DNA of 64,000 nucleotides from Forficula auricularia. Its lineage: Eukaryota > Arthropoda > Insecta > Dermaptera > Forficulidae. Position 1 is the stretch's first letter. Each line of letters starts with the position of its first letter. A model generated the notes under the pieces. The model made no database searches. It saw only the letters and a list, made by a program, of their open reading frames with translations, and was not told the DNA's origin. Positions 1-64,000 of the stretch are shown here, in pieces. Location: contig JALMQS010000102.1 in assembly GCA_024734495.1 (NCBI GenBank), forward strand, positions 10,325,140 through 10,389,139. The letters are read 5' to 3'. The position numbers and the translations under genes were made by a program.

Positions 1-998
1 CATACTGCAAACTACGAGATCAAAATGGTTGTTATGCTCAAGAACGTTTCGTCATCTTTCACTACATATAGTTTGCTACTTTTTCGATAGGTAAAAGCAC
101 CATCGGAGCCAGAATTAACGGTACCCCATCCTACACCTAACTCCCCTACAACAATGTCGTTTTTGAAAATTTTAAATTTTAAATTGTGGGAAAAATTTTG
201 ACAAAAAACCCAAGTCCTGAAGAATGAATGGGGTAAAATAGATATGAATTCACAAAAATGAGAATTGTTATAAATAGGAAAAAGTAAAGGAAAAAAAACA
301 TGATACAAGAACACTATTTTCACTTCTCCAAACCTTGACCTTTAAATTTATTTAAGTATTAATTTTTCTTTCCTTTTTTAAACTGTAACTTCTTTGGGAA
401 GAGGGTTCGGGTGATTCTTTAAATAGAATTAGAATTCTCTAGTAATATTTGTGTAATTAGATTAAATCGAATCGATAAATGGAAGTGAAATATGTAAAAT
501 AGAAAACAATAAATTCTAAAATGAACGGTGCTAGCTAGTCAATCAACTAAACTAGGATAAAATTTTGACTTTCCAATCACAAAATTGTAGATAAAGAACA
601 GAATTTTGAAAAAAAAATATTAATTTTGGAAAAGATCGAAATTTTAAATAACAAAGATTCTATTAAATTTGTTAAAATATTGATAAAAGAGAAATTCTCC
701 GGAAATGTTTGATATTCCAATAGACGCTTGAATATTGTTTTAATATACGATTTGTATTTATTTCTATATAATATCACAATTAATCATTTTCTTCCTCAAT
801 CTGGCATAATTAAAAAAAATTGTAATTGTAAATCAAAACGAATATTTTTCTTTTTTTCCAAAAAATTTTTTATTGTCTTAGCTCTAAGACATGTTTCGGA
901 TCTAGTTGAAGCCATCTTCAGTTATTAAAACAGAATAAACTCTCTTATCCACACCATTCACAAAATTAACATTTCATGTAATGTACAATAAATAAAAA
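1..998. other. AT-rich stretch with no recognised gene
   Basis: Only short open frames (103 aa or less) of low-complexity composition are present. I see no splice-framed exon, RNA gene or member of the repeat families found elsewhere in the window. It ends at the start of a Helitron-like repeat. Confidence 0.6.
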
Positions 999-1473
999 TG
1001 TACTGTTACGCTTAAGTGATACGTTGAAGGATCTCCGAAAGTACTTAACCGATTTCTTTGAAATTTTCACACAACATTCCATTCAAATACACGAGTGTTT
1101 TTATATATAGTATTTTTATAGATATCACACCTGTGGCATGTAAAAAATATTTTTTTCGAGGAAACTACGCCAGCGCCTCTCTGGGAGAGTAAAAGCAAAC
1201 AAACAAGATGACCGATAATAGCTTTTTGGAAATCTTTCAACTGTCAATATTATTTTTGGTTAAGGGAACAATTTTGACAAGTAATATATAATTCATTTAC
1301 TGTTTTAATACCTATTCTATAATTATTTGCATTTTCAATTTATTTTCAAAACTATTATTATTTTTTAAATATATTTAAAAAATCGGGTCAGCTATTATCT
1401 ATTTTAACCATAAAACGAGACGCTCCCGCCAGGGGCTAGGTGACGCCGGGCCGATGGCCCGGGTGTCAGCTAG
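999..1473 (+). mobile_element. Helitron-like non-autonomous element, copy 1
   Basis: The 3' end has a GC-rich hairpin (GCCGGGCC-GAT-GGCCCGGG) followed a few bases later by CTAG and then a T, the arrangement expected of Helitron 3' termini (hairpin, CTRR end, insertion between A and T). The 5' end is near TGTACTGTTACGCTT, where the sister copy at 12485-12926 on the other strand has TCTACTGTTACGCTT, beginning with TC as Helitrons do. The two copies match through shared blocks such as the ACGAGACGCT segment and CACACCTGTGGCATG. There is no helicase coding, so it would depend on an autonomous partner. The superfamily call is inferred from the ends. Confidence 0.6.
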
Positions 1474-1790
1474 TGTACGATAAAATTAAAACCAAAATCA
1501 AAATCCACAATCAAAGAGACACATATGAAAGTCAAAGAAAGAAAACAGATAATAATTACATGAACTGTAACATGTTTTTTTTATATGTATAAACTCTATA
1601 TATAAATGATATTCACTGGATATTCAGATAGAATTAAAGAGAATTTAGAAAGTTGTATATAATAATTTTAAATTCATTTTTTATTTTAATAAAATATGCA
1701 TTAAATAATATTCTATTCCTGTAGATCTAGATTGAAGGCTTGTTAGCTAATGAGGGATTGATTTTCGAAAGAATGAGATGAAAATTGACT
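1474..1790. other. Intergenic, nothing recognised
   Basis: AT-rich sequence without a repeat family or coding signal that I can recognise. Confidence 0.5.
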
Positions 1791-2345
1791 AGTAGGCAAG
1801 TGATCTATCTAGAGGCAGAGTCCGTTGTGAGCATTGACCCACTGGCTCTACAGACACCACGTGCAAGCCCCAGGGAGAAACCAAAAGAAACGCCTCCGTA
1901 GCGTCAAGAAGGTCGGTGACCCTGAGCAAGAGCCCGAAACCCGTGGAACGGCTTATCTTTTGCAGAGGCAGAGGGAGTAAGCTTGAGCTGCTGGGGTGAA
2001 TCCCAGCAAGCTATCTATAGGGGAGAGTTGATGGCTATGGCTTTGGGGACCATAGGGCAAGCAAGCACCCCCTTGTGCAGCCAGCGCGTGCGTCTCGGCT
2101 TCGATCCAATGGTGGAAAGTGAGAGTGGGTTCGGGTTAGAACCCGAAGCCGAAGCTGCCGCTGCCCGGCCGGGATGGGTGGATGGATAGATGGATGGATC
2201 AAGGAAACGAGCCCAGAGCGACCAAGGCGTTCGTTCGTGGGTTCGTTCTTGACCAGGCCTAACGGCTAATGGCGAGGCCTAGTGGCTTGCAACAGACAAC
2301 ACTCACGCAACATCTCTCATTGAGATATGCATTCGCAATCATTGG
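1791..2345 (+). other. GC-rich block of unknown origin
   Basis: About 550 bp is much richer in G and C than its surroundings, with many CpG dinucleotides. It has a 68-aa open frame at 1983-2189, a short GGAT/GATG tandem run near 2175-2200 and a GGCCTAACGG / GGCGAGGCCT segment near 2257-2280. It does not read as a protein family I know, and I cannot match it to rRNA. The composition would fit the 5' untranslated or gag-like part of a retroelement, or a host CpG-rich promoter. Neither is demonstrated. Confidence 0.4.
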
Positions 2346-2469
2346 CTACAAACAAAAATCAAAACCAAAACGAGCAAAATTAAACAACTTTCCAAATCAC
2401 TTAACGCGGCGATTTTAACCGACAAGCACAAAACAGAATGATTTGCAATTCATTCCCCTTTATCGATAA

Positions 2470-3145
2470 AAATAAACTGCAACGGATCGTTGCTAAACTT
2501 TATCCAAAGTCATTTGAAATATCAATATTTTTATTCCTTTATTATTAATCATATATCACTGCCTATTTGCGGTCCATGTTTAAAATAAAATAATAAAGAA
2601 TTTAAAAAAACGTACTATCTTACTCTTGAGTAAAGTACTTTAAAATATAATTTTACTAAAAACTTTATTTAACCTTTTTTGTGGTCCCAAAGGTCCTTAA
2701 TTAGCATATTAAATTTCATCAAAATTGGTTAAGTCATTTTCAAGATATTTAGAAAAACTAAAAAGTCCTGAAATAAAGTACTAATGTTTGCGGGCCGATA
2801 TGTACCAAAAACTAATCAGCGCTTCATTTTCTTAAAATAATGGTAGGTTTTCAATTTCAATTCAATCGGTTCAACGATTGTGGAAAAAATCGTGGACGAA
2901 AAAACGATAACATACATCCATCCATCCCCACGCACTTCCAAAAAAATGGCACTTTTTGGCCTCTCCACGAGACCCCATTTAATTTTTGTCACATGCTAAA
3001 ATTCAACCTAATTGAATACTATAATTTGTGACTTGAATTGAGACCATGGGTTCCGTAGTCTTTAGTTGAGGAGCCTTTGAAGTTGCGCTTGCCGCCAGAC
3101 CGATTACAATACTTTACCCATGCTTCGCATTGGGTAAAGTAAAAA
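2470..3145 (-). mobile_element. Family D element, copy D1
   Basis: The right end reads GCTTCGCATTGGGTAAAGTA, the reverse complement of the TTTACTTTATCCAATGCG terminus of the copies at 18234, 21112 and 28777. The left end carries GCAACGGATCGTTGCTAAAC, which is the far end of the 18234 and 21112 copies. Shared interior landmarks are the GGATGGATGG run before the TCGTTTTTTCGTCCACGA segment and the AAGCGCTGATTAG segment. No transposase is encoded, so it is a non-autonomous repeat of unassigned superfamily. Confidence 0.75.
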
Positions 3146-3151
3146 ACCATA

Positions 3152-4783
3152 ATTACACTGCTAGACAAAAATTAAACAAAAATTTCTCCCCATAAACCTA
3201 ACAATGGATTCCTGTAGATTTTTCTATGCTGATTATCATGCAATTTCTAGATTTTTTACTACACGTTAGAATTTTGAGATATTATCGATCAAAATGACGA
3301 AAAAGACCATTTTTAACCAGTTTCGAGTCGCATTAAATATTAAACAGCAATATTTGAAATCAAAATATTTTATTGACTTAATAGAAAACAGCTTCCTCAA
3401 CACATTAGTTGTAGATAACACTGTTCGACAAAAATTAAACAACGTAAACTCTAACAATGGATCATAGATTCATAGAAGAGTTTTTGCACTGATTCTCTTG
3501 TCATAATATTTTACACACTTCAGAGTAATGAGATGTTTTTCAAAACGCCAAAAAAGGCTATTTTGACTAAATTTTGAGTCGTCATAGATATGAAATAGCA
3601 ATATTTGAAATCAAAATATTTTGTTCCCTTAATAGATAAAAATAATTTTTAAGAAAAAATAAAAACCGACTTCAAAAAATTAAATGCAACAAATAAAAAT
3701 ACACTAAAAGGTATAAAATAATTATTATCTTATTTAGTTACAACTAAACGACGAAATATTAACATGAAATTACTTTTTGAAGTCGGTGCCAAACAAACCA
3801 TACCTATAAGCGAGCGTACCCGCCAAACGTACTAAGTAAGATCCGTCGAGTGCGATTCATAAAGGTATATCTTTGGCACCGACTTCAAAAAGTAATTTCA
3901 TGTTAATATTTCGTCGTTTAGTTGTAACTAAATAAGATAATAATTATTTTATACCTTTTAGTGTATTTTATTTGTTGCATTTAATTTTTTGAAGTCGGTT
4001 TATTTTTTCTTAAAATTATTTTTATTTTTCTCTTTTTAGTGATGTTATTAATAGTGATCATATCATCAGAACTTGACCAAATTAATATGACACCATCCCT
4101 AAGACACCCCCTTTCGGATAAAAAAAGAACCCATCGAAATCGGTTCATAAACAAAGAGGTTAGGTCTAAACAAACTTAATAAAAAAGGTCTAATACCTAT
4201 GAAAAAAAACGAAAAAAAAAATGGGACCAATCGGAAGCTAGACTGGACCCAATGCAAAATTTTTTTCAAAATCGGTTGACAATTGGCGGAGATATGAGGT
4301 AACATAGGCACAAAAAAAAAAAAAAATTCTGTCGAATAGAGAATCTCCTCCTTTTTGAAGTCGGTTAAAAACAGCTTACTCTTTGATTTTCAAATTACCA
4401 CTTGTTTTTAGCTCAATTAGAACTCAAAACTAATGTTTTTATCTATGTTTATTATACTTTAAAATCAGGTAGTTTTAGTTTTAGATATAACTTGAGTTAT
4501 AATTGAGCTAAAAACAAGTGAGTAATTTGAAAATCAAAGAGGAAGCTGTTTTCTATTAAGTCAATAAAATATTTTGATTTCAAATATTGCTGTTTAATAT
4601 TTAATGGGACTCGAAAATAGGTCAAAATGGCCTTTTTCGTAATTTTGACCGAGAATATCTCAAAACTCTGACGTGTTGTAAAAAATTGGGAAATTGGATG
4701 ATAATTAGCATAAAAACTCTACCGGAATCCATTGTTAGATTTACGGGGAGAAATTTTTTGTCGAACAGTGTAATTTTTGCTGT
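3152..4783. mobile_element. Large foldback element with nested family B insertion
   Basis: The segment 3152-3396 (starting ATTACACTGCTAGACAAAAA) is the inverted counterpart of 4549-4783. A second, direct copy of the arm follows at about 3418-3640, so there are two arms in one direction and one in the other. Between them lies a complete family B element (3641-4371). After it the foldback resumes with CAGCTTACTCTTTGATTTTC, which pairs with sequence near 4510-4550. No open frame encodes a transposase. Confidence 0.75.
3641..4371 (+). mobile_element. Family B element, copy B1 (loop isomer I)
   Basis: A near-complete copy of the most repeated element in the window. One end is a foldback module: arms at about 3641-3795 and 3873-4030, each with ACCGACTTCAAAAAATTAA and a shared GACGAAATATTAACATG core, around a unique loop (about 3796-3872). 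A roughly 340-bp tail follows (TAGTGATGTTATTAATAGTG to GTCGGTTAAAAA). Identical architecture is seen at 30067, 34259, 38999 and 62892. It encodes no protein. The ACCGACTTC end sequence resembles an abundant insect repeat, but I assign no superfamily. Confidence 0.85.
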
Positions 4784-5191
4784 ACCAACAGGAATTAAAA
4801 TTTTCAGCTGATTAGCAACCTTGCATGGGTCTCAATTGCAATTTAGTCCTTCTTTGATGTGGACTATAGGATTTTTATTGGGGGTCTGACGGGGTAGTTT
4901 TGGCAAATTCTTCAATTGATATTGTTTTGCATAGGCTTGAAAACTAAGAATTGTGTGATGCATTTTAAAGTTTAAGGCAGAGTTTAATCACAAAGGGTTA
5001 ATATTTTTGTGAATTTGTGTAAAAAAGATTAGTATGAACTTTTAAGAATATTATATATACCCTCAACTAAAAATTGCAAGGTTTTGATGATGATTAGTTA
5101 TATATATAAATACAAATCTTTTATAAATAATCCAGACGTTTCAGTGCTATCAATGGAAATTTGAAAATTTGAAAAAATAGTTGCTTTATAA
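4784..5191. other. Spacer, nothing recognised
   Basis: AT-rich unique-looking sequence between the 3-kb foldback and the first family C copy. Confidence 0.5.
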
Positions 5192-6561
5192 AATAAATTG
5201 ACACGTTCTGATGTGGCCATCCACTTGACTTTACCATACCCTTATGGTTGAGGTTGGTCCAAGGGCCTAGATTTTCATTCTTAGACCCCGTCCCCCCATT
5301 TTGGGCGGTTTGTTTTTGTATTTTTAATGTTCTGGGGTCCCACTGATTATGTATACAAAATTTGGTTGAGTTTACATAAATGGCCTAGATTTTAATTTTT
5401 TGACCCCCCCCCCCCCCTCAAATAGAATTTAAACTACTAAAAAATTAACAACAAAACTCACTGCTTACAATATATTATGTAACAGTGGCGGTTGGTGAAT
5501 TTTTAACCTGGGGATGCTGTCCAAAAAGTATCCTTAATTTTTTGAAATTTTATTTTAATCTTCGCTTTATTTTGCAAATTTCAGCGAATACGGCATCAAT
5601 TATTTTTATTTTTCAAATTTAACATTGAATTTTTTTAAAATATATTTTGGGACCTTAGCCCCAAACGGATTCTGCTTTGTGTGAGTGAGGGTAGGAGTCA
5701 GAAATTAAATCTTATGACTTAAACTCCACAGACCCTGAGATGGAAATCGACCATCTTCCATGATGAATTAGACTGTTCTTTAAGAAAATCTTAAATTTCT
5801 TCTAATTCTATTGCTATAAGCAAGCTTTAACTTGTCTATAGCACTCTTAGTTATTTACGATCTTATGTATTGAGAGTTCTTAGAAATGGATTATCCAAAA
5901 ATTCTCGAATCAACTTTATTTATTCCTTTTTTGTATTATTAGGTACTATTTTATCAAGAAAAAATTTTATTCGGCTAAAACTCGTCTGGACTTTGGTTGA
6001 GAGTTGGTAAATGGCCAAGATTTTCATTTTTTGACTCTAGACCCCCCCCCCCCATTTTATGGTGGTTGGATTTTTGCATTTATCACAGTTCTGCGGGTCC
6101 ACTGATCATGTATACAAAATTTGGTTGAGTTTGCTCAAATGACCTAGATTTTTAATTTTTAACCCCCCCTCCACCCTCCCTTAGTTTTGGGTCTATGTGC
6201 ACCAAAATCTAATCAGCTCTTAATCTCAATGGATCAAAACTACGAGTGAAATTTGGTTTTGATATTCACACTAGTTTTTGAACTAGCTCGTCCACAAAAA
6301 TTTGGTAACGCACAGACAACCAGACCACCAGACATCCAGCCTAACAGACATTTTGACAAAACAATTATTATCTCAAAAAATATAATTTTTTTCGATTTTC
6401 ACTTATTAGAGCTTTTTTTTAGAGCGAAATGCCATGGTTTTGCTCAATTTTTTTAATCAAAATAGTTTCAGCCGTTTTTGAGATATTTCGATAAAAAAGG
6501 GAAAACAACACTTTTTTCATCCACGATTACAATACTTGACCATACCCTGTATGGTAAAGTA
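5192..6561 (+). mobile_element. Family C element, copy C1, probably interrupted
   Basis: It begins with the family C head (GACACGTTCTGATGTGGCCA, then CACTTGACTTTACCATAC) and ends with CTTGACCATACCCTGTATGG then TAAAG, so short inverted ends CTTTACCATAC / GTATGGTAAAG are visible. Interior landmarks are runs of C (near 5406 and 6042), the TGATTATGTATACAAAATTT block and the GAGCTAGCTCGTCCAC-like block. It is about twice the length of the other copies because roughly 5466-5985, opening with CAGTGGCGGTTGGTGAA, is absent from them and looks like a second insertion. There is no coding capacity. Confidence 0.75.
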
Positions 6562-7382
6562 ATAAAAATACATAAAAACCCATAAACAACGTATAAGTAC
6601 TTTTCTTCATTATTCAAAAAATTTCATTCATGATTAAAAATAAAGGATGGGTGCTTATTTTTAACCGACTTTGAAAAAAGGAGGATGTTATAATTAAATT
6701 TCAAGTTAACATTTTTTCAGAAATTATCAAATTTTCCATCTTCAGGACCTTTTATTACTGACCGAAACACTTGTTTTCGTTGTTATGTTGTATTCATAGT
6801 GAAAATAAATTAATGTTAATTTATTAAATAAGACCGTATTTTACACTTAATCATCTTATCTTATTAAATACATAGCAGAGTAAAAAGTAAAGAAAATCAT
6901 CGAAATGGAATTTTTGCTTCTAAGCATTTTATCATTGAGTTACGTATTAATTAATATAAATAAATAAATCGTTAGACAAAACAACTCTGTCGTTTTATTC
7001 ACAATAAAAATAAATTATGTGGCCATATAATAATTAAACTAGGTCAATTTTACAAACTCAAAAACTATCATATATTCAAAAAGTGAAATTTGTCAACATC
7101 ATGAAAATGATATTTTAAAAGATATCTATTAATTATTTTTAAAAAAATGTCAAACGTAAACGTCAAGCGTGCTTGTTTCAGTTTTGATCAAAATCTAATC
7201 AGTTCTTAATCTCAGAGTAAATATGAAATTTCTTTTTGCCTTTCTTATTGGAACCTGAGTTAGAACGCACACAAAATTTGACCCCATATGAACAAACGTA
7301 GAAACATTTTGACAAAATAATGACATAATAAGGTCTGACCTGTCAATTACATCTATACTTATATTGTTTTATGGTATCAATC
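6562..7382. other. Spacer with a family B end fragment
   Basis: Near 6661 the TTAACCGACTTTGAAAAAAG end of family B is present without its body. The rest is AT-rich and unassigned. Confidence 0.5.
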
Positions 7383-7556
7383 TAGAAAAGAAAAAATTCT
7401 ACTATGTCTCAGTTATTTTTATCTTTATTTCAACCAATGTTATTCTAGCCAATTGAGTACTTGAAAAAGTCTCGAGAGAGACGAAACGTTGTAAACAAAA
7501 ATTGAAGAAGAACTTCAATAAAAAAACTTTGTCCAATAAACTGAATTTTTAATTCT
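7383..7556 (+). repeat. Half copy of the GAGAGACGAAACG foldback
   Basis: This matches the right half of the foldback nested in A4 (28310-28476), sharing AAAAATTCTACTATGTCTCA, then GTCTCGAGAGAGACGAAACG and a final TGTCCAATAAACTG. The paired left arm is missing here. The GTCTC/GAGAC hairpin followed by GAAAC resembles stem II plus GAAA of a hammerhead, but the CUGANGA core is not intact. Confidence 0.65.
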
Positions 7557-8019
7557 AACAAATATTAGTTTTTCATCAAGATAGCGTTGAAAGTCCTTCA
7601 ATGAAAAAAATAAAATAATGATCATATCTCCCACCCTTTCCCCAATCTACCATATGTAAAAATTTCCATTTTTTAATTGCAATTATTTCATGTTTGGTGT
7701 GGTAAATCGTCTTTAAATTTTAACAGTGTGTTTATTATGCTTTTAATGACTAATATTCCAAGTTTCGAAGACTTCTTGAATTTTTGCATTTGTGAAAGAA
7801 CTACCTTAAGATCTACTATGACTAATAGATTTACATTTCTGTGATATTTAGTTAAGGGGAATATTTAAATAATTATAGTTTAAACCGAGTTTGTATGAAA
7901 AAGTTGACCATTTCGGAGAGATTTCAATATTTTATTGAAAAAAAAAAAAAATCAATATGAATACCCTGATTCGAGCAACGTTTTTTTTTTTAGATCTGTT
8001 TAGACTAGACTAGACATCT

Positions 8020-8412
8020 ATGTCTAGGGGTTCTCAGTGGAATTTGGGGGTGTTTCAGTTGTACGGGGTGAGGGCTAGCTGCAGGTGTTTCAAGCGGTGT
8101 CCTTGGTTCAGGCCATTCACACTACTAGTCCTTTCGTTGGTTCCACCCGAAAATTTTACACGGGTCCTCCATACACACAATTTAACCTTGACGTTTATAA
8201 GCACAACTGGACTCTTAACTCTCTCTTTAAAATGGTCATCACAGTGAACATTGAGTTCAATTATGCTTTCATATTAATAACAGATCCGGTATTAAGCCAA
8301 CCTTTGAACATTCCTATCCTCATCTTACTTTGGATGTCAGGGATAATATTGACTTATACCTAGAAAGATATTGCATCTTTTAGCATCCCATGAAATAAAT
8401 AAATAAATAAAA
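8020..8412 (+). mobile_element. Probable retroposon 3' end with AAAT-type tail
   Basis: A less AT-rich block with a 92-aa open frame (8085-8363) ends shortly before TCCCATGAAATAAATAAATAAATAAAAAA-like simple sequence near 8389-8412. A coding-like block running into short A-rich tandem tails is typical of non-LTR retrotransposon 3' ends. I could not place the translated sequence in a family, so this rests on composition and the tail. Confidence 0.3.
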
Positions 8413-9386
8413 AATTATTTACATACAAATTGTCTCTCTTGTAATTCTAAACATTATTTCAAAGATCCGATGATTTATAACAAAATAATTTTCACTAAAT
8501 TTAGAAAAAAATAAAAAAATGGATAAATTTAAATCTTAGGCTTTCAGTCATCTTTCAGTGGGTCATTAAAAAATATTTTTTTATAAAACACAACTAAAAT
8601 AACAAAAAACCACGGATCATTTGGTTTGGTAAATGGATTAGTATCAGAGTCCATAAGGTTAAGCAAAAATATACTTTTTATTTATTTATAACGTCGTTGA
8701 AAAAATAGTGGAAGTAAACAACTCGCATAATATATACCTAATCACCATTAGTACATTTCGCATCTATATAGGTATTAATAGGGCCCATTAAAACCTCATT
8801 GCATAATATAATGTAGGTACTAAATATTAAAAATAAGTAAATGAATACCTAATAAGTTTTTTAATTTGGATTGTTAAGCCTATAAACATTAAACCTTCGA
8901 AAAATTGTGTTTTTATAATACTTTTAAAATAAATCATATACATATAGATATATCAATTAAATCATTAAAACAGTAAACATAAAATCACTGGACTGCCTTC
9001 CATTAAATCCTCAGTTATAAATCTACCAGTACTACGTCTCCGAAGAAAAACTGCTAATATGAAAAAACACTATTTTTTATACTAATCATAAACTCCATGA
9101 TAATTTTCGTCATCTTTATTAACTTAATGTGTTCAAATTTCTACCTATTATCACATTATTTAGCTTGGTTTATTTAATCATTTTTAAGGAATTTAGTTTT
9201 TAAAATTTTCCCACTAAAATTTTAAGAAATGATTAAAATAAAAATAAAATAAAAAAAGGACATTGTTGTAAATATGGACATGGGAAGGGAGTATTTATTG
9301 CTGGATGCTCAAATAATTGTAAAATAAAAAATAATAATGTTAAATTTTAATTTGGAAATAAAACATTTTGTTTAAAAAAAAAGAAT
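8413..9386. other. AT-rich spacer
   Basis: Nothing recognised other than A/T runs. Confidence 0.5.
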
Positions 9387-9485
9387 TTAGTGTCGGTTAT
9401 AGGTGAAACATTTTAAATAAGAGTGGATTAAACTACTAGGTAGATCTTATTTGAAATCTACATAGTAGTTTAATTTACTCTGATT
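9387..9485 (+). repeat. Head module plus hairpin (GTGAAACA family)
   Basis: A head of about 30 bases (TAGTGTCGGTTATAGGTGAA) is shared with 16366, 29864 and 38421. It is followed by a hairpin whose arms, 9421-9445 and 9457-9480, are near-perfect inverted repeats. In the other three copies the same head precedes a different and longer foldback. Confidence 0.55.
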
Positions 9486-9671
9486 TATTTAGTTTAGACT
9501 AGGTATAGCTTTTTTAGTTTTCAAAGAGTAAAATATCTATTCAATATTTTTGCTTAAACTATCGATTAATATTAAAATTGTAAAATTTAAATTTTTATAA
9601 AGAAATGAATATCTATTTGAGAAAGAAAGATTGAATTTTTTCTCAAAATCAACTTGTGATATAGGTATAAC

Positions 9672-9899
9672 ATCGAACATGAATTTAGCTCATTTATCAA
9701 AGATTTAAATAGATATGTTTATATTGCATGTAGGAGTGCCTTGTCCCCTGGGAGTCGAACCCAAGCACTAGTACACTTTCCGGGCAACTAGTCACTTGGA
9801 AAGCGCTTGGGTTCGACTCCCGAGGGGACAAGACCCTCCTACATGCAATATAAACATATCTATTTAAATCTTTGATAAATGACCTAAATTCATGTTCGT
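9672..9899. mobile_element. Foldback element with tRNA-like B box in each arm
   Basis: Two arms of about 105 bp (starting ATCGAACATGAATT and ending AATTCATGTTCG) form a palindrome centred near 9785. Each arm carries a polymerase III B-box-like T-arm: GGTTCGACTCC at 9810-9820 on plus and its complement at 9751-9761. The arms are close to identical. It cannot be a functional tRNA because the D and anticodon arms are not arranged as a cloverleaf. I read it as a palindromised tRNA-derived repeat, as at 20032-20569. Confidence 0.7.
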
Positions 9900-9956
9900 A
9901 AAATTAAATTTTTATGTACAGGGTGGTTCACTAAGGTTTTCTCTGACTTTTACTCG

Positions 9957-10016
9957 AAAAAAAAAAAAAATTCAGTCGAATAGAGAACCTCCTCCTTTTT
10001 TGAAGTCGGTTAAAAA
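9957..10016 (+). repeat. Family B end fragment
   Basis: Only the last 60 bp of family B remains (TTCAGTCGAATAGAGAACCT through GTCGGTTAAAAA), starting in an A run. Confidence 0.8.
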
Positions 10017-11668
10017 TAAAAAGAGATAAAATTATCATGAAAAGAGGATTTTGTTTAGGGCTAGGGCCTTAAGTAAACTATAAATAACCCTAAAAAGAAT
10101 TTGAAAAAAAACGAGCAGCGAGAATCCCAGCGTTGCTTTTATCATTTTTTTATTATTTTCTATAATTTATTAAATTTTTTGACTGACTATGTGTTCCTTC
10201 GAAAAGTAGCAAGAGTGGTTTCGATCGGTGCTATATAGCTCATTTAGCCCTATGATCGGGGTTCAGTCCTATATATTTTATAAATATTTTTTTTTCAATA
10301 CTTTTAAATGTTTTTCTTGTATTTTTGGATATTTTTGAATTATAGGTATATTGTGTATTTTGACTTATTTTATATTTCATGTGGGCTTAGTAGTGCCATA
10401 CTCTAAATAAAATAAATAATGAGCTGGCTATATCATTGAGAAAGAATGCATTCAAACTGTATATGAATAGAGATTACAAAAAGGAAAATATTTACTTTCT
10501 AACGTTTTTAGATAATAAAACAAAGGATTTATTATTAGATGCATTACATTTTTGGTGTTCCCCTGGAACCTGCTTATTTTTTAACGCAATTAAGAGTCAA
10601 GCCAATGACCATCCAATGAGCAACAAATTCTTTTGTATCTTCCGAAATTAATGTTCCGGTAGAACAAACAGCTCGAGTTTTCGGTAATCTGTCCAAGCGT
10701 CGAAATAATATCCACTAGGAGGAAAATATGTATCTCCTCGAATCTCCCTCGTATTTGGAAAAAATATCATAAGAATAGGATTCTAAAATCAATGGGTGCA
10801 GAATATGCTTAAGGCCCCCAGAGAGGCATTATACCACCCTCAGCATTAAATTTAAAATATCAAAAGTTGTTTAAAAATATATTTTAGAGAGCATGATTTT
10901 AGAACTAGAGCGAGCTAAGAATAATTAAAAACAAAACAAACTAAATTATGTTTTTCTAATTAATCAAAACTTTAAGTTGTATCGGAATATATGGGCCCAG
11001 GGGCAGGTAACTGAGCCATGAAGAGACTCTTTCTGATACTCCGTTTGGAATTTTGCGCATTTTAAACTTGATATCTGCCAACACTATCAATCAATAACAT
11101 AACAAATATGAAGCTTGTGTTAAAATTTTATCTGGTTTTAAAAATACAATATGCGATATTATCGCAACATAGAACATGCTTTAGCTAAAAGAACGTTGAG
11201 TAAAATTTTATTTTCTACTGTTTTTACTTTATTCTGTTCATCCACGAATAAATTAATATATGCATTGAGAATAGAATTATTCCTAAACACAACCTGTCGG
11301 AAGTAAAGTAACTGAGCCTCACTTTTCTGGAGTATTTGGAATCGAACTTGAAATGAATTCGTACAATGGAAAAAAATAATTTTCATTGGTAGAGAAGAAT
11401 CTTGTGAAAATGTTCATAAAATATGCTATATGACTAAAATATTTAAGAATCATCGACCAGGACCTGATTTGTTCCTTCTTTACTAACTCCTAATACGACT
11501 GTTTTTATTTAAACCTTTTTGTATTGTTTTTAACCCGATATCTTGGGAGGATGAGTTTCTAAATTTATAAATTCTGAATTCATTTATGTATTATTGTAGA
11601 ACCCAGTTACCTCAAAACCGAATAAATGAAGAATGTGAGTATTAGCGGGAATGAGTCCAGTAAATAAA
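10017..11668. other. Gene-free stretch, unassigned
   Basis: The 10400-10800 part is somewhat more complex and has a 71-aa open frame (10436-10651), but no family is recognisable in either strand. Similar GTAACTGAGCC motifs occur near 11008 and 11310, perhaps remnants of one repeat. No RNA gene seen. Confidence 0.45.
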
Positions 11669-11725
11669 ATAAGATTATAAAGAGAAATCAACAACTCTGT
11701 TACTCTCGACAAAATAAAATCTTTT
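11669..11725 (-). repeat. Fragment of the ribozyme-element family
   Basis: ATAAAGAGAAATCAACAAC followed by TCTGTTACTCTCGACAAAA matches the conserved outer segment of the ribozyme elements (compare 13830-13860, 45835-45860 and 53720-53750). No ribozyme core is left here. Confidence 0.6.
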
Positions 11726-12060
11726 CATTTATAATAAAATGTGTAAAATCTATCGATATTGCAGTAAGAGCAGAAACAAGAATCTAAGATGGTTTACAAG
11801 TAATTTTTAATACCTATATGAAAGACCACCAGAGGGGCGTTTCTAGGGCCCTGAAAAAGGCGTCCCGCGAAAAGTGTATGCGTGGCGCTAATTGTACCGT
11901 TATACTCGTATGAGATGGCGAAAATTTAATTAGTTACTTGCAATTCGATCATTAAATAAAGATTTACGAGCCTATACCAAAGCAATAATATGCTTTATTT
12001 TATTAACTCGACAAACCTTCCACTGTGTTACAGTTTCTGCAAATTTCATGCCATCCTTTA

Positions 12061-12199
12061 TAGTGGTGTCACTGGTTTGGGGAACATATTATATTTCAAA
12101 AATTTTCCGGGGGGTGGAGCCCCGGATCCTCCAAGCCCCCCCCCTTCCCGGTATTTCAGCGATCCGGAGGTGCTAAATTTGCTATAACACCACCACTGA
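12061..12199. mobile_element. Possible small hAT-like element
   Basis: The right end reads CACCACCACTGA and the left end TAGTGGTGTCACT, imperfect inverted termini of the CAGTGGTG kind common in hAT elements. The interior is GC-rich (GGGGTGGAGCCCCGGATCC). I do not see a clear target duplication, so the call is tentative. Confidence 0.35.
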
Positions 12200-12484
12200 T
12201 CTTATACTTATAGGCAAAATTTTGCTGAGTCGTTTTTTCAACCGAGTCCCGCATTTGAATTGTTAATTTCCCGCAAATCTGTCCTCCAAAGTTGGCAAAG
12301 TCTCATCGTGTTAGAAATCAAAATAACAAAATAAAATCTAAATTCATGGCCCGATGCACATATTATAGAACATATATTTGCTATATAAGCAAATTACAAT
12401 AAAAAATATTTTTTAAATACAATCTGTAATTTATTCTTTAGAAATTGGAAAAGTGAACTTTTGAATATATATAGGTATATATTA

Positions 12485-12926
12485 CTAGCTGACGCTCCGG
12501 GCCTTCGGCCCGGCGTCACCTAGTCCCTGGCGGGAAGCGTCTCGTTTTATGGTTAAAATCTATATAGATAACTTTCAAGGTCGAAAACTTAGATTTGGCA
12601 TACCCACACCATACCAATGAATTATATATTACTTGTCAAAATTGTTCCCTTAACCAAAAATAATATTGACAGTTGAAAGATTTCCAAAAAGCTATTATCG
12701 GCCATCTTGTTTGTTTGCTTTTACCCCCTCACCAGAGAGGCGCTGGAGTTGTTTCCTCGAAAAAAATATTTTTTGCATGCCACAGGTGTGATATCTACAT
12801 ATAACAACACTATACTATATATAAAAACACTCGTGTATTTGAATGGAATGTTGTGTGAAAATTTCAAAGAAATCGGTGAAGTACTTTCGAAGATCCTTCA
12901 ACGTATCATTTAAGCGTAACAGTAGA
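12485..12926 (-). mobile_element. Helitron-like non-autonomous element, copy 2
   Basis: On the minus strand this starts TCTACTGTTACGCTTAA and ends with the CCGGGCC-GAA-GGCCCGG hairpin, then GTCAGCTAG. It matches the plus-strand copy at 999-1473 across most of its length, including TGACAAGTAATATATAATTC and CACAACATTCCATTCAAATA (in the orientation of copy 1). A 68-aa open frame inside is incidental. CTAG directly abuts a T in the flank, as Helitron insertion predicts. Confidence 0.65.
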
Positions 12927-13367
12927 TTTTTATTTATATAGATAATAAATGAATCTAAAAATTATAGTAAAATTTTATGAAAAAATTAATTATATTTTGT
13001 ACTTATTTACTTATTAGATTCATAAGTTTTTAGCAAATTCATTTTTAAAAACATATCTAATTTCTTGCATAATGCTGTTGTTTTTTAATGTGTTTTTAAA
13101 ATAGACAATTCTAATCAAATGTGATAAGAAAATAAATATGATTATAGTTTTGCTAGTGAGTCTAAGAGCTTTGTGATAAGAAACGAGTGGTGCGATGGAT
13201 TAATCTATTTTTGAGTGTCGAATATTTGCAGACCCTGACCAAGGCCAACTGGTTTTCGCGAGAGAATTCGCCAGTCAAATTAAACTTTTTTTTGAAGACA
13301 CAAAGGAGCTTGGAGCCATGTGGTCCCACGCTTCGCATTTTCTTGTGTTCCGTAGGACTAGAAAATC
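12927..13367. other. Spacer before A1
   Basis: The left part is AT-rich. From about 13180 the sequence becomes less AT-rich with a short open frame, but I recognise no product. Confidence 0.4.
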
Positions 13368-13532
13368 CGAGGGGTGAACCACGATTGGAATTGGGTGTAC
13401 ACGTCTTTGGAATTATGTGGAATTGTTTTGGAATTCATTTGATAATGCCCCTTCATCTATTGTCTTCTACTTGGAAATGAAAGTGGAAGTGGAAGTAGGT
13501 GTACACGATATTAAGTTACGGTTCACCCCTCG
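13368..13532 (-). mobile_element. Family A miniature element, copy A1
   Basis: Termini CGAGGGGTGAACCACG and its inverse TTACGGTTCACCCCTCG bound 165 bp. The flanking 8-mers AGAAAATC and ATAAAATG agree at 6 of 8 bases, consistent with an aged 8-bp duplication. The interior holds GTGTACAC near each end and degenerate GGAATT/GGAAGT units, the unexpanded form of the tandem array seen at 22842-25054. Confidence 0.8.
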
Positions 13533-13942
13533 ATAAAATGTGATTATTTTTAATAATTTACATACACAGACATATTTCTAAATTATAGATACATATTTGC
13601 TATTGACATAAGAAATATCAAGAAAATAATATTTTAAATGAATCGATCATAAATGTCACATTTCTATTTTTACTTAAAAGAAATAAAAATATAGTTACCA
13701 AGCTACCTCAAACGATGATACATTTTGCCTTATTATTTGTAAAGGATTAATAAAAAACTTTTTCTCTAAAAATTATTATAATAATAATAACTATAAAAAT
13801 GTTTAATTGAAAAGAGTGTTTTGCCGATAGTAACAGAGTTGTTGATTTATAAAGAGAAATCATTCTTCTCTGTTCAATGCAAATAAACATATACGCATAT
13901 ATTTAACGAATATTAAATACGTCTATATATAATTAATTTGTT

Positions 13943-13981
13943 AGACTATAGTTTCGAAGTTTTGACGTTCATCATCAGTCT
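13943..13981 (-). ncRNA. Hammerhead ribozyme-like core, minus strand
   Basis: Read on the minus strand: CTGATGA, one T, GAA...TTC (stem II), GAAA, then C-TATA-G (stem III, two pairs with A-U), then TC at the predicted cleavage site. All conserved bases of the CUGANGA and GAAA boxes are present. Stem II is only three secure pairs and stem I is poorly paired, so activity is doubtful. Confidence 0.6.
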
Positions 13982-14118
13982 TTTTAATTATAAATATTTT
14001 ATCTGCTATTTTTCATTGGTTTGTTATGTGACCAGTTCCCTACTACAAAACAACGAAATACATCCTATCGGGTATTGGTACTCAAGCGAAATAACAGATA
14101 CAATTTTTATAATTAAAA

Positions 14119-14159
14119 AGACTGATGATGGAAGTCAAACTTTCGAAACTATAGTCTCT
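14119..14159 (+). ncRNA. Hammerhead ribozyme-like core, plus strand
   Basis: The best hammerhead candidate in the window. The CUGANGA box is CTGATGA at 14122-14128. Stem II pairs 14130-14135 (GGAAGT) with 14139-14144 (ACTTTC) around a CAA loop. GAAA lies at 14145-14148. Stem III is A14148-T14155 and C14149-G14154 closing a TATA tetraloop. The cleavage base would be C14156 (GUC). Stem I is AGA (14119-14121) with TCT (14157-14159). A very short stem III is known for the hammerheads of Penelope-like elements. One unpaired T follows the first box, which is unusual. Activity is inferred, not shown. Confidence 0.7.
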
Positions 14160-14269
14160 AACAAATAAACTATATACATATATATATATATATTTTTAAT
14201 TAATTATATATATCTATATGTATATTGTCGCCTTAGAGTGTAAACCTGCTAAATCCATTTTTATCTTAT

Positions 14270-14350
14270 ACGAGCTTTTCATGCGTGCCTTCGGCACGCC
14301 CTCGAAGCTCGGCCCTCCGAGGCTGGTGCCCTGGCGGGCAGTGTCTCGGT
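14270..14350 (+). repeat. GC-rich double hairpin, Helitron-like end
   Basis: GCGTGCC-TTC-GGCACGC and CCTCG...CGAGG hairpins sit before CCCTGGCGGGCAGTGTCTCG, which resembles the CCCTGGCGGGAAGCGTCTCG of the Helitron-like copy at 12485. It is probably the end of a related element whose limits I cannot define. Confidence 0.45.
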
Positions 14351-14924
14351 CAAAAAATATTATTCCTCTTAAAAAACCACACTCCAAATGTATACTCGTA
14401 AACTACCGAAAATACATCGTCTCTTAAAAGTTTCGCCTCTTTAATTTTTGAGTGGCGGGGGGGGGGGGGGGAGGAATAATTATGAATATATTTAAATTTA
14501 AATTTCATTTTTCCTTTTCAAAACAAAAACAATGAAATGATTTATGAACTGAAAAAAATTCGCAGGCTGAATCATGGAAATTATTCAAATTTACGCGGTT
14601 CAATTAATTTAATTAATTACAAAAAATATATTTAATGTTTCTTAATTTAAAATGAATCCGAGTCTTTCATTTCAAAATTACAATTATATTTCAAATTTGC
14701 CTGGTTAATGAAAATCGATTGGAGCCATCAGTTTAAAATCCGAGCTGACAATATATTTCAAATTTGCCTCGTTAATTAATATATATTTAATGTTTCTTAA
14801 TTTAAAATCTATTGGTGTTTTTTCATTTTCATTCGAGTTCAAATGAATACAATATTATCTCGACACAAACTCTAAATCAAAAATTTATAGTTTTAGTAAC
14901 AGAAATCATGGTATATATATTAAT

Positions 14925-14993
14925 GCAAGATTGGTCTAGTGGTTAAAGCTAATGACCTTAGTTCAAGAGTTCGTAGGTTCGATTCTAGGCAAG
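14925..14993 (+). repeat. tRNA-derived SINE head or tRNA pseudogene
   Basis: An A-box-like TGGTCTAGTGG (14932-14942) and a B-box-like GGTTCGATTCT (14976-14986) are spaced as in a tRNA. The D-arm resembles that of tRNA-Glu or tRNA-Asp. A seven-base anticodon loop and acceptor stem do not form cleanly, so this is a SINE head or decayed tRNA rather than a working tRNA gene. No clear tail follows. Confidence 0.55.
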
Positions 14994-14999
14994 AGGGAA

Positions 15000-16084
15000 A
15001 TTTTTTAGAGAAATTTCTCTTAGCGTTGTTACAAATTAATCTAGATAAATATATATAGTATGACATATTAATACCGTTCGAAAGAAAAAGAGATGCAGCA
15101 TCGTCCAAGTAAAACTGATACTTAAAATTACGATCGTATGTTGTAGAAAAAAAATGTAAAAATAGTTTATTTCCATAACAACAATATTAAATTTTGTTTG
15201 TTTTTTCTCTGCCCTGTAAAATTTCCTTGTTGTGAGTTAGCAGGTTTACTCTCTAAGGCGACGATATGCTTATTTGCATCAAGCAGAGGATAACCTCATT
15301 GATTTCCCTTTATAAAAATGTTTATTTATCATAGAGTAAGCTTTTTATTAAAACAAAAAAATCTTAAAATTTCGTGTTTTAATTAATAGCTACTATGAAA
15401 ATTTTTCAGACTTCTGTCTAAGAAAATTTTCTCAAAATAACATGGTCATTTCGAAAGAGTTTCTGTCTGTTGGTCAAATCATTGTCCTAGAACCCTTAAA
15501 AGATTTTATTTTTTGTCTTCATCGTCTCAAGTCTCTTATCTATTATGAGTTGAAAGGGCAGAACAAGAGCTCTTTTGGGGCTGTTGACGCAAGGTGTCCA
15601 AATGCCCTTGGACGACCCTGAGGGCATTAACCCTAAAAACCCTAAAAAAAGTTTTACCAGACAGTGTCTGAGCCCTTCCTCCCGACCTAGCCGAACAAAC
15701 GAATTCTTGTCTGAGACGGAGTCCCTTTTAAGCGCTCAATCACGTTCTAAAAGGGTAAATATGAATGAATTAATCTTAATAGAATTATAATAATATGAGA
15801 GTAACCTAAAAGGGAGGGGTGACTTGAAATATTAGTTTTCACATCTAAGATGCAATAAGTTAATTTGCAAGCAGCTAGGAATAAAAATATTTTCTTTTAG
15901 CATGAATTTCTTGATAGATATAAAAATGGGGAAAAAATAGAAAATATACTACCTATCCAGAATAAAGTCGTTTTGGATTATTTAGCTTATTTCATAAAAA
16001 TTTTTATTTAATAATATATTAGAAAAAAACTTATTTTAAAAGTAATACTTCTATATTGTTTGGTTTGAAATAGTGTTTTTGAAT
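15000..16084. other. Mostly unassigned; possible coding remnant
   Basis: 15265-15325 carries CATCAAGCAGAGGATAACCT, the same segment found with the ribozyme elements at 53680 and 53765. 15575-15790 is a 71-aa open frame (rich in Ser, Arg and Pro) in less AT-rich sequence, ending in TAA, that I cannot assign. It could be a gag-like remnant. The rest shows nothing. Confidence 0.35.
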
Positions 16085-16345
16085 TGAAAGTTTTTGCCGA
16101 GGGTAGCAGAATTTTTATATATTGAAGGAGAGAATAAAAGAGTATGTCTTGTGCTAGAATTATAAATTTTATTTATAACGAGACTATAGTTTCGAGGGCT
16201 TTTCCCTCTTCATCAGTCTATTACATTGATTTTATTAATTTTATTAATTGTAATAGACTGATGAAGAGGGAAAAGCCCTCGTTATAAATAAAATTTATAA
16301 TTCCAGCAGAAGAAACACTCTTTTATTGTCTCCTTCAATAGTGTA
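16085..16345. mobile_element. Ribozyme-bearing foldback element
   Basis: Left arm: outer signature TTTGCCGAGGGTAGCAGA, then AATAAAAGAGTATGTCTT, then a minus-strand hammerhead (16182-16219). Right arm: the inverted copy from AATAGACTGATGAAGAGGGA to AATAAAAGAGT-complement. In the right arm the bases between CCCTCG and TTATAAAT have been lost, removing GAAACTATAGTC, so only the left arm keeps a full core. Same family as 17932-18050 and 45672-45875. Confidence 0.65.
16182..16219 (-). ncRNA. Hammerhead ribozyme-like core
   Basis: Minus strand: CTGATGA (16210-16216), one A, stem II GAGGG/CCCTC (five pairs), GAAA (16190-16193), stem III A-U and C-G around TATA, then C17 at 16182. Stem I has AG before the box facing TC after the site, with poor extension. 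Stem II differs in sequence from the 14119 copy yet still pairs. Confidence 0.65.
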
Positions 16346-16365
16346 TTTGATTTAATGCATTTTTA

Positions 16366-16680
16366 CTTAGGGAAAGTGGTGTAGGTTTTAGGTGAAACAT
16401 GATATTAATTAATAAAGTAAAGGGTGTGTAGTTTCACAGTGAATGAAATAAAACCCAAAGAGGTTTATACAAACTCAATATATTTCGGATTATTAGTCCA
16501 TCATCAGGAATTTACAAGTTAAAAGTAAAGGGTGTGTAGTTTCACAGTGAATGAAATAAAACTCAAAGAGGTTTATACAAACTCAATATATTTCGGATTA
16601 TTAGTCCATCATCAGGAGTTTACAGGTTAAAAACTTTCATTCACTGTGAAACTACACACCCTTTACTTTATTAATTGATT
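16366..16680. mobile_element. Foldback with head module and duplicated unit
   Basis: Head GGTGTAGGTTTTAGGTGAAA, then an arm (AAAGTAAAGGGTGTGTAGTT) repeated in direct orientation about 100 bp apart (about 16421 and 16524), then its inverse near 16630-16675. Each direct unit contains, on the minus strand, CTGATGA, one T, GGA...TCC and GAAA (16477-16507 and 16585-16615), a hammerhead-like signature. Confidence 0.6.
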
Positions 16681-17439
16681 TAATGCAGTTGGATCGCACT
16701 CGGACCATTATGTCGAATGAATACTCTATATACTCTATAAGTAGATTAGATTATTTATCAATTTTTTTTCTTTTATTTAGAATCTAATCATTATAGTTTT
16801 TTTTTGTTTTTCATTTGAAAATTGTTTCCTCGAAAATAAATATTACCTATACTAGATTAGTACTTAGCAATTATATTTTTAAATTATTTATCAACAAAAT
16901 ATACTGATAGAGAGAGAGAAGAGCAGGAATCTTTGGGTAGGTTACAACGTTAGATATATTATCCAATATTAGAGAACCGTAAATCTAGCTGTTTTCCTTG
17001 CACTGAAATTAATTGGGAAGACTTAAAGGGATATACTTGAGGGCTACTTTACTAAAAAGGCAACAGCTACACCCTCAATCTAATATTGGTACATTTGGAA
17101 TTTTTTGTTCTAATTGAATATTTTTGTTCGTAAATTCTAGATTTTAAATACTGTTTTGCCTGTCCCATATATGTCCCGTCACAATCTAATTAATCAATTT
17201 TGTAAACTAAATTATTATTTTGATTTAAGAGAAGATCTATATTTTTTTAATTTTGAAAAAAAGGAATGAGAATGAATTGGTTGAATAAAAAAAAAATAAT
17301 TTAATTTAATGTGATAATAAATTTAATAATAAATTTCAAAACGTTCTGGTATATTTATATAATTTTATTTCTATTACAACCCAAATAGATTAAAAGTTAT
17401 TAAGCTTATTTTGTTTTCGTGAAAAAAGCTGAATAAAAG
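16681..17439. other. AT-rich spacer
   Basis: No repeat family or gene recognised. Confidence 0.5.
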
Positions 17440-17931
17440 GGGGCTTCTTATTTTGGATATTTTCGAATATTTACGCGGACAGGGGTTCATATGGTTCGAA
17501 ATAAATAAAAAAAAATATCCCCCAAGTTTCAAGTCTATCTCAATTTTAATCTATAGTGCTACACAGCGATTAAGTTTCCCATCTAAAAAACATGGGGTTT
17601 TTGGCATTGAACAATCAATTTTTTATTCCGGCCAAAGAAATGGTTTAAAATATTTGAAACTTTGTCCTTATAATAGTAGCTATTCTTCAGAATTTTTACA
17701 GATTTTTAGCTAATACAATTTTGGAGTTAAAACAAGATAAAATACTGCTATATGTTAGTATTAGTAAGTTATAGACTCCAAAATTATAATACTCTAGCTA
17801 AAAAATCTGTAAAAATTCTTAGAGATAGCTACTATTATAAGGATAAAGTTTATAGAGTTTCAAATTTTTTGAACCATTACTTTGGCCGGAATAAAAAATT
17901 GATCGTTCAATGCCAAAAACCCCGTGTCTTC

Positions 17932-18050
17932 TGTTGGAATTATAAATTTTATTTATAACGAGACCATAGTTTCGAGTGTTTTGCTCTCTTCATCACACTC
18001 TTTTATTGTCTCCTACAATATATAAAAATTCTGCTACCCTCAGCACAATT
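17932..18050 (-). mobile_element. Ribozyme-element fragment inside the foldback arm
   Basis: GTCTTCTGTTGGAATTATAA to AATTCTGCTACCCTCAGCAC matches the outer parts of the 45672-45875 element. The flanking foldback arm continues on either side (CCCCGTG / CCCCATG), which shows it is an insertion. Confidence 0.65.
17962..18000 (-). ncRNA. Decayed hammerhead core
   Basis: Minus strand: GTGATGA in place of CTGATGA, stem II GAGAG.../...ACTC partly mismatched, GAAA intact, then C-TATG-G-TC. The first conserved C has changed, so it should be inactive. Confidence 0.5.
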
Positions 18051-18132
18051 TAACCCCATGTTATTTAGATGAGAAACTTAATCGCTGTTTAGCACTAGGT
18101 TAAAATTGAGATCGAGACTTGAAACTTAGAGG

Positions 18133-18137
<5 letters not shown>

Positions 18138-18202
<65 letters not shown>
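18138..18202 (+). repeat. (TA)n microsatellite
   Basis: About 65 bp of alternating TA, located at the junction where the foldback arm is interrupted. Confidence 0.95.
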
Positions 18203-18207
<5 letters not shown>

Positions 18208-18233
18208 CTCAAAAAACTAATCAAGAAATTGAC

Positions 18234-18840
18234 TTTTACTTTATCCAATGCGAAGCATGGGAGAAAGTATTGTAATGGGTCTCGCGGCAAGCGCGACTTC
18301 AAAGGGTCCTCAGGTAAAGACTACGGAACCCATGGACTCAATTAAGGTCACAAATTGAAGTATTCAATGAGATTGAATTTTAGCACGTGACGGTTTTGCC
18401 AAAAATTACCTGGGATCTCGCCGAGAGGCCAAAAAGTGCCATTTTTTTTTTGGAAGTGCATGCGGATGGATGGATGGATGAATGTGTGGTGTTATCGTTT
18501 TTTCGTCCACGAATTTTTCCACACCGTTGCACCGAATGAATTGAAATTGAAAACCTACCAGTATTTTAACAAAATGAAGCGCTGATTAGTTTTTGGTACA
18601 TATCAGTCCACAAACATTAGTACTTTATTTCAGTACTTTTTTAGTTTTTTCTAAATATCTTGAAAATGACTTAACCAATTTTGATGAAATTTAATATCCT
18701 AATTAAGTACCTTACGAACCACAAAAAGGTTAAATAAAGTTTTTAGTAAAATTATATTTTAAAGTACTTTACTCTAGAACATATTAATATTTCAAATGAA
18801 TTTGGATAAAGTTTAGCAACGATCCGTTGCAGTTTATTTT
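18234..18840 (+). mobile_element. Family D element, copy D2
   Basis: Starts TTTACTTTATCCAATGCGAA and ends with CGATCCGTTGCAGTTTATTT. Full-length relative to D1, in the opposite orientation. It lies inside the right arm of the 17440-18905 foldback. Confidence 0.8.
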
Positions 18841-19084
18841 TTATTTATTTAGAACCCATATGAGCCCCTGTCCGCGTATATATTCGGAAATATCCAAAAT
18901 AAGAAGCACTCTACTGAATAATGGTACTTTTTTCTCACTATTTTTTCTAGCCTAAGGAAGAACATTTTGCTTTTCTTAGCTAAGAAGAGCAATGATGAAA
19001 TATTAATCGGAGGAGAGGCACACGTGGTGCTTTCTATAGATATCTTTCTATCTAGCAATATAGATGGAGATTGTAGAATGTAGA

Positions 19085-19330
19085 TATATCTCTGGAGTGT
19101 TTGCTAAATTTGTCAGTGTGCACTTGTTTGCGAGTGTGTGTGTGAGCGTGTGCGAGAGTCAAGGTCGATAGGCAAGCTAGTTTTGTCTGTGGATGTGTGT
19201 GCTAAATCGTTTTCCTAGGCCGCGCCCGCTTCGGCCTAGGTCAGCTCGCCCTTGTGTCGCCGATTGGCTAGAAAACAAGAAACTCTAGCTCAAATTAACC
19301 TCTCGCACCTTTCGATCTTTCCTTGAATTA
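19085..19330 (+). other. GC-richer block with GT-rich tract and hairpin
   Basis: GTGTGTGTGAGCGTGTGCGAGAG-like sequence (about 19133-19157) is followed by CCTAGGCCG...CGGCCTAGG (19214-19240, nine perfect pairs) around a CGCCCGC core, and GATTGGC (an inverted CCAAT-type box) near 19262. It could be a host promoter or 5' untranslated segment, or an element end. Nothing downstream confirms a gene. Confidence 0.3.
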
Positions 19331-19444
19331 AAAACAAGTTTCATTAACAAAGCATTCAAATCATTAGGTATTGTAATATTCATATTTGAAATTTTTTAAT
19401 TCATCATACGCAGTATAAGAAGAAGTATTGTAATCTTGAAGAAA

Positions 19445-20006
19445 ATAAGCTGACGTGTTCTGATGTGGCATTCAACTTGACTTTACCATACAATCTTCCC
19501 CTTAAAATTATTTATAATCATGTAGGGGGGGTGTAGTTTTTGCATTTTTATACTTCTGGGATCTGATTATGTATAAAAAATTTGGTTGAGTTTGCTCAAA
19601 CGGCCTAGATTTTTAATTTTTACCCCCCCCCCCCACTCCTCACCCCTTAATTTTGGGTCGATATGCACCAAAATCTAATTAGCTCTTAATCTCAATGGAC
19701 CAAAACTATGTGGGAAATTTGATTTTGATATTCACACTAGTTTTTGAGCTAGCTCGTCCACAAAAATTTGGTAACGCACAGACTAACTAACACACATTTT
19801 AACAAAACAATTATTATCTCGAAAAGTATAATTTTTTCGATGTTCACTTATTAGGGATTTTTTGTAGAGCGAAATGCCATGGATTCGCTCAATTTTTTTA
19901 AATAAAATAGTTTCAACCATTTTTTAGATATTTCGAAAAAAAGAAGGAAAAAAAACACTTTTTTCATGCACGATTACAATACTTGACCATACCCTGTATG
20001 GTAAAG
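19445..20006 (+). mobile_element. Family C element, copy C2
   Basis: Head AAGCTGACGTGTTCTGATGT, the ACTTGACTTTACCATAC inner end, C-run near 19622, GTCCACAAAAATTTGGTAAC block, and terminal CATACCCTGTATGGTAAAG. No coding. Confidence 0.85.
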
Positions 20007-20031
20007 CGAAAATCGGTTAGGAAATCATATG

Positions 20032-20569
20032 ATGATGTCATCTATTAAATCCGATGGAATGGAATATTTTTAATTATATGTCAGAAGGGTTGTTTTTCAC
20101 CCCCTTGGGAATCGAACCCGAGTGCCAGTAACAGGAATCCGAGCCATCTGGCTCACCTGCGAGGTGCGAACCTCTCTGACATATGTAAACGCGTTAAATA
20201 TTTTACTCAAAGATTGTTATCTTAATTTGTAAAATTTCAGGATCTAGTGATTCTAAATTTAAAAACAAAAAATTTTGAATCTCTTCAAAATTCGACACTC
20301 CACGACCTTTATTTAAATTATATGGCTATATGTTTAAATTTAGAATCAATAAATCCCGAAATTTTAGAAATTAAGATAACAATATTTGAGTAAAATATTT
20401 AACTCGTTTACATATGTCACAGAAGTTCGCACCTCGCAGGTGAGCCAGATGGCCAGGATTCCTGTTACTGGCACTCGGGTTCGATTCCCGAGGGGGTGGA
20501 AAAACAACCCCTCTGACATATAATTAAAAATATTCCTTTCCATCGGATTTAATAGATATGACACCATCT
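20032..20569. mobile_element. Long foldback with tRNA-like sequence in both arms
   Basis: Arms of about 240 bp (20032-20275 and 20330-20569) are near-perfect inverted repeats. In the right arm, read on plus, GAGCCAGATGG (A-box-like) and GGTTCGATTCC (B box) are present, and the T arm TCGGG-TTCGATT-CCCGA is perfectly paired. The left arm holds the same on minus. The central 55 bp is AT-rich. It resembles the smaller foldback at 9672-9899 and the decayed one at 29512-29657. I infer head-to-head tRNA-derived repeats. Confidence 0.75.
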
Positions 20570-20912
20570 TATAATTTTTTAAGATCATTCATATCATTAG
20601 ATATTGTAATACTATTATTTGAAATTTTTAATTATGTTAGTATATGAAAAAGTATTGTAATCGCGCAGAAAAAATAAATATTTTCTCACAATGGCTATGT
20701 GTTTTCGAATCTTCATTTGTGAGAGGGTGAGATTTTCCCTCAAAGCCAATAAGAATAATAAAATAAAATTCCATATTTAGCGGTTTTATATTAACCGAAT
20801 GTTTTCTACATTTGATTCGATCACGAATCAACTGTAGGGAATTTTTGTCAAATATTGAGTGAAAATAATATTTGAACTTATATATTTCTAACTTGAAATA
20901 ATGATCTTAAAT
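20570..20912. other. AT-rich spacer
   Basis: Nothing recognised. Confidence 0.5.
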
Positions 20913-20997
20913 AAATTTTTATATCAATGAGAATTGTTTTGACCGCTCTTATTTCAAATAAGCGTGGTCAAAACAATTCTCATTGATATAAAAATTT
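20913..20997. repeat. Near-perfect 85-bp palindrome
   Basis: Arms of about 41 bp starting AAATTTTTATATCAATGAGA meet with almost no spacer at about 20955. Only a few mismatches (GACCGC against GCGTGGTC). It would form a cruciform or an RNA hairpin. No known family. Confidence 0.85.
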
Positions 20998-21111
20998 ACG
21001 GTTTTATATTGAAATTAAAAGGCAATTAGCTGATTAAAATCACAAACGCTTGCTCAAAGATTTTTTAAAATATTATTTTCACGATGTTTATTTACACTTG
21101 ACGATTTTTTT

Positions 21112-21452
21112 TTTACTTTATCCAATGCGGAGCATGGGGAAAGTATTGTAATCGATCTCGCGGCAACCGCGACTTCAAAAGGTCTTCATGTAAAGACTAC
21201 GGAACCCATGGTCTCAATTAAAGTCGCAAATTGTAGTATTCAATTAGGTTTAATTTTAGCACGTGACGGTTTTGACAAAAATTACATGGGGTCTCGTCGA
21301 GAGGCCAAAAAGTGCGATTTTTTTTTTTTTTTTTTTTGAATTTAAATTAACAATTAGCAAGTGATATCTGTATACTAATAAAGGAATAAACATATTAATA
21401 TTTCAAATGACTTTGGATAAAGTTTAGCAACGATCCGTTGCAGTTTATTTTG
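21112..21452 (+). mobile_element. Family D element, copy D3 (internally deleted)
   Basis: Both ends are present (TTTACTTTATCCAATGCGGA and CGATCCGTTGCAGTTTATTT), but the middle between a T-run at about 21320 and CTAATAAAGGAATAAACATA is missing, giving a 341-bp derivative. Confidence 0.8.
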
Positions 21453-22541
21453 TTTAAAATATAAAAGATAAATACCGATAGAATGAGAGTAAAGATTCTA
21501 TAGAAAATCAATAGAAATTGTCAACTACTTAAGCCAAGGTGTTATGGATCGATAATTTCTGACTTAATAAACATTATCCAATACACCTCGAATTGAACTA
21601 TTATTGATTTTCTATAGACATATTCATAGATGTAAAAGCCATGTGATATCATTTATTTATTTTATTATTATTATTTTTTTTTATCAAAATAGTTTTGAAC
21701 GTTTATTAGATATTTTTGAAAAAAAAACACCAAGTGTTATCTGTACGATAACTATTCATATATCTATTATGTTATGTTGTGTAATAAGAATAACATTATA
21801 TAATAAAAGGGAGAAGGTGTATGGTAAAGCCACGTGGTGCATTTAAGTTTCTTCATATTTTTAAAAATTATTTTTTATTTGATTGCAAACCAAATTAATT
21901 GCTCTTTGAATGTTTTTTTTCTTGATGTTAATGAGAATATTATTTTTCTATATATAAACCTATTTTAGTTCTAGTATTATAATGTCTTGAAAAGAAAATA
22001 TTGACAAGGAAAAATCCATATGATTATATATTATTGTTACATAAAAAAAACTTTAAACTTATACTTGGAAAAAACATCTATTAAAAAATGAATTATTCGT
22101 AAATATATCCTGTTTTTATTGCATTTTTTGATTTTATAAATTCATCTTCAATTGCGTATCAATTTTTAGTACATTTGTTTTCATTATTACGATATGACCT
22201 ATATCAATAAAAAAAGTCCATGAAAGTGTTATTATATAATCATCTACTTAAAGACCGAGAGCTAATGAACATTTTGGACAATTATTTCAGAATACAAATA
22301 ACATATCCCTTACTGAAGTGTGAGCAGCACACACCCCTAAAGTGAAATTCTTACTCGCCGAATCCAGTCGTTTTTAGGGGTAAATGATCAGTGAAGATGT
22401 CAAAAATAGTATAAAATCAAGTCATTTCAATCAAATTTGATTTCAGGACATTTCCAATGACAATATTTACTATTTTATACGTAAGGCAGAACGATAGCCC
22501 AGTCGCTAAGGGGCGCCAGAACCCCCCAATGTGAATGATTT
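21453..22541. other. Spacer with a family C remnant
   Basis: 21690-21835 resembles the diverged right part of family C (TTATCAAAATAGTTTTGAAC, ending GTGTATGGTAAAG). Near 22493 GATAGCCCAGTCGCTAAGG looks like a lone A box without a B box. Otherwise nothing recognised. Confidence 0.4.
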
Positions 22542-22841
22542 ATACATTTTCTTAAATTTTTAAACAACAAATTAGGTTTATTATTTTTGTACAACACTCC
22601 TGGCTCTGGTTTTCATCAGTAGAGCCTTCTTTTTATTTATTCTGAAATTGTTTTCTAATGAATTTGGGATTTAAAAAACATAAATTTTGGCTCAAGTACT
22701 TTACGGTAGAGCCTAAATTTTACACAGCTTTTAAGAAGAGGTGACGAATGGATTGCCTATATTCAGGCGTTTGGTGTGTGCAAGGCTAGAATTTTTCTTT
22801 AGGAACAATCTAAATGTTTTCAAATATTGCTTAGGAATAAC

Positions 22842-25054
22842 CGAGGGGTGATCCGCGATTGGAAGTAGGTGTACACCTATTTGAAAGTATTTTGGAAGTA
22901 GTTGAAAATATTTGGAAGTACTTGAAAATATTTGAAAGTATTTGGAAATATTTGAAAGTACTTGGGAATGTTTGAAAGTACTTGTGAATATTTGAAGTGC
23001 TTGGAAATATTTGTAAGTACTTGGAAATATTTGTAAGTACTTGGAAATATTTGGAATTACTTGGAAATATTTGGAAGTAGTTGAAATATTTGGAAGTAGT
23101 TGGAAATATTTGGAAGTACTTGGAAATATTTGGAAGTACTTGGAAATATTTGGAAGTAGTTGGAAATATTTGGAAGTACTTGAAAATATTTGGAAGTACT
23201 TGGAAATATTTGGAAGTACTTGGAAATATTTGGAAGTAGTTGGAAATATTTGGAAGTAGTTGGAAATATTTGGAAGTAGTTGGAAATATTTGGAAGTAGT
23301 TGGAAATATTTGAAGTAGTTGGAAATATTTGAAGTAGTTGGAAATATTTGGAAGTAGTTGGAAATATTTGGAAGTAGTTGGAAATATTTGGAAGTAGTTG
23401 GAAATATTTGGAAGTACTTGGAAATATTTGGAAGTACTTGGAAACATTTGGAAGTAGTTGGAAATATTTGTAAGTAGTTGGAAATATTTGGAAGTACTTG
23501 GAAATATTTGGAAGTACTTGGAAACATTTGGAAGTAGTTGGAAATATTTGGAAGTACTTGGAAATATTTGGAAGTACTTGGAAATATTTGGAAGTAGTTG
23601 GAAATATTTGGAAGTACTTGGAAATATTTGGAAGTAGTTGGAAATATTTGGAAGTAGTTGGAAATATTTGGAAGTAGCTTGGAAATATTTGGAAGTAGTT
23701 GGAAATATTTGGAAGTAGTTGGAAATATTTGGAAGTAGTTGGAAATATTTGGAAGTAGTTGGAAATATTTGGAAGTACTTGGAAATATTTGGAAGTAGTT
23801 GGAAATATTTGGAAGTAGTTGGAAATATTTGGAAGTAGTTGGAAATATTTGGAAGTAGTTGGAAATATTTGGAAGTACTTGGAAATATTTGGAAGTAGTT
23901 GGAAATATTTGGAAGTAGTTGGAAATATTTGGAAGTAGTTGGAAATATTTGGAAGTAGTTGGAAATATTTGGAAGTACTTGAAATATTTGGAAGTAGTTG
24001 GAAATATTTTGAAGTAGTTGGAAATATTTGGAAGTACTTGAAAATATTTGGAAGTAGTTGGAAATATTTGAAGTACTTGAAATATTTGGAAGTAGTTGGA
24101 AATATTTGGAAGTAGTTGGAAATATTTGGAAGTAGTTGGAAATATTTGGAAGTAGTTGGAAATATTTGGAAGTAGTTGGAAATATTTGGAAGTAGTTGGA
24201 AATATTTGGAAGTAGTTGGAAATATTTGGAAGTAGTTGGAAATATTTGGAAGTAGTTGGAAATATTTGGAAGTAGTTGGAAATATTTGGAAGTAGTTGGA
24301 AATATTTGGAAGTACTTGGAAATATTTGGAAGTAGTTGGAAATATTTGGAAGTAGTTGGAAATATTTGGAAGTAGTTGGAAATATTTGGAAGTAGTTGGA
24401 AATATTTGGAAGTACTTGGAAATATTTGGAAGTACTTGGAAATATTTGGAAGTAGTTGGAAATATTTGGAAGTACTTGGAAATATTTGGAAGTACTTGGA
24501 AATATTTGGAAGTAGTTGGAAATATTTGGAAGTAGTTGGAAATATTTGGAAGTAGTTGGAAATATTTGGAAGTAGTTGGAAATATTTGGAAGTAGTTGGA
24601 AATATTTGGAAGTAGTTGGAAATATTTGGAAGTACTTGGAAATATTTGGAAGTACTTGGAAATATTTGGAAGTAGTTGGAAATATTTGGAAGTAGTTGGA
24701 AATATTTGGAAGTAGTTGGAAATATTGGAAGTACTTGGAAATATTTGGAAGTAGTTGAAATATTTGGAAGTAGTTGGAAATATTTGGAAGTAGTTGGAAA
24801 TATTTGGAAGTAGTTGGAAATATTTGGAAGTAGTTGGAAATATTTGAAGTAGTTGGAAATATTTGGAAGTACTTGGAAATATTTGGAAGTACTTGGAAAT
24901 ATTTGGAAGTAGTTGGAAATATTTGGAAGTACTTGTAAATATTTGGAAGTACTTGGAAATTTTGAAGTATTTGGAAGTACTTGGAAATATTTGGAAGTAC
25001 TTGGAAATATTTGGAAGTACAAGTACAGCATATTAGGTCGCGGTTCACCCCTCG
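22842..25054 (-). mobile_element. Family A element, copy A2, expanded by an internal minisatellite
   Basis: Left end CGAGGGGTGATCCGCGATTG and right end GGTCGCGGTTCACCCCTCG are the same inverted termini as the 165-507 bp copies, and the flanks are an exact 8-bp duplication, GGAATAAC (22834-22841 and 25055-25062). Almost the whole 2.2 kb interior is a tandem array. An 8-bp duplication fits hAT-like (or P-like) transposition. No transposase is encoded. The long minus-strand open frames (779 and 663 aa) exist only because the repeat unit contains no stop codon in any minus-strand frame. Confidence 0.9.
22880..25022 (+). repeat. Minisatellite, 20-bp unit made of two 10-bp halves
   Basis: The unit is TTGGAAATATTTGGAAGTAG (last base G or C), that is, two diverged 10-mers TTGGAAATAT and TTGGAAGTAG. 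Roughly one hundred units are present. The central part is most regular. The left edge (22880-23050) and right edge (24950-25022) are more degenerate, as expected if arrays grow and homogenise from the middle. Isolated 1-base indels (for example near 23310, 23675, 23980 and 24726) shift phase. Confidence 0.97.
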
Positions 25055-25301
25055 GGAATAACCTATACAAATTTGAGTATAGTTATAATATATCTATAAG
25101 TTTATGTATGAGAGCCGTTCAGAGCCCAATCCAATTAAGTTTATTAACCAAAAAATTTATGTTTTTTCAATCCCAAATTTATTAGCAAACAATTTCAGAA
25201 GAAGTAAAAAAAGGGCTCTACTGATGAAAACCAGAGCCAGGAGTTTTGTAAAAAAAAATAATAAACCTAATTTGTTGGTTAAGAATTTTCGAAAATGTAT
25301 A

Positions 25302-25884
25302 AATGGGGGGGCCAAGGTGTGCGTCATGCTTTTCTGGAGAATTTTTAGTTTTAAAACAGGAAAACATGCATTTCATGGGATATTGATATTTTTAGGGTAT
25401 GAAAAGAGTAAAATAATTAAGGCATCAATGGAACTTTGAAGTTATAATTGAAGAACAGAGAAGGATAAAATTAAGAAAAAGTTTGTATATAAAAAAACGG
25501 AGAAAAAAGTGAAACTTTTACATGACTTAGTACGCTGTTTGCAGTTTTGTTGAATAATGCAAATTGATTGTTTATTATTTTTTACTAGAGGAACGGATTA
25601 AAAAAATGATATTTTTTTTGAATACTCGTAATTTTTCATTTTTTTAACAGGAAGATCTGGAGCTAGAAAGCCTAAAATTTAATCAGTTCTCTGAATTGAA
25701 AATACAATGATTTTAGAATAAGAACGAACGTTCTACGACTTTTCGTTCCAAAGATATCGTGGAAATCAGAATCCATGCACAGAGAGAAATAGTTAAAGTG
25801 AAAAAAAAATATGGTTTAAAATTATTTTTCATTTTTCATCACGTTTCATACATTTTTAAACGCAATGAAAAATTAAAAAAAAAT
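25302..25884. other. AT-rich spacer
   Basis: No recognisable gene or repeat family. Confidence 0.5.
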
Positions 25885-26582
25885 AATAAGCTGACGTGTT
25901 CTGATGTGGCCATCCACTTAACTTTACCATACAACCTGGGCCCTAAAATTATTTATAATCATGTAGGGGGGGGGGGGGTTAGTTTATTTTTATACTTCTG
26001 GGGTCCCACTGATTATGTATACAAAATTTGGTTGAGTTTGGTAAATGGCCAAGATTTTCATTTTTTGACCTCCCCCCCCCATTTTTGGAGGTTAGTTTTG
26101 GCATTTTTAGACTTCTGGGAGTCCATTGATTATATATACAAAATTTGGTTGAATTTGCTCAAATGGCCTAGATTTTTAATTTTAAACCCTCTCTCCACCC
26201 CCCTTAATTTTGGGTCGATATGCACCAAAATCTAATCAGCTCTTAATCTCAATGGACCAAAACTACGTGTGAAATTTGGTTTCGATATTCAAACTAGTTT
26301 TTGAGCTAGCTCGTCCACACAAAATTTGGTAACGCACAGACTAACAGACAGACAACCAAACAACCAGACTAACAGACATTTTGACAAAACAATTATTATC
26401 TCGAAAAATCTAATTTTTTCAATGTTCACTTATTAGAGCTTTTTGAAATGCCATGGTTTCGCTCAATTTTTTTTAATCAAAATAGTTTCAGCCGTTTTTG
26501 AGATATTTCGAAAAAAAGAAGGGAAAAAACCACTTTTTTCATGCACGATTACAATACTTGACCATACCCTGTATGGTAAAGT
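25885..26582 (+). mobile_element. Family C element, copy C3
   Basis: Complete, from AAGCTGACGTGTTCTGATGT to CATACCCTGTATGGTAAAG. A 158-aa open frame crossing its left half is incidental, because it runs through G and C homopolymers and is not conserved in other copies. Confidence 0.85.
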
Positions 26583-26769
26583 AAAAAATGAAAATTTTTG
26601 TCTGAATTTAAAACTAGTCCGCGAAGCCTGCCTGCCAGGCGTACCAAACTATTTAATGTAGAATTTTTTATATTAAAATAATTATCAAATATAGCATTAC
26701 GAAAACTTAGAGCAAGAGGAGTTGGAGTGGAATTTGGACTATTGAAATAAAATTAAGGAAAACCAAAAT

Positions 26770-26872
26770 AATGCGTTGTCTTCGAAACAAATTTGGCGCC
26801 CAAAATGCCGGCTGTGCCCGGGGACAGATGACCCCTTGCACCCCCCCCCCCCCCCATGCCAACTAAGCCACT
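26770..26872 (-). repeat. Possible hAT-like end with C tract
   Basis: Minus strand starts TCAGTGGCTTAGTTGGCATG followed by a G run and GTCATCTGTCCCCGGGCACA. Such CAGTGGC starts are typical of hAT termini. The other end is not found. Confidence 0.3.
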
Positions 26873-27425
26873 GATGATATGATACTCAGCATCCTTCAAT
26901 TTGGAAACACTTGCAAGGAAAAACAATCAATCATCATTAACTGTTGTAATAAGCAAGTGTTAATTTTTTTACATGTATTAGGTATATTAAATATTTTAGA
27001 AAAATATGTTATAACATTTTTTTTATTATTCCTTATATGACTATGTGAAATAAGTAGAATATTCTGCACGTGGAGACAATCTACTATTTGTAGATATGAA
27101 AACATAAATAAAGTTCTCTGTGTCAGGTATTATAAAAATATTACTTTACTCAGGCACGTGTCAAGGAGAGAGAAAAGTATGTGATAAAAATTCTTTTAAT
27201 TATTATTCTATGGAATAAATTATCTTATTCTTTGTAAATTGAATTCAAGTTCTATTCAATCATTCTCATTCGAATAATTAAATAAATATACTTTTCAATT
27301 AGAATCTGATTAGGGTCGAGAACAAAAATGGTAAAAACAGGACCCTATGATATTTAGTTTTCTGAATGTTCGTCTGACATCTCTGTAGTTTCTTAAATAT
27401 TAAAGCTGGAAATAACTCACATATA
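26873..27425. other. AT-rich spacer
   Basis: Nothing recognised. Confidence 0.5.
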
Positions 27426-27433
27426 GTTTAATC

Positions 27434-27605
27434 CGAGGGGTGAACCGCGACCTAATATGCTGTACACCTACTTCCACTTCTACTTCCAAATATTTCCAAG
27501 CTCCCAAATATTTCCAAGTAATTCCAAATATTTCCAAGTACTTCCAAATATTCCAAGTACTTCCAAAGAGGTGTACACTTACTTCCAATCGCGGATCACC
27601 CCTCG
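27434..27605 (+). mobile_element. Family A miniature element, copy A3
   Basis: CGAGGGGTGAACCGCGACCT to TCGCGGATCACCCCTCG, 172 bp, flanked by GTTTAATC and ATTTAATC (7 of 8). The interior has a handful of TTCCAAATAT/TTCCAAGTAC units between the two GTGTACA-type subterminal blocks. This is the short form of the array in A2. Confidence 0.9.
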
Positions 27606-28136
27606 ATTTAATCGTTTAAAGAGGTAAAATTCAACAAAACATAAGAGTTCTGATGAAAAAAAATTATAAGACATCAATCAAAGGACAAAAATTGTGTCCT
27701 GTCGCCTCTTCTAATAGCTTTGAAACCAAGTAATTTACAAACCTGTAAAAGTTATAATTCTGTACTTTTCCTGAAGATGAGCTTACAGCTCGAAATAGAT
27801 ATATTTATTGAAAAAATTTACATCTTTTATTTTTTTAATTTTAATGTGAAACAAGTGACCTAGAAATCTTAACTCATAGTAAATGAATATTGGATATAAT
27901 ATTTATTTACTTTTATATTTATCTGTAAAAGTAAGTTATTGGGACTATTTGCTTTGTTATAAAATTTCGATGTCCAATGAAAAAAATCTAGTGAAAAAAA
28001 ATTTTGAGCACATATCGTGTCAAATTATCATCGATGAATAATACATCTTTTAAAATGTTATTAAATGTTTTTTTAGTAATTTGTATTCTGATTCTACAAT
28101 ACCCAAAGCAGCCAGAATCGCACTTTTTTGCTCAGA
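27606..28136. other. Spacer containing a hammerhead-like hairpin
   Basis: AT-rich. Apart from the motif at 27771-27801 nothing is recognised. Confidence 0.5.
27771..27801 (+). ncRNA. Hammerhead-like motif, type 2
   Basis: CTGAAGA, one T, GAGCT-TAC-AGCTC (five perfect pairs), GAAA, TAGA, then TA. It fits CUGANGA, stem II, GAAA and a one-pair stem III (A-U) with a four-base loop before the UH cleavage site. No convincing stem I, so I treat it as a hammerhead-like relic. Confidence 0.45.
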
Positions 28137-28144
28137 GTTTCATC

Positions 28145-28651
28145 CGAGGGGTGAACCGCGACCTAATATGCTGTTCATCTACTTCCACTCGTACTACCAA
28201 ATATTTCCAAGTAGATTAAAAATTCACAGTTCATTGGACAATGTTTTTATTGAAGCTCTTATTCAATTTTTGTACAACGCTTCGTCTCTCTCGAGACTTT
28301 TTCAAGCAAAGAAAAATTCTACTATGTCTCAATTATTTTTATTGTTATCTCAACCAATGTTGCTCTAACCAATTGAGTGCTTGAAAAAGTCTCGAGAGAG
28401 ACGAAACGTTGTACAAAAATTGAATAAGAGCTTCAATAAAAAACATTGTCCAATGAACTGTGAATTTTTAATCTACTAATTATAATGGACATTAATCAAC
28501 ATAATTACCAAGTACTTTCAAACATTCCCAAGTACTCCAAATATTTCCAAGCACTTTCAAAATATTTCACAAGTACTTCCAAATATTTCCAAGAACTTCC
28601 AAATACTTCCAAAGAGGTGTACACCTACTTCCAATCGCGGATCACCCCTCG
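28145..28651 (+). mobile_element. Family A element, copy A4, with nested foldback
   Basis: Same termini as A3, with an exact 8-bp duplication GTTTCATC at 28137-28144 and 28652-28659. The interior tandem units are split by a 266-bp foldback (28211-28476). On both sides the TTCCAA units resume (to the right ACTTCCAAATATTTCCAAGA). Confidence 0.9.
28211..28476. mobile_element. Foldback nested in A4
   Basis: Ends GTAGATTAAAAATTCACAG and its inverse CTGTGAATTTTTAATCTAC. Arms share CTCTCGAGACTTTTTCAAGC, whose inverse includes GAGAGACGAAACGTTGTAC. A related half copy lies at 7383-7556. The GAAACGTTGTA segment resembles GAAA plus a short stem III and GUA of a hammerhead, but CUGANGA is replaced by CTTGAAA. 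Confidence 0.7.
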
Positions 28652-28776
28652 GTTTCATCCATTCGCTTAATCTTCTACATTTATAGTTTTCCTTTAGCGA
28701 GATTCGATATTTCTAAACATGTTTATTGTGATACTATATATTCAACTCTTAAATTTTAGACATTAGGGAATGATTT

Positions 28777-29335
28777 TTTTTACTTTATCCAATGCGAAGC
28801 ATGGGTAAAGTATTGTAATCGCTCTCGCGCCAAGCGGGACTTCAAAGGGTCTTCAGGTAAAGACTACGGAACCCATGGACTCAATTAAGGTCACAAATTG
28901 TAGTATTCAATTAGGTTGAATTTTAGCACGTGACGATTTTGCCAAAAATTACCAGGGATCTCGTCGAGAGGCCAAAAAGTGCCATTTTTTGGAAGTGCGT
29001 GCGGATGGATGGATGTTATCGTTTTTTTCGTCCACGATTTTTTCCACACCTTTGCACCGATTGAAATGAAATTGAAAACCTAACATTAGTTTAACAAAAT
29101 GAAGCGCTGATTAGTTTTTGGTACATATCCGCCCACAAACATTAGTACTTTATTTCAGTACTTTTTTAGTTTTTTCTAAATATCTTGAAAATGACTTAAC
29201 CAATTTTGATGAAATTTAAAATCTTAATTAAGTACCTTGGGGACAACAAAAAAATTAAATGAAGTTTTTAGTAAAAGTATATTTTAAAGTACTTTACTCT
29301 AGAGTAAGATTGTACTTTTTTAAATTCCTTATTTT
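28777..29335 (+). mobile_element. Family D element, copy D4
   Basis: Starts TTTACTTTATCCAATGCGAA and matches D1 and D2 through the TACTTTACTCTAGAGTAAG segment, then stops, so it lacks the CGATCCGTTGCAG end. Confidence 0.75.
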
Positions 29336-29511
29336 ACGAAAATTAAAAAAAAAACTTTATAATTTATTCATTTGATCGGTAATATAGCTCATTTAAACTT
29401 GTTTATTTTGAAAAAAAATATTCTTGTAAAATTCAGAGAAGCTACAATAATAATCTAATGAAAAGATAAATATAAAGAACAAATCGCAAATCAAAGTTGA
29501 ATATGCTTAAT

Positions 29512-29657
29512 TACATGCCAGAAGAAGTCCATCCCTTTAGGAAATGAACCCATGTACCAAACCTACTATCCAGGTATCAGGAGGAAAAATTTCTAATAGT
29601 TTCCAGATAAGAAGTTTGGCACGTGGGTTCAATTTACGAGGGGACCTTCTGGTATGT
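29512..29657. mobile_element. Decayed tRNA-like foldback
   Basis: Arms ACATGCCAGAAGAAGTCC and GGGACCTTCTGGTATGT with B-box-like GGTTCAATTTA (plus) and its counterpart AAATGAACCC. Same design as 9672-9899 and 20032-20569 but with more mismatches. Confidence 0.5.
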
Positions 29658-29863
29658 TTTTAAGGTTATTCAACAACAACCTTGATACGATATATGATGC
29701 AATAAGGACTTTAAATTCATTTTATTTCACTCTCGCTCTGTTCCTTTTAAATTTAAACTTGTTCAATAAATAATTTGAGAAATTCAAAATAATAATAACA
29801 AGTAGTGTACTTTTGCTTTGCGAAAATTAAAGATCAAACACAGAAAAGTGAGTATATAACTTT

Positions 29864-30066
29864 TAAGGGAGTTAGGTATTAGTTCTAGGTGAAACATTTT
29901 AATATAATAATTAAACTTGAGCAAGATGCGAGGTAGGTTTCACAGTTTTCTTTGACTCCTGATGATGGGCTCACCCCCGAAATGTATCGAATTCAAAACT
30001 CAATTTTGTTTTATTTCTTTTTTTGTGAAACCTACCTCGCATTTTGCTCAAGTTTTATTATTATAC
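29864..30066. mobile_element. Foldback with head module and hammerhead-like motif
   Basis: Head AGTTAGGTATTAGTTCTAGG then GTGAAACA. Arms ATTAAACTTGAGCAAGATGC and the inverse near 30035-30060. The loop contains CTGATGA, T, GGG...CCC, GAAA, TGTA, TC (29959-29988, plus), a hammerhead-like core with a three-pair stem II. Confidence 0.55.
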
Positions 30067-30777
30067 ATAATTTTTAAGAAAAAATAAAACTGACTTCAAA
30101 AAATTAAATGCAACAAATAAAATACACTAAAAGGTATAAAATAATTATTATCTTATTTAGTTACAACTAAACGACGAAATATTAACATGAAATTACTTTT
30201 TGAAGTCGGTGCCAAACATATACCTTTTATGAATCGCACTCGACGGATCTTACTTAGTACGTTTGGAAGGTATGCTCGCTTATAGGTATAGTTTGTTTGG
30301 TACCGACATCAAAAAGTAATTTCATGTTAATATTTCGTCGTTTAGTTGTAACTAAATAAGATAATAATTATTTTATACCTTTTAGTGTATTTTATTTGTT
30401 GCATTTAATTTTTTGAAGTCGGTTTTATTTTTTCTTAAAAATTATTTTTATTTTTCTCTTTTTAGTGATGTTATTAATAGTGATCATATCATCAGAACTT
30501 GACCAAATTAATATGACACCATCCCTAAGATACCCCTTTCGAATAAAAAAAGAATCATCGAAATCGGTTCATAAACAAAGAAGTTAGGCCTAAACAAACC
30601 TAACAAAAAGGTCTAATACCTATGAAAAAAAATGGGACCAATCGGAAGGTAGACTGAACCCAATGCAATTTTTTTTTCAAAATCGGTTCACAATTGGCGG
30701 AGATATGAGGTAACATAGGCACAAAAAAAAAATCAGTCGAATAGATAACCTCCTCCTTTTTTGAAGTCGGTTAAAAA
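30067..30777 (+). mobile_element. Family B element, copy B2 (loop isomer II)
   Basis: Same orientation, arms and tail as B1, but the loop (about 30220-30300) reads TATACCTTTTATGAATCGCA first, which is the reverse complement of the B1 loop. It abuts the preceding foldback directly. Confidence 0.85.
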
Positions 30778-31140
30778 GTGAGAAGTAGGCTGCTTGGAAA
30801 AATTTCTAATAATAATTATGCATACAAAGCCTCTAAGAAAAATTTCAATTGTATTCACTTATTTTATTTTGCGATATTTAATAGAAATGATATCGATAGT
30901 TCATACAGTTATTAAATCTACTAAGAAAACTAAATACATTTTGAAACAAACTAATTTTTCGTATTTTTTCATTATTGACTGGTAAATGATTTTTTTTTTT
31001 AATGAATTAAAAAAGAGAACTAGAAGAAAATAATTCAGCATCGGTTAGTAAAATGTGGAGAATATTGGATTTATTCATTAAATTTAATGACAACCTTTGA
31101 ATAAATAAATATATTGAAGGATTATAACGTTATAAATAAA
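30778..31140. other. AT-rich spacer
   Basis: Nothing recognised. Confidence 0.5.
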
Positions 31141-31212
31141 TTAAAAATTTATAATTCCAGCAGAAGGCACACTCTTTTATAAAAATTCTGCTACTCTCGG
31201 CAAAAAACTTTT
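31141..31212 (+). repeat. Ribozyme-element fragment without core
   Basis: TTTATAATTCCAGCAGAAGG ... ACTCTTTTATAAAAATTCTG then CTACTCTCGGCAAAA. These are the outer parts of the 45672 type joined directly, with the ribozyme deleted. Confidence 0.65.
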
Positions 31213-32164
31213 AATTTAGAATAAATATCTAATTATAAATAACATGATTAGTTACTGAAGTAGAATTCTTTCGATTCTGAGCAATGGTGAAATCCATTTT
31301 TAATCAAAGTATAGAGATTTAGGGAGCGTGGTACTGAACAATAGTTATAAAAGAAAATTTGACTATTATATGCTTGTTTAAAAAAAAATAGGATTCTTAT
31401 AAGTGTATATAACATATCTAGTTAAAGTGATTTTAAATTAGGTAATTATTAAAAGTGGTCAAGAGCATCAGATTACAAAGAAGGTGGTTTTTGCTATCAC
31501 AATCTTTGGTGGAAAGTTTTAATCAAGTAGATCATATTTCCGTTTCATCATATGCTCTCAGTTCAAGTCAGGAATGACCCCACTGAATGACAATTTAATA
31601 TGGATTTTGGAATTTTATATAACTATATAGATCATATTTTATAGTTGAGACAAAAATTTCAAATTTATTAAAAATAAAAACTATTTTCTCTCTATATGCT
31701 ATTTATTTATGAAAATTAAAGACTCTACATATATTGTTATTGATACTAATTGATTAAATTTACCAAGTAAAAATGAAATAATTTGAAAATTGGAAAAAAA
31801 CATATTGATTGGCGAGCTAGGTTCAAATAACGCCATCTGGTGGCGGTTGTTAGAACTTGGAGCGCCAAGCTCTTCTCATTCAGGGAAATAAATAAATACA
31901 TTTACTTTAAGAATTCAAAATTTAAAATATTTTAATCAATAATTATAAGCACGGGCCTATCGATAAATATTTAAGAGAGAGGAAATGGGTATGAAATGAG
32001 CCCGAGGGGAAAGAGAACGGCTAATTTACAATTAATATAAACATATATATTTGTTTAAAAATTGTTTTATATATTTTGCAGAAATATTTACATTGCCCTA
32101 GTTAGGGAATTTTTTTAAGGGGGGATGGCCGCAGTGGCGGCGCCAGTGTTGAGCGAGGTGTGGC
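31213..32164. other. Mostly unassigned spacer
   Basis: AT-rich except for the 31810-31880 block around the CTCF-like match. CAGTGGCGGCGCCAGTG at about 32134 resembles a hAT-type end without a partner. Confidence 0.45.
31831..31843 (-). promoter_or_regulatory. Match to the CTCF core motif
   Basis: On minus the sequence is CCACCAGATGGCG, which satisfies the CTCF core consensus CCASYAGRKGGCR at every position. It sits in a small GC-rich patch of an AT-rich region. A 13-base match can arise by chance or be part of a repeat, so function is only suggested. Confidence 0.35.
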
Positions 32165-32590
32165 GACCGCCCAACCAAATTTTTGTTGAAAAACTGCAAT
32201 ATTTTGCAAAAAAATCGCAGTTTTTCCTTCATAAAATGAAAATTACTGGTCCAAGAAACTTGATTCCTATCTCATTCTGTAGGAAATCTTATTGACTTGA
32301 ACGTTTACTTGGACCACTTTTTTGATAAAACTCTTAGATTTATAGATATCCAGCATTTTCCATGACCCATGAGGATTCGGATCATATTCTGTCTGGAAAA
32401 TGTAGGATATCTATAAATCTAAGAGTTTTAACAAAAAAGTGATCCATGTAAACGTTCAATTTAACAAAATTTTTCTAGAGAATGTGATCGAAATCAAGTT
32501 CCTAGGATGAGTGCTTTTCATTTTATGAAGAAAAAACAAATTGCATTTTTTTCCAAATTTCAACCTCATTGCGACACAGGTTACCATTAT
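32165..32590. mobile_element. Foldback element of about 420 bp
   Basis: Left arm about 32175-32360 and right arm about 32395-32580 are inverted copies (CTTAGATTTATAGATATCC against GGATATCTATAAATCTAAG, and CTTCATAAAATGAAAA against TTTTCATTTTATGAAG). The outer parts have drifted. No coding. Confidence 0.75.
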
Positions 32591-33889
32591 ACGATTAATA
32601 TGAAACTTTGTTTAAATTGTAGCAAATTTAATCTTGTTTTAAAATGTACAGAGGCTTCTTTGTTGAAAACGTGCTCCTTCATGGTTAAAATGGGAAAAAA
32701 TCGAAAAAGTGCGAGTTTTAGGGATATTCAAAAGTGAACCAGGGGGCTGTTTTTTGCATTTCCATTAAAAATCGAACTACTGGACCAATTTTCTATTTTT
32801 TTCTTTTAATCAACGCGAAAATTTATCTTCTTTAATTTACTATAGGACGGTTATTTCTAAAATATGAACTGTTTTCGAGTTATAAGCGAAAAACTGGAAA
32901 AAGTCCGAAAATGTCGAGGTTTTTCGGCCGCCAAAAGTTGTCTTCCAGACTTTCGAGTGTCGCAAGCTTAGATTTGACATACCCACACCATACCAAACGA
33001 CCCTAAAAAAATATTTTCCCGCAATTAATATAAGCTAAAACCCCCTATTTAATGGGCTATGTGAGAAGAAGAATTTTTTTTGAGATCTACGTTTTTCAAT
33101 CTGTATTGATTTGTTAAGAATAAAATTAATCTCATAACATAAATAGTTATTAAGATATTGACTCGATTTTTCTAGAGGGGCCAGTGCCCCGCTTGCCCCC
33201 TTCCCCCTTAACTACAAGCGCATGCATATTTATCGAAATGTTTTTTAAGAAAGTTTTATATTTAGATATTTTAGATAGTCTTGCATGACTTGGATATACC
33301 CATATATAATCAATGAAGTTTGAGATCTAACTAAAAATGTAATCTATTTAAGAACGAAAAATATAAATCTTCGATATCTATAAAAAAAACCCCTACATTA
33401 AGGGGAATTTCCCCTTGGTCTGTTTCTATTGCGAATCTTTATTAATTTGTAGCATTGGTCGTAGACATGGATGCTATTTGTAGGTTTCCGGAATGACCTA
33501 CTCAATATAATCGTCGTTGTTGCAATATTATTAGCACGCCTACTCGGCCTTTGTCATCTTGCCAAATCTTGCGAATGGGTTGTCTACCGTATAGGCGTTT
33601 CGCTAAATATTCTACGCTCTATTGAGAAATTTTACTTATAGATGTTAGACATTGATCTACCTTATTATAGAAAATGAATAACACTTTTCTAAGGTCACCC
33701 GGTATGAGGCAACAAAGAAGTTAGCAGTTTATTACCTTAAATAATTTTGCACCTCTTTAATTTAAAGCTTGCTAAAACTTAATTAGGCTCAGTGCTTGCA
33801 ATGAAACTTATTTTGATTGTTAGAAAATAATTATTTTGAATGAAAAATGAAAAAACTACGGAACCTTCCGTGTGTGAGTCAGTCATAAC
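32591..33889. other. Unassigned sequence
   Basis: No family recognised. 33420-33700 is less AT-rich and may be unique host sequence. TTTTCTAGAGGGGCCAGTG near 33170 is a GC patch. Confidence 0.45.
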
Positions 33890-34240
33890 TAGGGCTTGGA
33901 TTTATAGGCACTAACAATCTTTAAAATAGGCAGGCAACTAAGCACTAAAAATAACTAAAATAGGCACTTAAAGGGCATTTTAAGTACAAATAAGCTATTT
34001 AGTGATGGTGTTAACTTTTCATCTTTTGCACTACTATATCCTCCTAAATTCCTGACTATTCTTTCCATTATTGTCCAACCAGGCACTAACACCCAGAATA
34101 GGGCAAAATAAGCATTATAGAGGCACTAACAAATGCCTCTTATTTTATTCACAATTTAATGAAAACGCATAGATATCATAATGGCCTAAATTTTATGCCA
34201 TAAATAAAAAAAAGGCAAATAGGCCGAAATCCGAGCCCTA
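33890..34240. mobile_element. hAT-like miniature element
   Basis: Termini TAGGGCTTGGATTT and its inverse AAATCCGAGCCCTA, with an exact 8-bp duplication GTCATAAC at 33882-33889 and 34241-34248. The interior has AGGCACTAAC-type inverted subterminal repeats. It is an internally deleted relative of the transposase-bearing copy at 57870-61371. Confidence 0.85.
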
Positions 34241-34258
34241 GTCATAACTGTGGAATTT

Positions 34259-34992
34259 ATTTTTAACCGACTTCAAAAAAGGAGGAGGTTCTCTATTCGA
34301 CTGAATTTTTTTTTTTGTGCCTATGTTACCTCATATCTCCGCCAATTATCAACCGATTTTGAAATTTTTTTTTGCATTGGGTCCAGTCTAGCTTCCGATT
34401 GGTCCCATTTTTTTCGTTTTTTTTTCATAGGTATTAGACCTTTTTTATTAGGTTTGTTTAGACCTAACCTCTTTGTTTATGAACCGATTTCGATGGTTCT
34501 TTTTTTATCGAAAGGGGTGTCTTAGGGATGGTGTCATATTAATTTGGTCAAGTTCTGATGATATGATCACTATTAATAACATCACTAAAAAGAGAAAAAT
34601 AAAAATAATTTTTAAGAAAAAATAAAAACCGACTTCAAAAATTAAATGCAACAAATAAAATACACTAAAAGGTATAAAATAATTATTATCTTATTTAGTT
34701 ACAACTAAACGACGAAATATTAACATGAAATTACTTTTTGAAGTTGGTGCCAAACATATACCTTTTATGAATCGCACTCGACGGATCTTACTTAGTACGT
34801 TTGGCGGGTACGCTTGCTTATAGGTATAGTTTGTTTGGCACCGACTTCAAAAAGTAATTTCATGTTAATATTTCGTCGTTTAGTTGTAACTAAATAAGAT
34901 AATAATTATTTTATACCTTTTAGTGTATTTTATTTGTTGTAATTAATTTTTTTGAAGTCGGTTTTTATTTTTTTCTTAAAAATTATTTTTAT
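34259..34992 (-). mobile_element. Family B element, copy B3 (loop isomer I)
   Basis: Tail first (ACCGACTTCAAAAAAGGAGG), foldback module on the right. A 91-aa open frame over the tail is a by-product and recurs only where homopolymer lengths allow. The loop orientation relative to the tail equals B1. Confidence 0.85.
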
Positions 34993-37199
34993 TATTAATC
35001 CTTTGTAATATTTAGCCTCATTTTTGACAAAGTCCTAAGCATAATTTTTATATATACAATTTAAAAATGGAAAACAATATTTATTTTTATTATTCCCGAG
35101 TACATTTTTGTTGATTTTACTTTCACTTAAATGCCGAGTGGAAAGTGAAACGATGGCGGCAGGCTATTTTCAAACACACTACTCAGTGGACTACAAGGGA
35201 AATAATTTAAAAATTAAATCACATTTATAACAAATTAGAAAATTTAAAAAATTGTTTTAATTGTCTAGATCTTAAGAATATGACAAAAAACAAATAAATA
35301 ATGGTAATTTTAGTAGACCAATTTCTACCAAAACTTCACTCGTAGTATTTGGAGAGTCCAGTATCTTAAATATTATTATTTTTTTTTACTTTCACATTTA
35401 TTTTAATTCAAAAGACTTCAAAATGATAATTTCTGGTAAAAACTCAAATTTGCAAATTTGAGCTTTCACAATAATTATTTAAGTTAAGCTATTCCGTTTT
35501 CTTTTTCTTTATGATGATCTGAAGATTATATATTTTATTTTCCATGAGATTCATATTGTATGAATAATCACCGAAAATATGATAAATTGAGTAGATTAAA
35601 ACGTTTAGTAGGTCAACGAGTAAATTAGTTTGACTCTTATCAATTCACTAGACTTATTTTATGACCTGATAAGGATGAACGAGAAAGTTGAAAGCTCGAT
35701 AACAAAACGAAAATTCTGAATTTGTATTTCAATTTGTTGCTTATATATTTATTACAAAATTATTTGATGTTTTTTCATTTAAATTTCAGTTTTACATATT
35801 TAATTCCTTGGATTTATAACGAAATTTTCTTTACCACAATACTACAAACGTACATATTATTTCTATTAATATCTAAAAAATAGAAACCGGGATTTAGTGT
35901 AATAGAAATCTTATTTTTGTGGAAAAATTAAAAGTGAGATTTTTAAAGATATTTATTTATTTTTTGAAAATCTGTGTATGTATTAACAATTAGCTGACTA
36001 TACTGTTGAACCAATTTCAATAATTCAGAGAAGAAGATATTCAATTAAAAAAAACCCTCAAAACAAGCCAAATTGCCAAAGAAAACATCTTTTTACAAAC
36101 GAAATCAGAATAAAAATAAGTAGAAAATGAATAATTAAATCAAATGATAATTTAGAATGAGGAATTATATAAATTTTTTTTATTATTTGATAATAGAAAA
36201 ATTTTAAAAGTTTCATCTTGAGTGTAATATAAATACATATTTGACATGAAAATTTAAGGTAGTTGTTTCGCGACAATACTAGCAAAAAGTTAATGCTAGA
36301 GTATATAGAACATACAATAAGGATTCATAATTCATAAGCCTAAAACTTTTTGCTGTTTATGTACCACTACTAGCCAATCCCGTGCTCGTTTGACAAATCT
36401 GGCAACACTATCAGAGCTTGTATATATTTTATCATAGAAATTTCAGATAAAGTCCATTATAAAGGGAGATTTATTAAACAAAAAGTTCTTAATAAGCGTT
36501 TGAAAGCTGTTGCGACAATGGCTGAAGCGAAAAAACGGCAAAAAAGTACTAAGGTTAACACACTTTTTAGGTTAATAAATGCGTTGTTACCAGCTTGTTT
36601 TTAGCGTAAATTTTTCATTATTTATTCCATATTATCTCAGAAACTGTGTGGTAACTATGAATTAAAATTTTTTTAAAAAATGTATTAGTTATATTTAAAA
36701 GAGAAAGAATTCAATCAATCTTTTTCGGACAAATTCTGAGATTTTAGTAGATTGATTTTTTGAAAAAACTTCCAACTATTTTCAAAAAAAAAAAGATCCT
36801 CAAAACTTTAGTTTTGTATTAGTTATAGTTTAATGTTGGTTTAGTTTTTTTATAACAATAGTAAGAAGAGTTTCTTAATTATAATTAAATATGTATGTAA
36901 ACTTTTCGATATCCTGTATAGTGCAATGTATAAGAGTCTGAAAAACTCTATCTTTAGAATTTATACTATATTGTTCATAAATTTCGTTTTGCCACCAATC
37001 GATGCAGAAGTATTTAAATAATAATCTATCTAAATTTCAAAAAAAATCCTAAAAAAACCCATATGGTGAAACAACTACATTAATGAAGTTATAGTCAGAA
37101 TAGAGTTTTCTTTAATGAAGCGAAAGACAAATCTTTATAATCATCAATAAAATGGAAGTACGCAAACATCTATGTCTGTACAATCCGAGAACTTGCGCG
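34993..37199. other. Longest stretch without assigned repeats
   Basis: About 2.2 kb of AT-rich sequence with none of the window's repeat families. At 36518-36553 an ATG in good context (ACAATGG) opens twelve codons ending at AAG before GTTAAC, which could be a tiny first coding exon with a splice donor. This is weak evidence. If a host gene exists in this window, this region is the likeliest place. Confidence 0.35.
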
Positions 37200-37990
37200 T
37201 TTTTTTTTTTTTTTTTTTTTTAATGCAATCGAATGCAAGAAGGGGTGCACCAGTAAAGATGCAGCCCCTATGGATCTCGAAAGACCCTTGCATTACCGAA
37301 GAGAAGAGAAAGTTGATTAAGTGAGAGGGTGTAGACGTAGGTGTCTATGCACTCCGGTTTTGAAGGTTTGAAGATTATAGGTGCTGGGAAAGATAGAGGC
37401 TGGAAGAGAGTTCCAGTTCCTTGAAGTCATGGGGATATATGTATTCGCGAATGAAGTGGTCCGGCACTTTTCTAATTTGACCGCGAGAGAGTGTTGGGAG
37501 TCGGCAAAACGCGTGCTACGTGCAAAGCATGCTTTGGGGGAAATTATTGATTTTATCTCATCAGAGCACCTGCCGTGATAGTATCTATAGAAAAGGGAAA
37601 GGGCAGAGACATTTCTTCGATGAGCCAGCGAGTCGAGGGAGTCGGTGAGGGTAGAATCGTCAATTAGCCTGACGGCTCGTTTCTGAATTGCATCCAGGGT
37701 AGCAAGAGAGTATTTTGAGGCTCCTCTCCATAGATGAGAGCCGTATTCGAGACAGGGGCGGATTTGGGCCTTGTAGATGGTGAGAAGTTGTGGGGGTTTG
37801 TAAAATCGCTTTGGACCTGAATAAGAAGCCAATCTTCCTTGCTGCAGATTTCGCCACAGAGGAGATGTGTTCATTCCAAGACAGGTCAGATGCGACATAG
37901 ACGCCTAACATGGATAGGCTATCACACATTTTCAGGGTGTGTACTACTAATGGTACGCTGCCTGAGAAAATCAACCCCTGGTATAATAGG
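37200..37990 (-). pseudogene. 3' end of a CR1/jockey-like non-LTR retrotransposon
   Basis: Minus strand. The C-terminal part of a reverse transcriptase ORF is spread over two frames. 37660-37974 gives CDSLSMLGVYVASDLSWNEH, and 37317-37898 gives the continuing thumb region, with YKAQIRPCLEYGSHLWRGA and NWNSLPASIF near the C-terminus. A frameshift lies near 37800. The palm domain with YxDD and the endonuclease are missing (5' truncation is usual for these elements). The ORF ends at 37317 and is followed by about 95 bp of 3' untranslated sequence and a poly-A tail, seen as T at 37200-37221. The CR1/jockey placement is from general resemblance to insect elements. Confidence 0.85.
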
Positions 37991-38420
37991 CAAAGAAAAT
38001 AATTGCCTCTGTTTTTCTTATATTATTTATTATAAACATTAAAGTATTCAAATAGAATTTTATCCAAATGGTATAAAAATTCACTCTAATTCTTGTTAAT
38101 TTTATCTAGAAACATGTTTAATTTATATAAATAATACATTTCTATATCACAGAATTATAATTAGTTCAAAATGTCATGAGGAAAGAGGAGACTCGCTTAT
38201 CATACGGAAGCTTTCTTTTGACACTATTGTCATGTGATCTTTTAACCTGCACTGGCGATTTCTGCTCAGGCAATACCAAAGAAAGAATAAATTGAATTTC
38301 CACCATTCCCAGACTCACTTGGTAAAACTTTTCTAAATATGATATTAAACATAAAATCTAAATGCAATTTAACTTACATATTTTTTTTACTTTATCCATG
38401 TGAAGTAAATAAAATATAAC

Positions 38421-38775
38421 ATTTAGGGAAAGAGGTGTTGGTTTATAGTGAAACATATTAAGAACAGGAGTTTTTAAAGGGTTTTAGTGGTGTTTTTACA
38501 AGTAAAATAAAATTTAAAAAAAATTTAAAAAAAATTTAATTATATTTTTGGAGTTTTGTTTAATACTCTATATATATTTCGGGATTTTAGACCATCACCA
38601 GAAGTTTATGTTTACAAAAGACTGAAGAACAATTTTACATTTTTCGTAATGGGCTAAAATCCCGAAATACATATAGAGTATTAAATAAAACTCCAAAAAT
38701 ATAATTAAATTTTTTTTTTAATTTTATTTTACTTGTGAAACACCACTAAAACTCTTTAAAAAGCTCCTGGAAATA
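38421..38775. mobile_element. Foldback with head module
   Basis: Head GAGGTGTTGGTTTATAGTGA. Arms AGGAGTTTTTAAAGGGTTTT and the inverse AAACTCTTTAAAAAGCTCCT. Inside, on minus, CTGGTGA, T, GG...CC(C), GAAA, TATA, TA (38572-38600) is a degenerate hammerhead-like motif. Confidence 0.6.
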
Positions 38776-39850
38776 GAATATTGTTATCGATCTCGCCTCA
38801 AGCGCGACTTCAAAGGGTCCTCAGGTAAAGACTACGGAACCCATGGTCTCAACCAAAGTCACAAATTGTAGTATTCATTGACGTTGAATTTTTGGGCCTG
38901 TCCAAAATTACATGGAGTCTCGTCCAGAGACCAAAAAGTGCGATTTTTTCATTTATTCCTTGGGGGTGTATTGTGTTAATGTGGATGGGATGTTACCCTT
39001 TTTTAACCGACTTCAAAAAAGGAGGAGGTTCTCTATTCGACTGATTTTTTTTTTTTTTTTTGATTTTTTTTGTGTCTATGTTACCTCATATCTCCGCCAA
39101 TTGTGAACCGATTTTGAAAAAAAATTTTGCATTGGGTTCAACCTAGCTTCCGATTGGTCCCATTTTTTCGTTTTTTTCATAGGTATTAGACCTTTTTTAT
39201 TAGGTTTGTTTAGACCTAACCTCTTTGTTTATGAACCGATTTCGATGTTTCTTTTTTTATCAGATAGGGGGTGTCTTAGGGATGGTGTCATATTAATTTG
39301 GTCAAGTTCTGAAGATATGATCACTATTAATAACATCACTAAAAAGAGAACAATAAAAATAATTTTTAAGAAAAAAATAAAAACCGACTTCAAAAAATTA
39401 AATGCAACAAATAAAATACACTAAAAGGTATAAAATAATTATTATCTTATTTAGTTACAACTAAACGCCGAAATATTAACATGAAATTACTTTTTGAAGT
39501 AGGTGCCAAACATACCTTTTATGAATTGCACTCGACGGATCTTACTTAGAACGTTTGGAGGGTATGCTCGCTTATAGGTATAGTTTGTTTGGTATCGACT
39601 TCAAAAAGTAATTTCATGTTAATATTTCGTCGTTTAGTTGTAACTAAATAAGATAATAATTATTTTATACCTTTTAGTGTATTTTATTTGTTGCATTTAA
39701 TTTTTTGAAGTCGGTTTTTATTTTTTTCTTAAAAATTATTTTTTTCCACACCGTTCAACCAATTGAAATGAAATCGTAGGTATCTATTTCCAGGGACACA
39801 GACACGCAGACATTCAGACACTCGAGGCAGATACACATATACAGAAAAAA
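38770..39850 (+). mobile_element. Family D copy D5 split by B4
   Basis: 38770-38998 carries D interior sequence (GCGACTTCAAAGGGTCCTCA, GACTACGGAACCCATGG). D sequence resumes after B4 with TTTTTCCACACCGTTCAACC. The outer TTTACTTTATCC end is displaced or lost. Confidence 0.65.
38999..39744 (-). mobile_element. Family B element, copy B4 (loop isomer I), nested in D5
   Basis: Complete copy with tail at left. The loop reads like B3. Its insertion splits family D sequence, giving a relative age: D5 before B4. Confidence 0.85.
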
Positions 39851-39965
39851 TCATGCTCGAAAATTATTTTTCTCAACGTTCCAGACATTATTCAACACAA
39901 TATTCAAAAAAAAAATTGAAATTTTTTCTTCAATTCAATGGTGAATAATGCAAAACACACCTTCG

Positions 39966-39969
39966 ATTC

Positions 39970-40002
<33 letters not shown>

Positions 40003-40004
40003 TA
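39966..40004 (+). repeat. (ATT)n microsatellite
   Basis: About 12 units of ATT. Confidence 0.95.
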
Positions 40005-40595
40005 CTATTGAAACGGATTAAATTAATCTCAAAAAGTTATTATAAAGATGATATTTCTTTATTAATTTTGTATTTTTTTAACCGGATAATCTGGAGCTAG
40101 ACCTGCCGGGTGTACCGAATAAAAACCATGATTAGCAATATTTCAATTTTGTAATTGATATTGATCAATACTAATTTAATGTTGAGAAGGTATGATATTA
40201 ACTACAAAAAAAAGAATATTAAATTAAAAAGCGGTCAAAGAAATTTCATTTGAAAAATGAAATTCAAAATAAAAAGTACAAATTTTAATTTAAAATGTTG
40301 TTTTAAATTAATTAAATTTTGAATTCATATATTTTAGAATATAATGACTATATGATAGTAATTTTTATTATATTTCATTTTTTTATCAAAATCAAATGAA
40401 ATCACATTGTAAAATTTTCACTTTTGTCGGAGGGACAAAAAAAGATAATGGTATTTTAACAATATTATTTTCTTTTCTCTCTAAATAAAATATTGTTTTT
40501 TTTAATAATTCTCCGGAAAACAAAATTTTATTTTCCTATCAAAATTCAAAATTAGAAATAATTTTTATAAGCAATCATCCTTATAAAAATTATCT
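40005..40595. other. AT-rich spacer
   Basis: Nothing recognised. Confidence 0.5.
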
Positions 40596-40690
40596 CTTTT
40601 TTTATGATAATGATGAGAGAAGGAGTTACACCAAAAGGTGCAACCCCTATAGTGCCTGGGTTGGCCCCTCCATCGTGAAAAGAAGAAGAG
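40596..40690 (-). repeat. SINE/LINE-type 3' tail
   Basis: On minus: TTTTCACGATGGAGGGGCC, TATAGGGGTTGCACC, then CTCCTTCTCTCATCATTATC and A's. This matches the 3' tail of the SINE in A5 and resembles the 3' tail of the LINE at 37200 (GGGGCTGCATC, GGTGCACCCCTTCTTGCA). Confidence 0.6.
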
Positions 40691-41389
40691 GTCGAAATAC
40701 TAGAAAATGAAGTTTTTCGAGATATTTTGACAGTACTAAATTTCAGGTTATTTTAATAAAATATATATTAAAATAAGTATAAAGAAATTAAATTTTATTT
40801 TACTATCACAAAATCGGAGAACTATTCTCAAATTGGACCCCTTTTCTCTCTTGTGAGAGTGAGTAAAAAGTAAAGTTTTTCGAGATGTTTTGACACTATT
40901 TCTGGTTATGTAAAAAAATACTATAGGGAAATGAAATTTTATTTTACTATGAAAATTGGAGAATCTTAAGTGTAAATGTTCTCTCTTGCGAGGGCAGTGC
41001 AAAAAGTGGATTTTGAATTACCATCAAAATTTTAGAAAATTTAAAATGAATTACTACTATGTGAAGAATATATAAATAAAGAAAAATTTCGAAATAAAAA
41101 TAGTTTTTTTTTAATCAAAAATAATTAAGAAGAGTGCTTTTGGAACTTCTTTTAGCGTGACCTATTTTCTGGAATGATAAAATCTACAGTAATCCAAATA
41201 ACTATAGTATATTTTTTCATTTTCCCATTTCTCATAATATATATTATATATGATTATTTGTTAAGAAATCTTTTTATAAAATGAAAAGACTGTATGTAAT
41301 TGATATATTCCCAAATCAGATTTTCTTTATCTATAGAATTTGGAAGCATGCTAGATATCTCATCGAAATTTTTATGGGTCAGTCTCGGC
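40691..41389. other. AT-rich spacer with duplicated segment
   Basis: GTTTTTCGAGATATTTTGAC (about 40711) and GTTTTTCGAGATGTTTTGAC (about 40875) with surrounding sequence indicate a diverged direct duplication. No gene seen. Confidence 0.4.
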
Positions 41390-42830
41390 AGATAGATATT
41401 GCAGTCACGCTACCTCTTGGAAAGTAATGGCAACCACCAAGAGTATAATTGCTAGTAACCTCTCAAATTAGCACGTTCGGACAGCATTTAGGTCCGTCTA
41501 TTGTATAAAACAACTAAACACACTCAGCACAGGTATATGGAGAGGACCGACACCCGTTTGAGTATGGCCTCAAAGAAGACGAAGAAACTCAGTACTCTAG
41601 CGTCTAGAAGTCTGCTAGGTTGGTGAGGCCATCCAAAAATGTGTAGAGCAAGTTGAAGAGACATTCTAAGACATATCTCAAAAAATATTAGTTTACGCTT
41701 CCATTTACAAAGGATAACCCTTTGTAAATAGAAGCAGACAACCAGAGAGGCAACAAAAGTGAATAAGTACCTAATATATTTTTGCCTCTACGCTAATCCA
41801 AATGGCTTAATTGCTTTGAATCAAATATCTCATCATTTGATTACAAAGAAATCTGGTTTGGATTTGTTCTCAAATAAAATCGCGAAGTCCAAGGGTCAAT
41901 CGCCTCAAATGAAATTCTCATAATTTCAATTTAAAAACGAAAGATTTGGACTTTTTGAGTCGGAAACCGCGCACCGCGAGAACCGGCCAGTGAAGAAGAA
42001 GTTTGATTCTTTAGACCCCAGTAAATGAACCCAGGGCTCCTGAAAGAGATCCTACCTAGCCTGTACCTGTATAGGTATAAGAGACGAAAGGGGCACTTTA
42101 ATTGTGAGGCGACCGAAACCAAGGCGGGTAACGCATCGCACAGTCCCTAGCAACAGGAGAGCCTCTTCGGGGAATACCCACAGTAGACGATCTCATGATC
42201 TTGTTGTCTGTCTGGATATTCCGTCCCTAGATCCGAAAGCGCAACAGCAATGACTGTCAGAGAGATGTACAAATGAGTTTACAAAGGTAGAGGATCTTTC
42301 TGTCAGTCATCGCCTAAAAATTTCCTGAAGTTTACTCACGAGTTCCGGGCAGATCCGGAAATAAGAGGCACTCCTCCTGGAGTCATTCACCGGGCAAAAT
42401 CTAGCATCGAACCCTTGTTCACTGGCTATATTGTGTGAGATCAAATTGATCTCCCGAAATCGCATCGCATCTTAAGATTAGAGGAGACCTGGACCTCAAC
42501 CGATGATTCCGGTCTGGCCGACTCCCCTCGTGGTTCGTTCGTGGCGAGAACAAGACAGTGACTTCGATATTAGCTCTCTGCTGGACTCTAAAGCTAACAC
42601 ATGCACCATTAAGGACCTAACCAGAGCGAACTAGCTAAGATTAGTTAGAGGGCAACCTGAGAGATAAACTTAAAATCTAAATGATCATAAGTGTCCAGCA
42701 GAGGCCCAAGATGGAAAACACTGAGCATGATCTCCCCTCTAATGGACCCACGAGGAAAGCCTGCAGGCTCCGGGCGACAGACTTCAATCCACGCGATAAT
42801 GAATCCTCAAAGCAATTATATTCGTTAGTA
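41390..42830 (+). other. 1.4 kb GC-richer block of unknown origin
   Basis: Composition changes abruptly from the AT-rich flanks. Plus-strand frames read coding-like for short runs (for example MASKKTKKLSTLASRSLLGW near 41561, and EETWTSTDDSGLADSPRGSF near 42481) but are broken by stops and frame changes. I read this as a decayed coding region, perhaps a retroelement ORF1 or 5' part. An unprocessed host transcript is the alternative. A hairpin CTTCCATTTACAAAGG...CCTTTGTAAATAGAAG lies near 41697-41735. Confidence 0.35.
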
Positions 42831-43301
42831 TTTTATCAATAGTGAATATTTACTTTATTATAATAATTTATTATTTAAAATTACTCTCTTATAATTAAAA
42901 TAAGAAATGTTTGATTTAAACATTTGAAATTTAATATTTACATTTTTTTAATTAATTATGAAAAATTTCATATTACTTTATATACATATACATATAGTAC
43001 TATATATCCACATATTATTATATTTTATATTTAATTTTTAATAATATTTGAAAGGCAAGAAATTTTTTTTCACAATAAAGTTTTTAAAACATAATTAATA
43101 AAAACTTTTAAATTTGAATTTGAAATTATTGACCGAATTTTAGAATGTAAAATATTTTATTTTTAATAAATACTTATTTATTTTTATCATTTTACGATTA
43201 AAAAAAAAATTATGATTAATATGCAGAAGGTAATTTTTTTTTTTTAATTTTATTTAATGAATTTTTGTTTCTTATTTATGTATAATTATTAATTATCTTT
43301 A
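42831..43301. other. AT-rich spacer
   Basis: Nothing recognised. Confidence 0.5.
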
Positions 43302-43309
43302 ATATTTGT

Positions 43310-43717
43310 CGAGGGGTGAACCGCGACCTAAAACCTTTTTTTTTTTTTTAATGATATTGATGTGAGAAGGAGATACACCAGAAGGTCCATCCCCTAAAGG
43401 CCTGTATGGGCAGGCCCCTCCATCGTGAAAAGAACAGAGTAGAAGGAAAAGAAGCCGGGATCACGAGCCAAATCTCAGAAAGTTAGATATAGTTCAATTT
43501 ACTAAGTTTTTAGGGGCTTCGAGCAGTGGTAAATTCTCCGCGCGATAAATTAGGTTAAATTTATCTCTCACTTAATTTTTATTACTAGACCCTATACTTA
43601 CAGAAAAAATGTCTGGGTATAGCCAGGAATCGAACCCGAGACCTCCGGGTTGCCAGCCAATAACTGACTGAAATATGCTGACCATTACACCTAATTCCAA
43701 TCGCGGTTTACCCCTCG
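43310..43717 (+). mobile_element. Family A element, copy A5, filled with a SINE
   Basis: Termini CGAGGGGTGAACCGCGACCT and CCAATCGCGGTTTACCCCTCG with an exact 8-bp duplication ATATTTGT (43302-43309 and 43718-43725). The minisatellite interior has been replaced by a reversed SINE, leaving only about 25 bp of family A at each end. Confidence 0.9.
43336..43695 (-). mobile_element. tRNA-derived SINE
   Basis: On minus: a tRNA-like head with TAATGGTCAGCAT (D-arm region) and B box GGTTCGATTCC (43627-43637), T arm TCGGG-TTCGATT-CCTGG paired, and the anticodon-stem-like CAGTC...GGCTG. A roughly 200-bp body follows, then a LINE-like tail (CACGATGGAGGGGCCTGCCC, CTTCTGGTGTATCTCCTTCT) and A's (T run 43336-43349). 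The head is closest to tRNA-Asp/Glu types. The tail resembles the 37-kb LINE 3' end, as expected if that LINE family mobilises it. Confidence 0.75.
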
Positions 43718-43826
43718 ATATTTGTTTAATTTATATGTGGAGATTTGTTATTTGCTCTGAGAAATCAAAACGTTGAATCGGTCTATCAGAGGTGTCTTAA
43801 ATATATTTGGTTGTATTTTTATTTAT

Positions 43827-44162
43827 TTATTTTATTTTTTTATTTTTTGTTCTATTATGTGTGTTTGATATTTTTGTTTTCAATCGTTGGCATTGGCGCA
43901 TTCCCCCCATGTTTTTAACTATATATGAATTTAACAAGTAATCTAGTCTACTAATTAAAAGATGTACGTGCTTTTTTAGACTATTTTTTGAAATACAGGC
44001 CGAAATAGAGTCCCTTAAATCGGGGACAAATACGCACATCTCAGCCCTAATCATCTGAATAGCTAAGGTACCAAGTTGATGATGAATCCCACGGTGGTCG
44101 AGGGCTGCGTCTCTGAAAGAGAATCTCTGCAGCAGATTAAATGCAACACCTAAATGAGACAT
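43827..44162 (-). other. 111-aa open frame in less AT-rich sequence, unassigned
   Basis: The frame starts MSHLGVAFNLLQRFSFRDAA and becomes lysine-rich low complexity at its C-terminus. Amino acid use is balanced over the first 90 residues, unlike random AT-rich frames, and the reading continues upstream without a start. It may be a piece of a transposon or host exon. No family recognised. Confidence 0.3.
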
Positions 44163-45334
44163 TCTAACAACGAGCCCTAATCACTCTTACTTTGTGAAGC
44201 GAAGACAAACCAACCATCAGTCTCGGAGAGCCTCAGAGAACCTAAATAATGACGGGACTCTGAAAATCCTATTGACATCTCTCTATCTATTAAATTCTCA
44301 AAAGGAGAATTTGTCAATTTTGAAAAAAGAATTGTATTTTATTTTAATATTCGAAGGAGGAAGGGTTTGTTTTATTATTTAGAAGTAAGTAGGGGTGAAT
44401 ATTAAAACTTAAATACATTCTATATAGATTTAGCCGAAAATTATTGCATTCTAAAACACTAATTTTATAATTTAATTTATTTTTTTTCTTCTATTCTGAA
44501 TTAATATTTCAATAGAAAAATATAATTTTATTTCAATATTAAAAATAAAGGAGAGTTTTGTTGTTTTTTATTAGTTTTTATTTTACATTCTATACCTGTG
44601 AAGAGAAATAATATTAGTTAGGAATATTGAAATAAAATTTATATTTTGTTTTTTAATTTATAAAAATTTTAAATTTTGATGTAAATGTAAATATTCATTT
44701 TTAATCAACTATTTAACTATCCAAATCTATTCAAAAAATATTTAATTTAATTAATCTAACTAAGTTGTAGCTAAGTTGTTAGGGAATAAAGGGTAGAAAT
44801 GCTGAAAGAGAAAGACATCCTAAATGCTTGTATAGCTAAACTAAAATTGTCTAAATTGAAAAACAATATAAAAAAAGTCCAAAATTGATTCATTTGGATT
44901 AAAATTTTGAAATTGACACCCCAGAACGAATTCGCGCCAATGCATGTGTACTTGCGTTTTATGGTCCAGAATGGTGGATGCATGTTGAAGAAGGTGAAAC
45001 GCAGATCTCGAAGTGAACAGTAGATGCTGGTTAGTAGTAGTAGTAGTAGTAGACCTCGGCAAAGATGGCAGAAGGGCCGATGTTGAAAGCTATTTAGAAA
45101 AATGGATTGAAAGAGATTAACTTTTTGATTAATATTTAAATAATATATTTAAATTTAATTTTTTCAATAATGAAGGTATCCATTCAATATATTTTCAATT
45201 TTTCAAAATATCTCAAAAAACCGTTTATACTATTTAGGTATATAAAAATAAAATAATAAATAGATATGTAGTTGTTAAAGCTTGTACAAATGCTGATGAA
45301 GGAAAGATGGCTGGGAAAATTTTTTATAAATTCG
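44163..45334. other. Spacer with (GTA)n
   Basis: (GTA)6-7 at about 45033-45052 lies in a short complex block (44920-45090) with overlapping small frames of no known homology. The rest is AT-rich. Confidence 0.45.
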
Positions 45335-45600
45335 AAAAAGAGGTATTCAGCCAGTAAAGGAAGCCTCTGTCGAATAAAAACTCCCAATTGAAAAAAAACA
45401 GTTTCGGCTTTAATTAGATAATGCCATCTTCAGTTCTAATGAGCATAAAAAGCATAAGAATATCAATACAAAAGAAAATAAAGAGAGAACTGAAGATGAC
45501 ATTATATAATTAAAGCCGAAACTGTTTTCTACAATTGGGAGTTTTTATTCGACAAAGGCTTCATTTACTGGATGAATTCCTTTCTTCCCTAATTTATAAA
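45335..45600. mobile_element. Foldback with GCCGAAAC motif in both arms
   Basis: Arms AAAACTCCCAATTG...GAAAACAGTTTCGGCTTTAA and the inverse TTAAAGCCGAAACTGTTTTC...CAATTGGGAGTTTT. Each arm (45400-45433 minus and 45490-45522 plus) has CTGAAGA, T, then GGC...GCC or its decayed form, then GAAAC, a hammerhead-like signature without an obvious cleavage triplet. Confidence 0.6.
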
Positions 45601-45671
45601 GTTAAAGAATGTATTTTTCTGATTGAATTTATTAAGGGTTTAGATTTTGTTTAAATCTCACATAATTAATT

Positions 45672-45875
45672 ATAATTATTGAAGGAGACAATAAAAGAGT
45701 GTGTCTTCTGCTGGAATTATAAATTTTATTTATTTATAACGAGACTATAGTTTCGAGGGCTTTGCCCTCTTCATCAGTCTATTACAATGGATTCACAGGA
45801 ATTAATTATTTTATTGTCTCCTTCAATATATAAAAATTCTGCTACTCTCGGCAAAAACTTTCAATTTAATTATTT
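45672..45875 (-). mobile_element. Ribozyme-bearing element copy
   Basis: TGAAGGAGACAATAAAAGAG, TCTGCTGGAATTATAA, the hammerhead, then ATTGTCTCCTTCAATATATA and CTGCTACTCTCGGCAAAA. It has inverted ends around the ribozyme and matches 16085-16345. Confidence 0.65.
45743..45780 (-). ncRNA. Hammerhead ribozyme-like core
   Basis: Minus: CTGATGA, A, GAGGGC-AAA-GCCCTC (six pairs), GAAA, C-TATA-G, TC. Stem II is one pair longer than in the 16182 copy (GAGGGC/GCCCTC). All core nucleotides are intact. Stem I has two secure pairs (AG against TC). Confidence 0.65.
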
Positions 45876-46005
45876 ATTGAATACGAACAACCAACTTCGA
45901 TCCAAAATCGGTGTGGGTGCTCATTCTTGAGAACGGTCTATCGAAACGTCGTAGTTATATTGTATTATTTGTTCGTGTTCAATAAATATAATTATAATTA
46001 ATATC

Positions 46006-46806
46006 CAGGGAGACTCCCTTAGTCCGCTGCTTTTTAATATAGTTATGGATGAAATCATTGGCGAAATCAAAAATCTAAAAGGATATTCCTTGGGGGACGA
46101 GAATATAACATGCGTTTGCTACGCAGACGATGCAGCACTCGTTGCAGAAGATGAAGATTCCCTCCAGCGCCCCCTGTATAAATTTAGCTGTGTTGCGCAT
46201 AAATTCGGTCTCACCCTGTCAACCAAGAAGACCAAAACACTGACAATCTCTAAATCACCACTCCGATGTAAACTACAACTGTACGATACGATTGTCGAAC
46301 AAGTCATGTCCTTCACATACCTTGGCATCCAAATGACCTCTCATCAAGACCTAGAAACAGAGGTAAGACATCAGGCAATAAGAGCCTCAAAAATATCGGG
46401 TTGCCTTAACAATACAATCTGGTCAAATCAATATTTAAGAACGGAGGCCAAGGTACGAGTCTACAAAACCGTAGTACGTCCAATATTAACTTACGCAGCA
46501 GAGACAAGACCCGACACTGCAAAAACTTCTCAATTATTGGAAACGACTGAAATGAAGACATTACGAAGGATAATGAACGTGACCAGGCTCGATAGGATGA
46601 AGAGTGAAGATATTAGAGAAAAATGTGGAATACAAAAGGTGGGCGAATGGGTTAAAAGAAGAAGAGCGGAATGGTATGCGCATGTGAGAAGAATGCCAGA
46701 AGACCGGCTGGTAAAGAAAGTGATGACAAACAAGCCGGTTGGAATAAGAAGTAGAGGTCGTCCTAAGAAGAGATGGTATGACGTTCTGGAAGAAACAAAC
46801 CTATAG
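46006..46806 (+). pseudogene. Non-LTR retrotransposon reverse transcriptase, 5'-truncated
   Basis: The frame opens in RT block 4 (QGDSLSPLLFN, 46006) and runs without interruption to a stop at 46804-46806. CVCYADDAALVAED (YADD catalytic motif, 46120-46131) is followed by the thumb (FTYLGIQMTS; YKTVVRPILTYAAE) and the C-terminal signature SRGRPKKRWYDVLEE common to insect endonuclease-reverse transcriptase elements. The endonuclease domain and the first catalytic Asp block are missing, so it cannot work alone. It is joined directly to unrelated sequence at 46003. It resembles the 51935-53262 copy but is clearly diverged. The clade (RTE-like or relatives) is left open. Confidence 0.9.
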
Positions 46807-46835
46807 GTTTAAAAGTGCTCTCGGTGGTATAATTA

Positions 46836-46919
46836 ATATCGATGGTGAAGGTTCCCAATCTCCTATGTCAATTTTTGGCTATTTTGACAAAGGAGGTTGT
46901 AAACCATCACCATCGATAT
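46836..46919. repeat. 84-bp hairpin
   Basis: ATATCGATGGTGAAGGTT pairs with AACCATCACCATCGATAT (one mismatch), and the interior CCTATGTCAA / TTGACAAAGG pairs further. Small foldback of unknown family, 30 bp after the RT stop. Confidence 0.7.
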
Positions 46920-47795
46920 GATATTTAATTTGTGAATAGTAACCCTTGAAATTTGAAGGATATTAAATCCATAGTCACTTTAGTTTTGAAAGAATAAATT
47001 TAATTAATTATTTTATCAAAATGCCTGGTGTGTACCTACATCATTTAATAGTGTGTGGTCTAATTTTTAAATTCAATAAAAAAAGAAAGAAGATTAAACG
47101 AAAAAAATTTTAATTATCCATATAACCAACAAAATTTTATTAAAATAACCTAAATTGTGAACTTACATTCTAGAGATGCATGATGAAACCCAAACGATCG
47201 ATCACAGGATGAGTGGAAGATTTCTTGCACTGGAAAATAAAACTAAGATTAACAATTTGAAAGAGGAAAAATGTTTTCAAAATATCCCACTTCTCATTTT
47301 CTATTATCTGATGAAAACATTTCATTGGGGAGTCAAAATATGCCCAAATATTTGTATTTAGAAGAATAAAAATTGATTAGATTTTGGGTACAGAAATTTC
47401 GATTCAATATGTAGACAATTTTCACGTGATGTGATGATAAAAGCATAACATAGCAAACATGTATTTTCCAAATTCGATTTCGCATGATTAAATTTATTCA
47501 TTTTAATATTGTGTTTAGAAATGTTTACAATGTGGAGAAATATAATTTTCTGTGATCTGACAATTGTGAAAAAACTCGATGCTTACGTTTGGCTGACATT
47601 TTGCAGGTGATTAATGCGAATTATTTATTAGTCAAAACTGTTTTTAAAACTCACAAATACTCTATAATTTTCCCCAAAAATATTTTTAAAATAACAACTA
47701 TAAAACTCGTTTTATCTTCCAAAATAATGTTCTGAGCAATTTTGTAAACATACCCTGTTTTTTAAGATTTTATTCTTAATATTTTATCTTTTTTA

Positions 47796-47932
47796 AGATT
47801 TTTTCATATGCTCAATCGTTTAGACTAGAAGCGTTTATTTAGAAATTTGTCTTATGGAAGATAACTGATGTGTCCATTCACATGACTTGACCATACACCT
47901 GCTTCTCTTCGTGTTTAAAAATAAATAAAAAT
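47796..47932 (+). repeat. Direct repeat, left copy
   Basis: CATATGCTCAATCGTTTAGA ... CACATGACTTGACCATACAC ... GTGTTTAAAAATAAATAAAA recurs at 48572-48717. The two copies flank a LINE remnant and a partial family B copy. The left copy lacks a short ACACCGAAAT-type segment. Confidence 0.75.
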
Positions 47933-47966
47933 GATAATAAAATTCAATTCATAAATATAAAATAAA

Positions 47967-48158
47967 TGGATACCCCGTGAAAAGATAAGACCCCTCGGGA
48001 GACCGCCAATCCGCTGGGCTGACTCCCTGAATAGGAGCATTTCTCTTAGAGCGACAAATAGCCAAACTATCATGGAGCACTGGACTACGATAGCCAAAAA
48101 CAGAGACAGATGGAAATATTCTTGGGACCCGCATGCAACGAATCGACGCATCGAATAA
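47967..48158 (+). pseudogene. C-terminal remnant of a non-LTR retrotransposon
   Basis: The frame beginning WIPREKIRPLGRPPIRWADS continues through MEHWTTIAKNRDRWKYSWDP to a stop at 48156-48158. The GRPPxRWxD motif and the A-x-x-R-x-x-W motif are the characteristic end of endonuclease-reverse transcriptase proteins in insect elements. Only about 60 codons remain. No upstream homology is visible, so it is a severely truncated copy. Confidence 0.75.
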
Positions 48159-48234
48159 CGGGTCGTCTATGTATCATAAATATAGGAATTCTCTCGAAAC
48201 GTTTGCGGGTTTTAAATGAATGTTTTAAGATTTT

Positions 48235-48571
48235 TTTATAAAGATTTTATTTATTATAATTTCGATTATTTGGTCATAAGAATTGGAGATTTACGTTATT
48301 TCGTCATTGATCATATCTTCAGAACTTGACAAAATTAATATTGTACCACCCCTAAGGTACCCTCTTTCCAATAAAAAAAGAATCATTAAAATCGGTTGAT
48401 AAATAAAGAAGTTATGACTGAACAAACATATCAAAAACGGTCCAATACCAATGAAAAAACCAATCGGAAGCTAAACTGAACCCAATGAAAAAAAAATCAT
48501 CAAAATCGGTCCACAATTAGCGAAAATATGAGGTAACATAAACACACACAAAAAAAAAAAAATCAGTCGAA
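48235..48571 (+). mobile_element. Family B, diverged partial copy B5
   Basis: Tail section only (CATTGATCATATCTTCAGAA to AATCAGTCGAAT), truncated before the GTCGGTT end. The upstream GATTTTATTTATTATAATTT block is shared with the diverged copies at 56852 and 60034. Confidence 0.7.
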
Positions 48572-48717
48572 TATTTTTTCATATGCTCAATCGTTTAGCC
48601 AATAGAAGCGTTTATTTAGAAATTTACACCGAAATTTGTCTTATAGAAAACTGATATCTATTCACATGACTTGACCATACACCTGCTCATCTTTTCGTGT
48701 TTAAAAATAAATAAAAT
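48572..48717 (+). repeat. Direct repeat, right copy
   Basis: Counterpart of 47796-47932. Confidence 0.75.
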
Positions 48718-49585
48718 ACTAATAAATGTTTATTTTCTAACTAAAGAGATTTAAAATTTTAATATTTTGGAATTCCCACTCCCTCACAGTCAATTTCCCT
48801 AGATAATCATTCTAGTAAGTAATTTATGGACACCTATACGACATTTAGTACAGATCAATCTAAAAGTGTAGAAATTAAAGTGACATTTTAATATTTTAAA
48901 CCACCCACCATATTTACATCTCTGTTTAAATATAAGGCTCTTTCATAGTGAATTTTAAGTTTTTTGGTTCGGAAATTTTGTAATTTTTATTTTTATTTCC
49001 CAACCCCGTTGATGGTCAGCCCTACTATTAAATAAATTAAATATTACCTACTATATAACCTTAGCAGGATGATGGAGGAATCTCTTGTGAGCTGCTCGTG
49101 GTCTCCCATCTACGCCTTGTCGTCCCAGTGTCTGCTTTGAGAATAAAAAACATTAGAATAAATACCTATAAATTTTTTTTTCTCTATTGAGAAATCCGAG
49201 TCAATTTATAATAGTAAATTAGTATGAATGTACAAGTTCATTGATTTTTTTCTCTTTAGGGTTTCTTCTCAATTTTTCTTTAAAGACAGACTATTTCACA
49301 GTGGATATATGTTTCCTATTTGAAAATGCAATTTCGAAAAGGGCACATGTCTGAAAATTCAAAATGATCAGGAGTGAAAAAACTAATTATTTTCTAAAGT
49401 AGTGTAGAATTTATAAAATTTATTTTTGAGTTACGTTTTGGGGGCAGTACCAGAGTTGTGCCTTTTTCGAGCATAGTAGGTGCAGGAAAGCTTATTTTAG
49501 ATTACATTTATATGAAAAAGTGTATTTGTCAAAATTTGCGAGATGTGCCCTTTCGAAATTGCATATTCATTTATATTCTAATTTT
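48718..49585. other. AT-rich spacer
   Basis: Nothing recognised. GGAAATTGCATTTTC-type motifs recur inverted near 49325 and 49555 (GCAATTTCGAAAAGGGCACA against TGTGCCCTTTCGAAATTGC), suggesting a 250-bp foldback. Confidence 0.45.
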
Positions 49586-49952
49586 TACTTTACCAAACAG
49601 GGTATGGTCATGTATTGTAATCGTGCATGAAAAAAGTGGTTTCTTTCCTTCTTTTTTTGAAATATCTCAAAAAAATCTAAAACTGTTTTGATAAAAAAAA
49701 TTGAGCGAAACATTGCATTTAAAATGGAGGGGGGGGGGGTGTAAGGTCAAAAAATGAAAATCTACGCTCTTGTACCAAACTCAACCAAATTTTGTACACA
49801 TAATCAGTGGGCCCCCAGGAGTCTAAAAATGCAAAAACTAACCCCTCCCCTACATGATTATAAATAATTTTATTAAATATTAAATATAAGTGAGGACCCA
49901 GGTTGTATGGTAAAGTCAAGTGGATGGCCACATCAGAACACGTCAGCTTATT
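49586..49952 (-). mobile_element. Family C element, copy C4
   Basis: Starts CTTTACCAAACAGGGTATGG and ends GAACACGTCAGCTTATTTT. Shorter than other copies because of an internal deletion. Confidence 0.8.
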
Positions 49953-49969
49953 TTAGCCATTATTTCCAA

Positions 49970-50063
49970 AAGGACTGCAATGGATCGTTGCTAGATTTTA
50001 TCCATAGTCGTTTGAAATTTTGAAACAATATGTTTATTCCATAATTATTAATCAGATATCACT
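49970..50063 (-). repeat. Family D end fragment
   Basis: ACTGCAATGGATCGTTGCTA and AGATATCACTGGCTATTTG-like sequence match the far end of D1. It directly follows C4. Confidence 0.6.
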
Positions 50064-51934
50064 GGCTATTTGAGCTCAATGGTAATAAAAATGTAGAATT
50101 TCAGATTTGATGCTTTGGTAGTTGAGTTGATTACTAAAAAAGTGAAATTCTACTGATTAGGGAATGAAATGTTCGCTGAAATGAATAAAACATATTTAAT
50201 AAGATCTTTGATTCACGGCCTTAAAATTCTTGGCAATGATTTGGCTAAAATATAGCCACTGGGGACATTGGGTTTTTAAGAAAACAGCACATTTTTAAAA
50301 AATTGAAAAATGCATTCGATTTTAATGATTAATTTATCTAGTTGGTTTACAACTATTCTAGTCACTCACCCACCGAGAAATTGTCTCAATTTAATGAATG
50401 CAAATCTATCAAACTTGAAAATTAGGTTATGATTTAAAAACATATACCTTTAAATTAGAATGTTATTCGTTGAATATTATTTCAAAAACACTTTAAATAA
50501 AAATATTTGAATGAAAAATTTAAATATATATAATAAATTAATGAAAATTTGAAAGATTTTTCGCAGGCGATGTCTTTGTCTTGTTTAAGAATGGAAGCCA
50601 TATTTAAATGATCCTCTATTGTTGCGTTCTTTATTGTCGCTAACAATTCAAATCTAATGTATTGTTTAAATATTTCAAATTTAAATGAATAATAACAAAA
50701 TAGAATTAAATTTATTAATTGGAGGTGAAAATGAAAACAATCTCAGAATAAAATTGAATTATTCAAATGAATACAATCTCAAGCATTGGTATGATCTCTG
50801 AAAATTATGCAAATAGTCGGTGGTGAGCTATGCTAGCCAGCTAGAATTTGAGCCATCATACCAACAAATTTAAATATAATAAAATATTTAAAAAATATAC
50901 ATTATATAATTTTAATAATATTTCTAAATTACAAATTGTAATGAGTTTTATTACGGAGTTTTAACATAAATAAACCAATAGATTAATAAAGTGAAATTGA
51001 AAAAATACATGTTTGTTCTTGTAAATATATAACAAAGCCTTAAAATATTTACGATTTTTTTTTTAATTTTTGATAATATTAAAAAAACAGTCCATATCTG
51101 ACCTTATGTTAATTGAATTTTTGTTGTTTTAAATTTCAACTATTTATCTAAAAATTTTGTAATTAGAAAGAGAGCGGAATTTAGAAAAAATATTAATTTT
51201 AGAAATGATTGAAATTTTAATCAAGACAAATTCTATTAACAAAAAGTCACATATGAACTGTTTTACTTAAAAAAATAAAAACAATGTTAAAAATGTTTAT
51301 TATTTTTATTTCATGTGATTTCATCTGCAAGATAATCTGTAACATTGTCTATTTTCAAAATATTTATTTATTTATAGTTGCTTTAGATTCCCTTCTTAAA
51401 GCAACAATTTTTTCAAATTTCTTAAAAATTATATTGTTAAAGGAACAATTTTTCCCGAAACGTTAGAATTTTAAATAAATGTTTTTAAATTGAATTTTAT
51501 AAAAGATATGTAGGTAAGTATTTAACATATTTATATATAAAACAATCAAAGAAATTTTTTCAATTGATATAATATAGGTATACCTTATATACCGAGACAA
51601 TTTATTGAATACCTACATTAAATTTATTAAGAGCTAACGAATTGATTTATGAATTAAGGAGCCTACCTTTGAATTAGGATCTTAATCCGTTGTCTGTTAT
51701 TTTAAAACTACTTTAAAAAATATTATATCTAAGTTAAATATTTAATTATATATCAGAAATTAATGAAAATGTGCGAAATTATTCGCAGACGATGCGTTTA
51801 TTCTGTTTAAGAATGGAAGCCAAATTTAAATGAAACTTGAGTCGCGTTCTCTATTGTTGCTAACAATTCAAATCTAATACATTGTTCAAGTTTTTCAAAT
51901 TCAAATTTAAATTTATTCTTATAAAACTATTAAA
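50064..51934. other. Long AT-rich spacer
   Basis: A diverged duplication is visible: GCGATGTCTTTGTCTTGTTT (about 50569) against GACGATGCGTTTATTCTGTTT-like sequence (about 51789), each followed by AAGAATGGAAGCCA and later CTAACAATTCAAATCTAAT. No coding. Confidence 0.5.
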
Positions 51935-53262
51935 AAAATCAAAAGGAAAAGCAGTATCACTATACCGGTTTTTAAAAAGGGCATCAAAACAGATCCGGAA
52001 AACTATCGAGGAATAACCCTGTTGAATACTACCGCCAAACTATTCTCTAAAATAATCCTAAACATTCTTTTAGGGTTTATCTCGCCAAGAGAAGAACAAC
52101 AGGGGTTCAGGAAGAACAGATCCACCACAGATGCCATATTCATCATTAGACAACTAGTTGAAAAGGCAATAGAGTTTAATAGGCCAGCATATCTTTGCTT
52201 TGTCGATCTCTCCAAAGCCTTTGATCGTGTAAGGTTACAGGATGTTACGGAGTGTCTTCTCAAGCGAGGCGTTCCTCCAAGAATTTTAAAAATTATCCAA
52301 GATCTAAACACAGGTAACACGACTTACATCAAATCCAATAGCGAGAGAACAAATCCTATTAGCATCTTCAGTGGAGTAAGACAGGGAGATTCATTGAGTC
52401 CTATGCTTTTCAACGTGATAATGGACGATATTATCGAAAATCTACCCGAACACCTTGGCTACAAATTGGGGAAATCACTTTGCCAGTGGTGTGCTATGCT
52501 GATGACGCGGTCCTGATGGCGGAGTGCGAAGAGGACCTTCAAATTCTCCTGGACAAATTCTCCTGGACAAATTACTCTTGAAAATTCCGATCGGCTTAAC
52601 ATGCAAGTCTCTACCACCAAGACAAAATGCATGACGATTGCAAAAGCTTCCCTTAGGTGTAACTTAGTCAGCAACAACAGTCCAATTGAACAAGTCCCAA
52701 GCTTTAACTATCTGGGAGTTCAGATTTCTAGCAGACGAAACCTTAAGGAAGAAGTAACTTCGCAAGTCATCAAAGGAGAAAAAATTTCGGGCTGCCTATC
52801 CAATCTAGTCTGGAAAAATAAGTTTATGTCTTCCGAAAGTAAAATTAGGATATATAAGACCTGTGTTCGCCCGATAATAACATATGGGGCTGAGTCCAGG
52901 GCAGACACAACCGTTACAAAGCAGCTTCTCCGGACAACTGAGATGAGAGTTGTAAGAGCCATCCATTCGAAGACCCTACATGACAAAATCCGGAGCGAAC
53001 ACCTTAGGAAAATAAGCGGTCTTCAGGACATAGTCGATTGGGTTCATGTAAGAAGAAGATGCTGGGCTGCCCATGTAGACAGAATGCAAGACGACCGTCT
53101 CCCGAAAATATTGGCAAAAAACCGTCCCGAGGGGGTCAGAAGCCGTGGAAGACCAAAAAAACGATGGAAAGAGAGTTATGACCCTGATGACTGATTATAA
53201 TATGTTGGAGAACAGGTGTTCAAACCTATATAGAAGAATAAGAAGAAGAAGAAAAAAAATCA
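51935..53262 (+). pseudogene. Non-LTR retrotransposon reverse transcriptase with frameshifts
   Basis: Reading begins in the fingers (TIPVFKKGIKTDPENYRGIT near 51958), continues with QQGFRKNRSTTDAIF, the first catalytic block FVDLSKAFDRV, and GVRQGDSLSPMLFN. The frame then slips near 52470, so the YADD motif (52495-52506) falls in another frame. A second slip occurs near 52568, beside a 14-bp direct repeat (CAAATTCTCCTGGA twice, 52540-52567). The C-terminal frame 52601-53194 includes NYLGVQIS and SRGRPKKRW. An A-rich 3' end follows at about 53233-53262. The endonuclease is missing. Inactive copy, related to 46006-46806. Confidence 0.92.
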
Positions 53263-53559
53263 TGTTTTTAGATCGGATTTATAAATTATTTGTGGGTTCT
53301 CATTTCATGTTTGTCACTTTATCTAAATTGACTCTGATTTTTAAAACAGAGCTTTTCAAATATTTTATCTGTTATTTCTCATCAAATCAATTATTATCCG
53401 AATGCATATAGAAAATTCGTTTTGTTGTTATAGCAAGTTAGCCACATAAGCGATTGTATTGAACAAACATATCAATTATGTGGCTTGCTTGTTTTAACAA
53501 ATTCACAAATTTTTATATCCAATCGTGTTATTGACCCCATAAAAAATATCAGTTAAAAT
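53263..53559. other. AT-rich spacer
   Basis: AAGTTAGCCACATAAGCG / ATTATGTGGCTTGC near 53444-53490 forms an imperfect hairpin. Nothing else is seen. Confidence 0.45.
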
Positions 53560-53576
53560 ATTTATAATTAAAAAGA

Positions 53577-53611
53577 CTGTTGATTAAGGTCAAACCTTCG
53601 AAATTATAGTC
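53577..53611 (+). ncRNA. Degenerate hammerhead core
   Basis: CTGTTGA replaces CTGATGA (a conserved A is lost). Stem II AAGGT-CAA-ACCTT pairs, GAAA is intact, stem III has a T-G wobble around TATA, then GTC. Expected to be inactive. Confidence 0.5.
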
Positions 53612-53838
53612 CCAAACAAATAAAATATATACATATTTGGTATAGATATATGATTATTCGCATCAAGCAGAGGATGACCTCAATGAGTTGTAATTGAAAA
53701 GTTTTTGTTTTGCCGAGAGTAGCAGAGTTGTTGATTCACAAAGAGAAACAAAGAGGTTGTCCTCTGCTTGATGCAAATAAACATACACACATATATATCG
53801 AGATGATATATCTGTATATATATTATTTATTTGTTTGA

Positions 53839-53878
53839 GACTATAGTTTCGAAGACTTGGTCTTCAACCTCTTTGTTT
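53839..53878 (-). ncRNA. Degenerate hammerhead core, minus strand
   Basis: Minus: GGTTGA..., stem II GAAGAC-CAA-GTCTTC (six perfect pairs), GAAA, C-TATA-G, TC. The 3' half is perfect but the CUGANGA box has decayed. Confidence 0.5.
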
Positions 53879-53945
53879 CTTTTTGTCAATGAGTTGTGTT
53901 TATAAATCCACAACTCTCCTATTCTCTGCAAGACAAAATTTTTTA

Positions 53946-54429
53946 AATGAAATTATTTTATTCGGACTTTTCACTATAATATGTAGGTACTCATGAAATA
54001 AGAAAATTAAAATAGATAAACTTATTCGCCTTGACTAAATACATTTGAAATGAATTTATCAAAAGGGAAATAATATTATATTAAAAAGATAATTTCATCG
54101 AAATTAAATTGCCAATAAAGAATCCTCGGCCAATGGAAAAATGCATCGAGTGATTAGAGAGGTTTTGGTCGTTTCTAGATTAATCCTCGCTAACAAGTTA
54201 AGACTTGTATCGGAGAATGGCTTCTTAGCCATGGGAAATTAACATTCACAAATGGACATGAAAAATATTTACCAAGTATTCTCCTCACAACTATTAGGAT
54301 GGAATAATAATAATAATTATTAATTAAATTAATAACCAAGAAATCGATTGATTAAATGTCAGATCTCATTTCGTGTGAAGAGATTGTCAATTCACAAATT
54401 TTGAAATCTGAGTTAAGATTATTTTATTA
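53946..54429. other. AT-rich spacer
   Basis: Nothing recognised. Confidence 0.5.
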
Positions 54430-54815
54430 TCTACTCTTATTAAACGAGCAAAAATTGTATATTTATTAGTTTGTATATTTTTTCTATTTTGAAAACTGCT
54501 CTAACGATTTTGATGAAACAAACTCTATTAACAAGTTTTGAGGATGAAAAAGCGATCTGGCTAGGTCTGGACCTCATCAAAATTCATCTTAATTGACTTT
54601 TTCTTAATTAAAGTAATTATTGACAGATGAAAATGTTAATAAAAAAGTTTGTTTACATTTTTTTCAATTATCTTTTATTTATTAATTGTTTTTTTAATTT
54701 TAAAACACTACGAATACTTTATAAAAAATATTATCATATATTAAAAATTAAGAAATTTTAATAATTTTTCACTAAAGCAAAAAATTACCGAGCATCGCTC
54801 GGTGGCTCCAGGTAC
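54430..54815 (+). mobile_element. Helitron-like element, second subfamily
   Basis: Starts TCTACTCTTATTAAACGAGC, as at 61876, and ends with the hairpin ACCGAGC-ATC-GCTCGGT followed by GGCTCCAGGTAC, as at 63664. A TC start and a subterminal hairpin suggest a Helitron, but the CTRR end is not clear. Confidence 0.5.
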
Positions 54816-55593
54816 CATTCGTATTAAATCAAAAGATACATTGCGATATAAATAGTCTATCTTGACTAAAAATTAATTAAATTGCAAGTGAACATTTTTT
54901 CAAGAATCGGTACAAATTTGAATATTTTGGTTAATTTCTAATTTTTACTTAAGTAAAGCTAGAAAACTAAACCTTAGCAAAAAGATGCCTAATATTAAAA
55001 TAAACTGTTTTACAAAATTTCTGCTCATTAGCATCAACCGTTCAAGATTCCATTATTTCTGCATTTGTTTGCCAAACGTACCGGATATAAAATAAAAAAG
55101 TTTAAATCTTTTCTAATAGGATGCTAAGATAATTGGTCCACTAGGTAGGCGAATAGTTAGTTACCTTAGTATTTGATGGCTTTTCAATTTCTTGAGCCAA
55201 TTAATAACCCAAAAGGATGCAAATATATTCACCTGCTACATTTGAGATGGTGACCTGACCCCTAGGCGTCGATTACTAATTGCCCTAGTCAAGTGTCGAC
55301 ATGACCATGGGAGAGGGCTGGCGGGGAGGGGAGAGGGGGACTGGACCTGTGTAGACTTGCAGCCATGCATCTATTAAAAAATAAATTAACATAAAAATTA
55401 AATTACAAAATTAATTGACGGATCTTTTGTTATAGGAAAGAACATCTGGAATTTTTCTGGATATATAGTCAGGTAATCAAAAATTCCAAAATCCAAATCG
55501 ACCACATGCCGAGCTTTCGTTTTACAGTTTATTTCAAATTCACATCGAAAAATTAATAATTAATAAATAATTTTTTTTTTTTTTATTTTTACT
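54816..55593. other. Spacer with a G-rich patch
   Basis: 55240-55370 is GC-richer and contains a G-run cluster (GGCGGGGAGGGGAGAGGGGG, 55320-55339), able in principle to form a G-quadruplex. No gene recognised. Confidence 0.45.
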
Positions 55594-55690
55594 TTACCGT
55601 ACAATGTCTGGACATGTATTGTAATAGTGCATTAAGAAACTGTTCGAAATAACTCAAAAACGGCTGAAATTATTGGTGCTAGCAAATTGA
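55594..55690 (-). repeat. Family C end fragment
   Basis: ACTTTACCGTACAATGTCTG then ATGTATTGTAATAGTGCAT matches the diverged right end of family C. 56570-56800 carries more interior C-like sequence (CAAAACATATGTTAAAG, GTACGATCTAGCTC). Confidence 0.5.
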
Positions 55691-56851
55691 ACTCTCGAAA
55701 TATTCCTTTTCGAAATTCACTGCCGCGTCGAATTCCACTATAGGTGGTGCTGGACGTTGAATTTGAGGGACTATTTTCCATCCTTTTCTCTTTACTTCCA
55801 TGCTTTGGTGTCCATAAAAAGGCTTGAACCATAAATTTCGTCCCCTTTTATTTTAAACCTACGCATAGAGCGTTTAGTATATGAACTTTTGAGAGTGCTC
55901 GAAATTCATGTTAATAGCAGATAAATCGTAAGCATATATTTATTTATTTTTACATCAATTGAGATTGATTAGAATTTTTCTATTTGTTTAGTTGATTTAC
56001 AACCAACTAAACATTAGATTAAATTGTGTTGAACGCTTCACGGCTATCTGGCTATATATTTAATAATTTGGGCAAAAAACGCGATTGGCGTTATTTGATT
56101 AATTTTTAATAAAATTGAACTGGTTTCTCAAGTCCCTCCAAGAATTCTCCAAGAATTCTCCAAGGTTTATTGAAAACCAAAATATTACTTGATTGGATAA
56201 GGAGTCCAAGTGAACGAGGAGCATTTCGTCCATTTTCTTCATCTTAAGTAGAATTACTTGCATTATTATTTTAATTTATATATATTTTATTTATATATAT
56301 AAAAATTGGCGTATATTTTTGCGCATATTTGTATTTTGCAATTAGCTGAATTTTTAACATTCATTTTTTAAACCTTTTATCTGTATTTATAGTTTTAAGT
56401 TATTCATAACATCAATTATTTGTATTCAATTTCAACATTCATATTTTATAATCCAAAAATTTATATTAAATTCCATTTAAACCTACTTACAGTCCATTTT
56501 TTTATCGATAATTAATTTATATATTTTCTTAATATTTAAATTGATATTCCCAGCTGCATTGAGCGGCACCAATTATTTTGATAAAAAAATTGAGCGGAAT
56601 TATAGCGTTCCAATCTACAAAAAAGCTATAAAGACTGAATATTAAAAAAATTATATTTTACCAGATATTAATAATTTTGTCAAAACATATGTTAAAGTAA
56701 GTTACCAAATATTGTGTACGATCTAGCTCAACACTAGTGTAGGTAAATATCAAAACTAAATTTTACGTGTAAAATTGTTGCATTGCGAGTAATTTATGAA
56801 CAATATAGTTCCGGAGATATTAAATTTCAAAAATAGAGTTTTTCAGACTTT
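55691..56851. other. AT-rich spacer with family C remnants
   Basis: Apart from the C-like remnants nothing recognised. CAAGAATTCTCCAAGAATTC near 56140 is a small tandem duplication. Confidence 0.45.
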
Positions 56852-57333
56852 TTTTATAAAAGATTTTATTTATTATAATTTCGATTATTTGCTCATAAGA
56901 ATTGGATATTTACGTTAATTCGTCATTGATCATATCATCAGAACTTGACCAAATTAATATGGGACTACCCCTAAGGTACCCCCTTTCCAATAAAAAAATA
57001 ATCATCGAAATCAGTCCACATGGCAAAAAGTTCTCGCTGAACATACATAATATAAATAAATAAATAAATAGTTAGGTATCTTGACTATCTTGGAGCTATA
57101 CTGATCCAAACGCAGAAAGAATCATTAAAATCGGTTCATAAACAAAGAAGTTATGCCTGAACAAACATAACAAATAAGATCCAATACCAATGAAATTTAT
57201 ATTTTTACCAATCGGAAACTAGACTGAAAAATCATCAAAATCGGTTCATAATTGGCGAAGAAATCAGGTAACATAGACACAAAAAAATTCAATCGAATTG
57301 ACAACCTCTTCTTTTTTGAAGTCGGTTAAAAAT
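56852..57333 (+). mobile_element. Family B, diverged copy B6
   Basis: GATTTTATTTATTATAATTT start, the ATCATATCATCAGAACTTGA block, and the end TTTTTTGAAGTCGGTTAAAA. Lacks the foldback module; (AAAT)n-type tract near 57053. Confidence 0.7.
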
Positions 57334-57900
57334 TAAAAATGATTTACTATTTAATAAAGTTTTTATTGGTGGATCAATTTTTTTGCACTTCAGTGTATAA
57401 TTTTATTATGTTCAAGCTTACTTCGAGAGATCCAAAATAGAAAAAAACATATTCCTAAAATAATAATTATTTTCATAGCATAAAATTATTTTTATCCAAA
57501 TCTGTTTTTGACATATCAAAAGTAGAGGAAGAGAAAGAATAAGAGACTGTTCTCATCTTTCGAAATCTTTCGTTTGCAGATGACAATCAATTCCACTGAA
57601 TGGAATTTCACAATATAGGTATATCTTTTTACTTAATAAACACACCACGTGACTTCACTATGCTTTTGTCTCCTCGTGAATATATATATTTATATAATTC
57701 TATTTTTGTTCTGTGATATAAGTAAATAAATGTTTGAAAAAATGTTATTATTGATTGTATTTATTATATAAATAAATACAAATCCATACTAATATATAAA
57801 GCTGAAGAGTTTGTTGGTTTGTTTTTATTTTTAAAACCTATACTGATAGTTGATTAAAAATATTATTATTAGGGCTCGGATTTCGCCCTATTTGCCATTT

Positions 57901-58610
57901 TACCTTACCATACAGGGTATGGCCAAGTATTGTAATTGTGCATGAAAAAAGTGTTATTTTTCCTTCTTTTTTTCAAAATATCTCAAAAATAGGTGAAACT
58001 ATTTTGATTAAAAAAAATGAGCGAAACTATGGCATTTTGCTCTACAAAAAAGCTCTAATAAGTAAACATCGAAAAAATTATATTTTTTGAGATAATAATT
58101 GTTTTGTCAAAAGGTCTGTTAGTCTGGTTGTCTGGTTGTTAGGTAGTTAGCGGTTACCAAATTTTTGTGGACGAGCTAGCTCAAAAACTAGTAGGAATAT
58201 CAAAACCAAATTTTACACGTAGTTTTGGTCCATTGAGATTAAGAGCTGATTAGATTTTGGTGCATATTGACCCAAAATTAAGTGGGGGGTGGAGGGGGGG
58301 CTAAAAATTAAAAATCTAGGCCATTTGAGCAAACTCAACCAAATTTTGTATTCATAATCAGTGGACCCCCAGAAGTCTAAAAATGCAAAAACTAACCGCC
58401 CCAAAATGGGGGGGGGGGTGTAGGGTCAAAAAATGAAAATCTTGGCCATTTAACAAACTCAACCAAATTTTGTATACATTATCAGTGGGACCCCAGAAGT
58501 ATAAAAATTCAAAAACTAACCCCCCCCTACATGATTATAAATAATTTTAGTGGCCAAGTTGTATGGTAAAGTCAAGTGGATGGCCACATCAGAACACGTC
58601 AGCTTATTTT
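57901..58610 (-). mobile_element. Family C element, copy C5
   Basis: CTTACCATACAGGGTATGG to GAACACGTCAGCTTATTTT, complete, inserted close to the left end of the hAT copy. Confidence 0.85.
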
Positions 58611-58939
58611 TATTTATGGCTTAAAATTTAGGCCAATATGATATCTATGTGTTTCATTAAATTCTGAATAAAATAAGAGGCATTTGTTAGTGCCTATAAT
58701 GCCTATTTTGCCCTATTTTGGGTGTTAGTGCCTAATTCATCTATAAATGCCTTTTCTAGTGCCTATTTTAACTAAAATTGGCAATTTTCATTTTTTACGA
58801 TCTATACATTTTCTAAATTTAAAAGTTTTTTGAATTATTAAGAAAATATTGCGAAAAATTATTTATTGAGCAGGAAAATTTTATATAAATTAGCCGAGTG
58901 GACCATATTTAATATCCTGCTCCGAACTTGAAACGACAA

Positions 58940-59567
58940 ATAAGCTGACGTGTTCTGATGTGGCCATCCACTTGACTTTACCATATAACCTGGCCCCTCA
59001 CTTATATTTAATATTTAATAAAATTATTTATAATCATGCATTTTTAGATCACTGTGTGCTCACTGATTATGTATACAAAATTTGGTTGAGTTTGGTACAA
59101 GAGCCTAGATTTTGATTTTTTGACCCCTCCCCATTTTGAGTGGTTATTTTTTTTGGTTGAGTTTGATCAAATGGCCTGGATTTTTCATTTTTAACCCCCT
59201 ACCCCTTAATTTTGTGGGGATATACACCAAAATCTAATCAGCTCTTAATCTCAATGCATCAAAACTATGTGTGAAATTTGGTTTTGATATTCAGACTAGT
59301 TTTTGAGCTAGCTCGTCCACAAAAATTTAGTAACACACAGACTAACTAATAGACATTTTGACAAAGCAATTATTATCCCGAAAAATATAATTTTTTCGAT
59401 GTTCACTTATTAGAGCTTTTTTGTAGAGCGAAATGCCATGGCTTTTGCTCAATTTTTTTGATCAAAATAGTGTCAGCCGTTTTTGAGATATTTCGAAAAA
59501 AGAAGGAAAAAAACACTTTTTTCATGCACGATTACAATACTTGACCATACCCTGTATGGTAAAGTAA
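58940..59567 (+). mobile_element. Family C element, copy C6
   Basis: AAGCTGACGTGTTCTGATGT to CATACCCTGTATGGTAAAG, opposite to C5, inside the hAT copy just before the transposase remnant. Confidence 0.85.
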
Positions 59568-59599
59568 TAGTTCAAAACAATTGCTAGAGTAATTCGCAA

Positions 59600-60000
59600 A
59601 GTATTAAGTAAGTTTCAATTTCTTTGCCTCCTAAAAATATTTTGTATTGTTCTTTTCTTAATGGGAATTTGCATTACACTTATACACGTATCTTGTGCCC
59701 TGCAGAAAATAATGATGAAAATTTTTTGGTATTACTGATATACAGTGCCGCATATTATATGTCGAAAGCTGGGGAACTTTTAAAAGCATTTTTCACTAAA
59801 ATGATACACGTGTCTTGTACAGGCTATTCATAGAAGGGCAGAACATTTTCGAGTTAAGTTGCCAAATATTGATGCCAATAAGTATAATTTTGTTTACTTC
59901 TATGACCCCACAGCATTAAAAAGTGTTGGGATATTTCTAATTATCGTTTTTTTAGACCAAAATTTTTATATAAATTTTTTACTTTTATTTTCAAGTGACT
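59600..60000 (+). pseudogene. hAT-family transposase remnant
   Basis: Frame 59624-59833 ends with LIYSAAYYMSKAGELLKAFF then MIHVSC. After a one-base slip near 59828 the frame 59829 onward gives HRRAEHFRVKLPNIDANK. This is the pattern of the DUF659/CGGBP1-like hAT transposases (D-A-A-x-Y-M-x-K-A-G, then H-V-x-C-x-x-H-x-x-H-R-x-A-E). The catalytic Asp expected in the SDAAPYM-like block is not evident (YSAAYYM). Most of the protein, including the BED zinc finger and the C-terminal dimerisation region, is gone. It lies inside matching hAT termini. Confidence 0.7.
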
Positions 60001-60033
60001 CTTTGTTCTTAAAATTTCTTTTTAAGTGCCTAT

Positions 60034-61271
60034 TTTTAACCGACTTCAAAAAAGGAGGAGGTCCTCAATTCGACTGAATTTTTTTGTGTCTATGTTACCT
60101 GATATCTTCGCCAATTGTGAACCGATTTTGATGATATTTTTTGCATTGGTTTCAGTCTAGTTTCCGATTGGTCTCGTTTTTTATTTTTTATTGGTATTGT
60201 ACCTTTTTTGCTATGTTTGTTTAGGCATAACTTCTTTGTTTATGAACCGATTTCGATGATTCTTTTATATTGGGAAGAGGGTACCTTAGGGGTGGTCGCA
60301 TATTAATTTGGTCAAATTCTGATGATATGATCATTGATGAAATAACGTAAATCTCCAATTCTTATGAGCAAATAATCGAAATTATAATAAATTAAATCTT
60401 TTATTAAAAAAATCAATCTTAAAACGTTCATTTAAAACCCGCAAACGTTTCTAGAGAATTTCTATATTTATGAATTTAATTTTAATTATCATTTTCTGAT
60501 TCATTCGCCCTACGCTTTCTCTTACGAGATGCATGCAAGGTATTATATTAAGTCACTATTAATAACTATCACTAAAAAGAGAAAAATAAAAATAATTTTT
60601 ATAAAAAAAATAATAAAACCGACTTCAAAAAAATTAAATGTAACAAATAAAATAATAAGAACTCAAAAATAAAATAAAATCTTCTAAAAGGTATAAAATA
60701 ATTATCTAATTTAGTTACAACTAAACTACGAAATATTTACATGAAATCATTTTTTGAAGTCGGTGCTAAACAAACTATATAAGCCAGCGTACTAAGTAAA
60801 ATCCGTCGAGTTTGATTCATAAAATGTATATGTTTGGCACCGACTGGATTTATTTTATTTTTGAGTTCTTGTTAATATATTCGTGCATTTAATTTTTTTG
60901 AAGTCAGTTTTTTTTTAAAAATTATTTTTATTTTATCTTTTAGTGATGTTATTAATAGTGACTTTTATGATAATACCTTGAATGGATCTCGTAAGGAAAA
61001 ATTCGGCGAAGGAATCGGAAATTGATAATAAAATTCAATTAATAAATAGAGAAATTCTCTCGAAACGTTTGAGGGTTTTAAATGAACATTTTGATTGATT
61101 TTTTTATAAAAGATTTTATTTATTATAATTTCGATTTTGTGTTGAACTAAATTAAATAATTATTTTATACCTTTTAGTGGAGTTCATTTATTTTTGAGTT
61201 CTTATTATTTTAATTGTTGAATATAATTTTTTGAAGTCGGTTTTATTTTTTTTTTATAAAATTATTTTTTT
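60034..61271 (-). mobile_element. Family B, diverged copy B7 (loop isomer II)
   Basis: Tail at left from ACCGACTTCAAAAAAGGAGG, foldback module at about 60590-60910, and a further partial duplicate of element ends (60945-61271). The loop (AAGCCAGCGTACTAAGTAAA) is flipped relative to B1, B3, B4 and B8. About 500 bp longer than intact copies because of internal duplication. Confidence 0.7.
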
Positions 61272-62029
61272 ACTAAAAATGCTTTTTTAAGTGCCTATTT
61301 TAGTTATTTTTAGTGCTTAGTAGTTGCCTACCTATTTTAAAGATTTTTAGTGGCTATAATTCCGAGCCCTAATTATTATACATATATTAAAATTAGAAAC
61401 TTTAATTAGATTGAAGGTATTTTTATTGAAAACTAAATTAGTAAATTATTAAAAATAGCATTAAAATATCAGTATTAACTGAAGCAAAATATTACCGAAC
61501 GTAGCTCTGTGTTCCAGTTACTTTGATATAATTCAAAAAAAAAAAAATCATGATTTTTTTCGCTATAGATGAGAATCATCTGTAAATAGAAATTAAATTA
61601 AAATTATCTATTGAGAATATAAGGGCATGTATATGCGCGCTAACTTGAATAGATTAAAATCCGTTAGAAGTTCTTAAACAATTTTTTACTTTCTCGAACT
61701 TGCTTTTTCTATTCAGACTTATTTATTCATCGTTCAGCTGGAATTGATGTTTTGTACTATTGCTTTTATTATCAGAGGGGACTCTATTCTATACATCTGG
61801 TTTAAGACTACTCTGATCTACTCTCATATTTTTTTTTTACCTTATTCAATGCGAACCAGTGGTGATATTTCGATATCTACTCTTATTAAACGAGCAAAAA
61901 TTGTATTTATTTATATATATATATATATTTGTATCTTGGTTCTATTTTGAAAACGACTCTACCGATTTTGATGAAATTCACGGATTACGGGGTTTTTGGG
62001 GTGACAATTCGATCTGTCACGGTCTCATC

Positions 62030-62288
62030 CAAAGGCGGATCCAGGAATTTTTTTATGGGGGGGGGGGTCAGAGACGCCCCCCACACACACATAGAACTTT
62101 ATTTTCAATTTTAAAATTTTTTAAAAAATAAATGTTTTTTTTTTAATTTTTTTACAAGTTTCATATCTCATATTTTAAGTTCATTAAAAAAAAAAAATGT
62201 TATAAATTCCCTGTCAATTTGGCCGGCGTTTTTTGGCCTCTATGGGGGGGGCGGTCGCCACCTCCGCCTCCCCCTGGATCCGCCCTTG
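62030..62288. mobile_element. hAT-like miniature element (GGCGGATCC type)
   Basis: Termini CAAAGGCGGATCCAGG and CCTGGATCCGCCCTTG with an exact 8-bp duplication GTCTCATC (62022-62029 and 62289-62296). 259 bp, with G/C homopolymers subterminally. No coding. Confidence 0.85.
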
Positions 62289-62713
62289 GTCTCATCTTCG
62301 ACAAAATTGTTTTTGATGGGTTTTTTCGTAATCAAATTAATTATTCTCAGGTAGACAAATCCCATTCTTAGGGTTTTAAAAAAGATTTCTCTTTTGTTTA
62401 CTTTTGTACCCAGACAGACAATGGGTCGGCTTAATACATTGTTCCCAAAAGCCTTGAAGAAGTATTGTGTTTGTGGATTTTAACATATTTTGTTCTAACT
62501 AAACGTTAGAATGATTAATAAACGTTTTATAATTGTTTTTATAAAGAACCTTATTTATTTAATAGAATAAAAAATAATCAAGAATTTATTTAAAAATATC
62601 TTTCGCATAATCAGAACTTAATTTTCTGAAAAAATAACACATTTTGATAGGTTTTATTTATTAACAATTGGATGAATAAAAATGAATCATATGGTTGAAT
62701 CAAAAGAGGTACA

Positions 62714-62800
62714 GGAGGTGGGGTGCAGTGGTGGGGGACCCGGGGGAGGGCGAGGTTTCGGGGGTGGGGTCGAGCGGGGTGGAGGTGGGGAGAGGGGGTA
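62714..62800 (+). other. G-rich tract, potential G-quadruplex
   Basis: More than eight runs of three or more G within about 90 bases (for example GGGGGACCCGGGGGAGGG and GGGGGTGGGG), in AT-rich surroundings. Confidence 0.7.
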
Positions 62801-62891
62801 CAGTCGGTGAATATTATATATTTTTGTATTTTTTTAATTTGAAAACGGCTTTCAAATAAAAATCGACATTTTTATCAGAATTATAAATTAA

Positions 62892-63626
62892 AAAAATAAT
62901 TTTTAAGAAAAAAATAAAAACCGACTTCAAAAAATTAAATGCAACAAATAAAATACACTAAAAGGTATAAAATAATTATTATCTTATTTAGTTACAACTA
63001 AACGACGAAATATTAACATGAAATTACTTTTTGAAGTCGGTACCAAACAAACTATACCTATAAGCGAGCGTACCCGCCAAACGTACTAAGTAAGATCCGT
63101 CGAGTGCGATTCATAAAAGGTATATGTTTGGCACCAACTTCAAAAGTAATTTCATGTTAATATTTCGTCGTTTAGTTGTAACTAAATAAGATAATAATTA
63201 TTTTATACATTTTAGTGTATTTTATTTGTTGCATTTAATTTTTTGAAGTCGGTTTTTATTTTTTTCTTAAAAAATTATTTTTATTTTTCTCTTTTTAGTG
63301 ATGTTATTAATAGTGATCATATCATCAGAACTTGACCAAATTAATATGACACCATCCCTAAGACACCCCCTTTCGGATAAAAAAAGAACCATCGAAATCG
63401 GTTCATAAACAAAGAGGTTAGGTCTAAACAAACCTAATAAAAAAGGTCTAATACCTATGAAAAAAAAAACGAAAAAAATGGGACCAATCAGAAGCTAGAC
63501 TGGACCCAATGCAAAAAAAATTCAAAATCGGTTGACAATTGGCGGAGATATGAGGTAACATAGGCACAAAAAAAAAAAAATTCAGTCGAATAGAGAACCT
63601 CCTCCTTTTTTGAAGTCGGTTAAAAA
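62892..63626 (+). mobile_element. Family B element, copy B8 (loop isomer I)
   Basis: Complete, same orientation as B1 and nearly the same sequence throughout, suggesting recent spread. Confidence 0.9.
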
Positions 63627-63695
63627 TAATATTAAAATAAAGCTTTTAACTGAAGGAAGAAGTTACCGAGCATCGCTCGGTGCCTCCAGGTACTT

Positions 63696-64000
63696 GCTAT
63701 GCTATGAGTGAAAATAAATAGGAGGCATCTTTGTTCGGAAAGTTAACAATGTATGTATTTTTTATAAGTACAAAGTACTATAATAAAATATTGTATCTGT
63801 TAACGTAAACTATGCTTTGTGATTTCTTTTCTTTACTCTTTCCTACGTATGAAAGCCACAGGCCTACCTTAAGTTTTTGACAACGATGTAAGGTAGGCCC
63901 TAATGATTATGGTGTTGGTTGGTGGCGGGGTGGAACCCTATATTTTTCTTTATGTCTACTTATTCTACTTAAAAAACTAAACAATTTTCATTAGAACTAT
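63696..64000. other. Window end; hairpin at 63860-63901
   Basis: GGCCTACCTTA pairs with TAAGGTAGGCC around a 17-base loop. GGTGTTGGTTGGTGGCGGGG follows. No gene recognised. Confidence 0.55.

Follow-up and report, generated by a model that had tools for sequence, protein, structure and literature searches.

A MITE-like family in Forficula auricularia with an internal tandem array of variable length

Introduction

Satellites arising inside MITEs have already been described several times, and MITEs containing tandem repeats were reportedly found, to go by the title of work from 2013 by Satovic and Plohl, in Donax trunculus. In two reviews (PMC12628747, PMC9659126), several MITEs are named as having given rise to tandem arrays. 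Described there is miDNA4 of Xenopus tropicalis (Scalvenzi and Pollet 2014), a MITE that contains a single monomer or else an array whose copy number varies. Its longer-array copies are the proposed source of satellites without inverted ends, and one of the reviews sets out the scheme, in which the array first grows internally and the ends then decay. They also describe Xstir of Xenopus (Hikosaka and Kawahara 2004), which exists as a MITE, as a tandem array and in composite MITE-array forms, and whose repeats may derive from internal sequence. In Drosophila virilis (PMC4079207), Tetris, described together with TIR-220, is a non-autonomous foldback element with a variable number of tandem repeats and, in complete copies, target-site duplications (TSDs) of 8-9 bp; two Tetris alleles lie one repeat apart, and amplification takes place within the element. 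The bacterial BrickBuilt of Porphyromonas gingivalis (PMC4596501) is a MITE that holds a 23-bp minisatellite between a leader and a tail in which small inverted ends are included. Coral CMITEs were considered and set aside as not close, given their TTAA duplications (PMC2872659).

Here we describe family A of Forficula auricularia, a rich further case. Like miDNA4, it includes a MITE-borne array of variable copy number; miDNA4 is assigned to Tc1/mariner and a capture origin was proposed for it, whereas family A has 8-bp TSDs and a 10/20-bp unit that is like the subterminal motifs of its array-less relatives. The mechanism proposed for Xstir uses two neighbouring elements, and in family A we saw a single comparable composite (L090, below). 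Tetris (PMC4079207) has units of ~220 bp within long inverted repeats, three structurally complete copies and arrays of up to 66 repeats, whereas the units of family A are 20 bp long and form a single central block, and its copies number in the thousands; for Tetris, repeat-alone contigs are reported, though fibre-FISH saw no repeat-alone array. BrickBuilt resembles family A in the short period of its repeat, and its forms were found 19 times in one bacterial strain (PMC4596501).

Results

Five family A elements and the insertion of A2

The window, by which we mean the whole stretch of 64,000 nucleotides analysed here (assembly GCA_024734495.1, contig JALMQS010000102.1, positions 10,325,140 to 10,389,139), holds five pairs of inverted CGAGGGGTGAACCGCG ends, designated A1 to A5 (10 matches at up to 3 mismatches; shuffled sequences gave a mean of 0.02 and never more than 1), with flanking 8-mers that agree at six to eight positions (Table 1). 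In this respect, the five copies with inverted ends and 8-bp duplications described in an earlier note on this DNA, made from the sequence alone, were found again. The longest of them, A2, measures 2,213 bp, which is unusually long for a MITE, and has 16-bp inverted ends: its left end reads CGAGGGGTGATCCGCG, its inverted right end reads CGAGGGGTGAACCGCG, and GGAATAAC stands on each flank. Tandem Repeats Finder (TRF) assigned its interior a period of 20, 106.8 copies and 95% matches, in agreement with the roughly one hundred 20-bp units and exact duplication that the same note had given. The minus strand of A2 contains three long open frames, which are best read as by-products of the stop-free 20-bp period.

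A2 lies between the arms of a dispersed foldback repeat, and the inner part of the left arm has paralogues elsewhere. We joined A2's two inner flanks with one GGAATAAC, giving a predicted empty site of 242 bases, and compared it with the genome. All 40 places scored, out of 1,032 genome candidates, span the junction at 86-92% identity, and the four empty sites that were fetched are all gapless at the junction and hold one target copy, with one base changed in two of them. Since the joined flanks match paralogous empty sites, A2 is a true transposon insertion.

Two of the remaining window copies are themselves interrupted or altered. The array of A4 is broken by a nested inverted-repeat (foldback) insert, and A5 combines plain family A ends and an exact TSD with a tRNA-related, A-tailed, SINE-like interior, the MITE interior being mostly gone; A5 may have arisen by insertion accompanied by loss, or it may be a chimaera moving as one.

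Table 1. Positions of family A elements and associated features, counted from the first letter of the window
Feature	Position	Strand	Evidence or remark
A2, family A array-subfamily element	22842..25054	+	paired inverted ends, TSD, empty sites
A2 left target-site duplication GGAATAAC	22834..22841	.	read directly; 8/8 match
A2 right target-site duplication GGAATAAC	25055..25062	.	read directly; single copy in 4/4 fetched empty sites
A2 left terminal inverted repeat, GATCCGCG type, array-subfamily marker	22842..22857	+	
A2 right terminal inverted repeat, exact CGAGGGGTGAACCGCG	25039..25054	-	
A2 tandem array, 20-bp unit TTGGAAGTA[G/C]TTGGAAATAT, ~107 copies	22891..25016	+	TRF
Left arm of dispersed foldback repeat holding A2	22538..22688	+	90.2% inverted match to 25152-25304; inner part has paralogues
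Right arm of dispersed foldback repeat holding A2	25152..25304	-	inverted match to left arm
A1, plain-subfamily relative, 165 bp, without array	13368..13532	+	TSD 6/8
A3, array-subfamily relative, 172 bp	27434..27605	-	TSD 7/8
A4, array-subfamily relative, 507 bp, nested foldback insert ~28210-28477	28145..28651	-	TSD 8/8
A5, plain-type ends around tRNA-related SINE-like insert	43310..43717	-	TSD 8/8

Family A across the genome

In the 1.06-Gb assembly (845 contigs), the terminus occurs 18,918 + 19,111 times (38,029) at up to one mismatch, with 1 + 6 matches for a reversed control, and a 40-base array word occurs 8,668 + 8,094 times at up to three mismatches (control 0). When viral and prokaryote contigs were searched for the family with a terminus word of 23 bases, neither set yielded a stretch (0 in each). 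Family A was not found in the part of the open-licence literature that was covered, including a search by sequence string; when terminus and unit were used as strings, the papers listed contained only the 10-base string and had unrelated titles.

For a closer reading, we used 80 stretches on contigs C3 and C4 (20 of ~10 kb and 60 of 1 kb), 79 of them at places among 100 listed zero-mismatch terminus matches and one (L015) adjoining such a place. Together with the five window copies they gave 86 paired elements, a sample biased towards two contigs and towards copies in which one terminus or both are exact and of GAACC type. Unpaired termini in the fetched stretches (12, and 2 more) were left out of the element counts; some are parts of copies interrupted by inserts or truncated where the stretch ends, and some look like chance matches.

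TSDs agree at 7/8 or better in 64 of the 86 elements. Among the first 68 elements this held for 52, and sliding the right side by 1, 2, 3 or 20 bp reduced the number to 0-2 of 68. Target duplications show a tendency towards the palindrome GTTTAAAC: among 49 distinct sites, counted on both strands, roughly half have G as the first base and C as the eighth. Array copies L099 (with L108, contig C625) and L101 (contig C804) stand at one site, GTTRYAAC, in opposite orientations and apparently in the same repeated target sequence, and this shared site suggests a preferred palindromic target. On contig C4, element sequence is common to the copy pairs 791977/806653 (with 793994/804632), 1804039/2027528 and 2651248/2654413, which look like segmental duplications, the 791977/806653 set being inverted by strand and position; both flanking 8-mers are common to the copies in L039/L042, L048/L050 and L056/L057.

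Plain and array subfamilies

Copies whose longest run comprises at least four consecutive units were classed as array copies, and those with at most three consecutive unit matches as plain. The 86 elements accordingly divide into 68 plain copies, including A1 and the SINE-filled A5, and 18 array copies, including A2, A3 and A4. Most plain copies (61/68) are 140-170 bp long, one (L038, 61 bp) reaching barely beyond its two ends; A1's subfamily has at most three consecutive degenerate units, and each plain copy holds one to six single motif matches. The two subfamilies also differ at left bases 9-13, which read GATCC in 17/18 array copies and GAACC in 55/68 plain copies. The exact GATCC-type left-end word occurs 1,727 + 1,736 times genome-wide (control 0), so that one genome contains 3,463 exact words marking the array subfamily, a count of words and not of arrays.

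This division qualifies what the earlier note had claimed. Interiors built of 10-bp units, attributed there to A1 through A4, are present in A2, A3 and A4 and missing from A1, and an array common to all five copies was rejected, A1 and A5 being without one; the satellite that family A was said to carry belongs to its array subfamily (18/86) and not to the plain majority. Copies lacking the 10-bp units altogether had been named as evidence against the idea, and the plain copies come near to this in a softened form, having no array and yet keeping their single motif matches.

The array copies of this terminus-based sample range from 156 to 2,213 bp; two contain nested inserts, A4 and L059 (706 bp), and the 15 other than these and A2 measure 156-476 bp. 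Family A has several features of a MITE, namely terminal inverted repeats, TSDs, empty sites, short length and high copy number, and its sampled copies other than A2 are, judged by length, too short for a transposase. The 8-bp TSD is a hAT-type feature that is not diagnostic, as such duplications are made by hAT and also by P-like elements. A usual hAT element has a CAG-type terminus and a hAT transposase, and a CGA start is not usual; of the first 68 family A elements, 64 start with CGA. Family A is best explained as a high-copy, non-autonomous inverted-repeat (MITE-like) family with 8-bp target duplications, and we leave its superfamily unassigned.

An array probably already diverged when the subfamily spread

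With A2 excluded, unit identity within and between copies is 0.553 and 0.552 in one class of units (25 copies) and 0.158 and 0.148 in the other (26 copies). Because two units of one copy are no more alike than units of different copies, we infer from these comparisons that the spread of the subfamily began with an array that had already diverged and comprised several units. The short seeds that the earlier note had supposed to be spread by transposition would accordingly give way to an already diverged array. Measured against a reference along 116 bp of terminal and subterminal sequence, 22 of 23 copies show 1-8 differing positions and A2 shows 11, eight of which fall at its right end, where a short deletion occurs. 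Longer arrays in older copies were considered and rejected: length, which the earlier note had suggested plotting against copy divergence, showed no relation to terminal divergence (Spearman 0.05, p 0.83, n = 23; ends matching at up to 4 mismatches; L056, L059, A4 and L090 left out).

Evidence for local growth of arrays

The A2 array has degenerate edges and a nearly uniform core enriched for GTAG. Counting junction words, we found 63 GTAG and 29 GTAC in A2 versus 0 GTAG and 62 GTAC in the 17 other terminus-sampled array copies, the enrichment in the A2 core being two to one and not complete. The exact 40-base GTAG dimer has 58 places in the genome, 38 in A2 and the other 20 distributed over 14 loci with at most four each; GTAG is also present in small numbers in 15 loci selected for it. 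Since exact dimers lie at 14 other loci too, what sets A2 apart is the amplification of GTAG and not the presence of GTAG as such. To compare the edges with the core, we assigned 12 blocks to the edges (8 on the left and 4 on the right) once the array had been read, and accepted G or C at unit position 10: the edge blocks carry 2.17 errors per 20 bp versus 0.18 in the other 94 blocks (permutation p 5e-5), as expected from the degenerate edges and central expansion proposed earlier.

Signs of growth are not confined to A2. Among 32 array copies (L056, a duplicate of L057, was left out), 22 unit triplets are private, that is, repeated in one copy and absent from the other 31, versus a null mean of 4.1 and a largest value of 12 in 300 shuffles; without A2 there are 16, versus a null mean of 1.6 and a largest value of 6. 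Besides A2, private triplets are found in seven copies (L018, L089, L091, L092, L095, L100 and L102), and repeated blocks can be seen on reading in L092, L100 and L102. Both the amplification of GTAG in A2 and these copy-private triplets sustain the earlier claim that local expansion makes arrays.

Within A2, the longest repeated block of the G/C string is 15 versus a null mean of 13.0 (p 0.20), and unit variants cluster weakly (40 runs versus 48.4 expected, p 0.046). As the repeat length is near chance and the clustering weak, no large block duplication is visible in A2. A special link of A2 to A4 through the left edge of A2 was likewise discarded, A4 ranking below L057, L046, L011 and L056 in flank similarity. 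The sole informative segmental duplicate pair, L056/L057, differs by small indels only, with no jump in unit number.

A single array of 2 kb in a single assembly might arise from faulty assembly or sequencing, and thirteen 9-bp units do suggest single-base indels; however, termini, TSD and both degenerate edges of A2 are intact, its two unit variants are interspersed, and other copies reach 490-1,079 bp with TSDs of 7/8 or 8/8. We consider such an artefact most unlikely as the source of the long array.

Arrays and their termini

A2, whose array of ~2.1 kb is the longest seen, is also the longest of 30 two-ended array copies and twice the length of the next. Part of this set comes from 15 loci picked by array content (L089-L103), which are about half of the listed loci and are biased towards GTAG-bearing arrays. 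Left and right termini are present in 13 of the 15, one terminus in L092 and none in L089; arrays mostly outside family A termini, the outcome that the earlier note had named as contrary to its idea, were not seen among these loci. Twelve of these loci are elements with both ends, of 1,079 bp (L091), 654 bp (L099), 546 bp (L100), 490 bp (L095) and, in eight cases, 206-425 bp; the degenerate left end of L096 was placed by eye. Their TSDs are exact in ten, 7/8 in L091 and absent in L100.

The other three loci have unusual structures. In L090 (C706:362500-364000), a tandem duplication of ~207 bp includes a left family A end, array and a short spacer, leaving two left ends and one right, as in an array that swallowed a terminus; its outer 8-mers do not match each other. 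L092 has lost its left end and keeps GTAAAAAT on both sides as a full TSD. L089 (C631:18263100-18264600) is an array of ~560 bp with neither terminus, at the start of which a stretch similar to the inner left part of the element is retained; it looks like the remnant of an element, and is a candidate freed satellite. With this one clearly terminus-free array, the earlier phrase that the locus catches satellite birth is too strong genome-wide; local expansion inside a mobile element is the best reading. In 262,921 bases made up of the window and of stretches chosen around termini, all 22 runs of at least four units fall within elements. These counts support the conclusion that, in what was sampled, arrays sit almost only inside family A elements, and they lie between the MITE ends in variable copy number as in miDNA4.

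The same loci bear on the question of whether the 20-bp array is a pre-existing satellite that was captured, or invaded, by family A. The lack of both termini in L089 would fit such an origin, and capture was proposed for Xenopus miDNA4 (PMC12628747). However, the array-selected loci comprise 12 with both termini, the L090 duplication, L092 with one terminus and a full TSD, and L089 as the sole one with none; L089 keeps its inner-left-like stretch, as a remnant would; and the array units, on reading, resemble the subterminal motifs of plain copies. A captured satellite is thus a very improbable origin of the array.

Discussion

The insertion, the subfamily structure, the variable array length, the copy-private repeats and the degenerate edges reported above are, in our judgement, quite probably the outcome of a MITE-like array subfamily that spread and whose arrays then grew locally and in place, furthest in A2. 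The GATCC-marked subfamily has fixed subterminal sequences that enclose an array of 10/20-bp TTGGAANTAN units, and transposition, with a transposase presumably supplied in trans, would have spread copies already holding several diverged units. Single copies would then have shifted their array length in place through local duplication, by slippage, by unequal exchange or by break repair copying a misaligned array. In A2, the central units, two thirds of them the GTAG variant, would have been amplified to ~107 after the present insertion, the first and last few staying near the inherited array.

The growth of A2 may also have occurred at an earlier site of the same element, because elements of the cut-and-paste type take their cargo, here the array, with them when they move. 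A2's ancestor could have expanded elsewhere before the 2.2-kb element moved whole; the still exact TSD of A2 means that the insertion may be younger than the expansion. However, the assembly is without a second long GTAG-rich copy, the 20 exact GTAG-dimer sites outside A2 numbering at most four per locus, and local growth seems to be common, to judge by the private repeats that seven other copies contain. We therefore regard expansion before the present insertion as unlikely and prefer growth in place.

A more speculative idea, to which we give little credence, is that the 10-bp units multiply a subterminal motif putatively bound by the transposase or a host factor, and that length turnover would be part of the transposition cycle, through misaligned gap repair after excision. 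If this were true, the family would be a self-lengthening minisatellite, and in its thousands of copies one could read how arrays of a few units lengthened to about 100.

In the copies read, the insertion scars are mostly intact, and the number of 20-bp units in the arrays varies between a few and ~107. Also represented are array-less relatives, private repeated blocks, a copy that has lost one end and retained its TSD, an array without termini, and a tandem duplication in which an end is included. The order of events in satellite birth, from spread through local growth to the loss of ends, would thereby be countable in one assembly.

Other features of the window

Elsewhere in the window, a repeat of ~740 bp is present in five copies that are 87-97% identical (3629-4371, 30055-30777, 34257-34999, 39000-39745 and 62883-63629), each containing an inverted self-match of ~380-400 bp. 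Reverse-transcriptase fragments (Pfam RVT_1) lie at 45955-46806 and 51911-52516, and a perfect (TA)32 run occupies 18139-18202.
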